Made by a program: the position numbers and the translations under genes. Shown in pieces: positions 1 to 40,730 of a stretch of DNA of 40,730 nucleotides. This stretch comes from a virus, in IMG/VR virus record IMGVR_UViG_3300025646_000107, positions 1-40,730 of that record. One strand, 5' to 3'. The first letter of the stretch is position 1. The number at the start of each line of letters is the position of its first letter. Below the pieces are notes generated by a model. That model worked only from the letters and a program-made list of their open reading frames with translations, had not been told where the DNA came from and made no database searches.

Positions 1-163
1 CGGGTCAAGCACGCGATAGCTAAGCTTCACTGTGTCGTTGACCTCGCGTTCCTTGATGCCGCGCGCCACAGCGTCGGCGTGGAGCTTTAGGCCTTCGTTC
101 GGCTTCTTGGCGCCGTACCATTCACGGTAGCGGACAAGGCAGCCACGCGGGATCTGGACGCGG
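1..163. repeat. Terminal direct repeat, left copy
   Basis: These 163 bases reappear at 40568-40730. The copies differ only at 7/40574, 22/40589 and 37/40604, and bases 38-163 are identical. The repeat lies inside terL and all three differences are synonymous third-codon-position changes. This is what a circular or circularly permuted phage genome gives when a contig overlaps its own end while two strain variants are present. The non-redundant genome is therefore about 40,567 bp. A genuine fixed terminal repeat carrying allelic differences is possible but less likely. Confidence 0.9.
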
Positions 164-1083
164 TGCCCACCGTCGCGCGCCTCCACCGTGATCGGGTCGG
201 AGGCGACAGCCCACCAGCCGAACGAGAATGGCTTGGCTGAGCCCCAATCGCCCGACATGAAACGCAGCCAGTGCGCCGGGATCTCGAACGGCCGCACAAT
301 GTGCCGCTGAGGAGCCCAACAATCGAAGAAGGCTCCCTCGATCACGTCCCAATTGCCATAACGCATGGCCTGCACAAGCGTCGCCGACCCGAGCCCTTGC
401 AGGCGCATCTCATAGCCAGGATCATCGACGCTCATGCTCGGGTTATCCTCGAGCAACGCCGGAATGAACTGGCGCATCATGCCGCCTTCCTCCGGCGCGG
501 CCTGGTAGACCTCATAGGAGCCGCGGTCCACGAACGTCGCCTTCACCCAAAGATGTCCGATGTTGCCCGGGTTGGCGCCGGCCAAAATGCGGGGGAAGCG
601 GCCAGCGTAGTTTGCCGGCACGGTAAGCCCCACCATGCGCACGCGATTGCGCAGGAAGCGGTACATGCTCTCGGTGAAGTGCGTGAGCTCATCGACCAGC
701 AGGACGTGGATCTCGGCGCCCTGGTACTTGTAGATGTCCTTCTCGTCCTTGCAGTGGCAGAGGTAGATGCGGCTGCCGTTCCAGAACCGGATTTCGTCGT
801 CCACGATCTTGACGAAGCCGCACATGACCCACCCGGCGAGGATGGCGCGAAAGCCTTTTGGGCCTTCCATGTGGTTCTTGATGAGATCGTCACGGATGCG
901 GCGGAACAGATAGACCTGGAGCCCTGAGACAGCCGCGCACCATGTGATGGCGGCAACGCGCATGAGATGGGACTTTCCGCCTCCAGCCGCACCGCCATAG
1001 AGGATTTCAGTCGCGGCGCTGTCAAAGGCGATGGATTGCTTGGCGTGCAACTCAAGGCTGAGTTCATTGTGCCTTGACGACAT
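1..1083 (-). CDS. terL: Terminase large subunit (TerL), N-terminal part; continues at the right end of the window
   Basis: This is the DNA-packaging motor: an ATPase that pumps DNA into the prohead and a nuclease that cuts the concatemer. The ATG at 1083 overlaps the end of terS by 20 nt. Reading leftward gives 361 codons to base 1, with an ATPase P-loop at residues 30-38 (GGAAGGGKS), a Walker B at about 127-132 ending in DE (VLLVDE), and the first acidic residue of the RNase-H-like nuclease in a GDWG motif near residue 279. The frame has no stop and joins in phase to 40172-40567, giving a 492-aa protein, a normal length for the family. A different-frame ORF starting at 1067 is a shadow. Confidence 0.93.
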   Translation of the reverse strand, partial: MSSRHNELSLELHAKQSIAFDSAATEILYGGAAGGGKSHLMRVAAITWCAAVSGLQVYLFRRIRDDLIKNHMEGPKGFRAILAGWVMCGFVKIVDDEIRFWNGSRIYLCHCKDEKDIYKYQGAEIHVLLVDELTHFTESMYRFLRNRVRMVGLTVPANYAGRFPRILAGANPGNIGHLWVKATFVDRGSYEVYQAAPEEGGMMRQFIPALLEDNPSMSVDDPGYEMRLQGLGSATLVQAMRYGNWDVIEGAFFDCWAPQRHIVRPFEIPAHWLRFMSGDWGSAKPFSFGWWAVASDPITVEARDGGHRVQIPRGCLVRYREWYGAKKPNEGLKLHADAVARGIKEREVNDTVKLSYRVLDP

Positions 1084-1516
1084 TCAGCACCGGAACCATG
1101 GCGTTACCGTCTGGGTCGGTGAAGCCTGTTTCACTCTTGTCGCGCCACTTATCTTTGCGACGGTTCTTGAGCCAGAAGATCGCGGCTGCCGTGTCGGCTG
1201 CTACGCGCTCACGGATGGGAGCGTAAACAGGCTCCAACGCGCCGGCCGGCATGAACACTTTCACGGCGTCCTGCTCATAGCCGATCGCCTTCTGGTACAA
1301 TGAGCGCTCGACGCGATCGTCTGCGATCTCACCCGCGCTTTTTATGGCCTCGCGAAATTCAGGGTGCGCCGCCTTCCATCGGTAAAGCGTGGCAATATTT
1401 ACCTCAAAGAAGTCGGCCAGTTCCTGATCCGTAAAGCCATGTTCGCAGAGAGGTACAACCTGCTTTGCGAACTCCGGCTTGTACTTCGTGGGTCGGCCGC
1501 TCTTGGTGTCCGGCAT
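1064..1516 (-). CDS. terS: Terminase small subunit (TerS)
   Basis: This 150-aa protein recognises packaging-initiation DNA and recruits TerL. Residues 9-60 form a helix-turn-helix typical of podovirus TerS: a GRPTKYKPEF lead-in, then DQELADFFEVN and IATLYRWKAAHPEFR. The middle is the helical oligomerisation region, and the C-terminus (KNRRKDKWRDKSETGF) looks like the usual flexible TerL-contact tail. It is immediately upstream of terL with overlapping ends and three bases downstream of the 122-aa gene, so it is part of the late operon. The start is the ATG at 1516. The family call rests on the HTH plus position next to terL. Confidence 0.88.
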   Translation of the reverse strand: MPDTKSGRPTKYKPEFAKQVVPLCEHGFTDQELADFFEVNIATLYRWKAAHPEFREAIKSAGEIADDRVERSLYQKAIGYEQDAVKVFMPAGALEPVYAPIRERVAADTAAAIFWLKNRRKDKWRDKSETGFTDPDGNAMVPVLNVVKAQ

Positions 1517-1519
1517 GTG

Positions 1520-1888
1520 TTACACGTAGTCGCTGATCAAGAGGCCTTCATCTCCATAGCGGAGCGTCTTCCTGACCCTGATGGTGAAGGGGAAGACGTT
1601 GGAGGCGCTGGTTGTTGCCTTCAGGGTGATTTTGCCGTCGTCAGACGGGTTGGAGATGGTGAGCGTTACGTTGGGGCTCGAGGTGCTGGCGGTTGCTGTG
1701 CAGCCCTCTGCCGTTGCTGTGGCGGTGCTGATCGTCTCACCGCTATTCAGGAACTCGGAGAAGTTGACCGTGAGCGTGTCCACTTGATCGGGGTCCATGA
1801 GGATCAACGGCTCTCCGGTGTTGTCCCTGCGGACGTTGCGGAGGGCCGTGATGCCTCTTTGGGCAATGCCGATGTAATGGCGGGTCAC
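1520..1888 (-). CDS. Ig-like/beta-rich phage protein of unknown role
   Basis: A 122-aa protein begins with a GTG whose last bases overlap the stop of the upstream membrane-protein gene (GTGA). Its centre is a run of short Thr/Ser-rich strands (TATATAEGCTATASTSSPNV, then LTISNPSDDGKITLKATT), the pattern of an immunoglobulin-like domain. The ends are more charged. No enzyme motif is visible. Position just before terS in the late operon suggests a virion-surface or decoration-type structural protein, but that is inference. It is certainly coding: the frame is tightly packed between neighbours, with a 3-nt gap to terS. Confidence 0.7.
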   Translation of the reverse strand: MTRHYIGIAQRGITALRNVRRDNTGEPLILMDPDQVDTLTVNFSEFLNSGETISTATATAEGCTATASTSSPNVTLTISNPSDDGKITLKATTSASNVFPFTIRVRKTLRYGDEGLLISDYV

Positions 1889-2907
1889 GCTGCTGCCAGT
1901 CTGCGGAGGTCGTTAGCGCATGCCAGCTCTCCGAGAGTCTGTGAGCGGGCTACGGGCCTGGGGTACGCGCGAGTAGCAGGCACCTCGGGGGAGGTGGCCG
2001 AGGGGCGATTGCCGGACTGCTCGCCAACGGGTTGGGTGATTGATGTGACGATGCTGCTGCTGACGGCCATCAAGACAGGCCATGCAGCGACAAGCGTGAC
2101 GACCGACGCAAGCACAGCGACGATGATTGCCGTTGCAACGCCAGTGCCCTCGTTCGCAGCCGTGACCATTGCGGCGTCAGGATCGGCAGCCAGGTTGAAG
2201 CTGATCAGCTTCGCATAAAGCGTGCTTTGGTTTGCCGTGCTGGAGATGCCAGCGTCAGTGCCGGCCAGATCGGCACGGAGCTTGGCCAACACCTTTTTGG
2301 TCGCGTCAATGCGCTGCGTCAGGTCGGAACTTTGCTCAGCAACGGCAATCTGCCCCTGAATGCTGGCGATCTGATCCTGAATGGCGCGGCACTTGCGGCC
2401 ACAGCCACCGAGACGGCTCTCAGAGGCTTCGGCGGCTTTCAGGCCCTCTACCTGCTTGCGGAGACCGTCAGCCGTTACCGTCGCCGCCCATGCGTTCTGC
2501 TCAAGCAGGCTAGCGAGCTGCCCCTCGAACAGATTCAGGCTGCGCTCGCTTTCCTCGATCTTGGACTGACGGCCGGCATAAGTGGTCTGCTGCACCTTAG
2601 CCGACTGCACTTCGCCCATGCGGTTGGCGGTGCTGACACCCATATTGGACCAGCAATTGAAGGCGAAGGCCAGCGCCCAGGCAAAGCCTAGTCCGCGGGA
2701 CATCCACGCCCAGCCGATGCGATTGAAGAACACGACGAAGACAAGCAGGATGCCGCTTGCAAGGCTCACAGCCGCGTAGATGATGGCCATCTCGGTGGCG
2801 ATCGACCAGCCGAACTTAGCGCTGAGCCACATATCGCCTGCCATCAGCAGAACGCCGAGAACGCTGAACCACCGGAAATAGGATTTCAGGCCGTCGGGGA
2901 TCTGCAT
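1885..2907 (-). CDS. Membrane protein with long periplasmic/cytoplasmic coiled coil
   Basis: A 340-aa protein. The ATG at 2907 is chosen because GAGGAG lies 7-8 nt upstream; a GTG at 2922 is the longer option. It has three N-terminal membrane segments (about residues 15-95), then a long charged coiled coil (about 105-240) interrupted by a Cys pair (GGCGRKC), then a hydrophobic segment (about 255-285) and a Pro/Ser-rich tail ending LGELACANDLRRL. The layout matches the plus-strand gene at 5519-6379. No catalytic motif is visible. It could span the inner membrane and act in lysis control, superinfection exclusion or virion-receptor contact; none of these is shown. Confidence 0.72.
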   Translation of the reverse strand: MQIPDGLKSYFRWFSVLGVLLMAGDMWLSAKFGWSIATEMAIIYAAVSLASGILLVFVVFFNRIGWAWMSRGLGFAWALAFAFNCWSNMGVSTANRMGEVQSAKVQQTTYAGRQSKIEESERSLNLFEGQLASLLEQNAWAATVTADGLRKQVEGLKAAEASESRLGGCGRKCRAIQDQIASIQGQIAVAEQSSDLTQRIDATKKVLAKLRADLAGTDAGISSTANQSTLYAKLISFNLAADPDAAMVTAANEGTGVATAIIVAVLASVVTLVAAWPVLMAVSSSIVTSITQPVGEQSGNRPSATSPEVPATRAYPRPVARSQTLGELACANDLRRLAAA

Positions 2908-2918
2908 CGTCGTGCTCC

Positions 2919-3494
2919 TCACTTCAGGAGGTCAAACTTCATGCGCACGCCAACGCGGATCGTGTCGCTCTCGGGGTCGATGTTGGCGCCGAGGGCGGTC
3001 TTTCTCTCGTCGAAGCTGGTGTGCGACCACTCCACGAAAGCCGTGAGGTTCTCGACGGCGATGTCGATCTCCAACCCGGCGCCGTAGGTGATGCCGGTCG
3101 GGTCGATCTCAAGGCCGGGGTAGGAAACCTCGGTGCCGCTGATGCCGACGAGGCCATAGACGAGCGTGCCGGGGTTGATCTTGACGCCGGCGCGAAGGGC
3201 AACGGTCCACATCTGGTCGATGTCGATGGATCCGGTGCCGAGCGTGGAATGCACGTCCATAAGCTCGTAGCGGGCAAGAGCGCCGATCACCGTGGAGCCG
3301 ATGGCGTAATCGCACCCCAAGCCCACGCCGCCCTGCAGGCCGCTGGCGGTGACGGTGACGGGGCCGGTGAGATCCGTCGAGGTGGCCGAGGCCGTCTTCC
3401 CGGCGCTCAGTTCGCCGTAGCAGGTGACGCCAGCGACAGCAGGCGCGGCAGTGAGAGCCACGCCAACGAGCGCGGCGGCGATGGTGCGCAGCAT
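2919..3494 (-). CDS. Outer-membrane beta-barrel protein (opacity/porin-like)
   Basis: A 191-aa protein with a textbook signal peptide: a hydrophobic stretch to about residue 21 and cleavage after AVA. It continues as alternating amphipathic strands (GGVGLGCDYAIG, VIGALARYEL, WTVALRAGVKI, LVYGLVGISG, GITYGAGLEID, LTAFVEWSHTSF, IRVGVRMKFDL). It ends in an aromatic/hydrophobic C-terminal strand suitable for BAM recognition. This is the Omp25/opacity-type eight-stranded barrel. AGGAGA precedes the ATG at 3494. Phage-borne outer-membrane proteins such as lambda Lom alter the host surface or block superinfection; that role here is inference. Confidence 0.82.
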   Translation of the reverse strand: MLRTIAAALVGVALTAAPAVAGVTCYGELSAGKTASATSTDLTGPVTVTASGLQGGVGLGCDYAIGSTVIGALARYELMDVHSTLGTGSIDIDQMWTVALRAGVKINPGTLVYGLVGISGTEVSYPGLEIDPTGITYGAGLEIDIAVENLTAFVEWSHTSFDERKTALGANIDPESDTIRVGVRMKFDLLK

Positions 3495-3506
3495 TTGGGT
3501 GGTCTC

Positions 3507-3689
3507 CTAGTGGACTGCTACGGAGGGCATCGGGTCAAGGGCGCGCTCGTCTTCCAACTCGGAGACGAGCAAATACGCGTCGTTGATGGCCTGCTGGAGC
3601 CGGCGGGCCATTTGGGTGGCGCTCACACCGAACTCGTCGCCGTAATGAAACAGGTCTAAAATGGCGAGATCGATCTCGTCCTGGTCCAT
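3507..3689 (-). CDS. Small acidic helical protein
   Basis: A 60-aa protein starting at the ATG at 3689, which overlaps the stop of the HNH endonuclease gene (TGATG arrangement). The sequence (MDQDEIDLAILDLFHYGDEF, then ATQMARRLQQAINDAYLLVSELEDE) predicts two or three helices. The middle could be a small helix-turn-helix, but no clear recognition helix is seen. It lies 12 nt before the barrel gene. No family recognised. Translational coupling and an intact frame support a real gene. Confidence 0.62.
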   Translation of the reverse strand: MDQDEIDLAILDLFHYGDEFGVSATQMARRLQQAINDAYLLVSELEDERALDPMPSVAVH

Positions 3690-4441
3690 CACTGCGTCGC
3701 CTGAGCCTCTGCACGCTTCGCCAACCATTCTTCCAGTTGGCGCGCGCGGAGTTTGCGTTCGTACTCAAGCACCTGCGCCCGTGTGGCGTACTTGCCCGGC
3801 ATCTCTTCTTCTTCAGGCGTGCGGTCCGGGCACAATGAGGAGATCTGCGTCTTCACGTTGCGAAGCTGACTTTCCAGGTCGGCTTTGCGGCGCTCCAGTT
3901 CGTCAAGCTGCACATCGACCGGGAGAACACGCTCGGGCTTACCCTTGCGCCGAGGCTCGAAACAGACGAACTGGCCAAACATGCGTGTCGCCGCAGCCCT
4001 ATACGCTTGATGCGCGGCATAGGCGCTCTCGAACGTGCCGGGGATCTTCTGGATTTTCCCGTTGACGACAATGCTAGCGACCCATCGGCCGCTCTTCGTT
4101 TGCTGCACGCCCTTGTAGCCGAAGTTGGCATCTTTCGGCCTGCGGTTCTGGGCATTCTGCCGAGCGGTAGCGGGCCGAAGATTGGACCATCGGTTATCGG
4201 ATGGGTCGCCGTTCACGTGGTCGACCTGCTCCAGCGGCCAGTGACCGCACATCCACATGAAAGCGAGCCGGTGAAGCCCAACGCTGCGACCGCCGCACTG
4301 GACACGGAGATAACCGTTCGGCGTGGGCGTCCCAGCAGCCTTACCCGTCGCCTTGTCGGTGAAAACACCCGTCTCTGGGTTGTAGTCGAACCGCCCTCGC
4401 ACCTCCGCTTGGGAGATGACAGGGTCAATTGCTTTGGGCAC
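3689..4441 (-). CDS. HNH homing endonuclease with AP2 DNA-binding domain
   Basis: A 250-aa protein starting at a GTG (4441) with GAAGAGAA upstream. Residues about 55-100 hold an HNH core: HRLAFMWMCG, then DHVNGDPSDNRWSNLRPAT with the Asp-His and Asn residues of the family. Residues about 108-155 are an AP2-type three-stranded domain (GYKGVQQTKSGRWVASI through GTFESAYAAHQAYRAAA). The C-terminal 80 residues are a charged coiled coil ending in a Q-rich tail, which is longer than usual for free-standing homing enzymes. It lies first in the late operon behind the predicted promoter at 4583-4611. Such enzymes nick intron-less alleles in related phages and spread themselves. Confidence 0.9.
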   Translation of the reverse strand: MPKAIDPVISQAEVRGRFDYNPETGVFTDKATGKAAGTPTPNGYLRVQCGGRSVGLHRLAFMWMCGHWPLEQVDHVNGDPSDNRWSNLRPATARQNAQNRRPKDANFGYKGVQQTKSGRWVASIVVNGKIQKIPGTFESAYAAHQAYRAAATRMFGQFVCFEPRRKGKPERVLPVDVQLDELERRKADLESQLRNVKTQISSLCPDRTPEEEEMPGKYATRAQVLEYERKLRARQLEEWLAKRAEAQATQ

Positions 4442-4717
4442 TTCTCTTCAGACCCCTCAAAGGTCGCCCGATTCTCGAGCCCCTCATCGGCGGGGGCGTC
4501 GGCGGGCTGGGTGCGCGAAGGCTGCCGTGAACAAAATCGAGCATACAATGCGGGCGGCGCGCGTCATCGTCCGTTACGAATCGCTATAGACGATATTGCG
4601 CCGTTTGTCAGTCACTTTTCAGCCACGGTTGTGGATGGAGGGCTACTGCGCCCGCCCTTTGTCCTCTCGTGCGCCTCAAAGCAGCCGTCGACACCAAACA
4701 GATAGACCGTCGCCATT
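4442..4717. other. Non-coding control region between HNH gene and repressor
   Basis: These 276 bp hold the leader and promoter of the minus-strand late operon. A 27-codon minus-strand micro-ORF (4567 to 4484) has a hydrophobic core (IVCSILFTAAFA) and an Arg-rich end. It could be a leader peptide, but it lacks a good ribosome site. No terminator with a T-tract is seen after the repressor gene, so read-through from the repressor into the late operon is possible. Confidence 0.4.
4583..4611 (-). promoter_or_regulatory. Predicted late promoter with adjacent GcrA/CcrM-type GANTC site
   Basis: On the minus strand CTGACA (4611-4606) and TATAGC (4588-4583) are separated by exactly 17 bp. Directly after the -10 comes CGATTCG (4583-4577), a GANTC methylation site in the extended form reported for GcrA-preferred sites (YGAKTCG). 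The start point would fall about 130 bp before the HNH gene. No other good promoter is visible between here and terS, so this is the best candidate for driving the late operon. Confidence 0.5.
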
Positions 4718-4918
4718 CTAGGTCCTCCACCGCTCGGGCCACTGCTGCGGCGGCAGCCGTTCCATTGCTTCAGCCAGGGCGACGACCCAATCGGGGATCG
4801 GGTAGCGCCCCTTCATCCATCTGGAGACGTGCTCCTCAGAGACACCGACGACGTGCGCCAGCCGTCTCTGGCTTCCGGCGCACTGGATTAGAAGGGACAG
4901 GGCGTGTTCGTTTGACAT
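4718..4918 (-). CDS. Cro/CI-like helix-turn-helix repressor
   Basis: A 66-aa protein that is almost entirely a helix-turn-helix: ALSLLIQCAGSQRRLAHVVG, then VSEEHVSRWMKGRYPIPDWV. This is the pattern of YdaS/Cro-type phage regulators, in which helices 2-3 read DNA and dimers bind palindromes. The ATG at 4918 faces away from the plus-strand promoter at 4982-5010, and palindromic AT-rich elements lie between them. This is the standard layout of a phage lysis/lysogeny or early-gene switch. It has no C-terminal protease domain, so it is more Cro-like than LexA/CI-like. Confidence 0.82.
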   Translation of the reverse strand: MSNEHALSLLIQCAGSQRRLAHVVGVSEEHVSRWMKGRYPIPDWVVALAEAMERLPPQQWPERWRT

Positions 4919-4924
4919 GCCGCT

Positions 4925-4964
4925 ATCTTAAAGATTTTTGCCGCTTCGTCCATCTTTTTTGATG
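4925..4964. promoter_or_regulatory. Putative operators between repressor and early promoter
   Basis: ATCTTAAAGAT (4925-4935) is a perfect 5-1-5 palindrome just upstream of the repressor ATG. CATC and GATG half-sites flank a T-run at 4951-4964. Both are AT-rich islands in GC-rich DNA and share the CTTT/AAAG core. They are candidate binding sites for the 66-aa HTH protein. The binding itself is inference. Confidence 0.4.
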
Positions 4965-4981
4965 CTGCGTCGTTTTATCGC

Positions 4982-5010
4982 TTGACGTGACATCAATCAT
5001 GCGCTACATT
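4982..5010 (+). promoter_or_regulatory. Early plus-strand sigma-70 promoter
   Basis: TTGACG (4982-4987) and TACATT (5005-5010) are separated by 17 bp. The -35 box is identical to those of the promoters predicted at 14314 and 20452. The transcript would carry a leader of about 170 nt containing a hairpin before the 61-aa gene. Confidence 0.65.
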
Positions 5011-5127
5011 CCAACCATCGACGGTCGTCCCGCGGCGGCTCTAACCGGCCCAGCACCGCAAACCGCACCCCGCCCAAAGGGCCAGCTCTCTGGCACCTCG
5101 GCGGACCTGACTACCTGACAGTCCATT

Positions 5128-5158
5128 GCCCCGGGCCGCGATATGCGGTGGCCGGGGC
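5128..5158 (+). other. Leader RNA hairpin
   Basis: Arms GCCCC (5128-5132) and GGGGC (5154-5158) enclose a second GGCC/GGCC stem and a GC-rich tip. There is no T-tract afterwards, so it looks like a structural or processing element in the leader of the 61-aa gene rather than a terminator. Confidence 0.5.
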
Positions 5159-5187
5159 TTGGGCGTGCAAGCAACGGAGAGAGACCT

Positions 5188-5373
5188 ATGGACGTAGCTT
5201 TCAAGTCTGCTCCCTACCCCGCCTACACGACTGCCCACCTCGAAGCTGAAATCGCAGCCGGGCGCGGCAATCCCAAGATGGTCGCAGAAGTCGCTAGGCG
5301 GCACGCGGTCAAGGCTGGCGATGTTAGCCAGATGACGGCGGGCGAACGGCTCCGAGCCGCGCGCAAGAACTAA
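5188..5373 (+). CDS. Small basic protein, first gene of early plus operon
   Basis: A 61-aa protein. The ATG at 5188 is chosen over an in-frame ATG at 5143 because GGAGAG sits just upstream and the earlier ATG falls inside the leader hairpin. The sequence (SAPYPAYTTAHLEAEIAAGR, then NPKMVAEVARRHAVKAGD) is helical and alanine-rich with a basic C-terminus (RLRAARKN). No domain recognised. It is the first gene behind the early promoter and is followed immediately by a very stable hairpin. Confidence 0.68.
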   Translation: MDVAFKSAPYPAYTTAHLEAEIAAGRGNPKMVAEVARRHAVKAGDVSQMTAGERLRAARKN

Positions 5374-5416
5374 CCCTTCCCGGCTCCCCTTGCGAAAGCG
5401 AGAGGGAGCCGAAGGG
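5374..5416 (+). other. Structured RNA hairpin with GAAA tetraloop
   Basis: Directly after the stop of the 61-aa gene, three stacked stems pair: CCCTT/AAGGG, CGGCTCCC/GGGAGCCG and CTTGC/GCGAG. They are capped by GAAA (5394-5397), with only a CC and an A bulge. It lacks a U-tract, so it is more likely an mRNA stabiliser, processing site or protein-binding RNA than a simple terminator. Confidence 0.6.
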
Positions 5417-5448
5417 CGTAGGGGGGACCGAACATCCTCACATAGAGC

Positions 5449-5482
5449 GGGCCGCAACGGTGTTGGAGCACCGAGGCGGCCC
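5449..5482 (+). other. Leader RNA hairpin upstream of membrane gene
   Basis: GGGCCGC (5449-5455) pairs with GCGGCCC (5476-5482). Inside, CGGTG pairs with CACCG around a TTGGAG loop, with AA/AG between the two stems. It lies 36 nt before the ATG of the 286-aa membrane protein and has no T-run. Confidence 0.55.
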
Positions 5483-5518
5483 TTGATCCAACCCCGACAT
5501 CACCGGGAGTTAGACCCT

Positions 5519-6379
5519 ATGTCTACCACTACCACCGTGCGGTCCTGGGGCGCAATCTGCCTCGGGATCTTCTTCGCTCTCGTCACCGCTTACGTGCTGT
5601 TCTCGGACGTACTCGGCGGCGCGGCGATCACCACAGGCCATGTCCTGGCGCTGGCGGCCCTCGTGGCGGCCATTGCATCAGGCCACATGGCCGCTCCTGC
5701 GCTCCGGACCGGGGCCATCATCCCCGGCATCATGCTCGTCATGCTGTTCGTCGGAGGGACCGGCTACGTTGTCGTCTCGTCCGGCGCCAGAAACGCCGAG
5801 CAGGCCGGCAGCAAGGCCGCTGCGATCGAGGCCGCGAACAAAACTCGAGCGCACGAGGAGGAGCTGCTTGCCAAGGCCGAGGCAATGCTCGCCGAGGCTC
5901 AGGCCGACATGGCACGGGAGTGTGCCAGCGGTCGCGGCAAGCGCTGTCAGGGCCGCGAGGCGACGGTCAACGTCTACGCGGCTGCCATTAAGGGCCACAA
6001 GGCAACGCTCGCGGCGCTGCCTGCCCCACAAGCCCCGAGCGGGTACAGCCACGCGGCGAAAGTCCTTGCGTCGTGGGGCCTGCATGTGACGGACGACTGG
6101 CTCGCCCTGAACATGCCGTTCGTGACGGTGCTCATCACCGAGCTCGGCACGATCGCGTTCCTGCATCTGGGCCTCGGCCACAAGAGGCGTCCTCGGCTCG
6201 TCCCGGCCCTGCCGGCCAACGATCCGCTGCCGCCCGCCGAGGCGCCGGTTGACCCCGTGATCGACTGGGTGAGAGAGTTCCGCCGGGTGCATGGGCGGAA
6301 CCCGCAGATCCCGGAGGTGCAGAAGCGGTTCCCGCGACTGCCCAAAACCACGGCATGGCGGAGAGCCACCGCAGCCTGA
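5519..6379 (+). CDS. Membrane protein with coiled coil and C-terminal HTH-like tail
   Basis: A 286-aa protein starting at the ATG at 5519. It has three N-terminal membrane helices (about 10-30, 38-58, 65-88), a coiled coil (about 95-165) broken by a Cys pair (CASGRGKRC), a further hydrophobic helix (about 198-222), a Pro-rich linker, and a basic C-terminal block (DWVREFRRVHGRNPQIPEV, then LPKTTAWRRA) that resembles a small DNA-binding fold. The arrangement of membrane helices, Cys-interrupted coil and second membrane segment repeats that of the gene at 1885-2907. A rho-independent terminator follows 5 nt after the stop. Function unknown. Confidence 0.75.
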   Translation: MSTTTTVRSWGAICLGIFFALVTAYVLFSDVLGGAAITTGHVLALAALVAAIASGHMAAPALRTGAIIPGIMLVMLFVGGTGYVVVSSGARNAEQAGSKAAAIEAANKTRAHEEELLAKAEAMLAEAQADMARECASGRGKRCQGREATVNVYAAAIKGHKATLAALPAPQAPSGYSHAAKVLASWGLHVTDDWLALNMPFVTVLITELGTIAFLHLGLGHKRRPRLVPALPANDPLPPAEAPVDPVIDWVREFRRVHGRNPQIPEVQKRFPRLPKTTAWRRATAA

Positions 6380-6383
6380 ACCG

Positions 6384-6419
6384 AGCCTCGGCGGGAGCGA
6401 TCCCGACCGGGGCTTTTTT
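6384..6419 (+). terminator. Rho-independent terminator of early plus operon
   Basis: AGCCTCGG (6384-6391) pairs with CCGGGGCT (6407-6414) through one G-T wobble. A CGGG/CCCG stem lies inside, and the hairpin runs into TTTTT. This is a convincing intrinsic terminator five bases after the membrane-protein stop. Confidence 0.85.
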
Positions 6420-6431
6420 GTTTTCAGCCTC

Positions 6432-6521
6432 GGTTCCATGGGTTCCACGCGGTTCCACCCGGTTCCAGTTTCAGTTCCACCCGGTTCCAAGTGCCCTGTT
6501 CATGCGGGTTTGCCGGTTCCA
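6432..6521. repeat. Helically phased GGTTCCA iterons
   Basis: GGTTCCA occurs at 6432, 6441, 6451, 6461, 6483 and 6515, with a variant AGTTCCA at 6473. Most copies are 9-12 bp apart, one turn of DNA, so a protein could bind along one face. The array is non-coding, between a plus terminator and the end of the minus NusG-like gene. The GTTCC core also occurs in the 12658-12752 iterons. It is a candidate replication or regulatory element. Confidence 0.6.
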
Positions 6522-6550
6522 CGAACCCGCGCCGTTACCGACGCGGGTTC
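6504..6550. other. Two mutually exclusive hairpins (bistable element)
   Basis: Arm B (6523-6531, GAACCCGCG) can pair perfectly with arm C (6542-6550, CGCGGGTTC), or seven of its bases can pair with arm A (6504-6510, GCGGGTT). Such A/B/C sets are seen in attenuators. No T-tract follows on either strand. Confidence 0.4.
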
Positions 6551-6610
6551 CTCTTGTCTCGCACACGCGGGACTTAGGTTTTACTCGGCGGGATGCGTCT
6601 GTAGGCCATG

Positions 6611-7093
6611 CTATGCGGCCTCCAGATGGTCGGCCGACACAGGAACCTCGCAGAGCTTTCCGAGCATGTGGATCTCCGTGATGATTTTCCCGCGTTCGAT
6701 ACGCCGGACAACGCCCTCGAGCGCGGCGAACGCACCGCGCCGAATGGCGACTGAATCACCGGGCCGCCAGCGGACGCCGCGATGGCGCTCGACGGGGCGG
6801 GACAGCAGCTCGATGGCGTCCACCTCACGCTGCGCCAAGCGGGCCGGCCGGCCGTTAAACATGATCGCGCCCTTGATGTCCCGGACGGCGGCGACCGTCG
6901 GCCAATGGCTGTCAGGCACGGCCGCGAACACGTAGCCGCGGATGATGGGCGACTTCCGGATGGTCTCGCGGCCCCTGCCGAAGCGGGACACGTCGAACTC
7001 GACGGGCACGTAGGCAGAGAGCCCGAGTCTGTGCAACTCGTCCCTTGCACGAAATTCGCGGCACGGGGCGGATCGAAGTATGGTCCAGGTCAA
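6611..7093 (-). CDS. NusG-like transcription elongation/antitermination factor
   Basis: A 160-aa protein starting at a TTG (7093) with GAGG six bases upstream; a GTG at 7129 without a ribosome site is the alternative. The N-terminal NGN domain begins at once with WTILRSAPCREFRARDEL, LGLSAYVPVEF and the characteristic RGYVFAAV. Residues about 115-160 form a KOW domain (RPGDSVAIRRGAFAALEGVV). The length is typical for NusG/RfaH paralogues. It would ride on RNA polymerase and suppress pausing or termination on selected operons. It is last in the replication operon, a good place for a factor that then enables late transcription. Confidence 0.85.
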   Translation of the reverse strand: MTWTILRSAPCREFRARDELHRLGLSAYVPVEFDVSRFGRGRETIRKSPIIRGYVFAAVPDSHWPTVAAVRDIKGAIMFNGRPARLAQREVDAIELLSRPVERHRGVRWRPGDSVAIRRGAFAALEGVVRRIERGKIITEIHMLGKLCEVPVSADHLEAA

Positions 7094-7143
7094 TGAGTGC
7101 CTCGCAGTTGTGATCTGGTACGCAGGCACGGGGGAATTGGCGT

Positions 7144-7428
7144 CTACTGCTGACCTCTTGCTCTGATGGCGGCGGCGATGTCGCCCGCATCTGTCGCTCG
7201 CGTCAGATATTGTGCTGCCACCTGCGGCGTAGCCATGTACGGTTCGCTCGCTTTTGCCAGTTCGGTTGCCCATTGCTCCGCGATCTTGGCGCAGGCCTCA
7301 CGCTCGGCGGCGATGGCCTCGTCGAACGCCGCCTCTGTCAACTCATGCTCATGCACGACGCGGCCAGATCGCCGTGCTTTATCCATCGCGGTGATCAATC
7401 TCTCCGCCATAATCCTCGCCTTAGTCAT
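7144..7428 (-). CDS. Small helical phage protein
   Basis: A 94-aa protein whose ATG at 7428 overlaps the stop of the winged-helix gene (ATGA). It is mostly helical with a conserved-looking core (FDEAIAAEREACAKIAEQWA) and a C-terminal IAAAIRARGQQ, a pattern common among short phage proteins of unknown function. No catalytic or metal-binding motif. Its tight coupling in the replication operon is the main evidence that it is real. Confidence 0.7.
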   Translation of the reverse strand: MTKARIMAERLITAMDKARRSGRVVHEHELTEAAFDEAIAAEREACAKIAEQWATELAKASEPYMATPQVAAQYLTRATDAGDIAAAIRARGQQ

Positions 7429-7664
7429 GCGCGGTCCTCCGCCACCAACTCAAATTGATCGCCAAGAGGCGTGCGAGGCACCGCACCTTCGATGCGGCGT
7501 ATTTCTCCATAGCGCAGGAGAGCGCAAAGACAGTCCGCAACGCCTGCCGAGCTGGACCAGCCCATCTTCTGCCCGATGGCCTTTCTGCTTGGCCAGCAGT
7601 CATTTTCAGCTATGTGCTCTCGGATGAATGACAACACTGCATGCCTCTGCTTGCGCTTGCTCAT
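7425..7664 (-). CDS. Winged-helix (LexA/MarR-type) DNA-binding protein
   Basis: A 79-aa protein. The ATG at 7664 overlaps the upstream stop (ATGA), so the longer in-frame ORF is rejected. Residues 8-60 match a LexA-type winged helix: HAVLSFIREHIAENDCWPSR, then KAIGQKMGWSSSAGVADCLC and LLRYGEIRRIEG. There is no peptidase domain. It could regulate the replication operon or bind the inverted repeat at 7920-7963 just upstream; both are inference. Confidence 0.75.
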   Translation of the reverse strand: MSKRKQRHAVLSFIREHIAENDCWPSRKAIGQKMGWSSSAGVADCLCALLRYGEIRRIEGAVPRTPLGDQFELVAEDRA

Positions 7665-7900
7665 GCCTTCCTCGCCTTCTCGCGGTTGGCCTCGGGCATG
7701 CCTTTGGTCTCGTCCTCCAGCCACGCATTGTATTCGGCAATCAAAGCGGCCCGCCAATCTACCATTCCGTCCAGCATAACGATGCGTTCAGCTTGCTTTA
7801 CTGCGTGCTTATCCCAAACAACGCGGCCTTCGCCTTCTTCGTCGTCCCACACCAATACTGCAATCGGAATATCGTGCTTCCGCAACCTTGCCTTGATCAT
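7661..7900 (-). CDS. Small acidic protein of unknown function
   Basis: A 79-aa protein. It begins with two short strands (IPIAVLVWDDEEGEGRVVWD) and ends in a helical charged tail (NAWLEDETKGMPEANREKAR). No known domain recognised. Its ATG at 7900 is the first start after the large inverted repeat at 7920-7963, so its translation may depend on that structure. Its stop overlaps the start of the winged-helix gene. Confidence 0.65.
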   Translation of the reverse strand: MIKARLRKHDIPIAVLVWDDEEGEGRVVWDKHAVKQAERIVMLDGMVDWRAALIAEYNAWLEDETKGMPEANREKARKA

Positions 7901-7919
7901 GGCCTAATCTTTCTCTGCT

Positions 7920-7963
7920 CTGGTCGGAAAATGGTCGGAAATTCACCGACCAATTCCGACCAG
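7920..7963. repeat. Large near-perfect inverted repeat with four TGGTCGG units
   Basis: The left arm 7920-7938 and right arm 7946-7963 pair along 18 positions with one extra base, around a 7-nt spacer. Each arm itself contains two copies of TGGTCGG. It fills almost the whole 63-bp gap between the genes ending at 7964 and starting at 7900. It could be an operator with four half-sites or a very stable intercistronic RNA hairpin. Confidence 0.7.
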
Positions 7964-8233
7964 TCACGTCGCTTTCGATCGAGCCCTGTTGGCCTTGAGG
8001 CCCTTCTCGACGCGGGCAGCCTTGAGAGCCTTGCCCTTGCGGAGAGGGGCGGGGGTGGAATCCTTCGGCTTGAACTTGCCGTCCTTCACGGTGCCTTTGA
8101 CGCGGGTTGCCATGCTGGCCTCGTTGATGATGTCGATCAGTTGGTCGGCCCGCCGGCATTCGGCCTCGGTAAAATACGGCAGGCACTCGTGCATGCGGGC
8201 CAACTCGCGGCGAGCGCTGTCGGCGTCGATCAC
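7964..8233 (-). CDS. Basic-tailed small protein
   Basis: An 89-aa protein starting at a GTG (8233) that overlaps the stop of the membrane gene (GTGA). The N-terminal half is helical (SARRELARMHECLPYFTEAE, then CRRADQLIDIINEA). The C-terminal half is strongly Lys/Arg-rich (KGKALKAARVEKGLKANRAR), suggesting nucleic-acid contact. No family recognised. Longer in-frame ORFs upstream are shadows of the membrane gene. Confidence 0.66.
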   Translation of the reverse strand: MIDADSARRELARMHECLPYFTEAECRRADQLIDIINEASMATRVKGTVKDGKFKPKDSTPAPLRKGKALKAARVEKGLKANRARSKAT

Positions 8234-8436
8234 AGCTTCCCTCCCCGATAGAGCCACCAAGCCCCGCAGAGCCACGCCAGAGCCTGCTCTCCCGTCTGAG
8301 GCAGGAAGCTGGCCCGGACGCCAAACTTTGCCGCCACGGTGCCGGCAATGAGCACCAGCAGGGCAATGCCGACGATGGTGGTGATGATGGACGTAACTTG
8401 GCTGATGATCTGGCCGACGTTGAGGTTGGCGTTCAC
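8230..8436 (-). CDS. Small membrane protein
   Basis: A 68-aa protein with one long hydrophobic stretch (about residues 14-38: TSIITTIVGIALLVLIAG and onward) and a second weaker one near the C-terminus (LAWLCGAWWLY). It resembles small VirB2/TrbC-like or holin-like membrane proteins in profile only. Start and stop overlap the neighbouring genes by four bases. It follows a gene for a secreted protein, so the two may act together in the envelope. Confidence 0.68.
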   Translation of the reverse strand: MNANLNVGQIISQVTSIITTIVGIALLVLIAGTVAAKFGVRASFLPQTGEQALAWLCGAWWLYRGGKL

Positions 8437-9017
8437 CGGCTATCCCCCTTGAGCTTGGTATCGATCGCACCGTCCACGGGCTGGATGCAGGGGCGGGCGA
8501 TGATGCGGCAGGTCCACTTGTGGCCGTCGGAGATGCCGGTGTTTTTCGCCGCCGCCTCGAGGTTGCGATCGAGCCAGCTCTCCCCGAACGAGCTGCGGAA
8601 GCACTGCTTGACGAGGCCCGACCAGTCGGAATTTTGAATGTCCGCGTACATGGAGCCGTAGCGGACGGCCACGGCCTTCATCCAGCCAAGCTGGGCGTCG
8701 TTCCACGCGCGGTCCTGGCTGCTGTGGTCACGAGAGATGTTCTCCACGGCCGGGCAACAGCCGCCGTGACAATCCCGCTTGTCGATCTGGACCATGCGGA
8801 TGGTGACGCCGTAGACGCGGGCCTCGGGGTGCTCGTCCTTGACGACCTTCGGCGCCGGCTTGGGCTTCGGCGTGTGCCGCTTGACCGGGCGCGGCTTGGC
8901 CCGGTGCTCGACGTGATGGCCCTGCCTGATCGTCTGGCCTATCCAGCGCTGGTCGTAGTCGTAGGCGGCCACTGGAGACGCGAGACACACAGCGGCAAGG
9001 GCGATTGCTATCCTCAT
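8433..9017 (-). CDS. Secreted Cys-rich protein
   Basis: A 194-aa protein with a clear signal peptide (hydrophobic residues 3-16, likely cleavage after PVAA near residue 18). A basic, proline-rich linker follows (residues 35-60, KPRPVKRHTPKPKPAPKVVK). The C-terminal domain carries six cysteines (CHGGCC plus three single Cys), suggesting disulphides in the periplasm. No enzyme family recognised. The position among replication genes is unusual for an exported protein. It could modify the envelope during infection. Confidence 0.72.
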   Translation of the reverse strand: MRIAIALAAVCLASPVAAYDYDQRWIGQTIRQGHHVEHRAKPRPVKRHTPKPKPAPKVVKDEHPEARVYGVTIRMVQIDKRDCHGGCCPAVENISRDHSSQDRAWNDAQLGWMKAVAVRYGSMYADIQNSDWSGLVKQCFRSSFGESWLDRNLEAAAKNTGISDGHKWTCRIIARPCIQPVDGAIDTKLKGDSR

Positions 9018-9235
9018 GACGCAGGCTCCTCACAAATCCCATCCGACGGCGGGAGATAGGGACCGAGGCAGGAGGCTTCCAAGATCCTCGGCGTGTCGAA
9101 AGCCCTTTCGGCCGTCACCACCTTGCCGGCGCTGACCTCGCTCTCCGTGAGCTCGCAGATCATGCGGGAGACAGGGACAGGGCCAGACTCGCCGGTTTCC
9201 AGAACGGCCCACAGGAGCCAGATTTCGAGATTCAT
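9014..9235 (-). CDS. Small protein between methyltransferase and secreted protein
   Basis: A 73-aa protein. The ATG at 9235 overlaps the methyltransferase stop (ATGA), so the longer in-frame ORF is rejected. It starts with a short hydrophobic helix (LEIWLLWAVL), then a compact domain with three Cys (MICELTES, EASCLGPYLPP, GICEEPAS). It may be a membrane-attached or exported partner of the 194-aa protein, whose start it overlaps. Unrecognised. Confidence 0.62.
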   Translation of the reverse strand: MNLEIWLLWAVLETGESGPVPVSRMICELTESEVSAGKVVTAERAFDTPRILEASCLGPYLPPSDGICEEPAS

Positions 9236-10128
9236 GCCGCCCCCATAATGTCGAGCAACGATCCGCCGGCCGACGCATCCTCGGCGTCGGCAATGAACCG
9301 GCATGCCTGCCGCCAGTAGCTTTCCTTTAACTCGAACCCGATGAACTTTCGGCGCGTCCGCATGGCGACAACGCCTTCAGACCCGATCCCCATGAACGGG
9401 GACAACACGACATCGCCCTGGTTTGACCACAGCCGGATGGCTCGCTCGATCAGCGGCAACTGCAACGGGCAAATATGCTTCTCATCTTCCTCGCATCGCG
9501 CCTGCCGGCCATTCAAGACGTCAGTCTGGTTGATATCCATCCACACGGGGCTGGCCCACTTCTGCCAGATATCGACAGGGATATCCTGTGTCGAGTGCTC
9601 GATTGGCTCGGGATTGTCGCCGGGCTTCCGAAACACCAGCAGATAGTCCGCCATGCCGGCCCGGCTCATGGCGCTGTCTTTTTTGAGCTGCTTGTAGAGT
9701 AGACCGATGGCTTTCGTGCGCTGCATCTCAACAACAGGGTCCTTCCAGATCGTGATGCGCGAATGATAGATAAACCCTGCATCCTGGTGCGCGCGCACGA
9801 TGTCGTCGGAAAAGCCCTTGAGGCCGATATATCCGTCTTTCCCTTTGCGGGCAGGTAGATCCGTGCAGTGTACCGCAGTCAACCTCCCCGGTTTCAGGAC
9901 GCGCATTTTTTGCGCGATAACATGCCCGTACTGCTCGAAAAAAGCGCTGTCAGAGACGTTGTTGCCCATATCGGCAGCGCTATCCGAATAGACGAAAAGA
10001 TCCGAGAATGGCGGCGAGTATATCGAGAACCCGACGCTGGCGTCGGGCAGATCAGACATGCCCATAACGCAATCGCCATGAATCGCCGAAAATGTCTTGC
10101 CGTCGGCTTGATTGATAATGGTGTTCAT
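9232..10128 (-). CDS. Site-specific DNA methyltransferase (N4-cytosine/N6-adenine, beta-type order)
   Basis: A 298-aa protein starting at the ATG at 10128, which overlaps the helicase stop (ATGA) and has GAGGGGAG upstream. The catalytic SPPF motif (IV) is at residues 38-41. The SAM-binding motif FMGIGSEG lies near the C-terminus (about 247-255) with FIGFEL after it, which is the beta-class order. SPPF favours N4-cytosine or a related N6-adenine enzyme rather than CcrM, which has DPPY. No restriction partner is present, so it likely protects phage DNA or regulates phage genes. It is translationally coupled to the SNF2-type helicase. Confidence 0.87.
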   Translation of the reverse strand: MNTIINQADGKTFSAIHGDCVMGMSDLPDASVGFSIYSPPFSDLFVYSDSAADMGNNVSDSAFFEQYGHVIAQKMRVLKPGRLTAVHCTDLPARKGKDGYIGLKGFSDDIVRAHQDAGFIYHSRITIWKDPVVEMQRTKAIGLLYKQLKKDSAMSRAGMADYLLVFRKPGDNPEPIEHSTQDIPVDIWQKWASPVWMDINQTDVLNGRQARCEEDEKHICPLQLPLIERAIRLWSNQGDVVLSPFMGIGSEGVVAMRTRRKFIGFELKESYWRQACRFIADAEDASAGGSLLDIMGAA

Positions 10129-11531
10129 GCTGCGCTCCCCTCGATCCAAGATGGAATGATGACGTTCTTTGTCGGCGTGTACGGCTTCCGTGGCTGGTGC
10201 ACGTTAACCGCGCGGCTCATGGCACCGCGCATCTCGTTCTTCATGCGGTCATGATCGCCGCTCTTACGGCTCACCACGTCCCATATTGCCTTTTCCGTGT
10301 CCCCCATGGCGACATGGACGTGCACTGGCCGCGTCTGGCCGAACCTCCACGATCTCCGAATGGCCTGATAAAAGCTCTCGTAGCTGAACGATAGGCCAAC
10401 AAATGCCTGCCTCGCGCAGTGCTGCCAGTTGAGACCGTATCCGGCGATACTCGGCTTGGTGACGATCACGCGGGCCTTGCCGAGACTGAACGCGACCAGC
10501 CTCTCCTCCTTTACGTCGGCACGCATGGAGCCGCGCACTTCCATCGCGTCCGGGATGCGGTTCGTGAGTGCATCAGCCTCATAATCGGTGTCGCACCACA
10601 CGATCCACGGCTCGTCGCGCTCTGCGGCAACCATGGCAGCGATCCTGTCCGCCCGCGCATCAACCGTCATACGCTTCTCGCGATGGATTGACGTCGCACT
10701 GGTTTCTGGCATGCGCAGAAGCCGCGCCTGGCCGTCCTTCTCCTCGCCAGCATCAACCGAACGATCAACCTCTACTACGTGCTGGTGCATGACGAGATCG
10801 GGCAAAGAGAAATTACCATCATCGAAACCGATATCTGACGGCTTCGAGATGCACCGCGACCAGCTCGCGACCCAATCCCAGAAGGGGCGCACAGCATGCT
10901 TCTTTAGACGCCAGTCTTGACTAGCCGTGCTGGTGTCGTTGATGAACCACTGGGCCAGCATTTCCATGGTCCGCATGATGCCAAGGAACTCCGCGTGCTG
11001 GCCAAGCTCGGTATGATCGTTCGGCGCGGGCGTAGCGGTGCACGCGAGCTTGAAAGGCGTATCCGCAAATGCGCTCATGAGCGCTCGCGTCGTTGCTCCC
11101 GTGAAGGATTTCAGGATGGACGACTCGTCGAGAATGACGCCGGAAAAACTAGATGCGTCGAATTTTTCCAGCCGCTCGTAGTTGGTGATCCACACACCGG
11201 CCCCACTCACATCCTCTGGTTCGCGGATGTAGCGGGCCGCGATGCCGAACTTCTCCGCCTCCCGTTGATGCTGTGGACCGACAGCCAGAGGCGCCAGCAT
11301 CAGGACCGGCTTATTCGTGTGCTCGACAACGACGCGCCCCCATTCGAGAGCGCACAGCGACTTGCCGAGGCCCGTGTCGAGAAACATCGCAGAGCACCCG
11401 GCGCGCAGTGCGAACTCCGTCGAATGTCTCTGATGCGGAAACATCTCATCAGCCAGGCGTGGGACGCGCGCCATGCCACGCGGCGAAAATGATGCGTTTT
11501 TTCTTTCCAGAAGATCGATGTAGTTGCTCAT
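10125..11531 (-). CDS. SNF2-type (superfamily 2) DNA helicase/translocase
   Basis: A 468-aa protein starting at the ATG at 11531, overlapping the upstream stop. Motif I is DTGLGKS (residues 52-58). Motif II is the DES variant in VILDESSILKS (about 135-142), followed by motif III CTATPAPND (about 165). C-terminal motif V (IAGYGLNWQ) and VI (QAIRRSWRFGQ) match SNF2/DEAD-like phage helicases. It is a DNA-dependent ATPase that translocates on or remodels DNA during replication or recombination. Its coupling to the methyltransferase gene is striking. Replacement of DEAH by DESS is common in this phage subgroup. Confidence 0.9.
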   Translation of the reverse strand: MSNYIDLLERKNASFSPRGMARVPRLADEMFPHQRHSTEFALRAGCSAMFLDTGLGKSLCALEWGRVVVEHTNKPVLMLAPLAVGPQHQREAEKFGIAARYIREPEDVSGAGVWITNYERLEKFDASSFSGVILDESSILKSFTGATTRALMSAFADTPFKLACTATPAPNDHTELGQHAEFLGIMRTMEMLAQWFINDTSTASQDWRLKKHAVRPFWDWVASWSRCISKPSDIGFDDGNFSLPDLVMHQHVVEVDRSVDAGEEKDGQARLLRMPETSATSIHREKRMTVDARADRIAAMVAAERDEPWIVWCDTDYEADALTNRIPDAMEVRGSMRADVKEERLVAFSLGKARVIVTKPSIAGYGLNWQHCARQAFVGLSFSYESFYQAIRRSWRFGQTRPVHVHVAMGDTEKAIWDVVSRKSGDHDRMKNEMRGAMSRAVNVHQPRKPYTPTKNVIIPSWIEGSAA

Positions 11532-11725
11532 TGCCCCTTGGCCTCCCATTCCTGCTTGCGTTTGCGGATCTCGCAGAAGGCCTCGAATGTGGCCCTTGCG
11601 CGCGGGATACCGCCGTCGATCTCCTTGATGGCGGCGCGCTCCTCGAACTCATAGCGCCAGTCTTCGGACCATTTCTGCGCCGCGAGGCGGGCGTCGTGGG
11701 CGAGCTTCTCGAAGTCGGCCATCAT
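11528..11725 (-). CDS. Small helical protein in replication operon
   Basis: A 65-aa protein lying between the loader-like gene and the helicase gene, overlapping both by four bases. Nearly all of it predicts as charged helix (FEKLAHDARLAAQKWSEDWR, then ATFEAFCEIRKRKQEWE). It could be a small adaptor of the replisome. No family recognised. Confidence 0.62.
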   Translation of the reverse strand: MMADFEKLAHDARLAAQKWSEDWRYEFEERAAIKEIDGGIPRARATFEAFCEIRKRKQEWEAKGQ

Positions 11726-12222
11726 TCATCGCGCTCCCCGGTCTGGCGGCGGGATTGCTCGGTGAGGCGGGCCAAGCCTTCCCGCGTCATGTGCAGGCCC
11801 TTGTTGGGGCTGTTGCGCTGCATGTCGTAGAAGCTTCCGGCGCTGGCATCGACCGGCCGAGGCGTCGGCTCTTGGCTCGTCAGCGTCAGCTTGGCTTTGA
11901 GATCAGCGACCAGTTTGTCGGTTCGTGCTCTTGCCTCCGGCGACACTTCGCGCCGCTCAATCTGCTCATGCTCAGCCGGCACATGGGGCCGGCGGTGGCG
12001 CGCAGCGTCGGCCAACGCCTTCCGCGTCTCGGCCAGAAGTTCTGCCGGCTTCGGCCAGAACGTGCTCGAGGCGATCAGCTTGTCGGCAGCCTTGCGCAGC
12101 GCGGCCTCATCGTAGCCGTCCATGCAGCGGGCATATTCTTTGAGAAACAGGTCCGGATCGGTCGTGCGCGGCTCGCCAAATACGGCCATAAACCGGGCAA
12201 TGATCTCCTGCGAAATCGACAT
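11722..12222 (-). CDS. Helicase-loader-like replication protein
   Basis: A 166-aa protein starting at the ATG at 12222, sharing one base with the initiator stop (TGATG). The N-terminal half resembles G39P/lambda P-type loaders: FMAVFGEPRTTDPDLFLKEY, then ALRKAADKLIASSTFWPKPA with the family-typical WPKPAELL (about 56-63). The rest is a disordered, charged tail. Loaders of this type deliver the host DnaB helicase to the initiator-origin complex. There is no AAA ATPase motif, so it is not a DnaC-type loader. The order initiator then loader mirrors lambda O-P. Confidence 0.7.
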   Translation of the reverse strand: MSISQEIIARFMAVFGEPRTTDPDLFLKEYARCMDGYDEAALRKAADKLIASSTFWPKPAELLAETRKALADAARHRRPHVPAEHEQIERREVSPEARARTDKLVADLKAKLTLTSQEPTPRPVDASAGSFYDMQRNSPNKGLHMTREGLARLTEQSRRQTGERDE

Positions 12223-13004
12223 CAGGCGCACTCCTTGGCTGCGGCATCACGAAGGGCATCGGCAAGGGTTCGCTTGCCGGTCTGCTGCGGTCCTGCCCGC
12301 TGCGCTTTGGCGCGCGTAGCCTCGTAGCGAATGGTCTGGTCGTGGCGCTGGCCGGCGATGCGAGCGAGCTGGCTTGAGACCTGCGCCGACAGGGGGCGGG
12401 AACTGTTCGGCTGGATGAAACCGGCAACCTGCAGCAAGGCGAGGTCGAGCCGGTTCTCGTCGCCGTCGAACTTCTCGAGCCATTCGGCTCTCGTCCCGTT
12501 GACGAGGACGATGCGCTCCCCGTCCATGCGAACACCGCCGTCGTGGTGGTGAGCTCCGTGGCCGATCGCTTCCGACCAGAATTTGTGAGAGTTCGCGCGC
12601 CCGCTAACCCCTTTCGTCGACTTAGGAGCCGACTTACTGGAGCCGATATAAAGAGGAGTTCCGGAATTCGGAACCTCGGAGTTCCGAATTTCGGGTGTTC
12701 CGAGTTCCGAGTTTCGGGTGTTCCGATTTTCGGAACCATCGGAATTCGGAACCAGAACGAAGACCGTACTTGCTGCGTTCGGAGCCTTGTCGACTTCGAT
12801 CAATCCGCGCTCGGCGAGAGCACCGCTTGCCATGCTGAATTGCGACTTGCTGAGACCGCACATAGCGCGCAATTGCTCTTGCGTCTTGCCGCGCACCTGC
12901 CGGGTGTCCTCGTCCATCTCGAGGCGGTAGGTCATGAGGACGCGAAGCTCGTTCGGCTTGAGGTCCAGGGCGAGGATGGCGCGCATCTCGTCGTACACAC
13001 TCAT
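12222..13004 (-). CDS. Replication initiator (winged-helix, lambda O-like) with internal iterons
   Basis: A 260-aa protein. Residues 1-90 form a winged helix of the phage replication type: MRAILALDLKPNELRVLMTY, then KTQEQLRAMCGLSKSQFSMA and LAERGLIEVDK. Residues about 85-117 are a low-complexity linker of Asn-Ser-Glu/Gly-Thr-Pro repeats. This is the translation of the DNA iterons at 12658-12752. The C-terminal part (about 120-260) is helical and charged, suitable for loader contact. In lambda the origin lies inside the O gene in the same way. The start ATG overlaps the stop of a 17-aa leader peptide. Confidence 0.75.
   Translation of the reverse strand: MSVYDEMRAILALDLKPNELRVLMTYRLEMDEDTRQVRGKTQEQLRAMCGLSKSQFSMASGALAERGLIEVDKAPNAASTVFVLVPNSDGSENRNTRNSELGTPEIRNSEVPNSGTPLYIGSSKSAPKSTKGVSGRANSHKFWSEAIGHGAHHHDGGVRMDGERIVLVNGTRAEWLEKFDGDENRLDLALLQVAGFIQPNSSRPLSAQVSSQLARIAGQRHDQTIRYEATRAKAQRAGPQQTGKRTLADALRDAAAKECA
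12658..12752. repeat. Iterons (GTTCCGA/TCGGAAC), probable replication origin
   Basis: At least eight copies of GTTCCG(A/G) or its complement lie in 95 bp: 12658, 12667 (inverted), 12681, 12697, 12704, 12720, 12729 (inverted) and 12745 (inverted). Intervening TTTCGG and GAATTC pieces extend the symmetry. They sit inside the initiator reading frame in its disordered linker. This is the classic layout of a phage origin bound by the protein it encodes. Confidence 0.7.
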
Positions 13005-13054
13005 TTCGCGGCCCTCGCCTTGATGCTGCCGAATTGCTTTGCTATCGTTTGCAT
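13001..13054 (-). CDS. 17-aa leader peptide coupled to the initiator
   Basis: A 17-codon ORF (M-Q-T-I-A-K-Q-F-G-S then a basic Lys/Arg/Ala end) starts at the ATG at 13054, with GGAGG at ideal distance. It stops at 13001-13003, overlapping the initiator ATG (ATGA). The initiator itself has no good ribosome site, so translation probably re-initiates from this peptide. The peptide may have no function of its own. Confidence 0.55.
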   Translation of the reverse strand: MQTIAKQFGSIKARAAK

Positions 13055-13116
13055 AATGATCCTCCAGACGGGATCAGTTGGTTTCGAGTACCTGTCCAAG
13101 CCCCGGACAACGGATT

Positions 13117-13151
13117 GCCCCGGAGAGCCTAGCTCCGGGGCTTTTCTTTTT
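13117..13151 (+). terminator. Plus-strand intrinsic terminator between initiator and gcrA
   Basis: GCCCCGGAG (13117-13125) pairs perfectly with CTCCGGGGC (13133-13141) over a 7-nt loop, followed by TTTTCTTTTT. The T-tract is on the plus strand although both flanking genes are on the minus strand, so it would stop antisense transcription into gcrA. On the minus strand the same hairpin lacks a T-tract. Confidence 0.7.
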
Positions 13152-13683
13152 ACGTTCCAAAAAGATGGCGGACGGCCTTGCCGGTGAGCGATGCCGGCGC
13201 TCTGGCGACCTCTGTCGGAACTGATGGACGGCCGACGATCCTGGCGCTGTAGGCGCGGCGGGCGTGGTCCTGGCAGTAAGGAAGGCCTGCCGACGCCTTG
13301 CAGCCGCAGAAGCCAAAACCGGGCTCTCCGGGCTCACCGACCGGCCACCGGCAATCGGTGCTCTCCAGCTCGGCGAACGTCTTGCGGGCGATGTCGGTGA
13401 CTTCCTTGGGCGGCAGGGGCTCGGCGGTCAGAAGATCGGCCAGCGACTTCTCGCGCTTGTTCATCGGCGGCGCCTTTGCCTTGGAGCGGTGTCGCGTGCG
13501 GTGCTGGTGCTTGGCGGCGACGGCCTGACGCTCTGGCCTAGCCCTGCCGGCAAGCCCAAGGCGATGAGCTTTCCCGATGACGGCGTTGCGGCTTACAGCG
13601 CCGAGCTGGCCCGCGATCTGGCTGGCACTAAGACCTCTCGCCCAGAGCGTCTTGAGATCTTCGACCGCTTTATCTGTCCACAT
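13150..13683 (-). CDS. gcrA: GcrA-family cell-cycle regulator
   Basis: A 177-aa protein starting at the ATG at 13683. The N-terminal domain is the signature GcrA helix-turn-helix: WTDKAVEDLKTLWARGLSAS, then QIAGQLG and SRNAVIGKAHRLGL. The C-terminus carries the conserved Cys-rich sigma-70-contact region (CRWPVGEPGEPGFGFCG, then YCQDHARRAY). The full length is kept. In Caulobacter, GcrA binds sigma-70 holoenzyme and activates promoters with methylated GANTC sites. A phage copy could redirect host polymerase or time phage transcription to the host cell cycle. It is a single gene flanked by non-coding DNA, with a GANTC-bearing candidate target at 4577-4611. Confidence 0.93.
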   Translation of the reverse strand: MWTDKAVEDLKTLWARGLSASQIAGQLGAVSRNAVIGKAHRLGLAGRARPERQAVAAKHQHRTRHRSKAKAPPMNKREKSLADLLTAEPLPPKEVTDIARKTFAELESTDCRWPVGEPGEPGFGFCGCKASAGLPYCQDHARRAYSARIVGRPSVPTEVARAPASLTGKAVRHLFGT

Positions 13684-13994
13684 GTAACCCCCACTGTCCC
13701 AACTCGAATTTCTCCGGCGGACGGCCCGATTTGACCCCACATGATGTGCCCCCAATGGGGACCTCCTGCTGCTGGGCATCGGGCCTCTCTAGTCAGTCAG
13801 ACGCCGCCGGACGCCTGCACAGGAGCGCAGCAGGAGGCTATGCCTCACGGCGAGCGGGACCGGTCACGCCCATGCGCGGCGCCTCTACACGGAGAGACCT
13901 AGAGCGCGCACATGGCCGATCCCGCTGGCGGTAGGGCCAGCAGACGCGATGCAACTGAGACTGACGCTGTACGGAGGGGACTAGGCCCGCCGAC
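13684..13994. other. Gene-free region upstream of gcrA
   Basis: This stretch of about 310 bp has no convincing gene. It holds the long inverted repeat at 13762-13837 and micro-ORFs of 20 codons or fewer (one plus-strand, at about 13839, behind AGGAGG). A plus ORF from 13911 runs antisense into the HTH gene with poor coding character. It is probably the leader and control region of gcrA. No GANTC site and no strong sigma-70 promoter were seen by eye. Confidence 0.4.
13762..13837. repeat. Long-range inverted repeat upstream of gcrA
   Basis: CCTCCTGCTGC (13762-13772) is the exact complement of GCAGCAGGAGG (13827-13837). The 54-nt loop contains a small CCTG/CAGG hairpin. Folding would sequester an AGGAGG ribosome-binding-like motif. 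On the minus strand it lies in the putative gcrA leader. Confidence 0.45.
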
Positions 13995-14009
13995 TTACGC
14001 GGCGGGCCT
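13983..14009. terminator. GC-rich hairpin at the end of the HTH gene
   Basis: AGGCCCGCCG (13983-13992) and CGGCGGGCCT (14000-14009) form a perfect 10-bp stem with a 7-nt loop. It overlaps the stop codon of the HTH gene. There is no long T-tract on either strand, so termination efficiency is uncertain. Confidence 0.5.
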
Positions 14010-14228
14010 TACCTCGCGCGCACGGGACGGGCGAGCCTTGGGAGGGTGGCGCTCGATCCAACGCCGCACCTTGTCTATCGTGTGAGTCGTCACGTCGCGG
14101 CCCTTGCGGAGCCTCGTGACGAACGACCTATCCTTGAGCACAGCCCCGCCGAAGTCCGACGGGTTCATGCCGGAGGCCTGCAAGTAGGCCTCCACCTCAG
14201 CTAGAAATTGTTCGCGCAGGCTTGTCAT
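13995..14228 (-). CDS. Helix-turn-helix regulator divergent from the recT operon
   Basis: A 77-aa protein starting at the ATG at 14228 (preceded by GGGG); the longer in-frame ORF to 14264 is less likely. The sequence (LREQFLAEVEAYLQASGMNP, then SDFGGAVLKDRSFVTRLRKG and TTHTIDKVRRWIE) is a compact XRE/Cro-type HTH typical of alphaproteobacterial phages. It lies back-to-back with the plus promoter at 14314-14342, which is flanked by GTTGAC/GTCAAC half-sites. It probably controls that promoter. Its basic tail (RPSRAREVR) could add non-specific DNA contact. Confidence 0.78.
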   Translation of the reverse strand: MTSLREQFLAEVEAYLQASGMNPSDFGGAVLKDRSFVTRLRKGRDVTTHTIDKVRRWIERHPPKARPSRAREVRPAA

Positions 14229-14312
14229 GCCCCGAACGATAGTCGGATTCATGCAACGGCGCAATCTGTGTCATGAGTGCAACTGTGGATAAGTAGGAAG
14301 CATCCGATTTGT

Positions 14313-14346
14313 GTTGACGTGTCGTTAGCGTCCGACTAGTGTCAAC
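14313..14346 (+). promoter_or_regulatory. Plus-strand promoter with flanking half-sites
   Basis: TTGACG (14314-14319) and TAGTGT (14337-14342) are 17 bp apart. GTTGAC (14313-14318) and GTCAAC (14341-14346) form an inverted pair exactly bracketing the promoter, so a dimeric repressor could cover it. The -10 box is weak, which may suit activation or tight control. Confidence 0.5.
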
Positions 14347-14347
14347 T

Positions 14348-14415
14348 CATCACCGGGGCGCCGAACATCCTCCCCCCTTGGATGTGAGACAGCATCTCGC
14401 GGCGTCCCGGTGATG
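14348..14415 (+). ncRNA. Structured leader RNA (three-way-junction-like)
   Basis: The arms 14348-14363 and 14400-14415 pair over 16 positions with one mismatch that is a wobble in RNA. Within the 36-nt loop, ACATCC/GGATGT (14365-14370, 14380-14385) and GAGA/TCTC (14387-14390, 14395-14398) form two further hairpins. The result is a closed stem with two internal arms, 26 nt before the first ATG of the operon. It resembles a riboswitch or protein-binding leader, but no known class is recognised. Confidence 0.55.
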
Positions 14416-14441
14416 ACCTCTAGGCACATGGGGCTGGGACA

Positions 14442-14750
14442 ATGCTCGACGATATTTCCGACATGACACTCTCCGAAGTCCGGTCGTTCTTCTACTGCCG
14501 CGACGCCAAGCCCGAGGACCGGGTGGTCTACCTCGAACGGCGGCTGTCCGATCTCACCGACCTCTTGCTCAAGGAGCTGGCCGACCACGAGCGCACCCGC
14601 GACGAGCGCGACATGCTCGCCCAGAAGCTGGTGCAGCGCCCGAGCGCCACCGTGCTCGTCGGCATGATGATGGCGCGAGCGGACGAGGCCGGAGCTTTCC
14701 ACGCAAGCGACATGATCGAGGTCCTGCAGACCATCGGGGGGCACGTGTGA
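14442..14750 (+). CDS. First gene of recombination operon, helical protein
   Basis: A 102-aa protein starting at the ATG at 14442 behind a structured leader. It is helical and acidic to about residue 60 (PEDRVVYLERRLSDLTDLLL, then KELADHERTRDERDMLAQKL) with heptad spacing, so it is probably a coiled-coil dimer. The C-terminal block (ATVLVGMMMARADEAGAFHA) looks globular. No family recognised. Being first behind a regulated promoter, it is expressed early with recT. Confidence 0.72.
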   Translation: MLDDISDMTLSEVRSFFYCRDAKPEDRVVYLERRLSDLTDLLLKELADHERTRDERDMLAQKLVQRPSATVLVGMMMARADEAGAFHASDMIEVLQTIGGHV

Positions 14751-15058
14751 TGACCACCTTCGAATTCGATCTCGAGCTTCGAGACGGCGGTCAGGACATC
14801 GACATGCACGCTCGCGGCGTCGCATGGGTCACGCATGACGGAGTGATTGAGGAGGTCGGCCTCTACGTCTGGGACAAGCGCAACCGCACCTATGGGCCAG
14901 CGACGCGGCCCTACACGAAGGGCGGCATCTTCGATCTGGTCGCGCGCAACCTCTATGAGCAGATGCCCGACGCCATCGAGCGGGCCGCCGGCGAGCACGA
15001 GCCGGCAACGACGTTCTGGCGGCAGGCTGACAGCCTCATGCTGCCGATGCACCGATAA
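14750..15058 (+). CDS. Small beta-rich protein of unknown function
   Basis: A 102-aa protein. The ATG at 14750 shares one base with the upstream stop (TGATG). It begins with alternating strands (TTFEFDLELRDGGQDIDMHA, then GVAWVTHDGVIEEVGLYVWD) and ends in helices (FDLVARNLYEQMPDAIERAA). This alpha/beta pattern is common in phage single-domain proteins of unknown role. It is followed by about 110 bp of hairpin-rich spacer before the next genes. Confidence 0.72.
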   Translation: MTTFEFDLELRDGGQDIDMHARGVAWVTHDGVIEEVGLYVWDKRNRTYGPATRPYTKGGIFDLVARNLYEQMPDAIERAAGEHEPATTFWRQADSLMLPMHR

Positions 15059-15085
15059 TCAGATTGGCGACGCCTGAGGGCCGTT

Positions 15086-15154
15086 GTTGCGGGGGCAACG
15101 GGCGGCGCCGACCGGCGGGGGCTGGCGGGATAGTTGCGGGGACCAGCCCCCGCC
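15086..15154 (+). other. Tandem RNA hairpins in recT operon spacer
   Basis: A GTTGC/GCAAC stem closes on GGGG (15086-15099). It is followed by a perfect 12-bp stem, GGCGGGGGCTGG (15114-15125) with CCAGCCCCCGCC (15143-15154), over a 17-nt loop. No T-tract follows. It probably reduces or processes read-through into the recT part of the operon. Confidence 0.55.
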
Positions 15155-15169
15155 ATTTCGAGTGAAAAA

Positions 15170-15268
15170 ATGATCAGTCCTGTTGAGTGGCTTTTCTGGG
15201 CTTTCGTTTGTGTGGTCGTTTCGGTCGCTCTAGGCGCGGCCATAGCGTGGATGGAGATAAAACGATGA
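15170..15268 (+). CDS. 32-aa single-span membrane peptide
   Basis: An ORF from the ATG at 15170 to the TGA at 15268 encodes a short hydrophobic peptide: polar start (MISPVEW), an uninterrupted membrane helix (LFWAFVCVVVSVALGAAIA), then WMEIKR. Its stop overlaps the ATG at 15265 (ATGA). The ribosome site is weak. Length and profile fit small phage membrane regulators, but no homologue is known to me. Confidence 0.5.
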   Translation: MISPVEWLFWAFVCVVVSVALGAAIAWMEIKR

Positions 15269-16185
15269 CCGGGGCAGGCAATGGACATCAGACGCAGGAA
15301 CTGGGAAGCGGCTCTGATCTGGAGCACGGCGCTCCTTCTGGTGAGCGTGACGGCGGTCGGGCTCTCAGCAGCGGCGGCAATGGTGGTGGACGCGGTGTTG
15401 CGCTGAGGACGGGCGGCGTCATAGCCGGCATCGTACCGGGCAGCATTGAAGAGGTGTTCCGGCTGGCCAAAGCCGTGGCGGCGAGCGGCCTCGCCCCGCG
15501 CGACATGGCGAGCGCCGAAAAGCTGACGGTGGCAATCCTCCACGGGCTCGAGATCGGCATTCCGCCGATGATGGCCATCAACAAGATCGCCGTCGTCAAC
15601 GGCAGGCCCACGCTCTGGGGCGACGCCATCCCGGCGATCCTTTGGAGCAAGGGGTTTAAGATCATCGAGGAGATCGGCACGGGACCGGGCGGAAAGTTTG
15701 CCGAGTGCACCGTGATCCGGCCGGGCGGCGAGAAGATCATCCGCACCTTCACCCAGGCAGACGCCACGACGGCAGGACTCTGGGGCAAGCAGGGGCCATG
15801 GAAGCAATACCCCGACCGCATGCTACAGATGCGCGCCCGCGGCCTCGCCGCTCGCGACGGCGCCGCCGACGTGCTGGCCGGCATCTACATCGCCGAAGAG
15901 ATGCAGGACGTGCAGGAGCGCACGTCGAACGACCTCATGGACGAGGCGCCGGCGAGCACCATGCGCAAGTCGAGCTCGCAGGCGAAGCGGGACGGCGACG
16001 ACGTGGCCTTCAACGAACTACGCGGCGCCGTAAGCGGTGCCGACACGCTGGCCGATCTGGAGGCTATCGAGACGCGCAACGCTGACCTGCTCAACACGCT
16101 GCCGCACGGCTGGGCGCGCATCCTCGCCACGGAGATCAACGATCGCCGGCAAGAGCTGCAGGAACTCACCGTGGAGGCCGAGTGA
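15265..16185 (+). CDS. recT: RecT-family single-strand annealing protein
   Basis: A 306-aa protein if started at the ATG at 15265 (GGAGAT upstream). From about residue 60 the sequence is classic RecT: EEVFRLAKAVAASGLAPRDM, then KLTVAILHGLEIGIPPMMAI, NGRPTLWGDAIPAIL, WKQYPDRMLQMRARG and ARDGAADVLAGIY. RecT coats single strands and anneals them, supporting replication-linked recombination. No exonuclease (RecE-like) partner is seen nearby. The first 47 codons are glycine-rich with random-looking third positions, and a better-coding membrane ORF overlaps them. The real start may therefore be later; the next clear candidate is a GTG at 15454. The C-terminus is a charged tail. Confidence 0.9.
   Translation: MTGAGNGHQTQELGSGSDLEHGAPSGERDGGRALSSGGNGGGRGVALRTGGVIAGIVPGSIEEVFRLAKAVAASGLAPRDMASAEKLTVAILHGLEIGIPPMMAINKIAVVNGRPTLWGDAIPAILWSKGFKIIEEIGTGPGGKFAECTVIRPGGEKIIRTFTQADATTAGLWGKQGPWKQYPDRMLQMRARGLAARDGAADVLAGIYIAEEMQDVQERTSNDLMDEAPASTMRKSSSQAKRDGDDVAFNELRGAVSGADTLADLEAIETRNADLLNTLPHGWARILATEINDRRQELQELTVEAE
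15281..15406 (+). CDS. 41-aa membrane peptide overlapping the start of recT
   Basis: The ATG at 15281 follows GGGGCAGG and opens a 41-codon frame with one strong membrane helix (WSTALLLVSVTAVGLSAAAA) after a basic start (MDIRRRN), an N-in topology. By my count 34 of 41 third positions are G or C here, against 22 of 42 in the overlapping recT frame. The membrane frame is thus the likelier coding one. It and the 32-aa peptide just upstream form a pair of single-span proteins. Confidence 0.55.
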   Translation: MDIRRRNWEAALIWSTALLLVSVTAVGLSAAAAMVVDAVLR

Positions 16186-16418
16186 TGGGCACCATCCCTC
16201 TCGACGCCGCATGGCAGGCTCATGAGCAGGCCTGCCGTGATCTGCAAATCGCCCTCGATGCCGCCATGGCCTCCGACGCGGTGAGCGATCGCCTCGCCAT
16301 GGCGACGTGTCTAACAAGCCTCCGCTACATCGAGGCCAACGGGCTCACGGATGAGGGCCGCAAGCGGCTCAGGACGGCGATTGCCGCCTGCCGCTCAGCC
16401 ATGGGGATCGAGCGATGA
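16185..16418 (+). CDS. Small helical protein
   Basis: A 77-aa protein starting at the ATG at 16185, one base into the recT stop (TGATG). It is helical (AAWQAHEQACRDLQIALDAA, then LAMATCLTSLRYIEANGLTD) with three cysteines and no metal motif. Unrecognised. Tight coupling to recT makes a real gene likely. Confidence 0.66.
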   Translation: MGTIPLDAAWQAHEQACRDLQIALDAAMASDAVSDRLAMATCLTSLRYIEANGLTDEGRKRLRTAIAACRSAMGIER

Positions 16419-16585
16419 ACATCCGCACCACATTCGACCCAAAGCCTATCCCCGATCGCCGCTTCGATTGGCTCGCCGTCGATGACGATACCTACGACGG
16501 CCCTCCCTGTCCTGTCGGACACGGCGCGACGGAGGAGGAGGCCATCGAGGATCTGCGGCTCAAGCTGGAGGCGGATGAGAAATGA
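16415..16585 (+). CDS. 56-aa acidic protein
   Basis: The ATG at 16415 overlaps the upstream stop (ATGA), and the TGA at 16585 overlaps the next ATG. The peptide reads MNIRTTFDPKPIPDRRFDWL, then a DDDTYDGPPCPVG stretch and a C-terminal helix (ATEEEAIEDLRLKLEADE). The opening (FDPKPIPDRRFDW) and helical end resemble a widespread class of short phage proteins of unknown function. Four-base overlaps on both sides strongly support it as a gene. Confidence 0.7.
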   Translation: MNIRTTFDPKPIPDRRFDWLAVDDDTYDGPPCPVGHGATEEEAIEDLRLKLEADEK

Positions 16586-16929
16586 GCGAGACCAGATTCA
16601 CGCCGGGGCCGTGGTATTATACAAGTGATTATGGGGGGTTCGAGCTCGCTGATCACGACGGGAGTTATATTCATAGCGAACTCATATGGGATTCACCCAA
16701 ACGAAAAACATTAATCGCCGAAGTTGATGGGCGGACAAAAAATAACTGCCGCGCAAACACTTCTTTGATCGCGTCCGCGCCAGAGCTTTACGCGGCGCTG
16801 GAGAACCTTCTCAAAGCAAGCGACGCATTCGATGAAGACATTGCGTCCGTGGAACTCGAGAAAGTTTACATGGCGGCGCAGAAAGCGGCCCGTGCCGCCC
16901 TCTCCAAAGCAAGGGGAGAGACGCCATGA
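16582..16929 (+). CDS. Phage protein with TPGPW motif, unusually AT-rich
   Basis: A 115-aa protein beginning SETRFTPGPWYY and carrying ANTSLIASAPELYAALENLL at about 58-77. Both are hallmarks of a very common phage family of unknown function. The start overlaps the upstream stop. The first half of the gene is visibly AT-rich, with codons such as TAT, ATA and AAA, unlike its GC-rich neighbours, while the last third returns to the local style. This suggests recent acquisition or mosaic exchange. Confidence 0.75.
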   Translation: MSETRFTPGPWYYTSDYGGFELADHDGSYIHSELIWDSPKRKTLIAEVDGRTKNNCRANTSLIASAPELYAALENLLKASDAFDEDIASVELEKVYMAAQKAARAALSKARGETP

Positions 16930-17237
16930 AAGAACGCCGCTGGTGGAACGCCACGCCGCAGACGGACCCAGGCGAGACCGTGGTCCCTATCCGGCGCCAG
17001 ACATTCGAGAGCCTCGCCGGCATCCGCCAACGCGCCATCGAGGAGCGGCACGAGATCCTGACCGAGCGCCAGCGCCTCGAGAGCGCCTACGCGGCCGAGA
17101 TGGCCCGCATGGACGACCTGCTGCGGCGTGCTGACGAAAGGCTCAAGGCTGCCGAGGACCAGATCCGCGGCATGCTGGCCGAGATCGGGATTTCCGCAAA
17201 GTTCGTGGCGGATGTCGGCGAGGAGCCCACGCCATGA
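16926..17237 (+). CDS. Coiled-coil protein
   Basis: A 103-aa protein. After a short N-terminal segment (KERRWWNATPQTDPGETVVP) the rest is a long charged helix with heptads (IRQRAIEERHEILTERQRLE, then MARMDDLLRRADERLKAAED). It ends GISAKFVADVGEEP. Its start and stop overlap the neighbouring genes by four bases. Likely an oligomeric accessory factor; no family recognised. Confidence 0.7.
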   Translation: MKERRWWNATPQTDPGETVVPIRRQTFESLAGIRQRAIEERHEILTERQRLESAYAAEMARMDDLLRRADERLKAAEDQIRGMLAEIGISAKFVADVGEEPTP

Positions 17238-17422
17238 GCAACCGCAAGATCCCGGCGCATCTGTTCTCCGCGATCGGCACCTATGTGCGGGCTGGCTACG
17301 GCTGGGAGGACGCCTACGTGAAACTTCTCCGCAAGGGCCTCATCGGCAGGCACGACAAAGAGGCCGTGCGCACAGTGGCCATGTCCTACTGGCCAAAGCC
17401 AAAGGTGGAGGATGTCGCATGA
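17234..17422 (+). CDS. Small protein of unknown function
   Basis: A 62-aa protein starting with an ATG that overlaps the upstream stop. Sequence SNRKIPAHLFSAIGTYVRAG, then WEDAYVKLLRKGLIGRHDKE. It predicts three short helices with a possible recognition-type turn, but no certain HTH. It overlaps the next gene by four bases. Confidence 0.65.
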   Translation: MSNRKIPAHLFSAIGTYVRAGYGWEDAYVKLLRKGLIGRHDKEAVRTVAMSYWPKPKVEDVA

Positions 17423-17877
17423 GGGACTGCCCACACTGCGGCTGCGAGCTGGCCCCGTCGTCGGGCGGCAAGCCCAGGAGCGTCGAGCAGATCCGGCGCT
17501 ACTTCGCGATCATCAAGGCCGCGTTCTTCCACTGGCCCGAGGACAACGAGCGGCAGTTCGCCAACAGCGAGGAATTGAGAGCCTACCTCCAGATGAAGGC
17601 CGGCGCGCGCGAGATCGGGGCGCAGATCCCGCTCACCGGCTTGCCGAAGGAGCGAGCCATGATGCTGGCCGAGGCCGCCATCCGCGGCGCGGGCTCCTAC
17701 GCCATGCCGGTGATCCACGGTGACACGTTGGTGGTATTCCGACCGAAGTCGATCAGCTTTGCGAAGATGGCTCACGCGGACTTCTGCCGGCTCTCCGACG
17801 CCGTTTGCGACGTGATCCGCGCCGAGACCGGCCACGACCCGGACGAGCTGCTGAGACAGACCGAGAGGGCGGCATGA
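17419..17877 (+). CDS. DUF1367-like phage protein with N-terminal zinc knuckle
   Basis: A 152-aa protein. The ATG at 17419 overlaps the upstream stop, so the longer in-frame ORF is rejected. It opens with a CPHCGCE knuckle. Then follows RSVEQIRRYFAIIKAAFFHW with a helical middle and a C-terminal strand-helix region (DTLVVFRPKSISFAKMAHAD, then FCRLSDAVCDVIRAETG). The pattern recalls the DUF1367 proteins found in lambdoid recombination (ninB-like) regions. That link is from memory of the family and is moderate. Its neighbours recT and HNH fit a recombination module. Confidence 0.65.
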   Translation: MRDCPHCGCELAPSSGGKPRSVEQIRRYFAIIKAAFFHWPEDNERQFANSEELRAYLQMKAGAREIGAQIPLTGLPKERAMMLAEAAIRGAGSYAMPVIHGDTLVVFRPKSISFAKMAHADFCRLSDAVCDVIRAETGHDPDELLRQTERAA

Positions 17878-18203
17878 GGCGCGAGTTTCCCGCCAAGGTG
17901 AAGGTGGTCGCCTTCAAACGCGCCGAGGGCTGCTGCGAAAGCTGCGGCGTGAAGATCAGGCCCGGCAACGGTCCCCACTACGATCATCGTGTGCCGGACG
18001 CTGTGGGCGGCGAGCCGACAGCCGACAACTGCCAGGTGCTTTGTCGGTCGTGCCACGGCGTCAAGACCTACACTCAGGACGTGCCGGCGATCGCCAAGAC
18101 GAAGCGCATCAGGAAGCGCCACATCAATGCTGAGGACAAGCGGGGCGGTTTCCGAAAGCCCCCGCCCGGCTACAACGCATGGACGCGGAGAATGGAGCGA
18201 TGA
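17874..18203 (+). CDS. HNH endonuclease
   Basis: A 109-aa protein starting at the ATG at 17874 (ATGA overlap). Two Cys pairs (CESC at about 21 and CRSC at about 59) bracket the HNH core YDHRVPDAVGGEPTADNCQV and CHGVKT. Small HNH enzymes next to recombination genes act as structure-specific or packaging-linked nickases. Here the location, distant from terminase, argues for recombination or homing rather than packaging. The C-terminus is basic. Confidence 0.85.
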   Translation: MRREFPAKVKVVAFKRAEGCCESCGVKIRPGNGPHYDHRVPDAVGGEPTADNCQVLCRSCHGVKTYTQDVPAIAKTKRIRKRHINAEDKRGGFRKPPPGYNAWTRRMER

Positions 18204-18340
18204 CCCGTGGCCGGGCAAAGCTCAAGGATATGGGCCTCGTCCCGTTGGCGCTGGACCGCGAGGTGGCCGTCACCGGCCCGATGGTGCGCGCCATTCTTGC
18301 CGCCATCCGCCGATTGCGAGCGCCACCGCTATGCGCGTGA
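18200..18340 (+). CDS. 46-aa basic protein, end of recT operon
   Basis: The ATG at 18200 overlaps the HNH stop (ATGA). The peptide (TRGRAKLKDMGLVPLALDRE, then VAVTGPMVRAILAAIRRLRA) has a basic N-terminus and one helix. Unrecognised. Coupling to the HNH gene is the chief evidence. Confidence 0.5.
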   Translation: MTRGRAKLKDMGLVPLALDREVAVTGPMVRAILAAIRRLRAPPLCA

Positions 18341-18581
18341 CCGCGATCCAAGCCAAAACTGAACGAAAGCGGCAGGACAAGTCTGCCCGATGCGCTGAAA
18401 AACGTCGCCGCCGGGCCGGGATGCTGCGGGTTTGCGGGCCAATTCGCCCAACTTCGGACGTGCGCGCGACCACAGACGCCGCTCGGGGCGGAAAACGCTT
18501 GATCAGCTGGCGCAGTCAGGCCATTTTCACGTCAGAAGGCAGGCCACTTGGGGAATGTCGGCCCAGTACACACGCTCCGAC
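18341..18581. other. Convergent intergenic region
   Basis: About 240 bp lie between the end of the plus operon and the end of the minus 282-aa gene. A plus-strand frame from the ATG at 18331 stays open across it and into the antisense of the next gene. Its sequence is Arg-rich with no recognisable fold, so I do not call it. No T-tailed terminator was found. Confidence 0.35.
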
Positions 18582-19430
18582 TTATTGGCCATCGTGCAGC
18601 CTCGACAAGTACTCCTCGGATGTCAGGCCGCCCGTGAATTCGGGATCGATGATTGCGTTGGCGTCGGGCAGTTCAGAGCGAGCCTTCAGAAAGCGCACCC
18701 TTGTCGCCTCCACCTGGCTGATCTTGCCTTGCGCGCGATAGTGGATCGTGCCGAAAACCTCGATGCGTCGAAGCTTCCAAACATCGCCGATTTCATGAAC
18801 TGAAACTTCGGCCTTAGCTTCGCCGGTCATGATGCACTTGATCTCGTTGCCAGTCAGTCGATGCCTCAGAGTGAGGATGCTTCGACCGTAGCCGTCGCTA
18901 TCGACATGCTTGACGTGCCCTTCGATTGTGCCGAGCTCCCGGTAGGGCTTTCCCTTCGGTGTCAGCGTGTCCCGGATGTTCTTCGCAGACGCTCTTGCCA
19001 CGGTCGGGGTTATCACGACGGGCGCACCGCCTTCGATCTCGACTGTCATGCGGTCGAAGCCGTTGGTCACTCGCTCAAAAATGCGGTTGGCCTTCAGGAG
19101 AGCCTGATCGTTGAAGTACTGTGGTCGGGAGGCCTCTTGCGCCAGACGACGCAGCCCCCCCAACGTGTTGCTCAAGATCAGTTGCGCGCGCTGATCGATA
19201 TTGACAGCGTATTCCTTCGGAAATGCCTGCACTTCGAGCGTCAGCGGGCTGTTCTTCCTTGCTTTGACGATCCGCCAGTCGATGACACTCGAGCCATCTT
19301 CGGCGAGCGTCCCTTCCACGAGAGCCATCAGCTCAAAGTAGTCACGGACCTGATCGATGAAGTCTCCAACCGTCGGAGCATCGCTCTCCGGATCGCTGGC
19401 TGAGACGCTGAGGGTGATGACCTTGGACAT
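18582..19430 (-). CDS. Hypothetical protein of accessory block
   Basis: A 282-aa protein with a well-mixed alpha/beta sequence: an N-terminal domain (VGDFIDQVRDYFELMALVEG, then SSVIDWRIVKARKNSPLTLE), a central helix-rich part and a C-terminal beta domain (RSILTLRHRLTGNEIKCIMT, then IGDVWKLRRIEVFGTIHY). It resembles chromosomally encoded bacterial proteins of unknown function more than phage structural proteins. It shares the minus orientation with the zinc-ribbon and recombinase genes upstream and probably forms an accessory cargo operon with them. Confidence 0.65.
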   Translation of the reverse strand: MSKVITLSVSASDPESDAPTVGDFIDQVRDYFELMALVEGTLAEDGSSVIDWRIVKARKNSPLTLEVQAFPKEYAVNIDQRAQLILSNTLGGLRRLAQEASRPQYFNDQALLKANRIFERVTNGFDRMTVEIEGGAPVVITPTVARASAKNIRDTLTPKGKPYRELGTIEGHVKHVDSDGYGRSILTLRHRLTGNEIKCIMTGEAKAEVSVHEIGDVWKLRRIEVFGTIHYRAQGKISQVEATRVRFLKARSELPDANAIIDPEFTGGLTSEEYLSRLHDGQ

Positions 19431-19437
19431 AGCGGTT

Positions 19438-19764
19438 CTAGCGCCTAGATATTCGAGTCATCTTTCCGCAGTGATCGCACTTAGTTCGAGACCGCTCATC
19501 AAGACGCTTCATCTCGTCTTTGTATCGCCTCGCAGCCTCATGCATTCGCATGTCGCGCGAGGCCAACTGCGTCAGAACCCACATAGGGTTTAGTCTCTCG
19601 CCGCACTCGCCGCACTCAACCTCAAGCTTCTTGTCGTCAACGATGAATTTGTTGTGCGCGCACCCGCCGTAGCGCTGGACTTCGTGAGGACGAACAAGCG
19701 TTCTTTCTTCTGGAACATGGCTTTTATACCGGACAGGCAGTCTTGTGACATTATCTTCACTCAC
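19438..19764 (-). CDS. Zinc-ribbon protein
   Basis: A 108-aa protein with two likely metal sites. One is CAHNKFIVDDKKLEVECGEC (about 35-54), which supplies C-x-H...C-x2-C. The other is CDHCGKMT near the C-terminus. A charged helix lies between them (ASRDMRMHEAARRYKDEMKR). It may bind nucleic acid or act as an adaptor. It sits 13 nt after the recombinase gene and 7 nt before the 282-aa gene. Confidence 0.68.
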   Translation of the reverse strand: MSEDNVTRLPVRYKSHVPEERTLVRPHEVQRYGGCAHNKFIVDDKKLEVECGECGERLNPMWVLTQLASRDMRMHEAARRYKDEMKRLDERSRTKCDHCGKMTRISRR

Positions 19765-19777
19765 GACTTCCCCTCCT

Positions 19778-20359
19778 CTAGCTCCGTTCCTTGTCCACGG
19801 TGTAGGCCCTGATCGTGGCCTCGCTCACGTCGTACATGGCGGCGAGCACGCTCACCGCCTCGCCCTTGCTTCGGTGCGCCTGCGCTTCGGCAATTTGCTC
19901 GTCGCTCATCTTGCGGCGCCGGCCGACCGGTAGCCCGCGCTCGCGCCGACGCTGCACGCCAGCCTTGGTTCGCATCACGATCAGCGCGCGCTCGAACTCG
20001 GCCACCGCGCCAAGGATGCCGAGGATCAGCCGACCCATGGGGCCGGTCGTGTCGATAGGCTGGGCGATCACGCGAAGGCCCGCGCCAACGGCATCGATCG
20101 CTTCTACGCGCCGGTACAGATCGGACATCGAGCGCGCAATCCGGTCGATCGACCACACCACGAGCACGTCGCCCTCGCGCAGCATGCCGACAGCTTCGTC
20201 CAGCCTCGGCCGGCGCTTGGCCGCCCCGGAGATTTGCTCCGAGAGGATGCGCTGGCAGCCGGCCTTTTCGAGTGCGGCAATCTGCATGTCGAGTGACTGC
20301 TCCTCGGTGCTCACCCTGGCGTAGCCGATGACGGCGCCGCTCTCGGAGAGAGGCGGCAT
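19778..20359 (-). CDS. Small serine recombinase (resolvase/invertase family)
   Basis: A 193-aa protein started at the ATG at 20359 to match family length; a TTG at 20401 would add 14 residues. The catalytic serine is in YARVSTEEQ near residue 12. Further family marks are GAAKRRPRLDEAVGMLREGD, the VWSIDRIARS helix, and the alpha-E oligomerisation helix around GPMGRLILGILGAVAEFERA. A C-terminal HTH follows (AVSVLAAMYDVSEATIRAY). It cuts and rejoins DNA as a tetramer. The small size indicates a resolvase or invertase, not a large phage integrase, so it may resolve genome multimers, invert DNA or act as cargo. A palindrome lies just upstream at 20405-20431. Confidence 0.9.
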   Translation of the reverse strand: MPPLSESGAVIGYARVSTEEQSLDMQIAALEKAGCQRILSEQISGAAKRRPRLDEAVGMLREGDVLVVWSIDRIARSMSDLYRRVEAIDAVGAGLRVIAQPIDTTGPMGRLILGILGAVAEFERALIVMRTKAGVQRRRERGLPVGRRRKMSDEQIAEAQAHRSKGEAVSVLAAMYDVSEATIRAYTVDKERS

Positions 20360-20404
20360 GGGCTCGGGCAACGCCTGCCGCTTGCGCTTCGTTCGTCTCA
20401 AAAC

Positions 20405-20431
20405 CGACTGTCCCGAAAGTGTTGACAGTCG
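20405..20431. promoter_or_regulatory. Palindrome upstream of the serine recombinase (operator or res-like site)
   Basis: CGACTGTC (20405-20412) and GACAGTCG (20424-20431) are perfect 8-bp inverted arms with an 11-bp spacer, 27 bp overall. That is the size of a resolvase dimer site. It lies between the recombinase start and the divergent promoter at 20452, so the recombinase could bind here both to recombine and to repress. The element also contains GTGTTGAC, shared with the promoter at 14311. Confidence 0.5.
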
Positions 20432-20451
20432 AATTTCTACCCGACTTCCTG

Positions 20452-20480
20452 TTGACGCGCAAGCGCGGCTTCTCTATATT
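20452..20480 (+). promoter_or_regulatory. Strong sigma-70 promoter for the zinc-finger gene pair
   Basis: TTGACG (20452-20457), a 17-bp spacer and TATATT (20475-20480) form the best promoter in the window. The start point would lie about 10-20 nt before the ribosome site GGGGAG of the gene at 20508. A second GTTGAC copy lies 30 bp upstream. Confidence 0.75.
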
Positions 20481-20507
20481 CACACCATGAGCAGGGGAGA
20501 CACGGAC

Positions 20508-20825
20508 ATGGATCATTGCGATTGCTGCGGCGCTGAGATGAAGCACAAGCGCATCGGCGCGCGGCGAGCTTCTTACCTGTTCGTGTGCGAGGATTGCCGG
20601 CGGGCGCGAAACGGATCTGATTGTCGAGTGAAGATCGACCCACTCTTTGCCGGCAAGCCCGTCGTGACGCGCGTCTTCCCGCGCGGCTATCCGTGGAAGG
20701 GTGGATGGAACTACTCGGTACACTCGGCTCCGTCCGCCATGCCTATCGAGCAAGGCTGGCAGTTCACCGAAGCCGAAGCGCACGCACGAGTTGCAGCCAT
20801 CAAAGCCGCTTACGAAGCAAAGTGA
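20508..20825 (+). CDS. Small protein with two Cys pairs (zinc finger)
   Basis: A 105-aa protein. The ATG at 20508 is preferred because GGGGAGA lies 9 nt upstream; an in-frame ATG at 20487 would fall too near the -10 box. Cys pairs CDCC and CEDC are spaced like a treble-clef or zinc ribbon (residues 4-35). The C-terminal part (WKGGWNYSVHSAPSAMPIEQ, then FTEAEAHARVAAIKAAY) is a separate alpha/beta piece. It has its own strong promoter and is followed 15 nt later by the 103-aa gene. Confidence 0.75.
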   Translation: MDHCDCCGAEMKHKRIGARRASYLFVCEDCRRARNGSDCRVKIDPLFAGKPVVTRVFPRGYPWKGGWNYSVHSAPSAMPIEQGWQFTEAEAHARVAAIKAAYEAK

Positions 20826-20840
20826 CAGGAGACCCCGGGC

Positions 20841-21152
20841 ATGAAGCTCGAAGACACCCAGCCAATTACCGAAGAGCTCCACCCGTTCTTCGGGCCGAAT
20901 GAGAACGACTGGAACCTCGACGCTGATCTGGGGAGCGACGACTACGGCAAGCCCGGCGTCGGCATCATTGCAAACGCCGTGTCTATATGGGCGTCACTGA
21001 ATGGGGCGCCCACGCTCGGAGACGCCGCCAAAGCTTTCAAGATGCCGGTGGAAGCGGTCGCGCAATGCGTCGATTGGCACCCGTGGATGTACTTCATCGG
21101 GGACGAAAACACGCCAATCGAAGATCTCGTGATCGAGCACGAAGGCGAGTAG
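20841..21152 (+). CDS. Acidic hypothetical protein
   Basis: A 103-aa protein. It is acidic throughout, with a helical core (ANAVSIWASLNGAPTLGDAA, then KAFKMPVEAVAQCVDWHPWM) that looks like a winged or HTH fold: GDAAKAFKMPVEAVAQCV reads like a turn followed by a recognition helix. Promoter and orientation group it with the preceding zinc-finger gene. It is convergent with the lysis genes, with only 17 bp between the two stops. Confidence 0.72.
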   Translation: MKLEDTQPITEELHPFFGPNENDWNLDADLGSDDYGKPGVGIIANAVSIWASLNGAPTLGDAAKAFKMPVEAVAQCVDWHPWMYFIGDENTPIEDLVIEHEGE

Positions 21153-21169
21153 GAAGGAAAGCCCGCTTA

Positions 21170-21268
21170 TCACAGCGCGATAACGAGGTGCCAGCCTATA
21201 CGGATCGCAACCAGAAACACCGCGATCCACCCCAGCCAGCAGGCGACGGACAACGCTCGGTGAATCAT
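21170..21268 (-). CDS. 32-aa membrane peptide of the lysis cassette
   Basis: The ATG at 21268 overlaps the stop of the XhlA-like gene (ATGA). The peptide is a single hydrophobic helix with a positively charged start (MIHRALSVACWLGWIAVFLV, then AIRIGWHLVIAL). Its position at the end of the lysis cassette suggests a holin or antiholin-type role. It is the last gene of the late operon. Confidence 0.6.
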   Translation of the reverse strand: MIHRALSVACWLGWIAVFLVAIRIGWHLVIAL

Positions 21269-21489
21269 TTGAGCCACGCCCGGAGGAACGCCGCCCCCGC
21301 CTCGCCGATCGTGTCGGCCTTGATGTTTCCCGCCACGCCAACCAGCCACAGGGCCGCCAGCAGCATCGCCCGCGTGATCAGGGATCGCAGGTCGTGAACC
21401 TCGGCCTCGAGAGTGTCTAGGCGCTTCCCATGGTCCCGCAGCTTCGCCAGCGCCTGGCCAACGTGAACCCCAGTCTCGAAATCCAGCAT
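21265..21489 (-). CDS. XhlA-like holin/lysis membrane protein
   Basis: A 74-aa protein with an N-terminal coiled coil (HVGQALAKLRDHGKRLDTLE, then AEVHDLRSLI) followed by one membrane helix (AMLLAALWLVGVAGN) and a short tail. This is the order of XhlA-type lysis proteins. The membrane part would form or regulate the pore that lets endolysin act. It is followed by a 32-aa single-span peptide, giving a two-component set. Start at the ATG at 21489. Confidence 0.7.
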   Translation of the reverse strand: MLDFETGVHVGQALAKLRDHGKRLDTLEAEVHDLRSLITRAMLLAALWLVGVAGNIKADTIGEAGAAFLRAWLK

Positions 21490-21500
21490 GGGCCATCGCT

Positions 21501-21776
21501 CTAACTCGTCTTGGTTGGCTCGGATGGCTTGCAGTCGTCCTTGTAGACGACTTCCTTGCCCTGGATGATGGTGTCAATGCGGGACGATTGCGCCGCGAGC
21601 TGCTGGCGTGTCTCGCACGTGTCTTTCCGGCTCGGGCGAACGTGGCCGATGGCCTCGGCCGTCACCTTCGCGTCGGCTGGAATCTTAGTCTCGGAAGTAA
21701 GGATTGAGCACGCCGGGAGACTGAGGATCAGCAGACTTGCGACCAGCATCCTTGGCACGCTTGCGCACCGTGTCAT
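21501..21776 (-). CDS. Rz1-like outer-membrane lipoprotein (o-spanin)
   Basis: A 91-aa protein with a lipoprotein signal: a hydrophobic stretch ending LSLPAC, the lipobox, with Cys at residue 23. The mature part is short and polar (TETKIPADAKVTAEAIGHVR, then CETRQQLAAQSSRI). The gene overlaps the end of the Rz gene by 92 nt in another frame, the hallmark of Rz/Rz1 pairs. Together they fuse inner and outer membranes at lysis. Confidence 0.8.
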   Translation of the reverse strand: MTRCASVPRMLVASLLILSLPACSILTSETKIPADAKVTAEAIGHVRPSRKDTCETRQQLAAQSSRIDTIIQGKEVVYKDDCKPSEPTKTS

Positions 21777-21897
21777 TGCGTTTCTCCACCTTGGCGACGG
21801 CGCGAGCCTCGCCCTTGTCGATCAACGCAGAACGAGAGGACAGCAGGGCCATGACGGCCATTGAGATGGCGGCGGCGAGGGCGAGACGGGTGATCAT
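21685..21897 (-). CDS. Rz-like inner-membrane spanin (i-spanin)
   Basis: A 70-aa protein with one N-terminal membrane helix (LALAAAISMAVMALLS) and a charged helical periplasmic domain (ARAVAKVEKRNDTVRKRAKD). This is short for an i-spanin but fits the type. Its ATG overlaps the endolysin stop by four bases, and the Rz1 gene overlaps its 3' end out of frame. Confidence 0.75.
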   Translation of the reverse strand: MITRLALAAAISMAVMALLSSRSALIDKGEARAVAKVEKRNDTVRKRAKDAGRKSADPQSPGVLNPYFRD

Positions 21898-22565
21898 GAT
21901 TTGGCCTTTTTGATGCCCCAGCTCACCGCAGCAACAAGCGCAAAGACCAGCGTCCCGAGCAAAAACACTGACGTGTCATGGCTGCCGAGCACCTTGCTCC
22001 ACCCCGCCAAGTTGGTGACGGTCTGGACGATGCCGTCGCTCACGGGAGGCACAAGCGGCGCCTTGATGCCGGTCACGGCGTCAGCAGCCTCCTTCGTGAC
22101 CACAGCGCCCGTGCCGACTGCGGCCGCAATGGTGGCTCGCGCCTTGGCAATCGTGCCGACCTGCTCCGCAATCAGGGTGCCGGTCGGGACACCTGATGCC
22201 GGGTAGGCCTTGCGGTCGAGCTCGAAGTGGGGCGTGTCGCGGCTTTTCCAATCGCCACCCCACACGATCGGCACGTTGCATTCGTTGGCCGCCGCCTTCA
22301 TCGCATCAGCGATCTTGTCGAGGTCTGGGATGTCGTAGCCGTAGTTGTCCGCGTCCACCAGATCTACGGCGTGCCCGGTGAGATGGCGCGAGTTGATCGT
22401 CCAGCTCTTGCCGGCCGCCTTGAGCTCTGCTTGCCGCTCCCGTGACCGCAGCCCCTCGGTCACGACGATAGGCACCTCGCACCGGGCCGCGGCCATCTCC
22501 ACCACGCGCACAAGGTCGGGATGCACGCCGGCCAGGTTCTTCACGCTGCGTTCGTTCAGGCTCAT
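21894..22565 (-). CDS. Endolysin, M15 family L-alanyl-D-glutamate peptidase, with C-terminal membrane anchor
   Basis: A 223-aa protein. Residues about 10-135 match the M15/VanY endolysin fold: GLRSRERQAELKAAGKSW, then SRHLTGHAVDLVD (zinc His and Asp) and WKSRDTPHFELD (second zinc His). It cleaves the peptide cross-links of murein. After a Val/Ala-rich linker it ends in one membrane helix (VFLLGTLVFALVAAVSWGI) with a KKAKS tail. Most M15 endolysins are soluble, so this C-terminal tether is notable. There is no N-terminal SAR signal. It is followed directly by spanins and holin-like genes. Confidence 0.9.
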   Translation of the reverse strand: MSLNERSVKNLAGVHPDLVRVVEMAAARCEVPIVVTEGLRSRERQAELKAAGKSWTINSRHLTGHAVDLVDADNYGYDIPDLDKIADAMKAAANECNVPIVWGGDWKSRDTPHFELDRKAYPASGVPTGTLIAEQVGTIAKARATIAAAVGTGAVVTKEAADAVTGIKAPLVPPVSDGIVQTVTNLAGWSKVLGSHDTSVFLLGTLVFALVAAVSWGIKKAKS

Positions 22566-23062
22566 GCCGCGTCAACCTCTGTCACGACGCGCACGCTTTC
22601 GAGACGCTTGATCCGTTTCAGAAGATGCGCGGTTTCCGCCTCACGCTCGGCGTTTTCCGCTGCTAGCTTCTTCAAATGATCGGACATCTCAAGCATAGCC
22701 GTTGCGAAGACGCGCGAAGCCTCGCTATCGCCGTCCACCGGTGGCGCGATGACCTGCATCTGAGGCTGCGGCAGCTCGGCCATCGCCCGCTCGAGCACGA
22801 GACGCTTGAGCCCTTCCACGTCTACGGACGGGGGCGGTGGCATGATGACCTGCGCCGCCTCGTCGGCGAAGGCGAGCCGGCGCCAGCGCGATCCGTCCGA
22901 CGCCTCAAGATAGAGGCTGCTCATGTCCTCAGCGTTGCAAACGACGATGAGGCAGCCGGCGCACTGCGTGGGATCAGGGCGACGATCTGACCGGTAGACC
23001 CTCGGCTTAAACGGCTTCGTCGCCTCGGCCAGATGGCCCCTGTCCTCAACCAGTTTTGGCAT
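22562..23062 (-). CDS. Virion-associated protein with SDG-WRR motif
   Basis: A 166-aa protein that starts inside the end of the coiled-coil gene and ends overlapping the endolysin ATG. Residues 33-62 carry AGCLIVVCNAEDMSSLYLEA followed by SDGSRWRRLAF, a small beta element seen in many phage tail or fibre-associated proteins. It recurs in the gene at 32641-32919. The C-terminal half is helical and coiled (MLEMSDHLKKLAAENAEREA). It may be a tail fibre or tailspike accessory, given the position after the tailspike. Confidence 0.68.
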   Translation of the reverse strand: MPKLVEDRGHLAEATKPFKPRVYRSDRRPDPTQCAGCLIVVCNAEDMSSLYLEASDGSRWRRLAFADEAAQVIMPPPPSVDVEGLKRLVLERAMAELPQPQMQVIAPPVDGDSEASRVFATAMLEMSDHLKKLAAENAEREAETAHLLKRIKRLESVRVVTEVDAA

Positions 23063-23261
23063 CAGGCAGCCTCGTCACGTTGTCCGACGCTGCACTCTCC
23101 GCTTCCAGCACCATAAGCCGCGCTGACAGCTCGGCGATCCGCTCGTCCTTGGCCTTGATCTCGGCCGCGCATTGCTCGAGCGCCGCCCTGGCTTTCACAA
23201 GCTCAAGCTGCAGAGCCCCGAAATGCTCGGCCGCGATGCGATCAATCGTCGTCTGTTGCAT
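23046..23261 (-). CDS. Coiled-coil protein after tailspike
   Basis: A 71-aa protein starting at the ATG at 23261, 9 nt after the tailspike stop with AGAGGG in the gap. It is almost entirely a heptad coiled coil (ALQLELVKARAALEQCAAEI, then KAKDERIAELSARLMVLEAE). It could be a tailspike chaperone or trimeric adaptor. No family recognised. Confidence 0.68.
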   Translation of the reverse strand: MQQTTIDRIAAEHFGALQLELVKARAALEQCAAEIKAKDERIAELSARLMVLEAESAASDNVTRLPDAKTG

Positions 23262-23270
23262 GGAGCCCTC

Positions 23271-26200
23271 TTAGCTCACGACGGCCAGCTTGCGCGAGGT
23301 GCCGCCGCTGTCCTTGATGGTGATGTATCCCGTGACGGTCTGACCGCTGAGTGCGGAATGTGTGCCCATGCGGACGACGCCAGACCCCTTCGGCGTGATG
23401 GAAAGATCAACGTTCGTGTCCACCCCCTCTGACCTAAGAATGGCAGGATTTCCAGTCGCCTGCGCGACAAAACTAACATAATTGGAGGCGCCGCCCGATG
23501 CGTTGTCCGTCACCGACCAGCAGATGTGGAACCCAGAATTCTGCACGTAAAGAGGGATGGTGCTCGACGCGCCGAACGCGCTCGTCTGCACGTTGGCGAT
23601 CCTGATCAAGATCGGCTGCGTGCCGTCCGTGCTGTTGAGCCTGAGCGGATACGAGCCCGAGATGGTCGGCGTGGTCAGGGTCGGCGACGTGGCCCGGACC
23701 ACGTTGCCGCTGCCGGTCGAGGCCAGACCGCCGACCACGCTGCCGTTGCGGTAGAGGATGTTGCCGTCAGACCCGCCACTGATCGCCGTCGTACCGATGA
23801 CGAGGCTGCCACCGCCACCGCCCGGCTGATAGCTCGGCGCAGCACCCGCGCCGTTGCTGGTGACGACATAGCCCGACGTGCCGGCCGCCAACGCCGAAAG
23901 AGTGCCAGCCGCCGACGCGTAAAACAGATCGCCGACCGTGTACGTGCCGTCCTGCGGCAGCCCCAGCTTGTGGTTGCTGCCAGAGACGGCGTAGGGCACG
24001 GCAGAACCAACGATGTCGTTTCCGGCGCGGTCGACGTGACAGAGAGAGCTGTTCGCATCGAACTGTACGCCAACCGTGCTCGTGCCGGACTGCGTGACAC
24101 GATTGCCGAGCACGGTCACATTGGAGGCGTCGTAGTCTGTCGCGCTGCGCGTCGTCCGCCCGCCCAGGATGCCGATCGCGCTGTTGGCCGTCGTCGCGAT
24201 CTCGTTGTCCGTGATCTGGCTGTATATCGAGCCGAGGGCGTACACGCCGACGACGTTACCGCTGGCGTGGTTGGCGTAGATGAGATTGCCCGACACCTTC
24301 GAGTTGATGGCCTCGCGCAGTTCTATACCGATCGCGGACGAAACGACCTTGTTTGACGTGATCAGCGAGCGGTCAGGCCGGCTGGTGTTGATCTCCTCTG
24401 CAAGAATGCCGACGCCGCCCGCGTTCGTCACGTTCGTGATCGTGTTGCCCGTCACCACCGTGCGGTTGAGATAGCCGCCGATGCCGTGGAACTGCACATT
24501 CTTGATGACGTTGCCGACGATCACGTTGTCGACCGAGGAAATACCCGTCGCGATCGAGATGTTGATCCCGTAATACGTCGCCGAGCTGCCCTCGATGTAG
24601 TTGCTGATGAACCGGATGCCGGATTGGCCCGAGGTCGCCTGCGCATAGAGCGCCCGGTTAACCGCGCTCGTGATGTAGCACCCCGACGCCTCGCCATCGG
24701 TGCAGTTGCGGAACTCGTGCGCGACGTACCACGCGCCGTTGATATGCACGCCGCGCGAGCGAGCACCGGTGCAGCCGGTGAAACGCAACGCACTGTGATT
24801 GCCATCGACCGCCGTCGAGCCGTTGGAATAGGTGAACGCGATGTCCTCGACGCGGGGCGCCCCGCCCTGGAGGTCGAGAAGCGCGCTCGTCAGATTGTTC
24901 ATCCGTTTGATGACGGATGCTGCCCCGTCGCCGAACAGCCGGAAGCCCTTGGCGCTGTTGACCGACACAGCCTTGGCTGCCGTGGTCACGCGATAGATGC
25001 CAGCAGGCACCCAAAGCGGCTTGCCATCCGTAATGCCGGCGTCGATGAAGTCGCTCCACGCCGTGTCGTTGGCCGTGGTGTCATCACCGACACCTCCAAA
25101 GGCCGGATCGGTGAACGAGTAATTGGGAACGGGGATGTAGAAGGCTTTATGAGCCGACGCGCTGTCGTCGTAGAAGATGCCGAGGTCTTCGGTCGGCACG
25201 ATCTGGTCGGTATCAAGCACCGTCAGCCCGGAGATATCCGGAACCGTCGTGCCGGGATCGCCAACGTCGCCCTTCTCGATGAACACCACCGCGCCGTCGT
25301 CTGCATTAGAGATCGTGCCGCCCGTGCCAATGTAGGTGACGGGGAATGTCCAGTAGGTGCCCTGGTCCGTGCCGGCGCCGGTGATGCGGAACGCCGCATA
25401 GTTCTGGGTCGCCGTTTCCTTCGACCACTTGAGCGTGCCCTTGTTGTCGGACGTGCTGTCGTCCCACGACTCGATCACGCTCGCGAGAGACGCGCCATCG
25501 CTTGCCGTCTCGCTGATGGCAATCTGCGTGATGCTCGCAATGGTCGCGTTGTTGCCGCGGATCTTGCCGCTGCCGGGATCGCCTGTCGTCAGCGTTGACC
25601 ACTGGTAGGGGTAGGCCGCATCAAGGCCATCGGCGCCCTGCGGGCCTTGCTCGCCCTGTGGCCCTTGGCGAGCGTCAATCTTGATGATCGTAACGTTGGC
25701 GTATTTCTCAACGCCGCCAGATGCGCCGGACGCCGTACCGCGTCCATTGACGACGTTTGTTGTGGCAATGTCCTCAAACCGCAACGTTTCTTCTGCTGTC
25801 AGAACAAGAGTGCCGAGCATTGAGGCCACACCGGAGCTGGTAGCAACGACAGCGCCCGACGATACCTCTTTGCTCGTCGTGGTTGACTTGAGCCTGATCT
25901 GGCCATGGTCCACACCGACAAACTGACCCCACCCAGCGACAAGGTAGTTTCCCGCGGGCAAGGTTACGGTCGTTGCGCCATCCGCGCTTGCGCCAGAAAT
26001 CGTGTTGCTTACCGTCGTGTTCAGTGTTCGGGCTACCCAGCCCGCACCAGACGCTTGCGTGTTGCCACCGCTTGACCCGTCTGAAACCTGATGCTCCACG
26101 ACCAGAACTTGCAACGCGCTTTCATCTGGTGCGTCGATGCCTGTCTTATCGACCCACGCGCTGTCATGGTAGATAGATAAAACGTCCTCGTCATCGACCC

Positions 26201-27068
26201 ACGCCATCCAGCCGTTTCCGGGCGTATACTTGAGCCAAGAGCCGTTGCCGTCACTCTCCACGATGTCGTGCTCAGCAACCGAGAGCGTCGCCCATGCGCC
26301 GGTGGCCGTGCCGTTGCAGATGTAGCGAGAGCCAGGCGTCGGCGAGGCTGGCGGGGCCGTCAAGCGATCAGAGACCTTGATGTAGACGTGACCGCCCTGC
26401 ATGAAAGGCGGCGCAACGGCGATCACGTTCCAGTTGGCGCCATCGCTGACAAATCGCAGCGTGTGCCCGAGGCCCGTGAGGCCCACGGAGGTCGCCGTTG
26501 ACTGCCCCGGCATGCCGATGGTCTGGCCGCCGGTCGTGCGGACGGTGACGGTCCTGCCTGCGGTTGAATCGTTGTGACGAACAGTGATCTCCCAGCCGTC
26601 GCCGATATCCTCGCTGCCAGCATCCGGGAGAGTGATCGCGGTCGAGCTCCCGGACGCGTTGATGAGCTTGCCGCGGTCGCCCGTCACTATGGTATAGCTG
26701 GAGGTCTTGTTGACAGACGGCGTTCTCGGCAGAGCCACAGTCGCTGCGTTCGGGATATCATCGGCGCCCCGAATGGCATCGTAGCTCATGCCGGGAATCA
26801 GAACATCATTCGCATCCGTGACAACAAGTTTGTAACTGGTCGTGTCAACGTACACGATGCACGTGGCCGAGCCGTCAGAGGTCGGCTGCCCGGCAGCATT
26901 GCAGATCACGGGGTTTGGTAGAGCGACGGTCAGGTCTTGATCTGAAAAGATGTCGATAGTGCTGCTCGTCCCCGCCTCATAGACGTTGATCTTGGCACCA
27001 GAGACAGGGTTGCCGTCCTCGTCCGTCACACGGTCGAGGGGGGAGAAGATCGCAACGGCGTTGGTCAT
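23271..27068 (-). CDS. Tailspike / receptor-binding protein with beta-helix
   Basis: A 1265-aa protein. Residues 1-110 are a P22-type head-binding or adaptor domain (SPLDRVTDEDGNPVSGAKIN, then TDANDVLIPGMSYDAIRGA). A collagen-like GPQGEQGPQGADG triplet run lies near residue 470. Residues about 655-1030 are a right-handed parallel beta-helix: it opens with DDTTANDTAWSDFID and VPAGIYRVT, then short repeats such as ISNYIEG, VIGNVIKNV, VVTGNTITNV and ITDNEIATT. The part near 1085-1265 has a Gly run and a Ser/Gly-rich C-terminal trimerisation-like end. It probably binds and cleaves or modifies host surface polysaccharide. Collagen triplets inside a spike point to a mosaic origin. Confidence 0.87.
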   Translation of the reverse strand: MTNAVAIFSPLDRVTDEDGNPVSGAKINVYEAGTSSTIDIFSDQDLTVALPNPVICNAAGQPTSDGSATCIVYVDTTSYKLVVTDANDVLIPGMSYDAIRGADDIPNAATVALPRTPSVNKTSSYTIVTGDRGKLINASGSSTAITLPDAGSEDIGDGWEITVRHNDSTAGRTVTVRTTGGQTIGMPGQSTATSVGLTGLGHTLRFVSDGANWNVIAVAPPFMQGGHVYIKVSDRLTAPPASPTPGSRYICNGTATGAWATLSVAEHDIVESDGNGSWLKYTPGNGWMAWVDDEDVLSIYHDSAWVDKTGIDAPDESALQVLVVEHQVSDGSSGGNTQASGAGWVARTLNTTVSNTISGASADGATTVTLPAGNYLVAGWGQFVGVDHGQIRLKSTTTSKEVSSGAVVATSSGVASMLGTLVLTAEETLRFEDIATTNVVNGRGTASGASGGVEKYANVTIIKIDARQGPQGEQGPQGADGLDAAYPYQWSTLTTGDPGSGKIRGNNATIASITQIAISETASDGASLASVIESWDDSTSDNKGTLKWSKETATQNYAAFRITGAGTDQGTYWTFPVTYIGTGGTISNADDGAVVFIEKGDVGDPGTTVPDISGLTVLDTDQIVPTEDLGIFYDDSASAHKAFYIPVPNYSFTDPAFGGVGDDTTANDTAWSDFIDAGITDGKPLWVPAGIYRVTTAAKAVSVNSAKGFRLFGDGAASVIKRMNNLTSALLDLQGGAPRVEDIAFTYSNGSTAVDGNHSALRFTGCTGARSRGVHINGAWYVAHEFRNCTDGEASGCYITSAVNRALYAQATSGQSGIRFISNYIEGSSATYYGINISIATGISSVDNVIVGNVIKNVQFHGIGGYLNRTVVTGNTITNVTNAGGVGILAEEINTSRPDRSLITSNKVVSSAIGIELREAINSKVSGNLIYANHASGNVVGVYALGSIYSQITDNEIATTANSAIGILGGRTTRSATDYDASNVTVLGNRVTQSGTSTVGVQFDANSSLCHVDRAGNDIVGSAVPYAVSGSNHKLGLPQDGTYTVGDLFYASAAGTLSALAAGTSGYVVTSNGAGAAPSYQPGGGGGSLVIGTTAISGGSDGNILYRNGSVVGGLASTGSGNVVRATSPTLTTPTISGSYPLRLNSTDGTQPILIRIANVQTSAFGASSTIPLYVQNSGFHICWSVTDNASGGASNYVSFVAQATGNPAILRSEGVDTNVDLSITPKGSGVVRMGTHSALSGQTVTGYITIKDSGGTSRKLAVVS

Positions 27069-27135
27069 TCGCTCATCTCTTGCTGGTAGGCATAGGACCC
27101 GCTAACGTGTCCACCTGCAGGCTGAGGGGGTGTCC

Positions 27136-27390
27136 GTGGACGACAGATTTAAAGAAGCCATTCGTGAGGCATGCGCCGAGTGGATGGAGCACGCCGACAC
27201 TGCTGAAGATATCAAGGCGATGCTGCTCGGATGCGAGCAGAGACTCTGTGAGCTGATCGGGGAACCTCGGCCGGCCACAGTTTACATTCAAGGAGCGGGC
27301 GCTTTGTGGCACGGGAACGGGCGCGAATGTGCGGAGTATGCCTATCGCCGCCTCAAAAACTCAGGTGGCGGTAGGCTGTCGTCCCAATAG
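27136..27390 (+). CDS. Plus-strand gene inside the late block
   Basis: An 84-aa protein starting at a GTG (27136) with GAGGGGG upstream; a GTG at 27130 is possible. It has a normal protein-like sequence with helices (DRFKEAIREACAEWMEHADT, then DIKAMLLGCEQRLCELIG) and a C-terminal AEYAYRRL. It is the only plus-strand gene in the 23.8-kb minus late operon, and its 3' end is antisense to the last 49 bases of the 403-aa gene. This fits a moron-type cargo gene with its own promoter, which I could not identify convincingly. Confidence 0.6.
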   Translation: MDDRFKEAIREACAEWMEHADTAEDIKAMLLGCEQRLCELIGEPRPATVYIQGAGALWHGNGRECAEYAYRRLKNSGGGRLSSQ

Positions 27391-28553
27391 TTCATCGTCG
27401 GGCTCATCCGACCCGTGTCCATCGGCGGCATCGGATTGGGGGCCTCGCGCCCCCACGGCGTTGGCGACATAGCCAACGCATTCTGCGTTCTGCCACGGCC
27501 AAGGCGGCGGGCAATTTCCTCGGAGCGGGCAACCGCGTCGCGCAGACGAGCGATCTGCAATTGTGAATCTTTCAACGCATTGAAAACTTTCGCTCCGTCC
27601 GGGCCTATCGGCTGCTCGTAAATCTGCGGCCTAGACATACGCACACGCTCTGCGTCTAGCCGTGCCCGCCTCGGTGCGTCGATAGCACCTCTCAGCCGCT
27701 CAAGCTCTTCCTCCTTGGACACGAATTGCCCCAAGGCGTTCCGCGTCTGTGTGTAGGGCAGCGCTTCGCGCGTCCTGTAGTTCTCCCGCGCCATCCGCGT
27801 CTGACTGATCCACGCGGGCGCAGGCTCGTTCTGCGGCGCTCCTCTTGCCCCCCAGGGTCCGATAATGTCCGACGTGTCGAAGGACTCATCCACCCGTCGC
27901 GGCTGAAACGTGGGAAGAATAGCAGGTGGTCGCGCCCGTGCTTCAATCTGCGTGGCGCGGTCCATGAGCTGCGCGCCGGCTCGTGTCGCTTGATCGTCCG
28001 GCATGATGCGAGATGGTGTTGCGGATGCACCGCGACCGAGAATGTTTCGGCCAGCCCTGTACGCACCGTAGCCACCAATCCCCGCCAATCCTATCAAGCT
28101 GGCATCGACTGCAGCATCCAGCCATTTGCCAGCCTCAGCGTTTTGCCATGCCGAAGCCCCCGCGTCTCCCGCTGCGACAGCAGCTCCGACCGGCGGGAAT
28201 ACAGTCCCGGCAAGATCAACCGCCCCCCGCGCAATTTGTGCTGGCGTGCTTTGCGAGTTTGTAAGAGCCGGGATGCCAGTCGATTGCGCGATCGGTGTTG
28301 CGAAGCGCTCAGCTTGGCTCCACGCCGCTCCAGCGGCAGGCCCGAACCGTTGGCCCAAAACGTCACCGGCTGGCGTATTGCCAGACGACAGCGTGCCGAA
28401 TGACGGGACACGGGGCGCCCCGCCCGACATGTCCGGAACTCGCTGCACCGCGCCGCTTACAGGGTCGTATGTCGCGTCAGGCACACCATCGCCGTCAAGG
28501 TCGACAATGGCCTGCCTGAGACCAGCCAACGCCACATCAAACGGATCAGCCAT
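27342..28553 (-). CDS. Internal virion / ejection-type protein with EF-hand-like motif
   Basis: A 403-aa protein. The N-terminus has a calcium-loop-like segment (VDLDGDGVPDATYD, residues 17-30). The middle is Ala/Gly-rich with a membrane-like stretch (AAVAAGDAGASAW, then IGLAGIGGYGAYRA). The C-terminus is Arg-rich and helical (EEELERLRGAIDAPRRARLD). The position after the large ejection protein and before the tailspike, plus Ala/Gly composition, suggests an internal virion protein delivered with DNA. No catalytic motif. Confidence 0.62.
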   Translation of the reverse strand: MADPFDVALAGLRQAIVDLDGDGVPDATYDPVSGAVQRVPDMSGGAPRVPSFGTLSSGNTPAGDVLGQRFGPAAGAAWSQAERFATPIAQSTGIPALTNSQSTPAQIARGAVDLAGTVFPPVGAAVAAGDAGASAWQNAEAGKWLDAAVDASLIGLAGIGGYGAYRAGRNILGRGASATPSRIMPDDQATRAGAQLMDRATQIEARARPPAILPTFQPRRVDESFDTSDIIGPWGARGAPQNEPAPAWISQTRMARENYRTREALPYTQTRNALGQFVSKEEELERLRGAIDAPRRARLDAERVRMSRPQIYEQPIGPDGAKVFNALKDSQLQIARLRDAVARSEEIARRLGRGRTQNALAMSPTPWGREAPNPMPPMDTGRMSPTMNYWDDSLPPPEFLRRR

Positions 28554-28595
28554 CTTGCGAATCCCGTGCTGTCATGCTGTCATGCGTAAGGGGGC

Positions 28596-28612
28596 GGGCC
28601 GCCAAACGGCCC
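28596..28612 (-). other. Intercistronic hairpin
   Basis: GGGCCG and CGGCCC form a 6-bp stem over a 5-nt loop in the 105-bp gap between the 710-aa and 403-aa genes. No T-tract follows on the minus strand, so it probably tunes expression or mRNA decay. Confidence 0.4.
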
Positions 28613-28658
28613 CACCGATGCGGGTGCCAACTAGGCGGTAGCGTTCGACCGCCCCCAA

Positions 28659-30791
28659 TCACCTCTGTGCTTCGATCTGCGGCGGGCCTGCCATCGCGCC
28701 AACCAGCGCCGTGCTGGATCGGTCAAGCGCATCAGCAAAGCGCGCGAACACGTCGGGACCGCCCCGAGCCCGCAGCCGGCGCAAGATCTGGTTCCGCGTC
28801 TGCGGGTCGCTCTCGAGCAAGCGCCGCGCGAGAGCAAGGGCAACGTCCTGCCGATAGCCGAAGATGCGCTGAACCCCGACGCCGACTGCCTCAATGCCCA
28901 TGTTGAACAGGCTCGGTGCCTGCCTGAAACGGTTCCACATGCCCGCGAGCGCGTCACCTGCAAACGCCATGTCATCGGTCTGACGCTGCGCCGTAGCCGA
29001 GTTGCCCAGGACCGCGTTGTTCGTCTGCACCATCCTCTGCTCGCGCCGGATGACATTGCCGAACCTCTCGGGCCGATCACGGAACACGGCGTTGCTGCCC
29101 GCACTCGTGGGAATGATCTCGCTCATCAGCTCGCGCACCCTCTGCTGCTCGAAGATCTGCGTTACGTCATTGCCGGGCCGGCGGGTCCGGAGAGCGTTGC
29201 GCAGGCTTTCTAGGAAGCCGATGCGGAACAACTGCTGCTGCCCCGTCGAGAGTGCGCGGTATTGATCGACGCTGATTTCTGAGGCTTCCCGCAGCGCGGC
29301 TCGCCCAAGGTCGATGGCCTCGCGGTTTTCAGCAGCCGACCCCCACGCATCGCGTGCTGCCTGATAGGCTTGGTTGCGCCCTCCGACGTGGACAGCATCA
29401 AGCAGCGACTGCTTGAACTGCGTCAGCTCCCGAACGAGGTTGTTCTCGCCTGCGCGTTGCGCGCGAGAAATGATGTCATCAAGGGCTTTTTTGGCATTGT
29501 CGAAGCGCTGCAGGTTGTTCGGCGGCATGTTGTCGCCAGTGAACAGGCGGATCGCGCGCTCCATCTGCGCCCGCGTTGAGCCCGATGGATACTGCTGCGC
29601 AACCAGAGACATCGCCGTTGTTGCATCGCTGATGTCAAAAGGGTCCTGACCCTGAAACGCTCGCTGATAGAGGTTGCGCCCCTCGGTCGCCTGGTCGCGC
29701 ATGATGCGTTGCTGCGTCTGGTAAGCCGAACCGCTCGAGCGAATGAGCATCGCGCGCTCGGTCGCATCCATGACACGCGCCATCTGGCCGTCAGGCGCAC
29801 CGCCTTGCGTTCTGGCGTAAAGGTTCTCGCCGCCGCGTTGCCGTCTTGTCAGGGTGTCACGGATGAAATTGCCCGCCTCGCCACCCTGTCGATATAGCGA
29901 GCCCGTCAGACGCCGCATCCCGTCCGAGGTGTCGGCTAGGGTTTCTGGCACGGTCGCGGCAGAACCCTGGTTCATGCGCGCGTCGTAAGCCTGCCCCTGC
30001 TGTAGATCGAGCCGCTTGGCTGCCGGTGACGAACCCTCGCGGGCAATGCGCTGAGCCAAGATCTGATCGGCCGCTTCCTCAGGCCCGTAGCGCATGCGCG
30101 TAAGCGTCGGCGCTAGATTGTCTGCCGCGTAGCCGTAGGCGCGGGACACGCCAGAAGCAGCGACAGGCAACGCCGCGCCGATGGCAGCGCCCGTTTTGGC
30201 TCCCGACGAGGCCGCAGACAGCCGATTGTCAAAAGAGCCTTCTCCGGTGCCAAAACCTTCGACTGTCCCCACGCCAGCGCCAACGGTAGCACCCTGACCG
30301 ACGCGACCGGGCAGTGTCGCTGCGGGCGCCAAACGCGAGAACAGAGGCCCGCCCGTCACCACACCTGCAGCCAGCTTCCCGACCGTGGACTCAACCGGTG
30401 ATCGCGCATCGGCGGCCCGATCTCGCGCGCGCTGTTCGGCGAGTGCTTCATCGTAGGGCGCACCGAACTGGTTGTCCGTCAGGCTGGCAATGCCAGACTG
30501 CACAAGCGCCGTGGCTTCATCGAGGTATGGACCGATAAACGGAATGCCCCGCGCGGGTTGCGGCACGCTCAGTTGCGGCGTTTTTGAGACCCGGTGTTCA
30601 GCCCATATGTCTTGTGCACGCTTCTTCTCGGTCTCTGGCAACTTGGCAATGCGCGCCCTGATGTCCTTCGCTGGTGCCGACAGATCAAGGTCATACTCGA
30701 GTTGCGCCAGAATGGTCGGGTCTCTGACACCCTTCAATTTCGGGCCGCTGTCGAGCTGGGCCAGGAGATATGGATCGGTGACAGGCTTCAT
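28659..30791 (-). CDS. Large ejection protein (P22 gp16-like position)
   Basis: A 710-aa protein starting at the ATG at 30791 that overlaps the upstream stop (ATGA). The N-terminus has short TDPYLLAQLD and DPTILAQLEYDL repeats typical of phage internal proteins. There is an Ala/Gly-rich, partly hydrophobic region (about 145-230: GAGVGTVEGFGTGEG, SGAKTGAAIGAALPVAASGV) and a long helical C-terminal half. Such proteins leave the capsid ahead of the DNA and help build a channel across the envelope. No lytic transglycosylase motif was seen. The role is inferred from length, composition and order. Confidence 0.7.
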   Translation of the reverse strand: MKPVTDPYLLAQLDSGPKLKGVRDPTILAQLEYDLDLSAPAKDIRARIAKLPETEKKRAQDIWAEHRVSKTPQLSVPQPARGIPFIGPYLDEATALVQSGIASLTDNQFGAPYDEALAEQRARDRAADARSPVESTVGKLAAGVVTGGPLFSRLAPAATLPGRVGQGATVGAGVGTVEGFGTGEGSFDNRLSAASSGAKTGAAIGAALPVAASGVSRAYGYAADNLAPTLTRMRYGPEEAADQILAQRIAREGSSPAAKRLDLQQGQAYDARMNQGSAATVPETLADTSDGMRRLTGSLYRQGGEAGNFIRDTLTRRQRGGENLYARTQGGAPDGQMARVMDATERAMLIRSSGSAYQTQQRIMRDQATEGRNLYQRAFQGQDPFDISDATTAMSLVAQQYPSGSTRAQMERAIRLFTGDNMPPNNLQRFDNAKKALDDIISRAQRAGENNLVRELTQFKQSLLDAVHVGGRNQAYQAARDAWGSAAENREAIDLGRAALREASEISVDQYRALSTGQQQLFRIGFLESLRNALRTRRPGNDVTQIFEQQRVRELMSEIIPTSAGSNAVFRDRPERFGNVIRREQRMVQTNNAVLGNSATAQRQTDDMAFAGDALAGMWNRFRQAPSLFNMGIEAVGVGVQRIFGYRQDVALALARRLLESDPQTRNQILRRLRARGGPDVFARFADALDRSSTALVGAMAGPPQIEAQR

Positions 30792-31951
30792 TGCTCGTAC
30801 CACTTCCCATCGACCTTGATATAGGTCTTGCCGCCGAGAACCTTTGTCTCACCGGCATTCGGGGCCGGTGCCGAAGGCGTGCCAAAATCCACAATCGTGT
30901 TGCTCGGATCAACGCCGACACGCTTTGATATGTCGCCATACTGGCGCTGGATGGCCTTGTATTGCCCCTCCGCGCGCTGGTAGAGGCCGCGGGCCTGATT
31001 GACGAAATCGTTCCGAATACTTCCGGTCAGGCGCTCGCCGGAAATCACGCGATTATAGAGCGCTTGCACCCGCTCAGGAACGCCGGCCGCGTTCTGCGCC
31101 GTCGCAAACTCGCCCTCGCGAACCACGCTCCCAGGATCGAGCATCTTCATGAAGTTGAAGATCAACGCAATGTCGCTGGCCGGCGACGGCACCTTGGCCG
31201 ACTGCTCGATGCGGCTCCAGGCGTCCCGCGTCTCGAAGTATGGCTTCGCAAGGCTCGCGTACTCTTTGCGCAAACTTTCCTCGACCCCTGCCTTGTCCTT
31301 CATCGTCGCATAAGGGCCAAGCGCGGCCGACCCAGGCGATTGCAGGCGAGACACCTCGCGGCCCGTCTTCGGGTCGTAGAACAAGACAGTCTCGCCGGGC
31401 TTGAGGCTTTCTTTTCCGAGCTTTGGCCGGTCAACGAATCCGCGCGCCTGCGCAATGATGTAGTCGGTGCCTGCCCGGTAATCGCTCGGGTCGATGCCGG
31501 CTGTAGAAAGCGCCCGCTTCCATCTTGGATCGGAGCTGACAAGCCTCTGCCATTGGGCAGCAGCGACAGCCGGGTCCGCCTGCTCCGCGACCATCTGAGC
31601 CACGCCGGCCGCGCGGGTGTTGAACTCGTTCTCGCGGCGCGACCGTTCATCCGACTCGCTCAGGGCCAGCCGCCTCTTGTCCAGATTGTGGGACATGCCA
31701 AAACGGCGCGATGACTCGTCCATCTCGCGCTGGCGAAGCCCGTAGTTCGCGCCAAACTGCCGCTTGGACTCGGCAAACTGCGCCTGCGCCAGAGCGTTGG
31801 AGGCCTGCCATTGGCGGTCGGCCTGCGCCGCCCGCTCGGCCGCCATGTTCCGAGCATTCCAGTTCGCCAGGGCATTGGACACGCCGGACGCGCCCTGCAT
31901 CCAGTTGCTGGAGATGTCGGCGCCCATCGTGAACTTCGGAACAGACACCAT
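30788..31951 (-). CDS. DNA ejection protein (P22 gp20-like position)
   Basis: A 387-aa protein. It begins with a Gln/Ala-rich helical region (NARNMAAERAAQADRQWQAS, then ALAQAQFAESKRQFGANYGL) seen in many podoviral injection proteins. It continues helical and ends in a short beta segment (GETKVLGGKTYIKVDGKWY) that is common at the C-termini of phage ejection and lysozyme-less internal proteins. It sits third-to-last in the ejection cluster. No enzyme motif. Confidence 0.72.
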   Translation of the reverse strand: MVSVPKFTMGADISSNWMQGASGVSNALANWNARNMAAERAAQADRQWQASNALAQAQFAESKRQFGANYGLRQREMDESSRRFGMSHNLDKRRLALSESDERSRRENEFNTRAAGVAQMVAEQADPAVAAAQWQRLVSSDPRWKRALSTAGIDPSDYRAGTDYIIAQARGFVDRPKLGKESLKPGETVLFYDPKTGREVSRLQSPGSAALGPYATMKDKAGVEESLRKEYASLAKPYFETRDAWSRIEQSAKVPSPASDIALIFNFMKMLDPGSVVREGEFATAQNAAGVPERVQALYNRVISGERLTGSIRNDFVNQARGLYQRAEGQYKAIQRQYGDISKRVGVDPSNTIVDFGTPSAPAPNAGETKVLGGKTYIKVDGKWYEQ

Positions 31952-31954
31952 CGG

Positions 31955-32641
31955 TTAGCGCCCCCCGAAGAAGTTCGAGCCACCGCCACCACCGCCGCCG
32001 GGTCGCCCGCCCATGGCGCTGATTGCCATCTCCGCATTCTTGAGGAAATACTGCATGGGCGAGACGTTCGCCGCAGCCAGAGCGTTGCCGAGTTGCGTGT
32101 TGTTGCCGACAAGGCCCTGCGTGGCATTTCGCTCGGCCCCGCCCGCACCGGTGGCGTATTGCCATTCATTACCGGCAAGCGCGTTGGCCGCCCCGTAGCC
32201 CTGCTGGCCGACGCTTTGCAGATTGCCGATCCAGTTGTTCCAGTCCTGCGTGCCCATCTCGGCGCCGACCCGGGCACGGGCGAGCGCGTTCATGCCTGAC
32301 CCGAACTGGCCCGTGGCCGCGGCTCTGCGGTCCCCGAGCATCTGCGCCCGGTTAACATCGTCTGCGAGGTAAGGGCTAAACCCCTGCCCGTACATGCCAA
32401 GAGCGCTCTGACGGCCCGCGGCGCCGTTGATGCCGAGCGCGTTGGTGTAGGCCGTCTGGCCTGCCTGCCCTTGCGTGGCGTATGGCTGGAGGTAGCCCCG
32501 CGTCGCATCCCGCGCGCCGCCGTAGTAGCCGATCTCACGCTCGCGGCCCTGGTCGATGAATCCGCGGTTCTGCTGCGCGGTCTCCATCGCCTGCTTTTTG
32601 GCCTTGTCGGCCCCGGTAAACCATCCCCAGAAGCTGGACAT
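31955..32641 (-). CDS. DNA ejection protein (P22 gp7-like position)
   Basis: A 228-aa protein with a short amphipathic start (MSSFWGWFTGADKAKKQAME), then Gly/Ala/Gln-rich helices with YGG and YAT repeats. A C-terminal GGRPGGGGGGGSNFFGGR tail ends it. Such tails and Gln-rich helices are usual in gp7-type pilot proteins and their chaperoned partners. It is followed 3 nt later by the 387-aa gene, forming a three-gene ejection set with the 710-aa gene. Confidence 0.7.
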   Translation of the reverse strand: MSSFWGWFTGADKAKKQAMETAQQNRGFIDQGREREIGYYGGARDATRGYLQPYATQGQAGQTAYTNALGINGAAGRQSALGMYGQGFSPYLADDVNRAQMLGDRRAAATGQFGSGMNALARARVGAEMGTQDWNNWIGNLQSVGQQGYGAANALAGNEWQYATGAGGAERNATQGLVGNNTQLGNALAAANVSPMQYFLKNAEMAISAMGGRPGGGGGGGSNFFGGR

Positions 32642-32919
32642 CAGGTGCTAACCTCTGCGTTGTCGTAGGATCGACGCCAGATCGTGCCGTCAGAGACCGC
32701 CGTGCAGTAGCCGCCGGCGTCGTCGGAAACCGCGATGATGCAGCCCCTCCAACGGGAGGCGGTCGGCACGGTGGCGACGGTGTATTCCGCGAGTTGGAGC
32801 GGCTGCCGGCCGCTCAGAATTGCTGTTACACGTGAAACAAAGTCGAACCAGACGCGGGAGAAGTACGGCCCTTCGAGAACCGGCTGATCAGGGCGTGGGG
32901 CCGTCAGGCGGTTGCTCAC
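32641..32919 (-). CDS. Small tail-associated protein with SDG-WRR motif
   Basis: A 92-aa protein whose ATG overlaps the upstream stop. The N-terminal half (QPVLEGPYFSRVWFDFVSRV) is followed by WRGCIIAVSDDAGGYCTA and SDGTIWRRSYD. The same motif occurs in the gene at 22562-23062, here near the tail accessory genes. It is widespread in phage fibre and adhesion proteins. The TGA overlaps the next gene's start by one base. Confidence 0.7.
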   Translation of the reverse strand: MSNRLTAPRPDQPVLEGPYFSRVWFDFVSRVTAILSGRQPLQLAEYTVATVPTASRWRGCIIAVSDDAGGYCTAVSDGTIWRRSYDNAEVST

Positions 32920-33146
32920 CGGAACCTCACGATCTGGTCGCCCTCGGGCACGTCATAATCGAGCCAGGGAGGGCGGGCGCGGCGCTGTTCCGGCGTCAAA
33001 TCGCGGCGGGCTTCGACGGCGCGAGCCTCAACCCGCCTTGCGAACGGAAGCAGCGTGTCGCGATCCCAGCCGGTCGGGCCGAAGCTGGCCTGATTGAGTG
33101 CGTTGATGGGCTGGCCGGTGTAGCCGTATTGGGCAAGGACGTTCAC
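32916..33146 (-). CDS. Small basic/acidic structural-region protein
   Basis: A 76-aa protein (NVLAQYGYTGQPINALNQAS, then RRVEARAVEARRDLTPEQRR) ending WLDYDVPEGDQIVRF. It lies between the gp10-like gene and the SDG-WRR gene, overlapping both by four bases. No family recognised. It may be a connector or tail completion factor by position. Confidence 0.62.
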   Translation of the reverse strand: MNVLAQYGYTGQPINALNQASFGPTGWDRDTLLPFARRVEARAVEARRDLTPEQRRARPPWLDYDVPEGDQIVRFR

Positions 33147-34591
33147 GGCCTCAGCGTCTCCCCTGTCCAGCGCGCTAGAAGGACGCCACGGGCCACGGCG
33201 GCTGAGACACGGAACTCAACCGTCGCCTGCTGGAACGAGCCTAGCCGCGTCCAATGCACCTGCGTCGCCCGCTTCCCCAGCGCACCCAAGAGCCGCCGAC
33301 GCTCGACGCCCCACGTCTCGCCGTCTTCGGATAGCCGCAGCATGATCTCGGGCGACACGTCTTGAGCGCTGCCGGTGCCGAGGCCGACGCCCGGCACTAT
33401 GTCCACGTCCAGCCGGTCCATCCTGATCCGTCCAGGGAACGCATTGAGCGGCGGCATGCGAATGGTCATCACCATCTCGTCGCCGTCCTCGTCGTGGTAG
33501 GCGTCGTCCATCCAGTAGAGCTTCGGATTGTCAGCATCGCCCGCGAGGATGCGCCCGCCGAGCACGGTCATCAGGCCCGCGCGCCATGCGGTCGGGTTTC
33601 CGGCCGAGGTCCGGGATTGCCGGTCGTGCCACTGCTGCGTGGTCGTGTTGTAGACCAGCGTGCGATCCGAAAGCCGGAACGTGAGGAACCCCTGCCCCTG
33701 GTTGACGTAGCTCGATGCGATGATGCTCGACGGGTCGAGCTCGGCTTGGAACAGACGGTCCTCGGCCTGTGTCGAAATCTTCGTGGCCGTATAGCCGTTG
33801 AGCATGACGGCGCCCGCCAGACGGCCGTTCTGGTCCCTCGCCAGCCATGCGACGGTATCGGTCACGACGCCTTGCGTGATGACGCTCGCCTTCGTGACCG
33901 CCTTGGAGCCCGCAGCCCCAACCCGCGCCGCATGTGCACGGCTGAACCCGAACGCCTCGCCGCCCGTGTCCTGCCAGACCTCGAACGACCGTTGACCGAT
34001 CGCGACGAGCTCGCCGCCACGGTCCACCACTCGCAGGAGCCCATCGGGCGCGCTTTCGGCCTCGGCGATGTCGAGCCCGTCAACGGTCAGTGCGTCGTCG
34101 ATCTCCGAGCGCATCATGCGCCCGTTGGCGCCGGCGAAGATGGCAGAGCGGTTGACCACACACACGTCAATCGGCTCAAGCAAGTCCGAGTCCGTGATCT
34201 GGGTTTGGGTGCCGCCAGCCTCTACCCATGCGAGACCATCGCAGACGATAACAGTCTGCACGCCGACGCCGCGCTGATTGCGGGCCATGCCAACGTGGCC
34301 GTCAGACGGGACGCCGCCAATGCGGGTCGTGTAGCCTCCGGCGTCGATCTGGTAGAGCTGGCGACCGATTACCGCCTTGACCACGCCATCGACCTCCTGA
34401 AACCCTCTCACGCCCCCCGTAGTCGAGATCGTCGCGGCACCGTCGAGACCGGGCTCTGCCCAAACTTGCAGAGGCGCCTTGCTGTCCTTGCTTTCGGCCC
34501 GCGCCGCGCAGTTGATCAGACGCGCAATGCCCGCATGGGGCTCCTGCTGTTTTGCTGAGCCGGTCGGGAGGGCGAGCGGGAGGATCGGCAT
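33143..34591 (-). CDS. Tail accessory factor / packaged-DNA stabilisation protein (P22 gp10-like)
   Basis: A 482-aa protein starting at the ATG at 34591, overlapping the upstream stop. The sequence is beta-rich with propeller-like repeats (TTGGVRGFQEVDGVVKAVIG, VTDTVAWLARDQNGRLAGAV, SLDPSSIIASSY-type stretches and YWMDDAYHDEDGDEMVMTIR). It opens LINCAARAESKDSKAP, a typical gp10 start. gp10 sits in the tail hub and prevents DNA leakage until injection. The length matches the family, and the gene follows a gp4-like gene as in P22. Confidence 0.83.
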   Translation of the reverse strand: MPILPLALPTGSAKQQEPHAGIARLINCAARAESKDSKAPLQVWAEPGLDGAATISTTGGVRGFQEVDGVVKAVIGRQLYQIDAGGYTTRIGGVPSDGHVGMARNQRGVGVQTVIVCDGLAWVEAGGTQTQITDSDLLEPIDVCVVNRSAIFAGANGRMMRSEIDDALTVDGLDIAEAESAPDGLLRVVDRGGELVAIGQRSFEVWQDTGGEAFGFSRAHAARVGAAGSKAVTKASVITQGVVTDTVAWLARDQNGRLAGAVMLNGYTATKISTQAEDRLFQAELDPSSIIASSYVNQGQGFLTFRLSDRTLVYNTTTQQWHDRQSRTSAGNPTAWRAGLMTVLGGRILAGDADNPKLYWMDDAYHDEDGDEMVMTIRMPPLNAFPGRIRMDRLDVDIVPGVGLGTGSAQDVSPEIMLRLSEDGETWGVERRRLLGALGKRATQVHWTRLGSFQQATVEFRVSAAVARGVLLARWTGETLRP

Positions 34592-34959
34592 CAGTAGACC
34601 GAAAACGACGTAGATTCGCCGGAGCGGCCCGGCGCCTTGGCGCGGCGCAGCATCACTAGCAACTGCTCCTCCATCGCCTTTCGCTGGGGCATTGGGTTGT
34701 CACGGCCGAACGAGTGCATGACCTCGTTTTCCATGAGGTCCACAAGCGGCTGGAACACCTGCAGCGGGATTTCCTCGGCGCTGCGCGTCGTGTTCGCCCA
34801 CCAGACAAGGCCACGGTCGCGCCACTCGGCCAGCTTCCAGTCGTAGCGCTCCTCGATCAGCGCGGCCTCGTCCGGGTCAACGGACTGCCCGACGCCAACC
34901 TCGTTCATCTGCTCGAGCACCGCCGCGCTAAGCTGCGCCTTGGTCTTGAACGTCGCCAT
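34591..34959 (-). CDS. Head-to-tail connector (P22 gp4-like)
   Basis: A 122-aa protein starting at the ATG at 34959. It is helical throughout (TKAQLSAAVLEQMNEVGVGQ, then EAALIEERYDWKLAEWRDRG and FQPLVDLMENEVMHSFGRDN). It is followed by the gp10-like gene, the P22 order. It lacks a muramidase motif, so it would be only the structural connector. Confidence comes from helical profile, length and context. Confidence 0.68.
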   Translation of the reverse strand: MATFKTKAQLSAAVLEQMNEVGVGQSVDPDEAALIEERYDWKLAEWRDRGLVWWANTTRSAEEIPLQVFQPLVDLMENEVMHSFGRDNPMPQRKAMEEQLLVMLRRAKAPGRSGESTSFSVY

Positions 34960-35152
34960 CCGTCTCTACCTTGCGTGGGCGGCCGGGGCCGCGCTTCACC
35001 TCGAAGTGATGGTTGCCGGAGAGCTTGCGCTTGGCGCTCTCGTCCAGATCGGAAACGTCGGTCTCGATGCCGCGGAAGAAATCGCGGTCGAACATGGTGC
35101 AGACCTTCGTTTCGTCGTCGGGGCCGCTGCCGATAAACGTGACCTTCATCAT
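34928..35152 (-). CDS. Small protein with AT-hook-like tail
   Basis: A 74-aa protein starting at the ATG at 35152 (a second ATG at 35149). The N-terminal part (KVTFIGSGPDDETKVCTMFD, then FFRGIETDVSDLDESAKRKL) is alpha/beta. The C-terminus has KRGPGRPRKVE, a PGRP AT-hook that inserts in the minor groove. Genes of this type between coat and connector genes are common in podoviruses and of unknown role. It overlaps the next gene by 32 nt. Confidence 0.68.
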   Translation of the reverse strand: MMKVTFIGSGPDDETKVCTMFDRDFFRGIETDVSDLDESAKRKLSGNHHFEVKRGPGRPRKVETDGDVQDQGAA

Positions 35153-35165
35153 TGCCTCATGTGCT

Positions 35166-35187
35166 GGGCGGGACCGAAGCCCCGCCC
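35166..35187 (-). other. Intercistronic hairpin
   Basis: GGGCGGG and CCCGCCC form a 7-bp stem between the 176-aa and 74-aa genes. There is no T-tract. Similar hairpins lie after the coat gene and before the scaffold. Confidence 0.4.
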
Positions 35188-35195
35188 GGTTGTCG

Positions 35196-35726
35196 TCAGC
35201 CGCGAGCCAGGGGCACGCCGAGAAGCGTGGCCGTGACACTGCCTGCCGCGAACGTCGCGGCGGCCACGTTGACTTCGAGCTGGATCTTGGTCGGATAGGC
35301 GAACCACAGCGGCGTCGGGAGCACGATCGGGCGAAAGTTCGAGCCCGCCGGCATCAGATCGGTGATCGCGTCACCGCTCCACACACCGAAGTTGCCGAGG
35401 CCGGTTGCCGAGGCAGTATAGCCGCTGTCGGTGTACGTCGTGCCCCATGGCGCCACGATAGACGCCTCAGCCGAAGAGCCGTTGGCGGCCCACCCGAGGT
35501 CCATGTCAAGAGCCTCGGGGCCCGTGTCCATGTCCCCGGCAGCAACCCAGCCGCCAAGACAGAGCCAGCCGCCCGGCGTCTTGGCCAGCTCGAAGATGTC
35601 GCCATCCTCCACGTTGGCCGCGATGCTGTAGGAGCCGAACACGGGAAGCACGAGCGTGGCCGAGCCGGGCCCCTGCGGGGGGAACGTGGTCGCCGCGCGG
35701 GCGCCGGTGAGAGTTTCCGCTGCCAT
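35196..35726 (-). CDS. Capsid-associated / decoration-like protein
   Basis: A 176-aa protein directly after the coat gene, with a Gly/Ala-rich beta pattern (SATLVLPVFGSYSIAANVED, then GDIFELAKTPGGWLCLGGWV and FRPIVLPTPLWFAYPTKIQL). It lacks cysteine pairs and enzymatic motifs. Position and composition suggest a decoration or minor capsid protein. The start is the ATG at 35726, with AGGA upstream. Confidence is moderate. Confidence 0.66.
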   Translation of the reverse strand: MAAETLTGARAATTFPPQGPGSATLVLPVFGSYSIAANVEDGDIFELAKTPGGWLCLGGWVAAGDMDTGPEALDMDLGWAANGSSAEASIVAPWGTTYTDSGYTASATGLGNFGVWSGDAITDLMPAGSNFRPIVLPTPLWFAYPTKIQLEVNVAAATFAAGSVTATLLGVPLARG

Positions 35727-35761
35727 TTAGGTCAGTCCTTGATGAGATCGAGAGCAAGGGA

Positions 35762-35782
35762 GGGCGGGCGTTGAGCCCGCCC
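35762..35782 (-). terminator. Hairpin after the major capsid gene (attenuator-like)
   Basis: GGGCGGGC and GCCCGCCC form a perfect 8-bp stem over a 5-nt loop, 6 nt after the coat stop. Such hairpins often set high coat expression over downstream genes. No T-tract is present, so attenuation is inferred. Confidence 0.5.
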
Positions 35783-35788
35783 GCGTCA

Positions 35789-36916
35789 TCAGGTGTCAGC
35801 CGAGGCCGAGAAGTAGGCCGTCACGATGCCGAAATCCTTCTGCGTCGTGCCCATGTTGCCGCTGGCGTTGTTGGCCCAGCGGACCTTCTCGATGCCGTGC
35901 GCCATCTCGATGCCGACGCCGGAGAAGTAGCCGTAGTCGTCCTCCTTCTTGGAGGTCGGCGTCGGCATCTCCTTGTTGACGTAGGCGATCGCCTGGCAGC
36001 CGCAGAGGAAGTTCACGCCCACGTCCGACGACGAATTGCCGACGCCGACAAGCGTGGTCTCGGTGTTGACCGACGACGAGAACTTGGCCACCTCGAACTC
36101 GGGGATCTCGCGGAAGATGATGCCATCATAGATGATGTCACCGTCCTGGAAGATCGGGTTGGCGTTTACGTCGCGCGGGCGCGCGTCGCGGTTCGCCGCG
36201 GCGATCGTCGTGTCCTTCTTGAGATCGCGGAAGCAGCGCGGGTGCGTCATCATCACGAAGTATTCGCGGCCCTGCGTGCCGGTCTTGAATGGACGGATTC
36301 GCGGGTAGGCCATGCGAGCCCGACGCTTCAGGAGATGCACTGACGCTGCCGTCAGCTTGTCGTTGGTCGTGTCGATGTTGGCCAGCGCCGCCGAATGGTC
36401 GTTGGCCGAATGGTTCGAGATCGCGTTGCCGAACAGCACGCGATCCGTATTGGCCGCAAGCCACGCATCCTTCGTCGCCTCGGACGCGTCGGTGTAGTTG
36501 GTCGTTCCCATCTTGTGGAACGCCTCGATGATCTGATACTTGATCTTTTCCGACGCCCAGGAGCGCAGCAGCGGGCGCTTGGCGGCCAGCAGGTTGTTCG
36601 CCGACTTCTCCCGCTCCTTCTTGCTCGTCTCGACGGCGTGGCGGTAGAACTCCCACGACACGTCAAAGTAGTACTGATCGAGCGCTTCCTCGTTGCCGCT
36701 GAGGCGGGTATTGCCGCTCACGCCCTCGCTCTGGAGGTCGAGCAGCAGAGGAATACGGATCGTATAGCCGTCAGAGCGCAGGTCGTTCTTGACGTGGATG
36801 ATGTCCATCTCCGACGTGCCCATGTACGGGGCAAAGCCGGACTCGCGGACATACGACTTCATGAAGTCCCGCTGCCATTTGGTCAGCTCGAGACCGGAAA
36901 GAACGGTGGTTTCCAT
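35789..36916 (-). CDS. Major capsid protein (N4 gp56-like family)
   Basis: A 375-aa protein. It begins SGLELTKWQRDFMKSYVRES and contains YTIRIPLLLDLQSEGVSGNT, the long ANNLLAAKRPLLRSWASEK helix, and REYFVMMTHPRCFRDLKKDT (about 230-250). The last matches the N4-gp56/DUF4043 coat family (HK97 fold). It has no N-terminal propeptide, and assembly would use the upstream scaffold. It is preceded by the scaffold and followed by an attenuator-like hairpin. The length is typical. Confidence 0.88.
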   Translation of the reverse strand: METTVLSGLELTKWQRDFMKSYVRESGFAPYMGTSEMDIIHVKNDLRSDGYTIRIPLLLDLQSEGVSGNTRLSGNEEALDQYYFDVSWEFYRHAVETSKKEREKSANNLLAAKRPLLRSWASEKIKYQIIEAFHKMGTTNYTDASEATKDAWLAANTDRVLFGNAISNHSANDHSAALANIDTTNDKLTAASVHLLKRRARMAYPRIRPFKTGTQGREYFVMMTHPRCFRDLKKDTTIAAANRDARPRDVNANPIFQDGDIIYDGIIFREIPEFEVAKFSSSVNTETTLVGVGNSSSDVGVNFLCGCQAIAYVNKEMPTPTSKKEDDYGYFSGVGIEMAHGIEKVRWANNASGNMGTTQKDFGIVTAYFSASADT

Positions 36917-36941
36917 TTAGGTTGGTTCCCGTGATGGCTGA

Positions 36942-37808
36942 TTAGCCGCCGGGACGCGCGAACACGGAATCGGCGGCGGTCTGCGGATCGAGATGCCCCC
37001 CCTGGCGCCCTGTCGGCGTGCCGTTCGCCAGCGTTCCGGGGAACGTCGGCCGCGGCTGTCCGCCACCGGCTTTGAGTTCGGCCAGCACCTTCTGGCGCTC
37101 CTCCTCACGGATGCGCTTCTCGTAGCTGTCCACGTCACTGCCGATGCGGGTCAAAGCCTCCTGACGCTTGTAGGCGTCGATCAGCTCGCCGTAGGGATCG
37201 CGGGCGTTGAGGAAGAAATGCTGTGCCGCGCCGGTCTGGATCGCCCACTGCTGGGCTTTCTGGACCAGATCATCGCCGAACTGGCGACGCGCCCAGACCT
37301 CGCTCATGTTGGCGATCTGGTCGCGGACCTGAAGCTGCATTGCCTCCTGCTGCCGCTGGATCTGCGTCTGCTGGAACCGTGCCCACCCTTCCGGGTCGAC
37401 ATAGGGGTCCGGCATCGCCTCCTGCTGCGGCTGCGCCTGCTGAGGGGGGCGCTGGTACATCTGCTGAAACGCCTGCATCTGGCCTTGTAGGGCCGCCAAC
37501 TGGCGCTCGGCCTCTTGTCGCTTCTGACGCTCACTCTGAAGCTCAGGCAGCGGGATCAGGCGCGGCTGTTGCTGGGGCGGCGTCTCGGGCTGCGAGGCTT
37601 GCGGCGGCGGCTCCGGCTGTGCCGGCTCTGCCTGCTGCGGCTCGTCCACGGGCTGGTTATGGACGGACGTGAACCGTCCGGCCTCGTCCCGCGGCTGGGC
37701 TGCCTCCGGTGCGACGGGCTCCGCACCGCTGTCGTGGCTGTCCTCAACGTCGTCGCGTGCGAACACGCTGTCGAAGCCCTCATCGGGCCTGCCAGTATCA
37801 GTCTGCAT
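36942..37808 (-). CDS. Scaffolding protein
   Basis: A 288-aa protein. It is acidic at the N-terminus, then rich in Pro and Gln (EPQQAEPAQPEPPPQASQPE) and then in charged and Gln coiled coil (LQSERQKRQEAERQLAALQG, then FQQTQIQRQQEAMQLQVRDQ). This is the standard make-up of podoviral scaffolds, which template the prohead and then leave. It sits directly before the coat gene. There is no protease motif, so it is not a fused protease-scaffold. Confidence 0.85.
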   Translation of the reverse strand: MQTDTGRPDEGFDSVFARDDVEDSHDSGAEPVAPEAAQPRDEAGRFTSVHNQPVDEPQQAEPAQPEPPPQASQPETPPQQQPRLIPLPELQSERQKRQEAERQLAALQGQMQAFQQMYQRPPQQAQPQQEAMPDPYVDPEGWARFQQTQIQRQQEAMQLQVRDQIANMSEVWARRQFGDDLVQKAQQWAIQTGAAQHFFLNARDPYGELIDAYKRQEALTRIGSDVDSYEKRIREEERQKVLAELKAGGGQPRPTFPGTLANGTPTGRQGGHLDPQTAADSVFARPGG

Positions 37809-37906
37809 GTTTCCTGCTGTCCGCTTTATCGTAGCTGGTCACGGGATCGTCGCTTTACGCCCGACGTGGCGAGGTCGCGGGATTACGCGCCCGCAATCGC
37901 GAGGAA

Positions 37907-37923
37907 CGCCGGTTGAGCCGGCG
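37907..37923 (-). other. Intercistronic hairpin before scaffold
   Basis: CGCCGG and CCGGCG form a 6-bp stem over a 5-nt loop in the 135-bp gap before the scaffold gene. A second GCGGG/CCCGC pair lies nearby. The gap has no gene. Confidence 0.4.
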
Positions 37924-37943
37924 AGGCTACGCACGTGGTCTGC

Positions 37944-38210
37944 TTACTGGTCCTTGCGATACCCGTCGGCATCGCGAAGCTTGTCGATGATGTCCTGATC
38001 GCGCCCGACGACACGGGCGGGGCGGGTCTCGCCGGTCCTGGCATCCGTCAACGAGATGCCGTCCAGCGCCTTGCGCGTCTCCGTGGCGCCGTCCGCGCCG
38101 TAGCGGATCCACTGGTAGATTTCCTCGGCGCGGGTCATGAGCGCGTCACCCGACAGCCCTTCCTGGCGAGCGGCCTCCAGCGCCTTGAGCCTCAATTCCT
38201 CATGCAACAT
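37944..38210 (-). CDS. Small protein between portal and scaffold
   Basis: An 88-aa protein starting at the ATG at 38210 (AGGAAG upstream). It is helical and charged (LHEELRLKALEAARQEGLSG, then RAEEIYQWIRYGAD) with a basic tail. Small genes of this kind in the same spot of podoviruses are of unknown role. It could be a portal-associated or assembly factor. Confidence 0.66.
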   Translation of the reverse strand: MLHEELRLKALEAARQEGLSGDALMTRAEEIYQWIRYGADGATETRKALDGISLTDARTGETRPARVVGRDQDIIDKLRDADGYRKDQ

Positions 38211-38248
38211 CACGCGGCTTCCTTTTCCTTGGCCGACTTGGCCTTGTG

Positions 38249-40171
38249 CTAGAGCATCTTCCGGTCGTGCTCGGCCTGGCGGTCCATGCGCTCGAGCTCC
38301 ATCCGATGCTTCTCCTGCTCGAACTGGAGGCGCGTTCGGTCGGCGTCAAGCTCCATGATCTTGAGGTTGCGCTGTGTTTCGGCCTCAAGCTGTTTCTGCT
38401 CGAGGTCGAGCTGCTTGAGCTGGAAGTCGGCGCCCTTCAACTGCATGTCCGCCTGGAACTTCATCTGATCCTGCTGCGCCTTGGCCTGCATCTGCTGCAT
38501 TTGCGCCTCGGCCTTGATCTGCTCCGGCGGCGGGCCTTGCGGCTGCGTGGCCTGCATCGCCTCGTCGATCATCTTGAGCAGGCGATCCTTGTTGTTCACG
38601 TTAGACAGCTCGATGAGCAGCTTGCCCGCCGGCGAGAATGCCGCCTCGCCCATGCTCGAGAAGTGCTGCATCAGCTCCTCGTTCATGACGATGGTGTCGG
38701 GGCCTTCATCGAGGATGATGTCCACGTCGATCTGCGCGACCACGTTCTGAGCCATGATCTGGCCCGTCATCGGGTCCATCTCGTACTGGTTCATGCCGAC
38801 GAACTGCACCGCGTTCTGGTCGTCCGTGATGCGTATCCACTTCTCACCCTGCCAGGCCTGACGGATGCGGCTCCACATCTTGCGATAGCAGCGGAGCTTC
38901 CAGTCGCGCTGGCGCTCGAATACCGGCGAAAGCTCGGTCATGCCGCTGTCGCGCTGAGCCAGAAGCGCGCGGCCCGATGCACCGTCAACGCCTTCGCCCT
39001 GACCGACCAGCCCAGGGTTCGGGCCGTAGTTTTCCATCTCGGACAGCGCCATCGAATGCCGCTCGGCCTCGCCGCGCATCTCGACGGTATCGTCAACAAG
39101 GCCGATGTCCTCGCCCCATTTCGTATGGGCGGCGATCTTGATCTTGCCGTCCGGGCGAGCGATCGACTGCGAGAACTCGTCCACATCGTCAACCGCGCCT
39201 TCCTTGTAGAAGAACTGGCGGGTGCTCAGGCGATGCAGGAACTTGGAGGCGCTGTAATTGATCTCGTCCTGAATGCTCTTGAGCGTGCGGACGAGGCCGT
39301 AGCGGTCGCCGCGCTCATCGACGTAGGGCGACCACGCTTCATAGGGGCAATCGGGCGTGTTCTTCTCGCCGGTGTAGGGCGACCAGCCCTTTTCGAGCTC
39401 CACCTCGCCCGTGAAGAAACAGAAGTACCAGCCGAAGCCCTGCATGTGCGGCGCGAGGCTGCGCTGCTCCCAGAACTCGACCACGCGGACGCGCCGGCCC
39501 TCGAAGTCGCCCCACTGCTCCTGACGATCGTGCTCGATGATGGCCGACGACGTTCCCGCCTCGGCGTCCATCATGCTTTCGAGCGCTTCGGCCGCATGGC
39601 CCCACCGCTCCTTGGCCTCGTCGATGTCGAACCAGAGATGCAGGCCCAGGTAGCGGGCATCGCTTAAATCAGGCTGGATCGATCGCGGGTCATAGAAGAA
39701 GCGATCGACCGGGACGTGACGGATGGCCGGATCGCTGCCCTCGATGCCGATGAACGCCACACCGATGCCGCTCACCAGAGCGTCGTGCATCACGTCGGAC
39801 GAGATTTTTTCCCAGCGGCTCTGGTCGCAGACGTAGCGCAGACCGGCCGTGGCCACGTCGGCGTCCTTCTCGTGCTGCGGCGTCCGCGGGTAGGCCTTCG
39901 GGTCACGACGCAGGCGCTGCTCGGTGCCAACGAGAAAGTCGATCTTGCGCTTGATGCGGTTGCGCACCGTCGCCTGCTGGCCGCGGCGTTTCAGGCGCTC
40001 GACTTCGATGTCTGTCCACTGCTTGTCGTGGTAATACTTCCGCGCCTCGCGGGCTTCCTCCTGCTCCTGCCGCTTGTTGGTCTCGTAGGCACGAAACCAG
40101 CGGCGCTTGCGGTGGAGGCCGGGCTCGTCCTTCTTGTCGGCGACAGAGCCGGTCACGGCGTACGACTGCAC
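38249..40171 (-). CDS. Portal protein (P22 gp1-like)
   Basis: A 640-aa protein starting at a GTG (40171) two bases past the terL stop (GGAGGG upstream). Domain order: N-terminal RKRRWFRAYETNKRQEQEEA and YYHDKQWTDIEVERLKRRGQ, the stem with RNRIKRKIDFLVGTEQ, a wing region, then a long Gln/Glu coiled-coil barrel (about 530-640: EQIKAEAQMQQMQAKAQQDQ and onward). This is the P22-like portal, which is larger than most, and the C-terminal helix barrel is characteristic. The dodecamer forms the channel for DNA entry and exit. An antisense plus ORF across it is a shadow. Confidence 0.9.
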   Translation of the reverse strand: MQSYAVTGSVADKKDEPGLHRKRRWFRAYETNKRQEQEEAREARKYYHDKQWTDIEVERLKRRGQQATVRNRIKRKIDFLVGTEQRLRRDPKAYPRTPQHEKDADVATAGLRYVCDQSRWEKISSDVMHDALVSGIGVAFIGIEGSDPAIRHVPVDRFFYDPRSIQPDLSDARYLGLHLWFDIDEAKERWGHAAEALESMMDAEAGTSSAIIEHDRQEQWGDFEGRRVRVVEFWEQRSLAPHMQGFGWYFCFFTGEVELEKGWSPYTGEKNTPDCPYEAWSPYVDERGDRYGLVRTLKSIQDEINYSASKFLHRLSTRQFFYKEGAVDDVDEFSQSIARPDGKIKIAAHTKWGEDIGLVDDTVEMRGEAERHSMALSEMENYGPNPGLVGQGEGVDGASGRALLAQRDSGMTELSPVFERQRDWKLRCYRKMWSRIRQAWQGEKWIRITDDQNAVQFVGMNQYEMDPMTGQIMAQNVVAQIDVDIILDEGPDTIVMNEELMQHFSSMGEAAFSPAGKLLIELSNVNNKDRLLKMIDEAMQATQPQGPPPEQIKAEAQMQQMQAKAQQDQMKFQADMQLKGADFQLKQLDLEQKQLEAETQRNLKIMELDADRTRLQFEQEKHRMELERMDRQAEHDRKML

Positions 40172-40730
40172 TTAGACCCTCCAGCTCTGTTCGCTTGACT
40201 GGCTTGCACGGCGATAGCCGTCCGATGGCGTCTTCTTGACCTGCGGCGCCTTGCGCACCCAAGGACGCGACATGCAGGCATAGCGCCACTCATCGCCGGC
40301 GTGGTCTTCGCCGTCCGAGTCGATATCCTCGGGTCTGTCCTTGTCGTGCTGCAGGGCTGGGATCGTCCTGATGCTGTCATGGCACGTCGAGAACGTGACC
40401 AGCATGGGGTGCCCATCCTCATCGCCAACGAGCCTGCCGCGCATCTGGTCCCAGCCACCCATGGCGCCGCGCTGAGACACGCGCGCATTGTCAGCCGGTC
40501 GGAACGTGACCTTCTCTCGCGCCATGGCCTGAGCAATCGACTCGCCGCCGTCTTCTGCGAACGCTGCCGGGTCGAGCACGCGATAGCTGAGCTTCACTGT
40601 GTCATTGACCTCGCGTTCCTTGATGCCGCGCGCCACAGCGTCGGCGTGGAGCTTTAGGCCTTCGTTCGGCTTCTTGGCGCCGTACCATTCACGGTAGCGG
40701 ACAAGGCAGCCACGCGGGATCTGGACGCGG
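40172..40730 (-). CDS. terL: Terminase large subunit (TerL), C-terminal part
   Basis: This is the continuation of the gene that starts at 1083. Its TAA lies at 40172-40174, two bases before the portal GTG. It contains the nuclease region LVTFSTCHDSIRTIPALQHD, then DGEDHAGDEWRYACMSRPW, whose acidic residues (near 449 and 453 of the joined protein) bind metal. The 163-base overlap with the left end encodes identical residues in both copies. The joined product has a complete ATPase and a complete nuclease. Confidence 0.93.
   Translation of the reverse strand, partial: RVQIPRGCLVRYREWYGAKKPNEGLKLHADAVARGIKEREVNDTVKLSYRVLDPAAFAEDGGESIAQAMAREKVTFRPADNARVSQRGAMGGWDQMRGRLVGDEDGHPMLVTFSTCHDSIRTIPALQHDKDRPEDIDSDGEDHAGDEWRYACMSRPWVRKAPQVKKTPSDGYRRASQSSEQSWRV
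40568..40730. repeat. Terminal direct repeat, right copy
   Basis: This matches 1-163 except at three synonymous positions in terL (see the left copy). It closes the genome into a circle. The identical part is 126 bases (40605-40730). Confidence 0.9.

Follow-up and report, generated by a model that had tools for sequence, protein, structure and literature searches.

What is the function of a perfect palindrome located just ahead of a small serine recombinase gene in an environmental phage? The window examined here, the whole 40,730-base stretch of viral DNA, carries one such palindrome. A sequence-only reading had proposed that the recombinase binds there to its own control region, and that the phage genome may be resolved or maintained like a plasmid. 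Our analysis points to an operator-type dyad of a divergent phage cassette, bound most likely by the recombinase and regulating the neighboring genes, a proposal to which we give about an even chance.

The palindrome and its neighborhood

The palindrome lies in a 127-bp gap, with the recombinase open reading frame directed leftward, away from it, and a promoter-like pair directed rightward (Table 1). The perfect 8-bp arms before the recombinase start and the divergent promoter beyond them are thus as first described. This pair is the only one of its kind within 20200-20700, whereas no leftward promoter on the recombinase side scores above 7 of 12. The recombinase start is an ATG at 20359, and the open frame extends back to a possible alternative TTG start at 20401. 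Judged by homology, the divergent small gene more likely has its real start at 20508.

Table 1. Positions of the palindrome, neighboring and other features of the window, and two resolvase-like genes of relatives
Feature	Position	Strand	Basis
27-bp inverted repeat CGACTGTC-N11-GACAGTCG, proposed operator (arms 20405-20412 and 20424-20431; 11-bp spacer; centre on base 20418)	20405..20431	.	dyad and comparative support
Weak second dyad AGTCG-N10-CGACT, right arm common with main palindrome	20427..20446	.	by eye; 5-bp arms
Small serine recombinase, 193 aa	19778..20359	-	PF00239 9.8e-43; phrog_125 1.2e-61
Divergent promoter-like pair TTGACG-N17-TATATT	20452..20480	+	10 of 12
Leader/ribosome-binding region, akin to leader CATCAGACACGGGAGANNNACATG of other phages	20481..20507	+	sequence comparison
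Divergent small gene, cysteine-rich N-terminus	20487..20825	+	no family match
Second small gene, divergent direction, 103 aa	20841..21152	+	no family match
Gene after recombinase, same direction, phrog_4865 (unknown function)	19438..19764	-	PHROG match
Third gene in recombinase direction, 282 aa	18582..19430	-	no family match
NinB/Orf-type recombination mediator, left flank of cassette	17128..17877	+	family match
Endolysin (phrog_465), right flank of cassette	21894..22565	-	family match
GcrA family protein	13150..13779	-	PF07750, 1e-43
DNA methyltransferase	9232..10149	-	phrog_67
Repeat array of GTTCCGAATTTCGG type	12655..12752		
Resolvase-like protein	L203 619..1188		most catalytic residues changed
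Resolvase-like protein UOF81803.1 (MW202785.1, Podoviridae sp. isolate ct2G2228)	L204 2355..2927		most catalytic residues changed

Taken alone, the palindrome is mildly unusual, a weak signal of modest significance. The window contains 25 perfect 8-bp-arm repeats with loops of up to 20, compared with 20.2 ± 4.4 in 100 dinucleotide shuffles, 19 of which reached 25. When the 127-bp gap was shuffled, an 8-bp-arm repeat appeared in 167 of 5000 trials (3.3%). The palindrome is present in single copy, as no other was found within three mismatches in the 40,730-base window; at this tolerance, at least one chance match occurred in 25 of 100 shuffles. It is the one strong dyad of the gap, and the second dyad, with only 5-bp arms, may be due to chance. 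Two 25-nt stretches of the window that are 76% alike (20426-20450 and 21532-21556) lie on either side of the divergent operon, each with a dyad recognized by eye (AGTCG-N10-CGACT and AGTCGTC-N6-GACGACT). This pairing may also have arisen by chance.

The catalytic motif of the recombinase is unbroken, with GYARVST and DRxxR both present, as in small serine recombinases of the Tn3 family. In an alignment of eight recombinases, GYARVST, D72, R73, and R76 are invariant; the arginine of GYARVST and the D, R, and R of DRxxR are among the residues that we take to be catalytic. The protein can be aligned to gamma-delta resolvase and to a DNA invertase. Its best relative of solved structure is the DNA-invertase 4m6f (4e-34), presumably Gin, and phrog_125 carries the name 'DNA invertase'. 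We looked for a close named relative and rejected all candidates: relatives in phages (383 records) and, among at least 5000 plasmid matches, those listed are all below 60% identity. Invertases of the Gin/Hin/Cin type use two inverted crossover sites around a segment, whereas the dyad is single in the window. Within 3 kb the window has 65 inverted pairs of 18 nt or more; the 25 longest reach at most 83%, and no good inverted site pair is among those listed.

Genome organization and occurrence of the cassette

The two ends of the window (1-163 and 40568-40730) overlap by 163 bp, differing at 3 positions, and the junction is spanned by contig L008. The genome therefore appears to be closed, with a size of ~40.57 kb, and to be either circular or circularly permuted. 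It also encodes a P22-type portal, a capsid, terminase genes, a RecT-like annealing protein, and an open reading frame with a LexA-type DNA-binding domain. The GcrA family protein and the DNA methyltransferase suggest an alphaproteobacterial host, whose methylation-linked cell cycle may be used by the phage.

Searches of the window for a tyrosine integrase (PF00589) and for a large serine recombinase domain (PF07508) were negative, in agreement with the earlier statement that a large integrase is lacking. The 'iterons' noted earlier are probably the repeats that do exist at 12.66-12.75 kb, beside the open reading frames 12107-12739 and 12222-13004. The plasmid-like resolution or maintenance suggested earlier is not supported. 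ParA-type (PF13614) and ParB (PF02195) families were not found in the window either, and no Rep or Par family is among the 25 of 30 families listed for its 74 open reading frames. A ParA-type family was likewise not found in the records of seven of seven relatives. With no match in the window to the ParA, ParB, large serine recombinase, or tyrosine recombinase families, plasmid-type maintenance has gained no positive support, although a replication protein of an unrecognized type may be present.

We rejected the idea that the recombinase is a stand-in integrase. An intact recombinase and a PF00589 match above the cut-off occur together in G016, G019, and G022, so the cassette is not a substitute for an integrase; this coexistence also speaks against plasmid-like maintenance. 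PF00589 is above the cut-off in G023 and MW202785 (changed active site) and in G021 (unassigned neighbor). It was not found in the window, in G004, or in the short records G006, G017, G018, G020, and G024, and the window and G004 have an intact recombinase without an integrase match. G008 gives a PF00589 score of 18.6 bits, below the cut-off. The PF00589 integrase lies within a few kilobases of the cassette in G016, G019, G022, G023, G021, and MW202785.1, with none in the window or G004; in temperate relatives, the attachment region may thus be next to the cassette.

Sequence comparison indicates that other environmental phages have a divergent cassette of this kind: a small serine recombinase is read in one direction, and in the other come a promoter, its conserved leader, and a small gene. 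The contig L002 comes from the same phage (99.98% over 5.9 kb) and is uninformative on conservation. G004 is more distant, with a capsid 33% identical and a recombinase 40-42% identical to those of the window. Nonetheless, a 34-residue stretch (residues 5-38) of its divergent gene is 88% identical, and a 136-bp block (window 20465-20599) that takes in the promoter, the leader, and the first codons has 82% DNA identity, which would fit either local exchange or strong constraint. The palindrome is absent from the G004 gap. By capsid, G008 is nearer to the window than G004 (68% identity), and its 42.6-kb record, which may be incomplete, gives no recombinase match. Because G004 shares the cassette at 33% capsid identity whereas G008 has no recombinase match, the cassette looks accessory. 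The order NinB/Orf, recombinase, leader gene, endolysin is preserved in G004 and L194, and partially also in L195, L197, L201, and L202.

The leader pattern CATCAGACACGGGAGANNNACATG was found in 10 viral contigs, nine of them usable, since the upstream part of L198 is cut. In six of the nine, the divergent neighbor is an intact PF00239 recombinase (L194, L195, L197, L199, L202, and G004/L117). The other three neighbors are a degenerate recombinase (L203), an HNH/helix-turn-helix protein (L200), and an unassigned protein (L201). The last was considered as a degenerate resolvase and rejected, as this was unsupported by hhalign, Pfam, PHROGs, and Foldseek (model pLDDT 48), and it is not counted here. 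A match in L007 (48% over 24 residues) was judged to be due to chance after inspection of its DNA. The small proteins encoded after the leader mostly differ, apart from one common to L198 and L200 and a similar N-terminal beginning of the proteins in L199 and MW202785. In the sole match among genome contigs, L196 (Oceanicella), the leader pattern is followed by an unrelated gene, and this may be a chance occurrence.

Inverted repeats and altered active sites in related cassettes

The gap between the divergent neighbor and the leader was searched for its longest perfect-arm repeat (spacer 3-24) in the nine relatives and the window, with 1000 dinucleotide shuffles per region as the null. Significant repeats were observed in L199 (9-bp arms, p = 0.003), L195 (10 bp, 0.006), L197 (8 bp, 0.018), and L202 (8 bp, 0.018), as well as in the window (8 bp, 0.03). 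They were not significant in G004 (p = 0.75), L194 (0.36), L200 (0.33), L201 (0.10), and L203 (0.21), nor in MW202785 (L204), where 272 of 1000 shuffles did as well. A repeat chosen by eye in L194 (TGGCAA-N19-TTGCCA) was left out of the counts. Fisher's combined probability is 1.7e-5 for all 10 regions and 6e-5 for the nine without the window.

Arms of 8-10 bp, differing in sequence, are thus present in the gaps of four of nine relatives, compared with ~3% of random windows. In the control, arms of at least 8 bp occurred in 103 of 3300 random windows from the same contigs and in 54 of 1453 AT-rich windows. Leaving out the window, the probability of four in nine is 1e-4 against the random and 2e-4 against the AT-rich set. 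An 8-bp-arm repeat within 220 nt upstream was also found in four of 14 other recombinase relatives (80% clusters) whose upstream DNA was long enough, where 0.67 were expected; two of the four are leader cassettes (L034/L197 and L047/L195). The recurrence of repeats in this gap is hard to put down to chance. A different result was obtained for the palindrome of the window itself as a shared phage site. Its 7-bp-arm pattern occurs in 77 viral stretches including the window's twin (L116), and only two of the other 76 carry a remote recombinase relative (28-29% identity). These 76 matches look like chance, and a shared, recurring site was rejected.

The position of the repeats relative to the promoter was compared as well. 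In all ten regions the best -35 box starts 33 or 34 bp ahead of the leader mark, and in the nine leader-bearing relatives the best promoter pair scores 8-10 of 12, with its -35 at the same place within 1 bp. In L195, L197, L199, and L202 the repeat overlaps this divergent -35 box. In contrast, the window repeat spans -81 to -55 from the leader mark with the -35 at -34, so that it lies ~20 bp upstream of the box, and it measures 27 bp compared with 34-36 bp in the relatives. Because it is shorter and further upstream, the window repeat is, on sequence grounds, an analogue of the relatives' repeats and not a proven counterpart.

Two relatives encode a protein with a changed active site at this locus. 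The PF00239 score is 24.7 bits for MW202785 (L204), above the cut-off, and 18.6 bits for L203, below it; hhalign gives 87.8% for L203. By eye, the residues at the arginine of GYARVST and at the D, R, and R of DRxxR are changed in both, whereas the serine may be kept. A structural model of L203 was not used (pLDDT 48). Over 188 codons, the two genes differ with dS of 1.12 and dN of 0.099, and the dN/dS of ~0.09 indicates purifying selection. Retention of the resolvase signal, loss of most catalytic residues, and purifying selection together favor a DNA-binding role.

MW202785.1, a named phage and a circular 40-kb relative of the window, resembles it in having a near copy of the leader and a divergent resolvase-like gene. 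It is unlike the window in its changed catalytic residues, lack of a significant dyad, and integrase. In L205 1-4258 (MW202785.1), compared with window 18582-21152, the cassette is reversed relative to its flanks (the NinB side and the late-operon side). No description of such a phage cassette was found in the titles and abstract openings of the papers listed by literature searches.

Possible roles of the palindrome

If the palindrome is an operator, a recombinase dimer would most likely bind it through the C-terminal helix-turn-helix and would thereby regulate its own gene, probably by repression, and perhaps also the divergent promoter, on the model of Tn3 resolvase at its res region. Regulation, more than recombination, would be its main role. 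Of the original proposal, a resolvase binding its own control region would be the best reading by comparison. According to PMC7157771, both divergent genes of Tn3 are controlled by resolvase bound at res. The repeats vary from one cassette to the next, and similar recombinases go with like repeats, which would follow if every recombinase recognized a site of its own; a single pair shows this. In L195 (TTGTGCAA-N18-TTGCACAA) and L202 (CTGTGCAA-N18-TTGCACAG), with 71% identical recombinases, repeat and spacing are the same except for a paired outer change. Repeat lengths of 27-36 bp also come near the 28, 34, and 25 bp given for resolvase dimer sites in PMC12217951. However, the window repeat is off the -35 box, shorter, and significant only at p = 0.03. 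Further points against an operator are the lack of such a repeat in G004, which among the relatives has the most similar divergent gene, the nonsignificant repeats of L194, L200, L201, L203, and L204, the chance-like matches of the arm pattern in other viral DNA, the low leftward promoter score, and the neighbors of L200 and L201. The window enzyme may recombine elsewhere in the genome, since its catalytic motif is unbroken.

An operator need not be read by the recombinase, and another phage or host protein might bind instead. Overlap of the repeat with the -35 box in four relatives is open to any repressor, the phage has both a GcrA family protein and the LexA-type domain, and L200 keeps the leader promoter beside a neighbor that is not a recombinase. 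Variation of the repeat by cassette, and its sharing by L195 and L202, argue otherwise. Moreover, an E. coli LexA box was rejected because CTGT and ACAG are 13 apart in the palindrome and not 8, as in CTGT-N8-ACAG, which we take to be the LexA-regulated operator. We regard binding by a different protein as unlikely. The palindrome could also be a chance repeat of a GC-rich phage genome. The repeat count of the window (25, against 20.2 in shuffles), the absence of the palindrome from G004, and its shifted position would all fit, but it occurs in a gap where four of nine relatives have a significant repeat of their own. Chance is in our estimate a rather improbable explanation.

The comparison with Tn3/gamma-delta resolvase and res bears on a further alternative, in which the palindrome is a res-like recombination site, one per genome, that resolves genome multimers. 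Both systems have a small serine recombinase, divergent genes, and inverted repeats between them. The catalytic motif is kept, a single site per genome suits dimer resolution, and in Tn3 one region does both resolution and regulation, as far as PMC7157771 states in the text available. However, the res subsites of Tn3 measure 28, 34, and 25 bp, and the accessible text of PMC12217951 describes a 28-bp crossover subsite (boxI) with a 2-bp centre. In the window, one strong dyad and a possible second with 5-bp arms stand in place of three subsites, and the strong dyad is of odd length and centred on a base, unlike a crossover subsite. The lack of a recombinase match in the possibly incomplete G008 record and the changed active sites of L203 and MW202785 point the same way. 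In addition, no transposase was seen beside the window recombinase; what diverges from it is a small gene of the phage, preceded by a conserved leader. A res-like site is in our view quite doubtful. An RNA hairpin in the recombinase transcript, acting as an attenuator or covering the start, is hardly credible: the minus-strand RNA has a predicted fold of -13.6 kcal/mol (z -2.24, with 5 of 200 shuffles equally good) and its stem adjoins the possible TTG start, but a terminator scan found none at the palindrome, and overlap with the -35 box in four relatives suits DNA and not RNA.

For the lineage as a whole, we offer a more tentative and somewhat doubtful suggestion. In an environmental podovirus-type lineage, proteins of the serine-recombinase fold may serve as transcription regulators of a divergent leader cassette, each reading its own palindrome, and in some members catalysis may have been lost, leaving proteins that persist solely as DNA-binding regulators. 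The names of phage 'DNA invertase' genes usually derive from homology alone. The proteins of L203 and MW202785, with a changed active site yet still under selection, make the regulator question directly testable. If the cassette is a regulator-promoter pair, then some 'DNA invertases' would act primarily as repressors, with recombination a secondary function or none.
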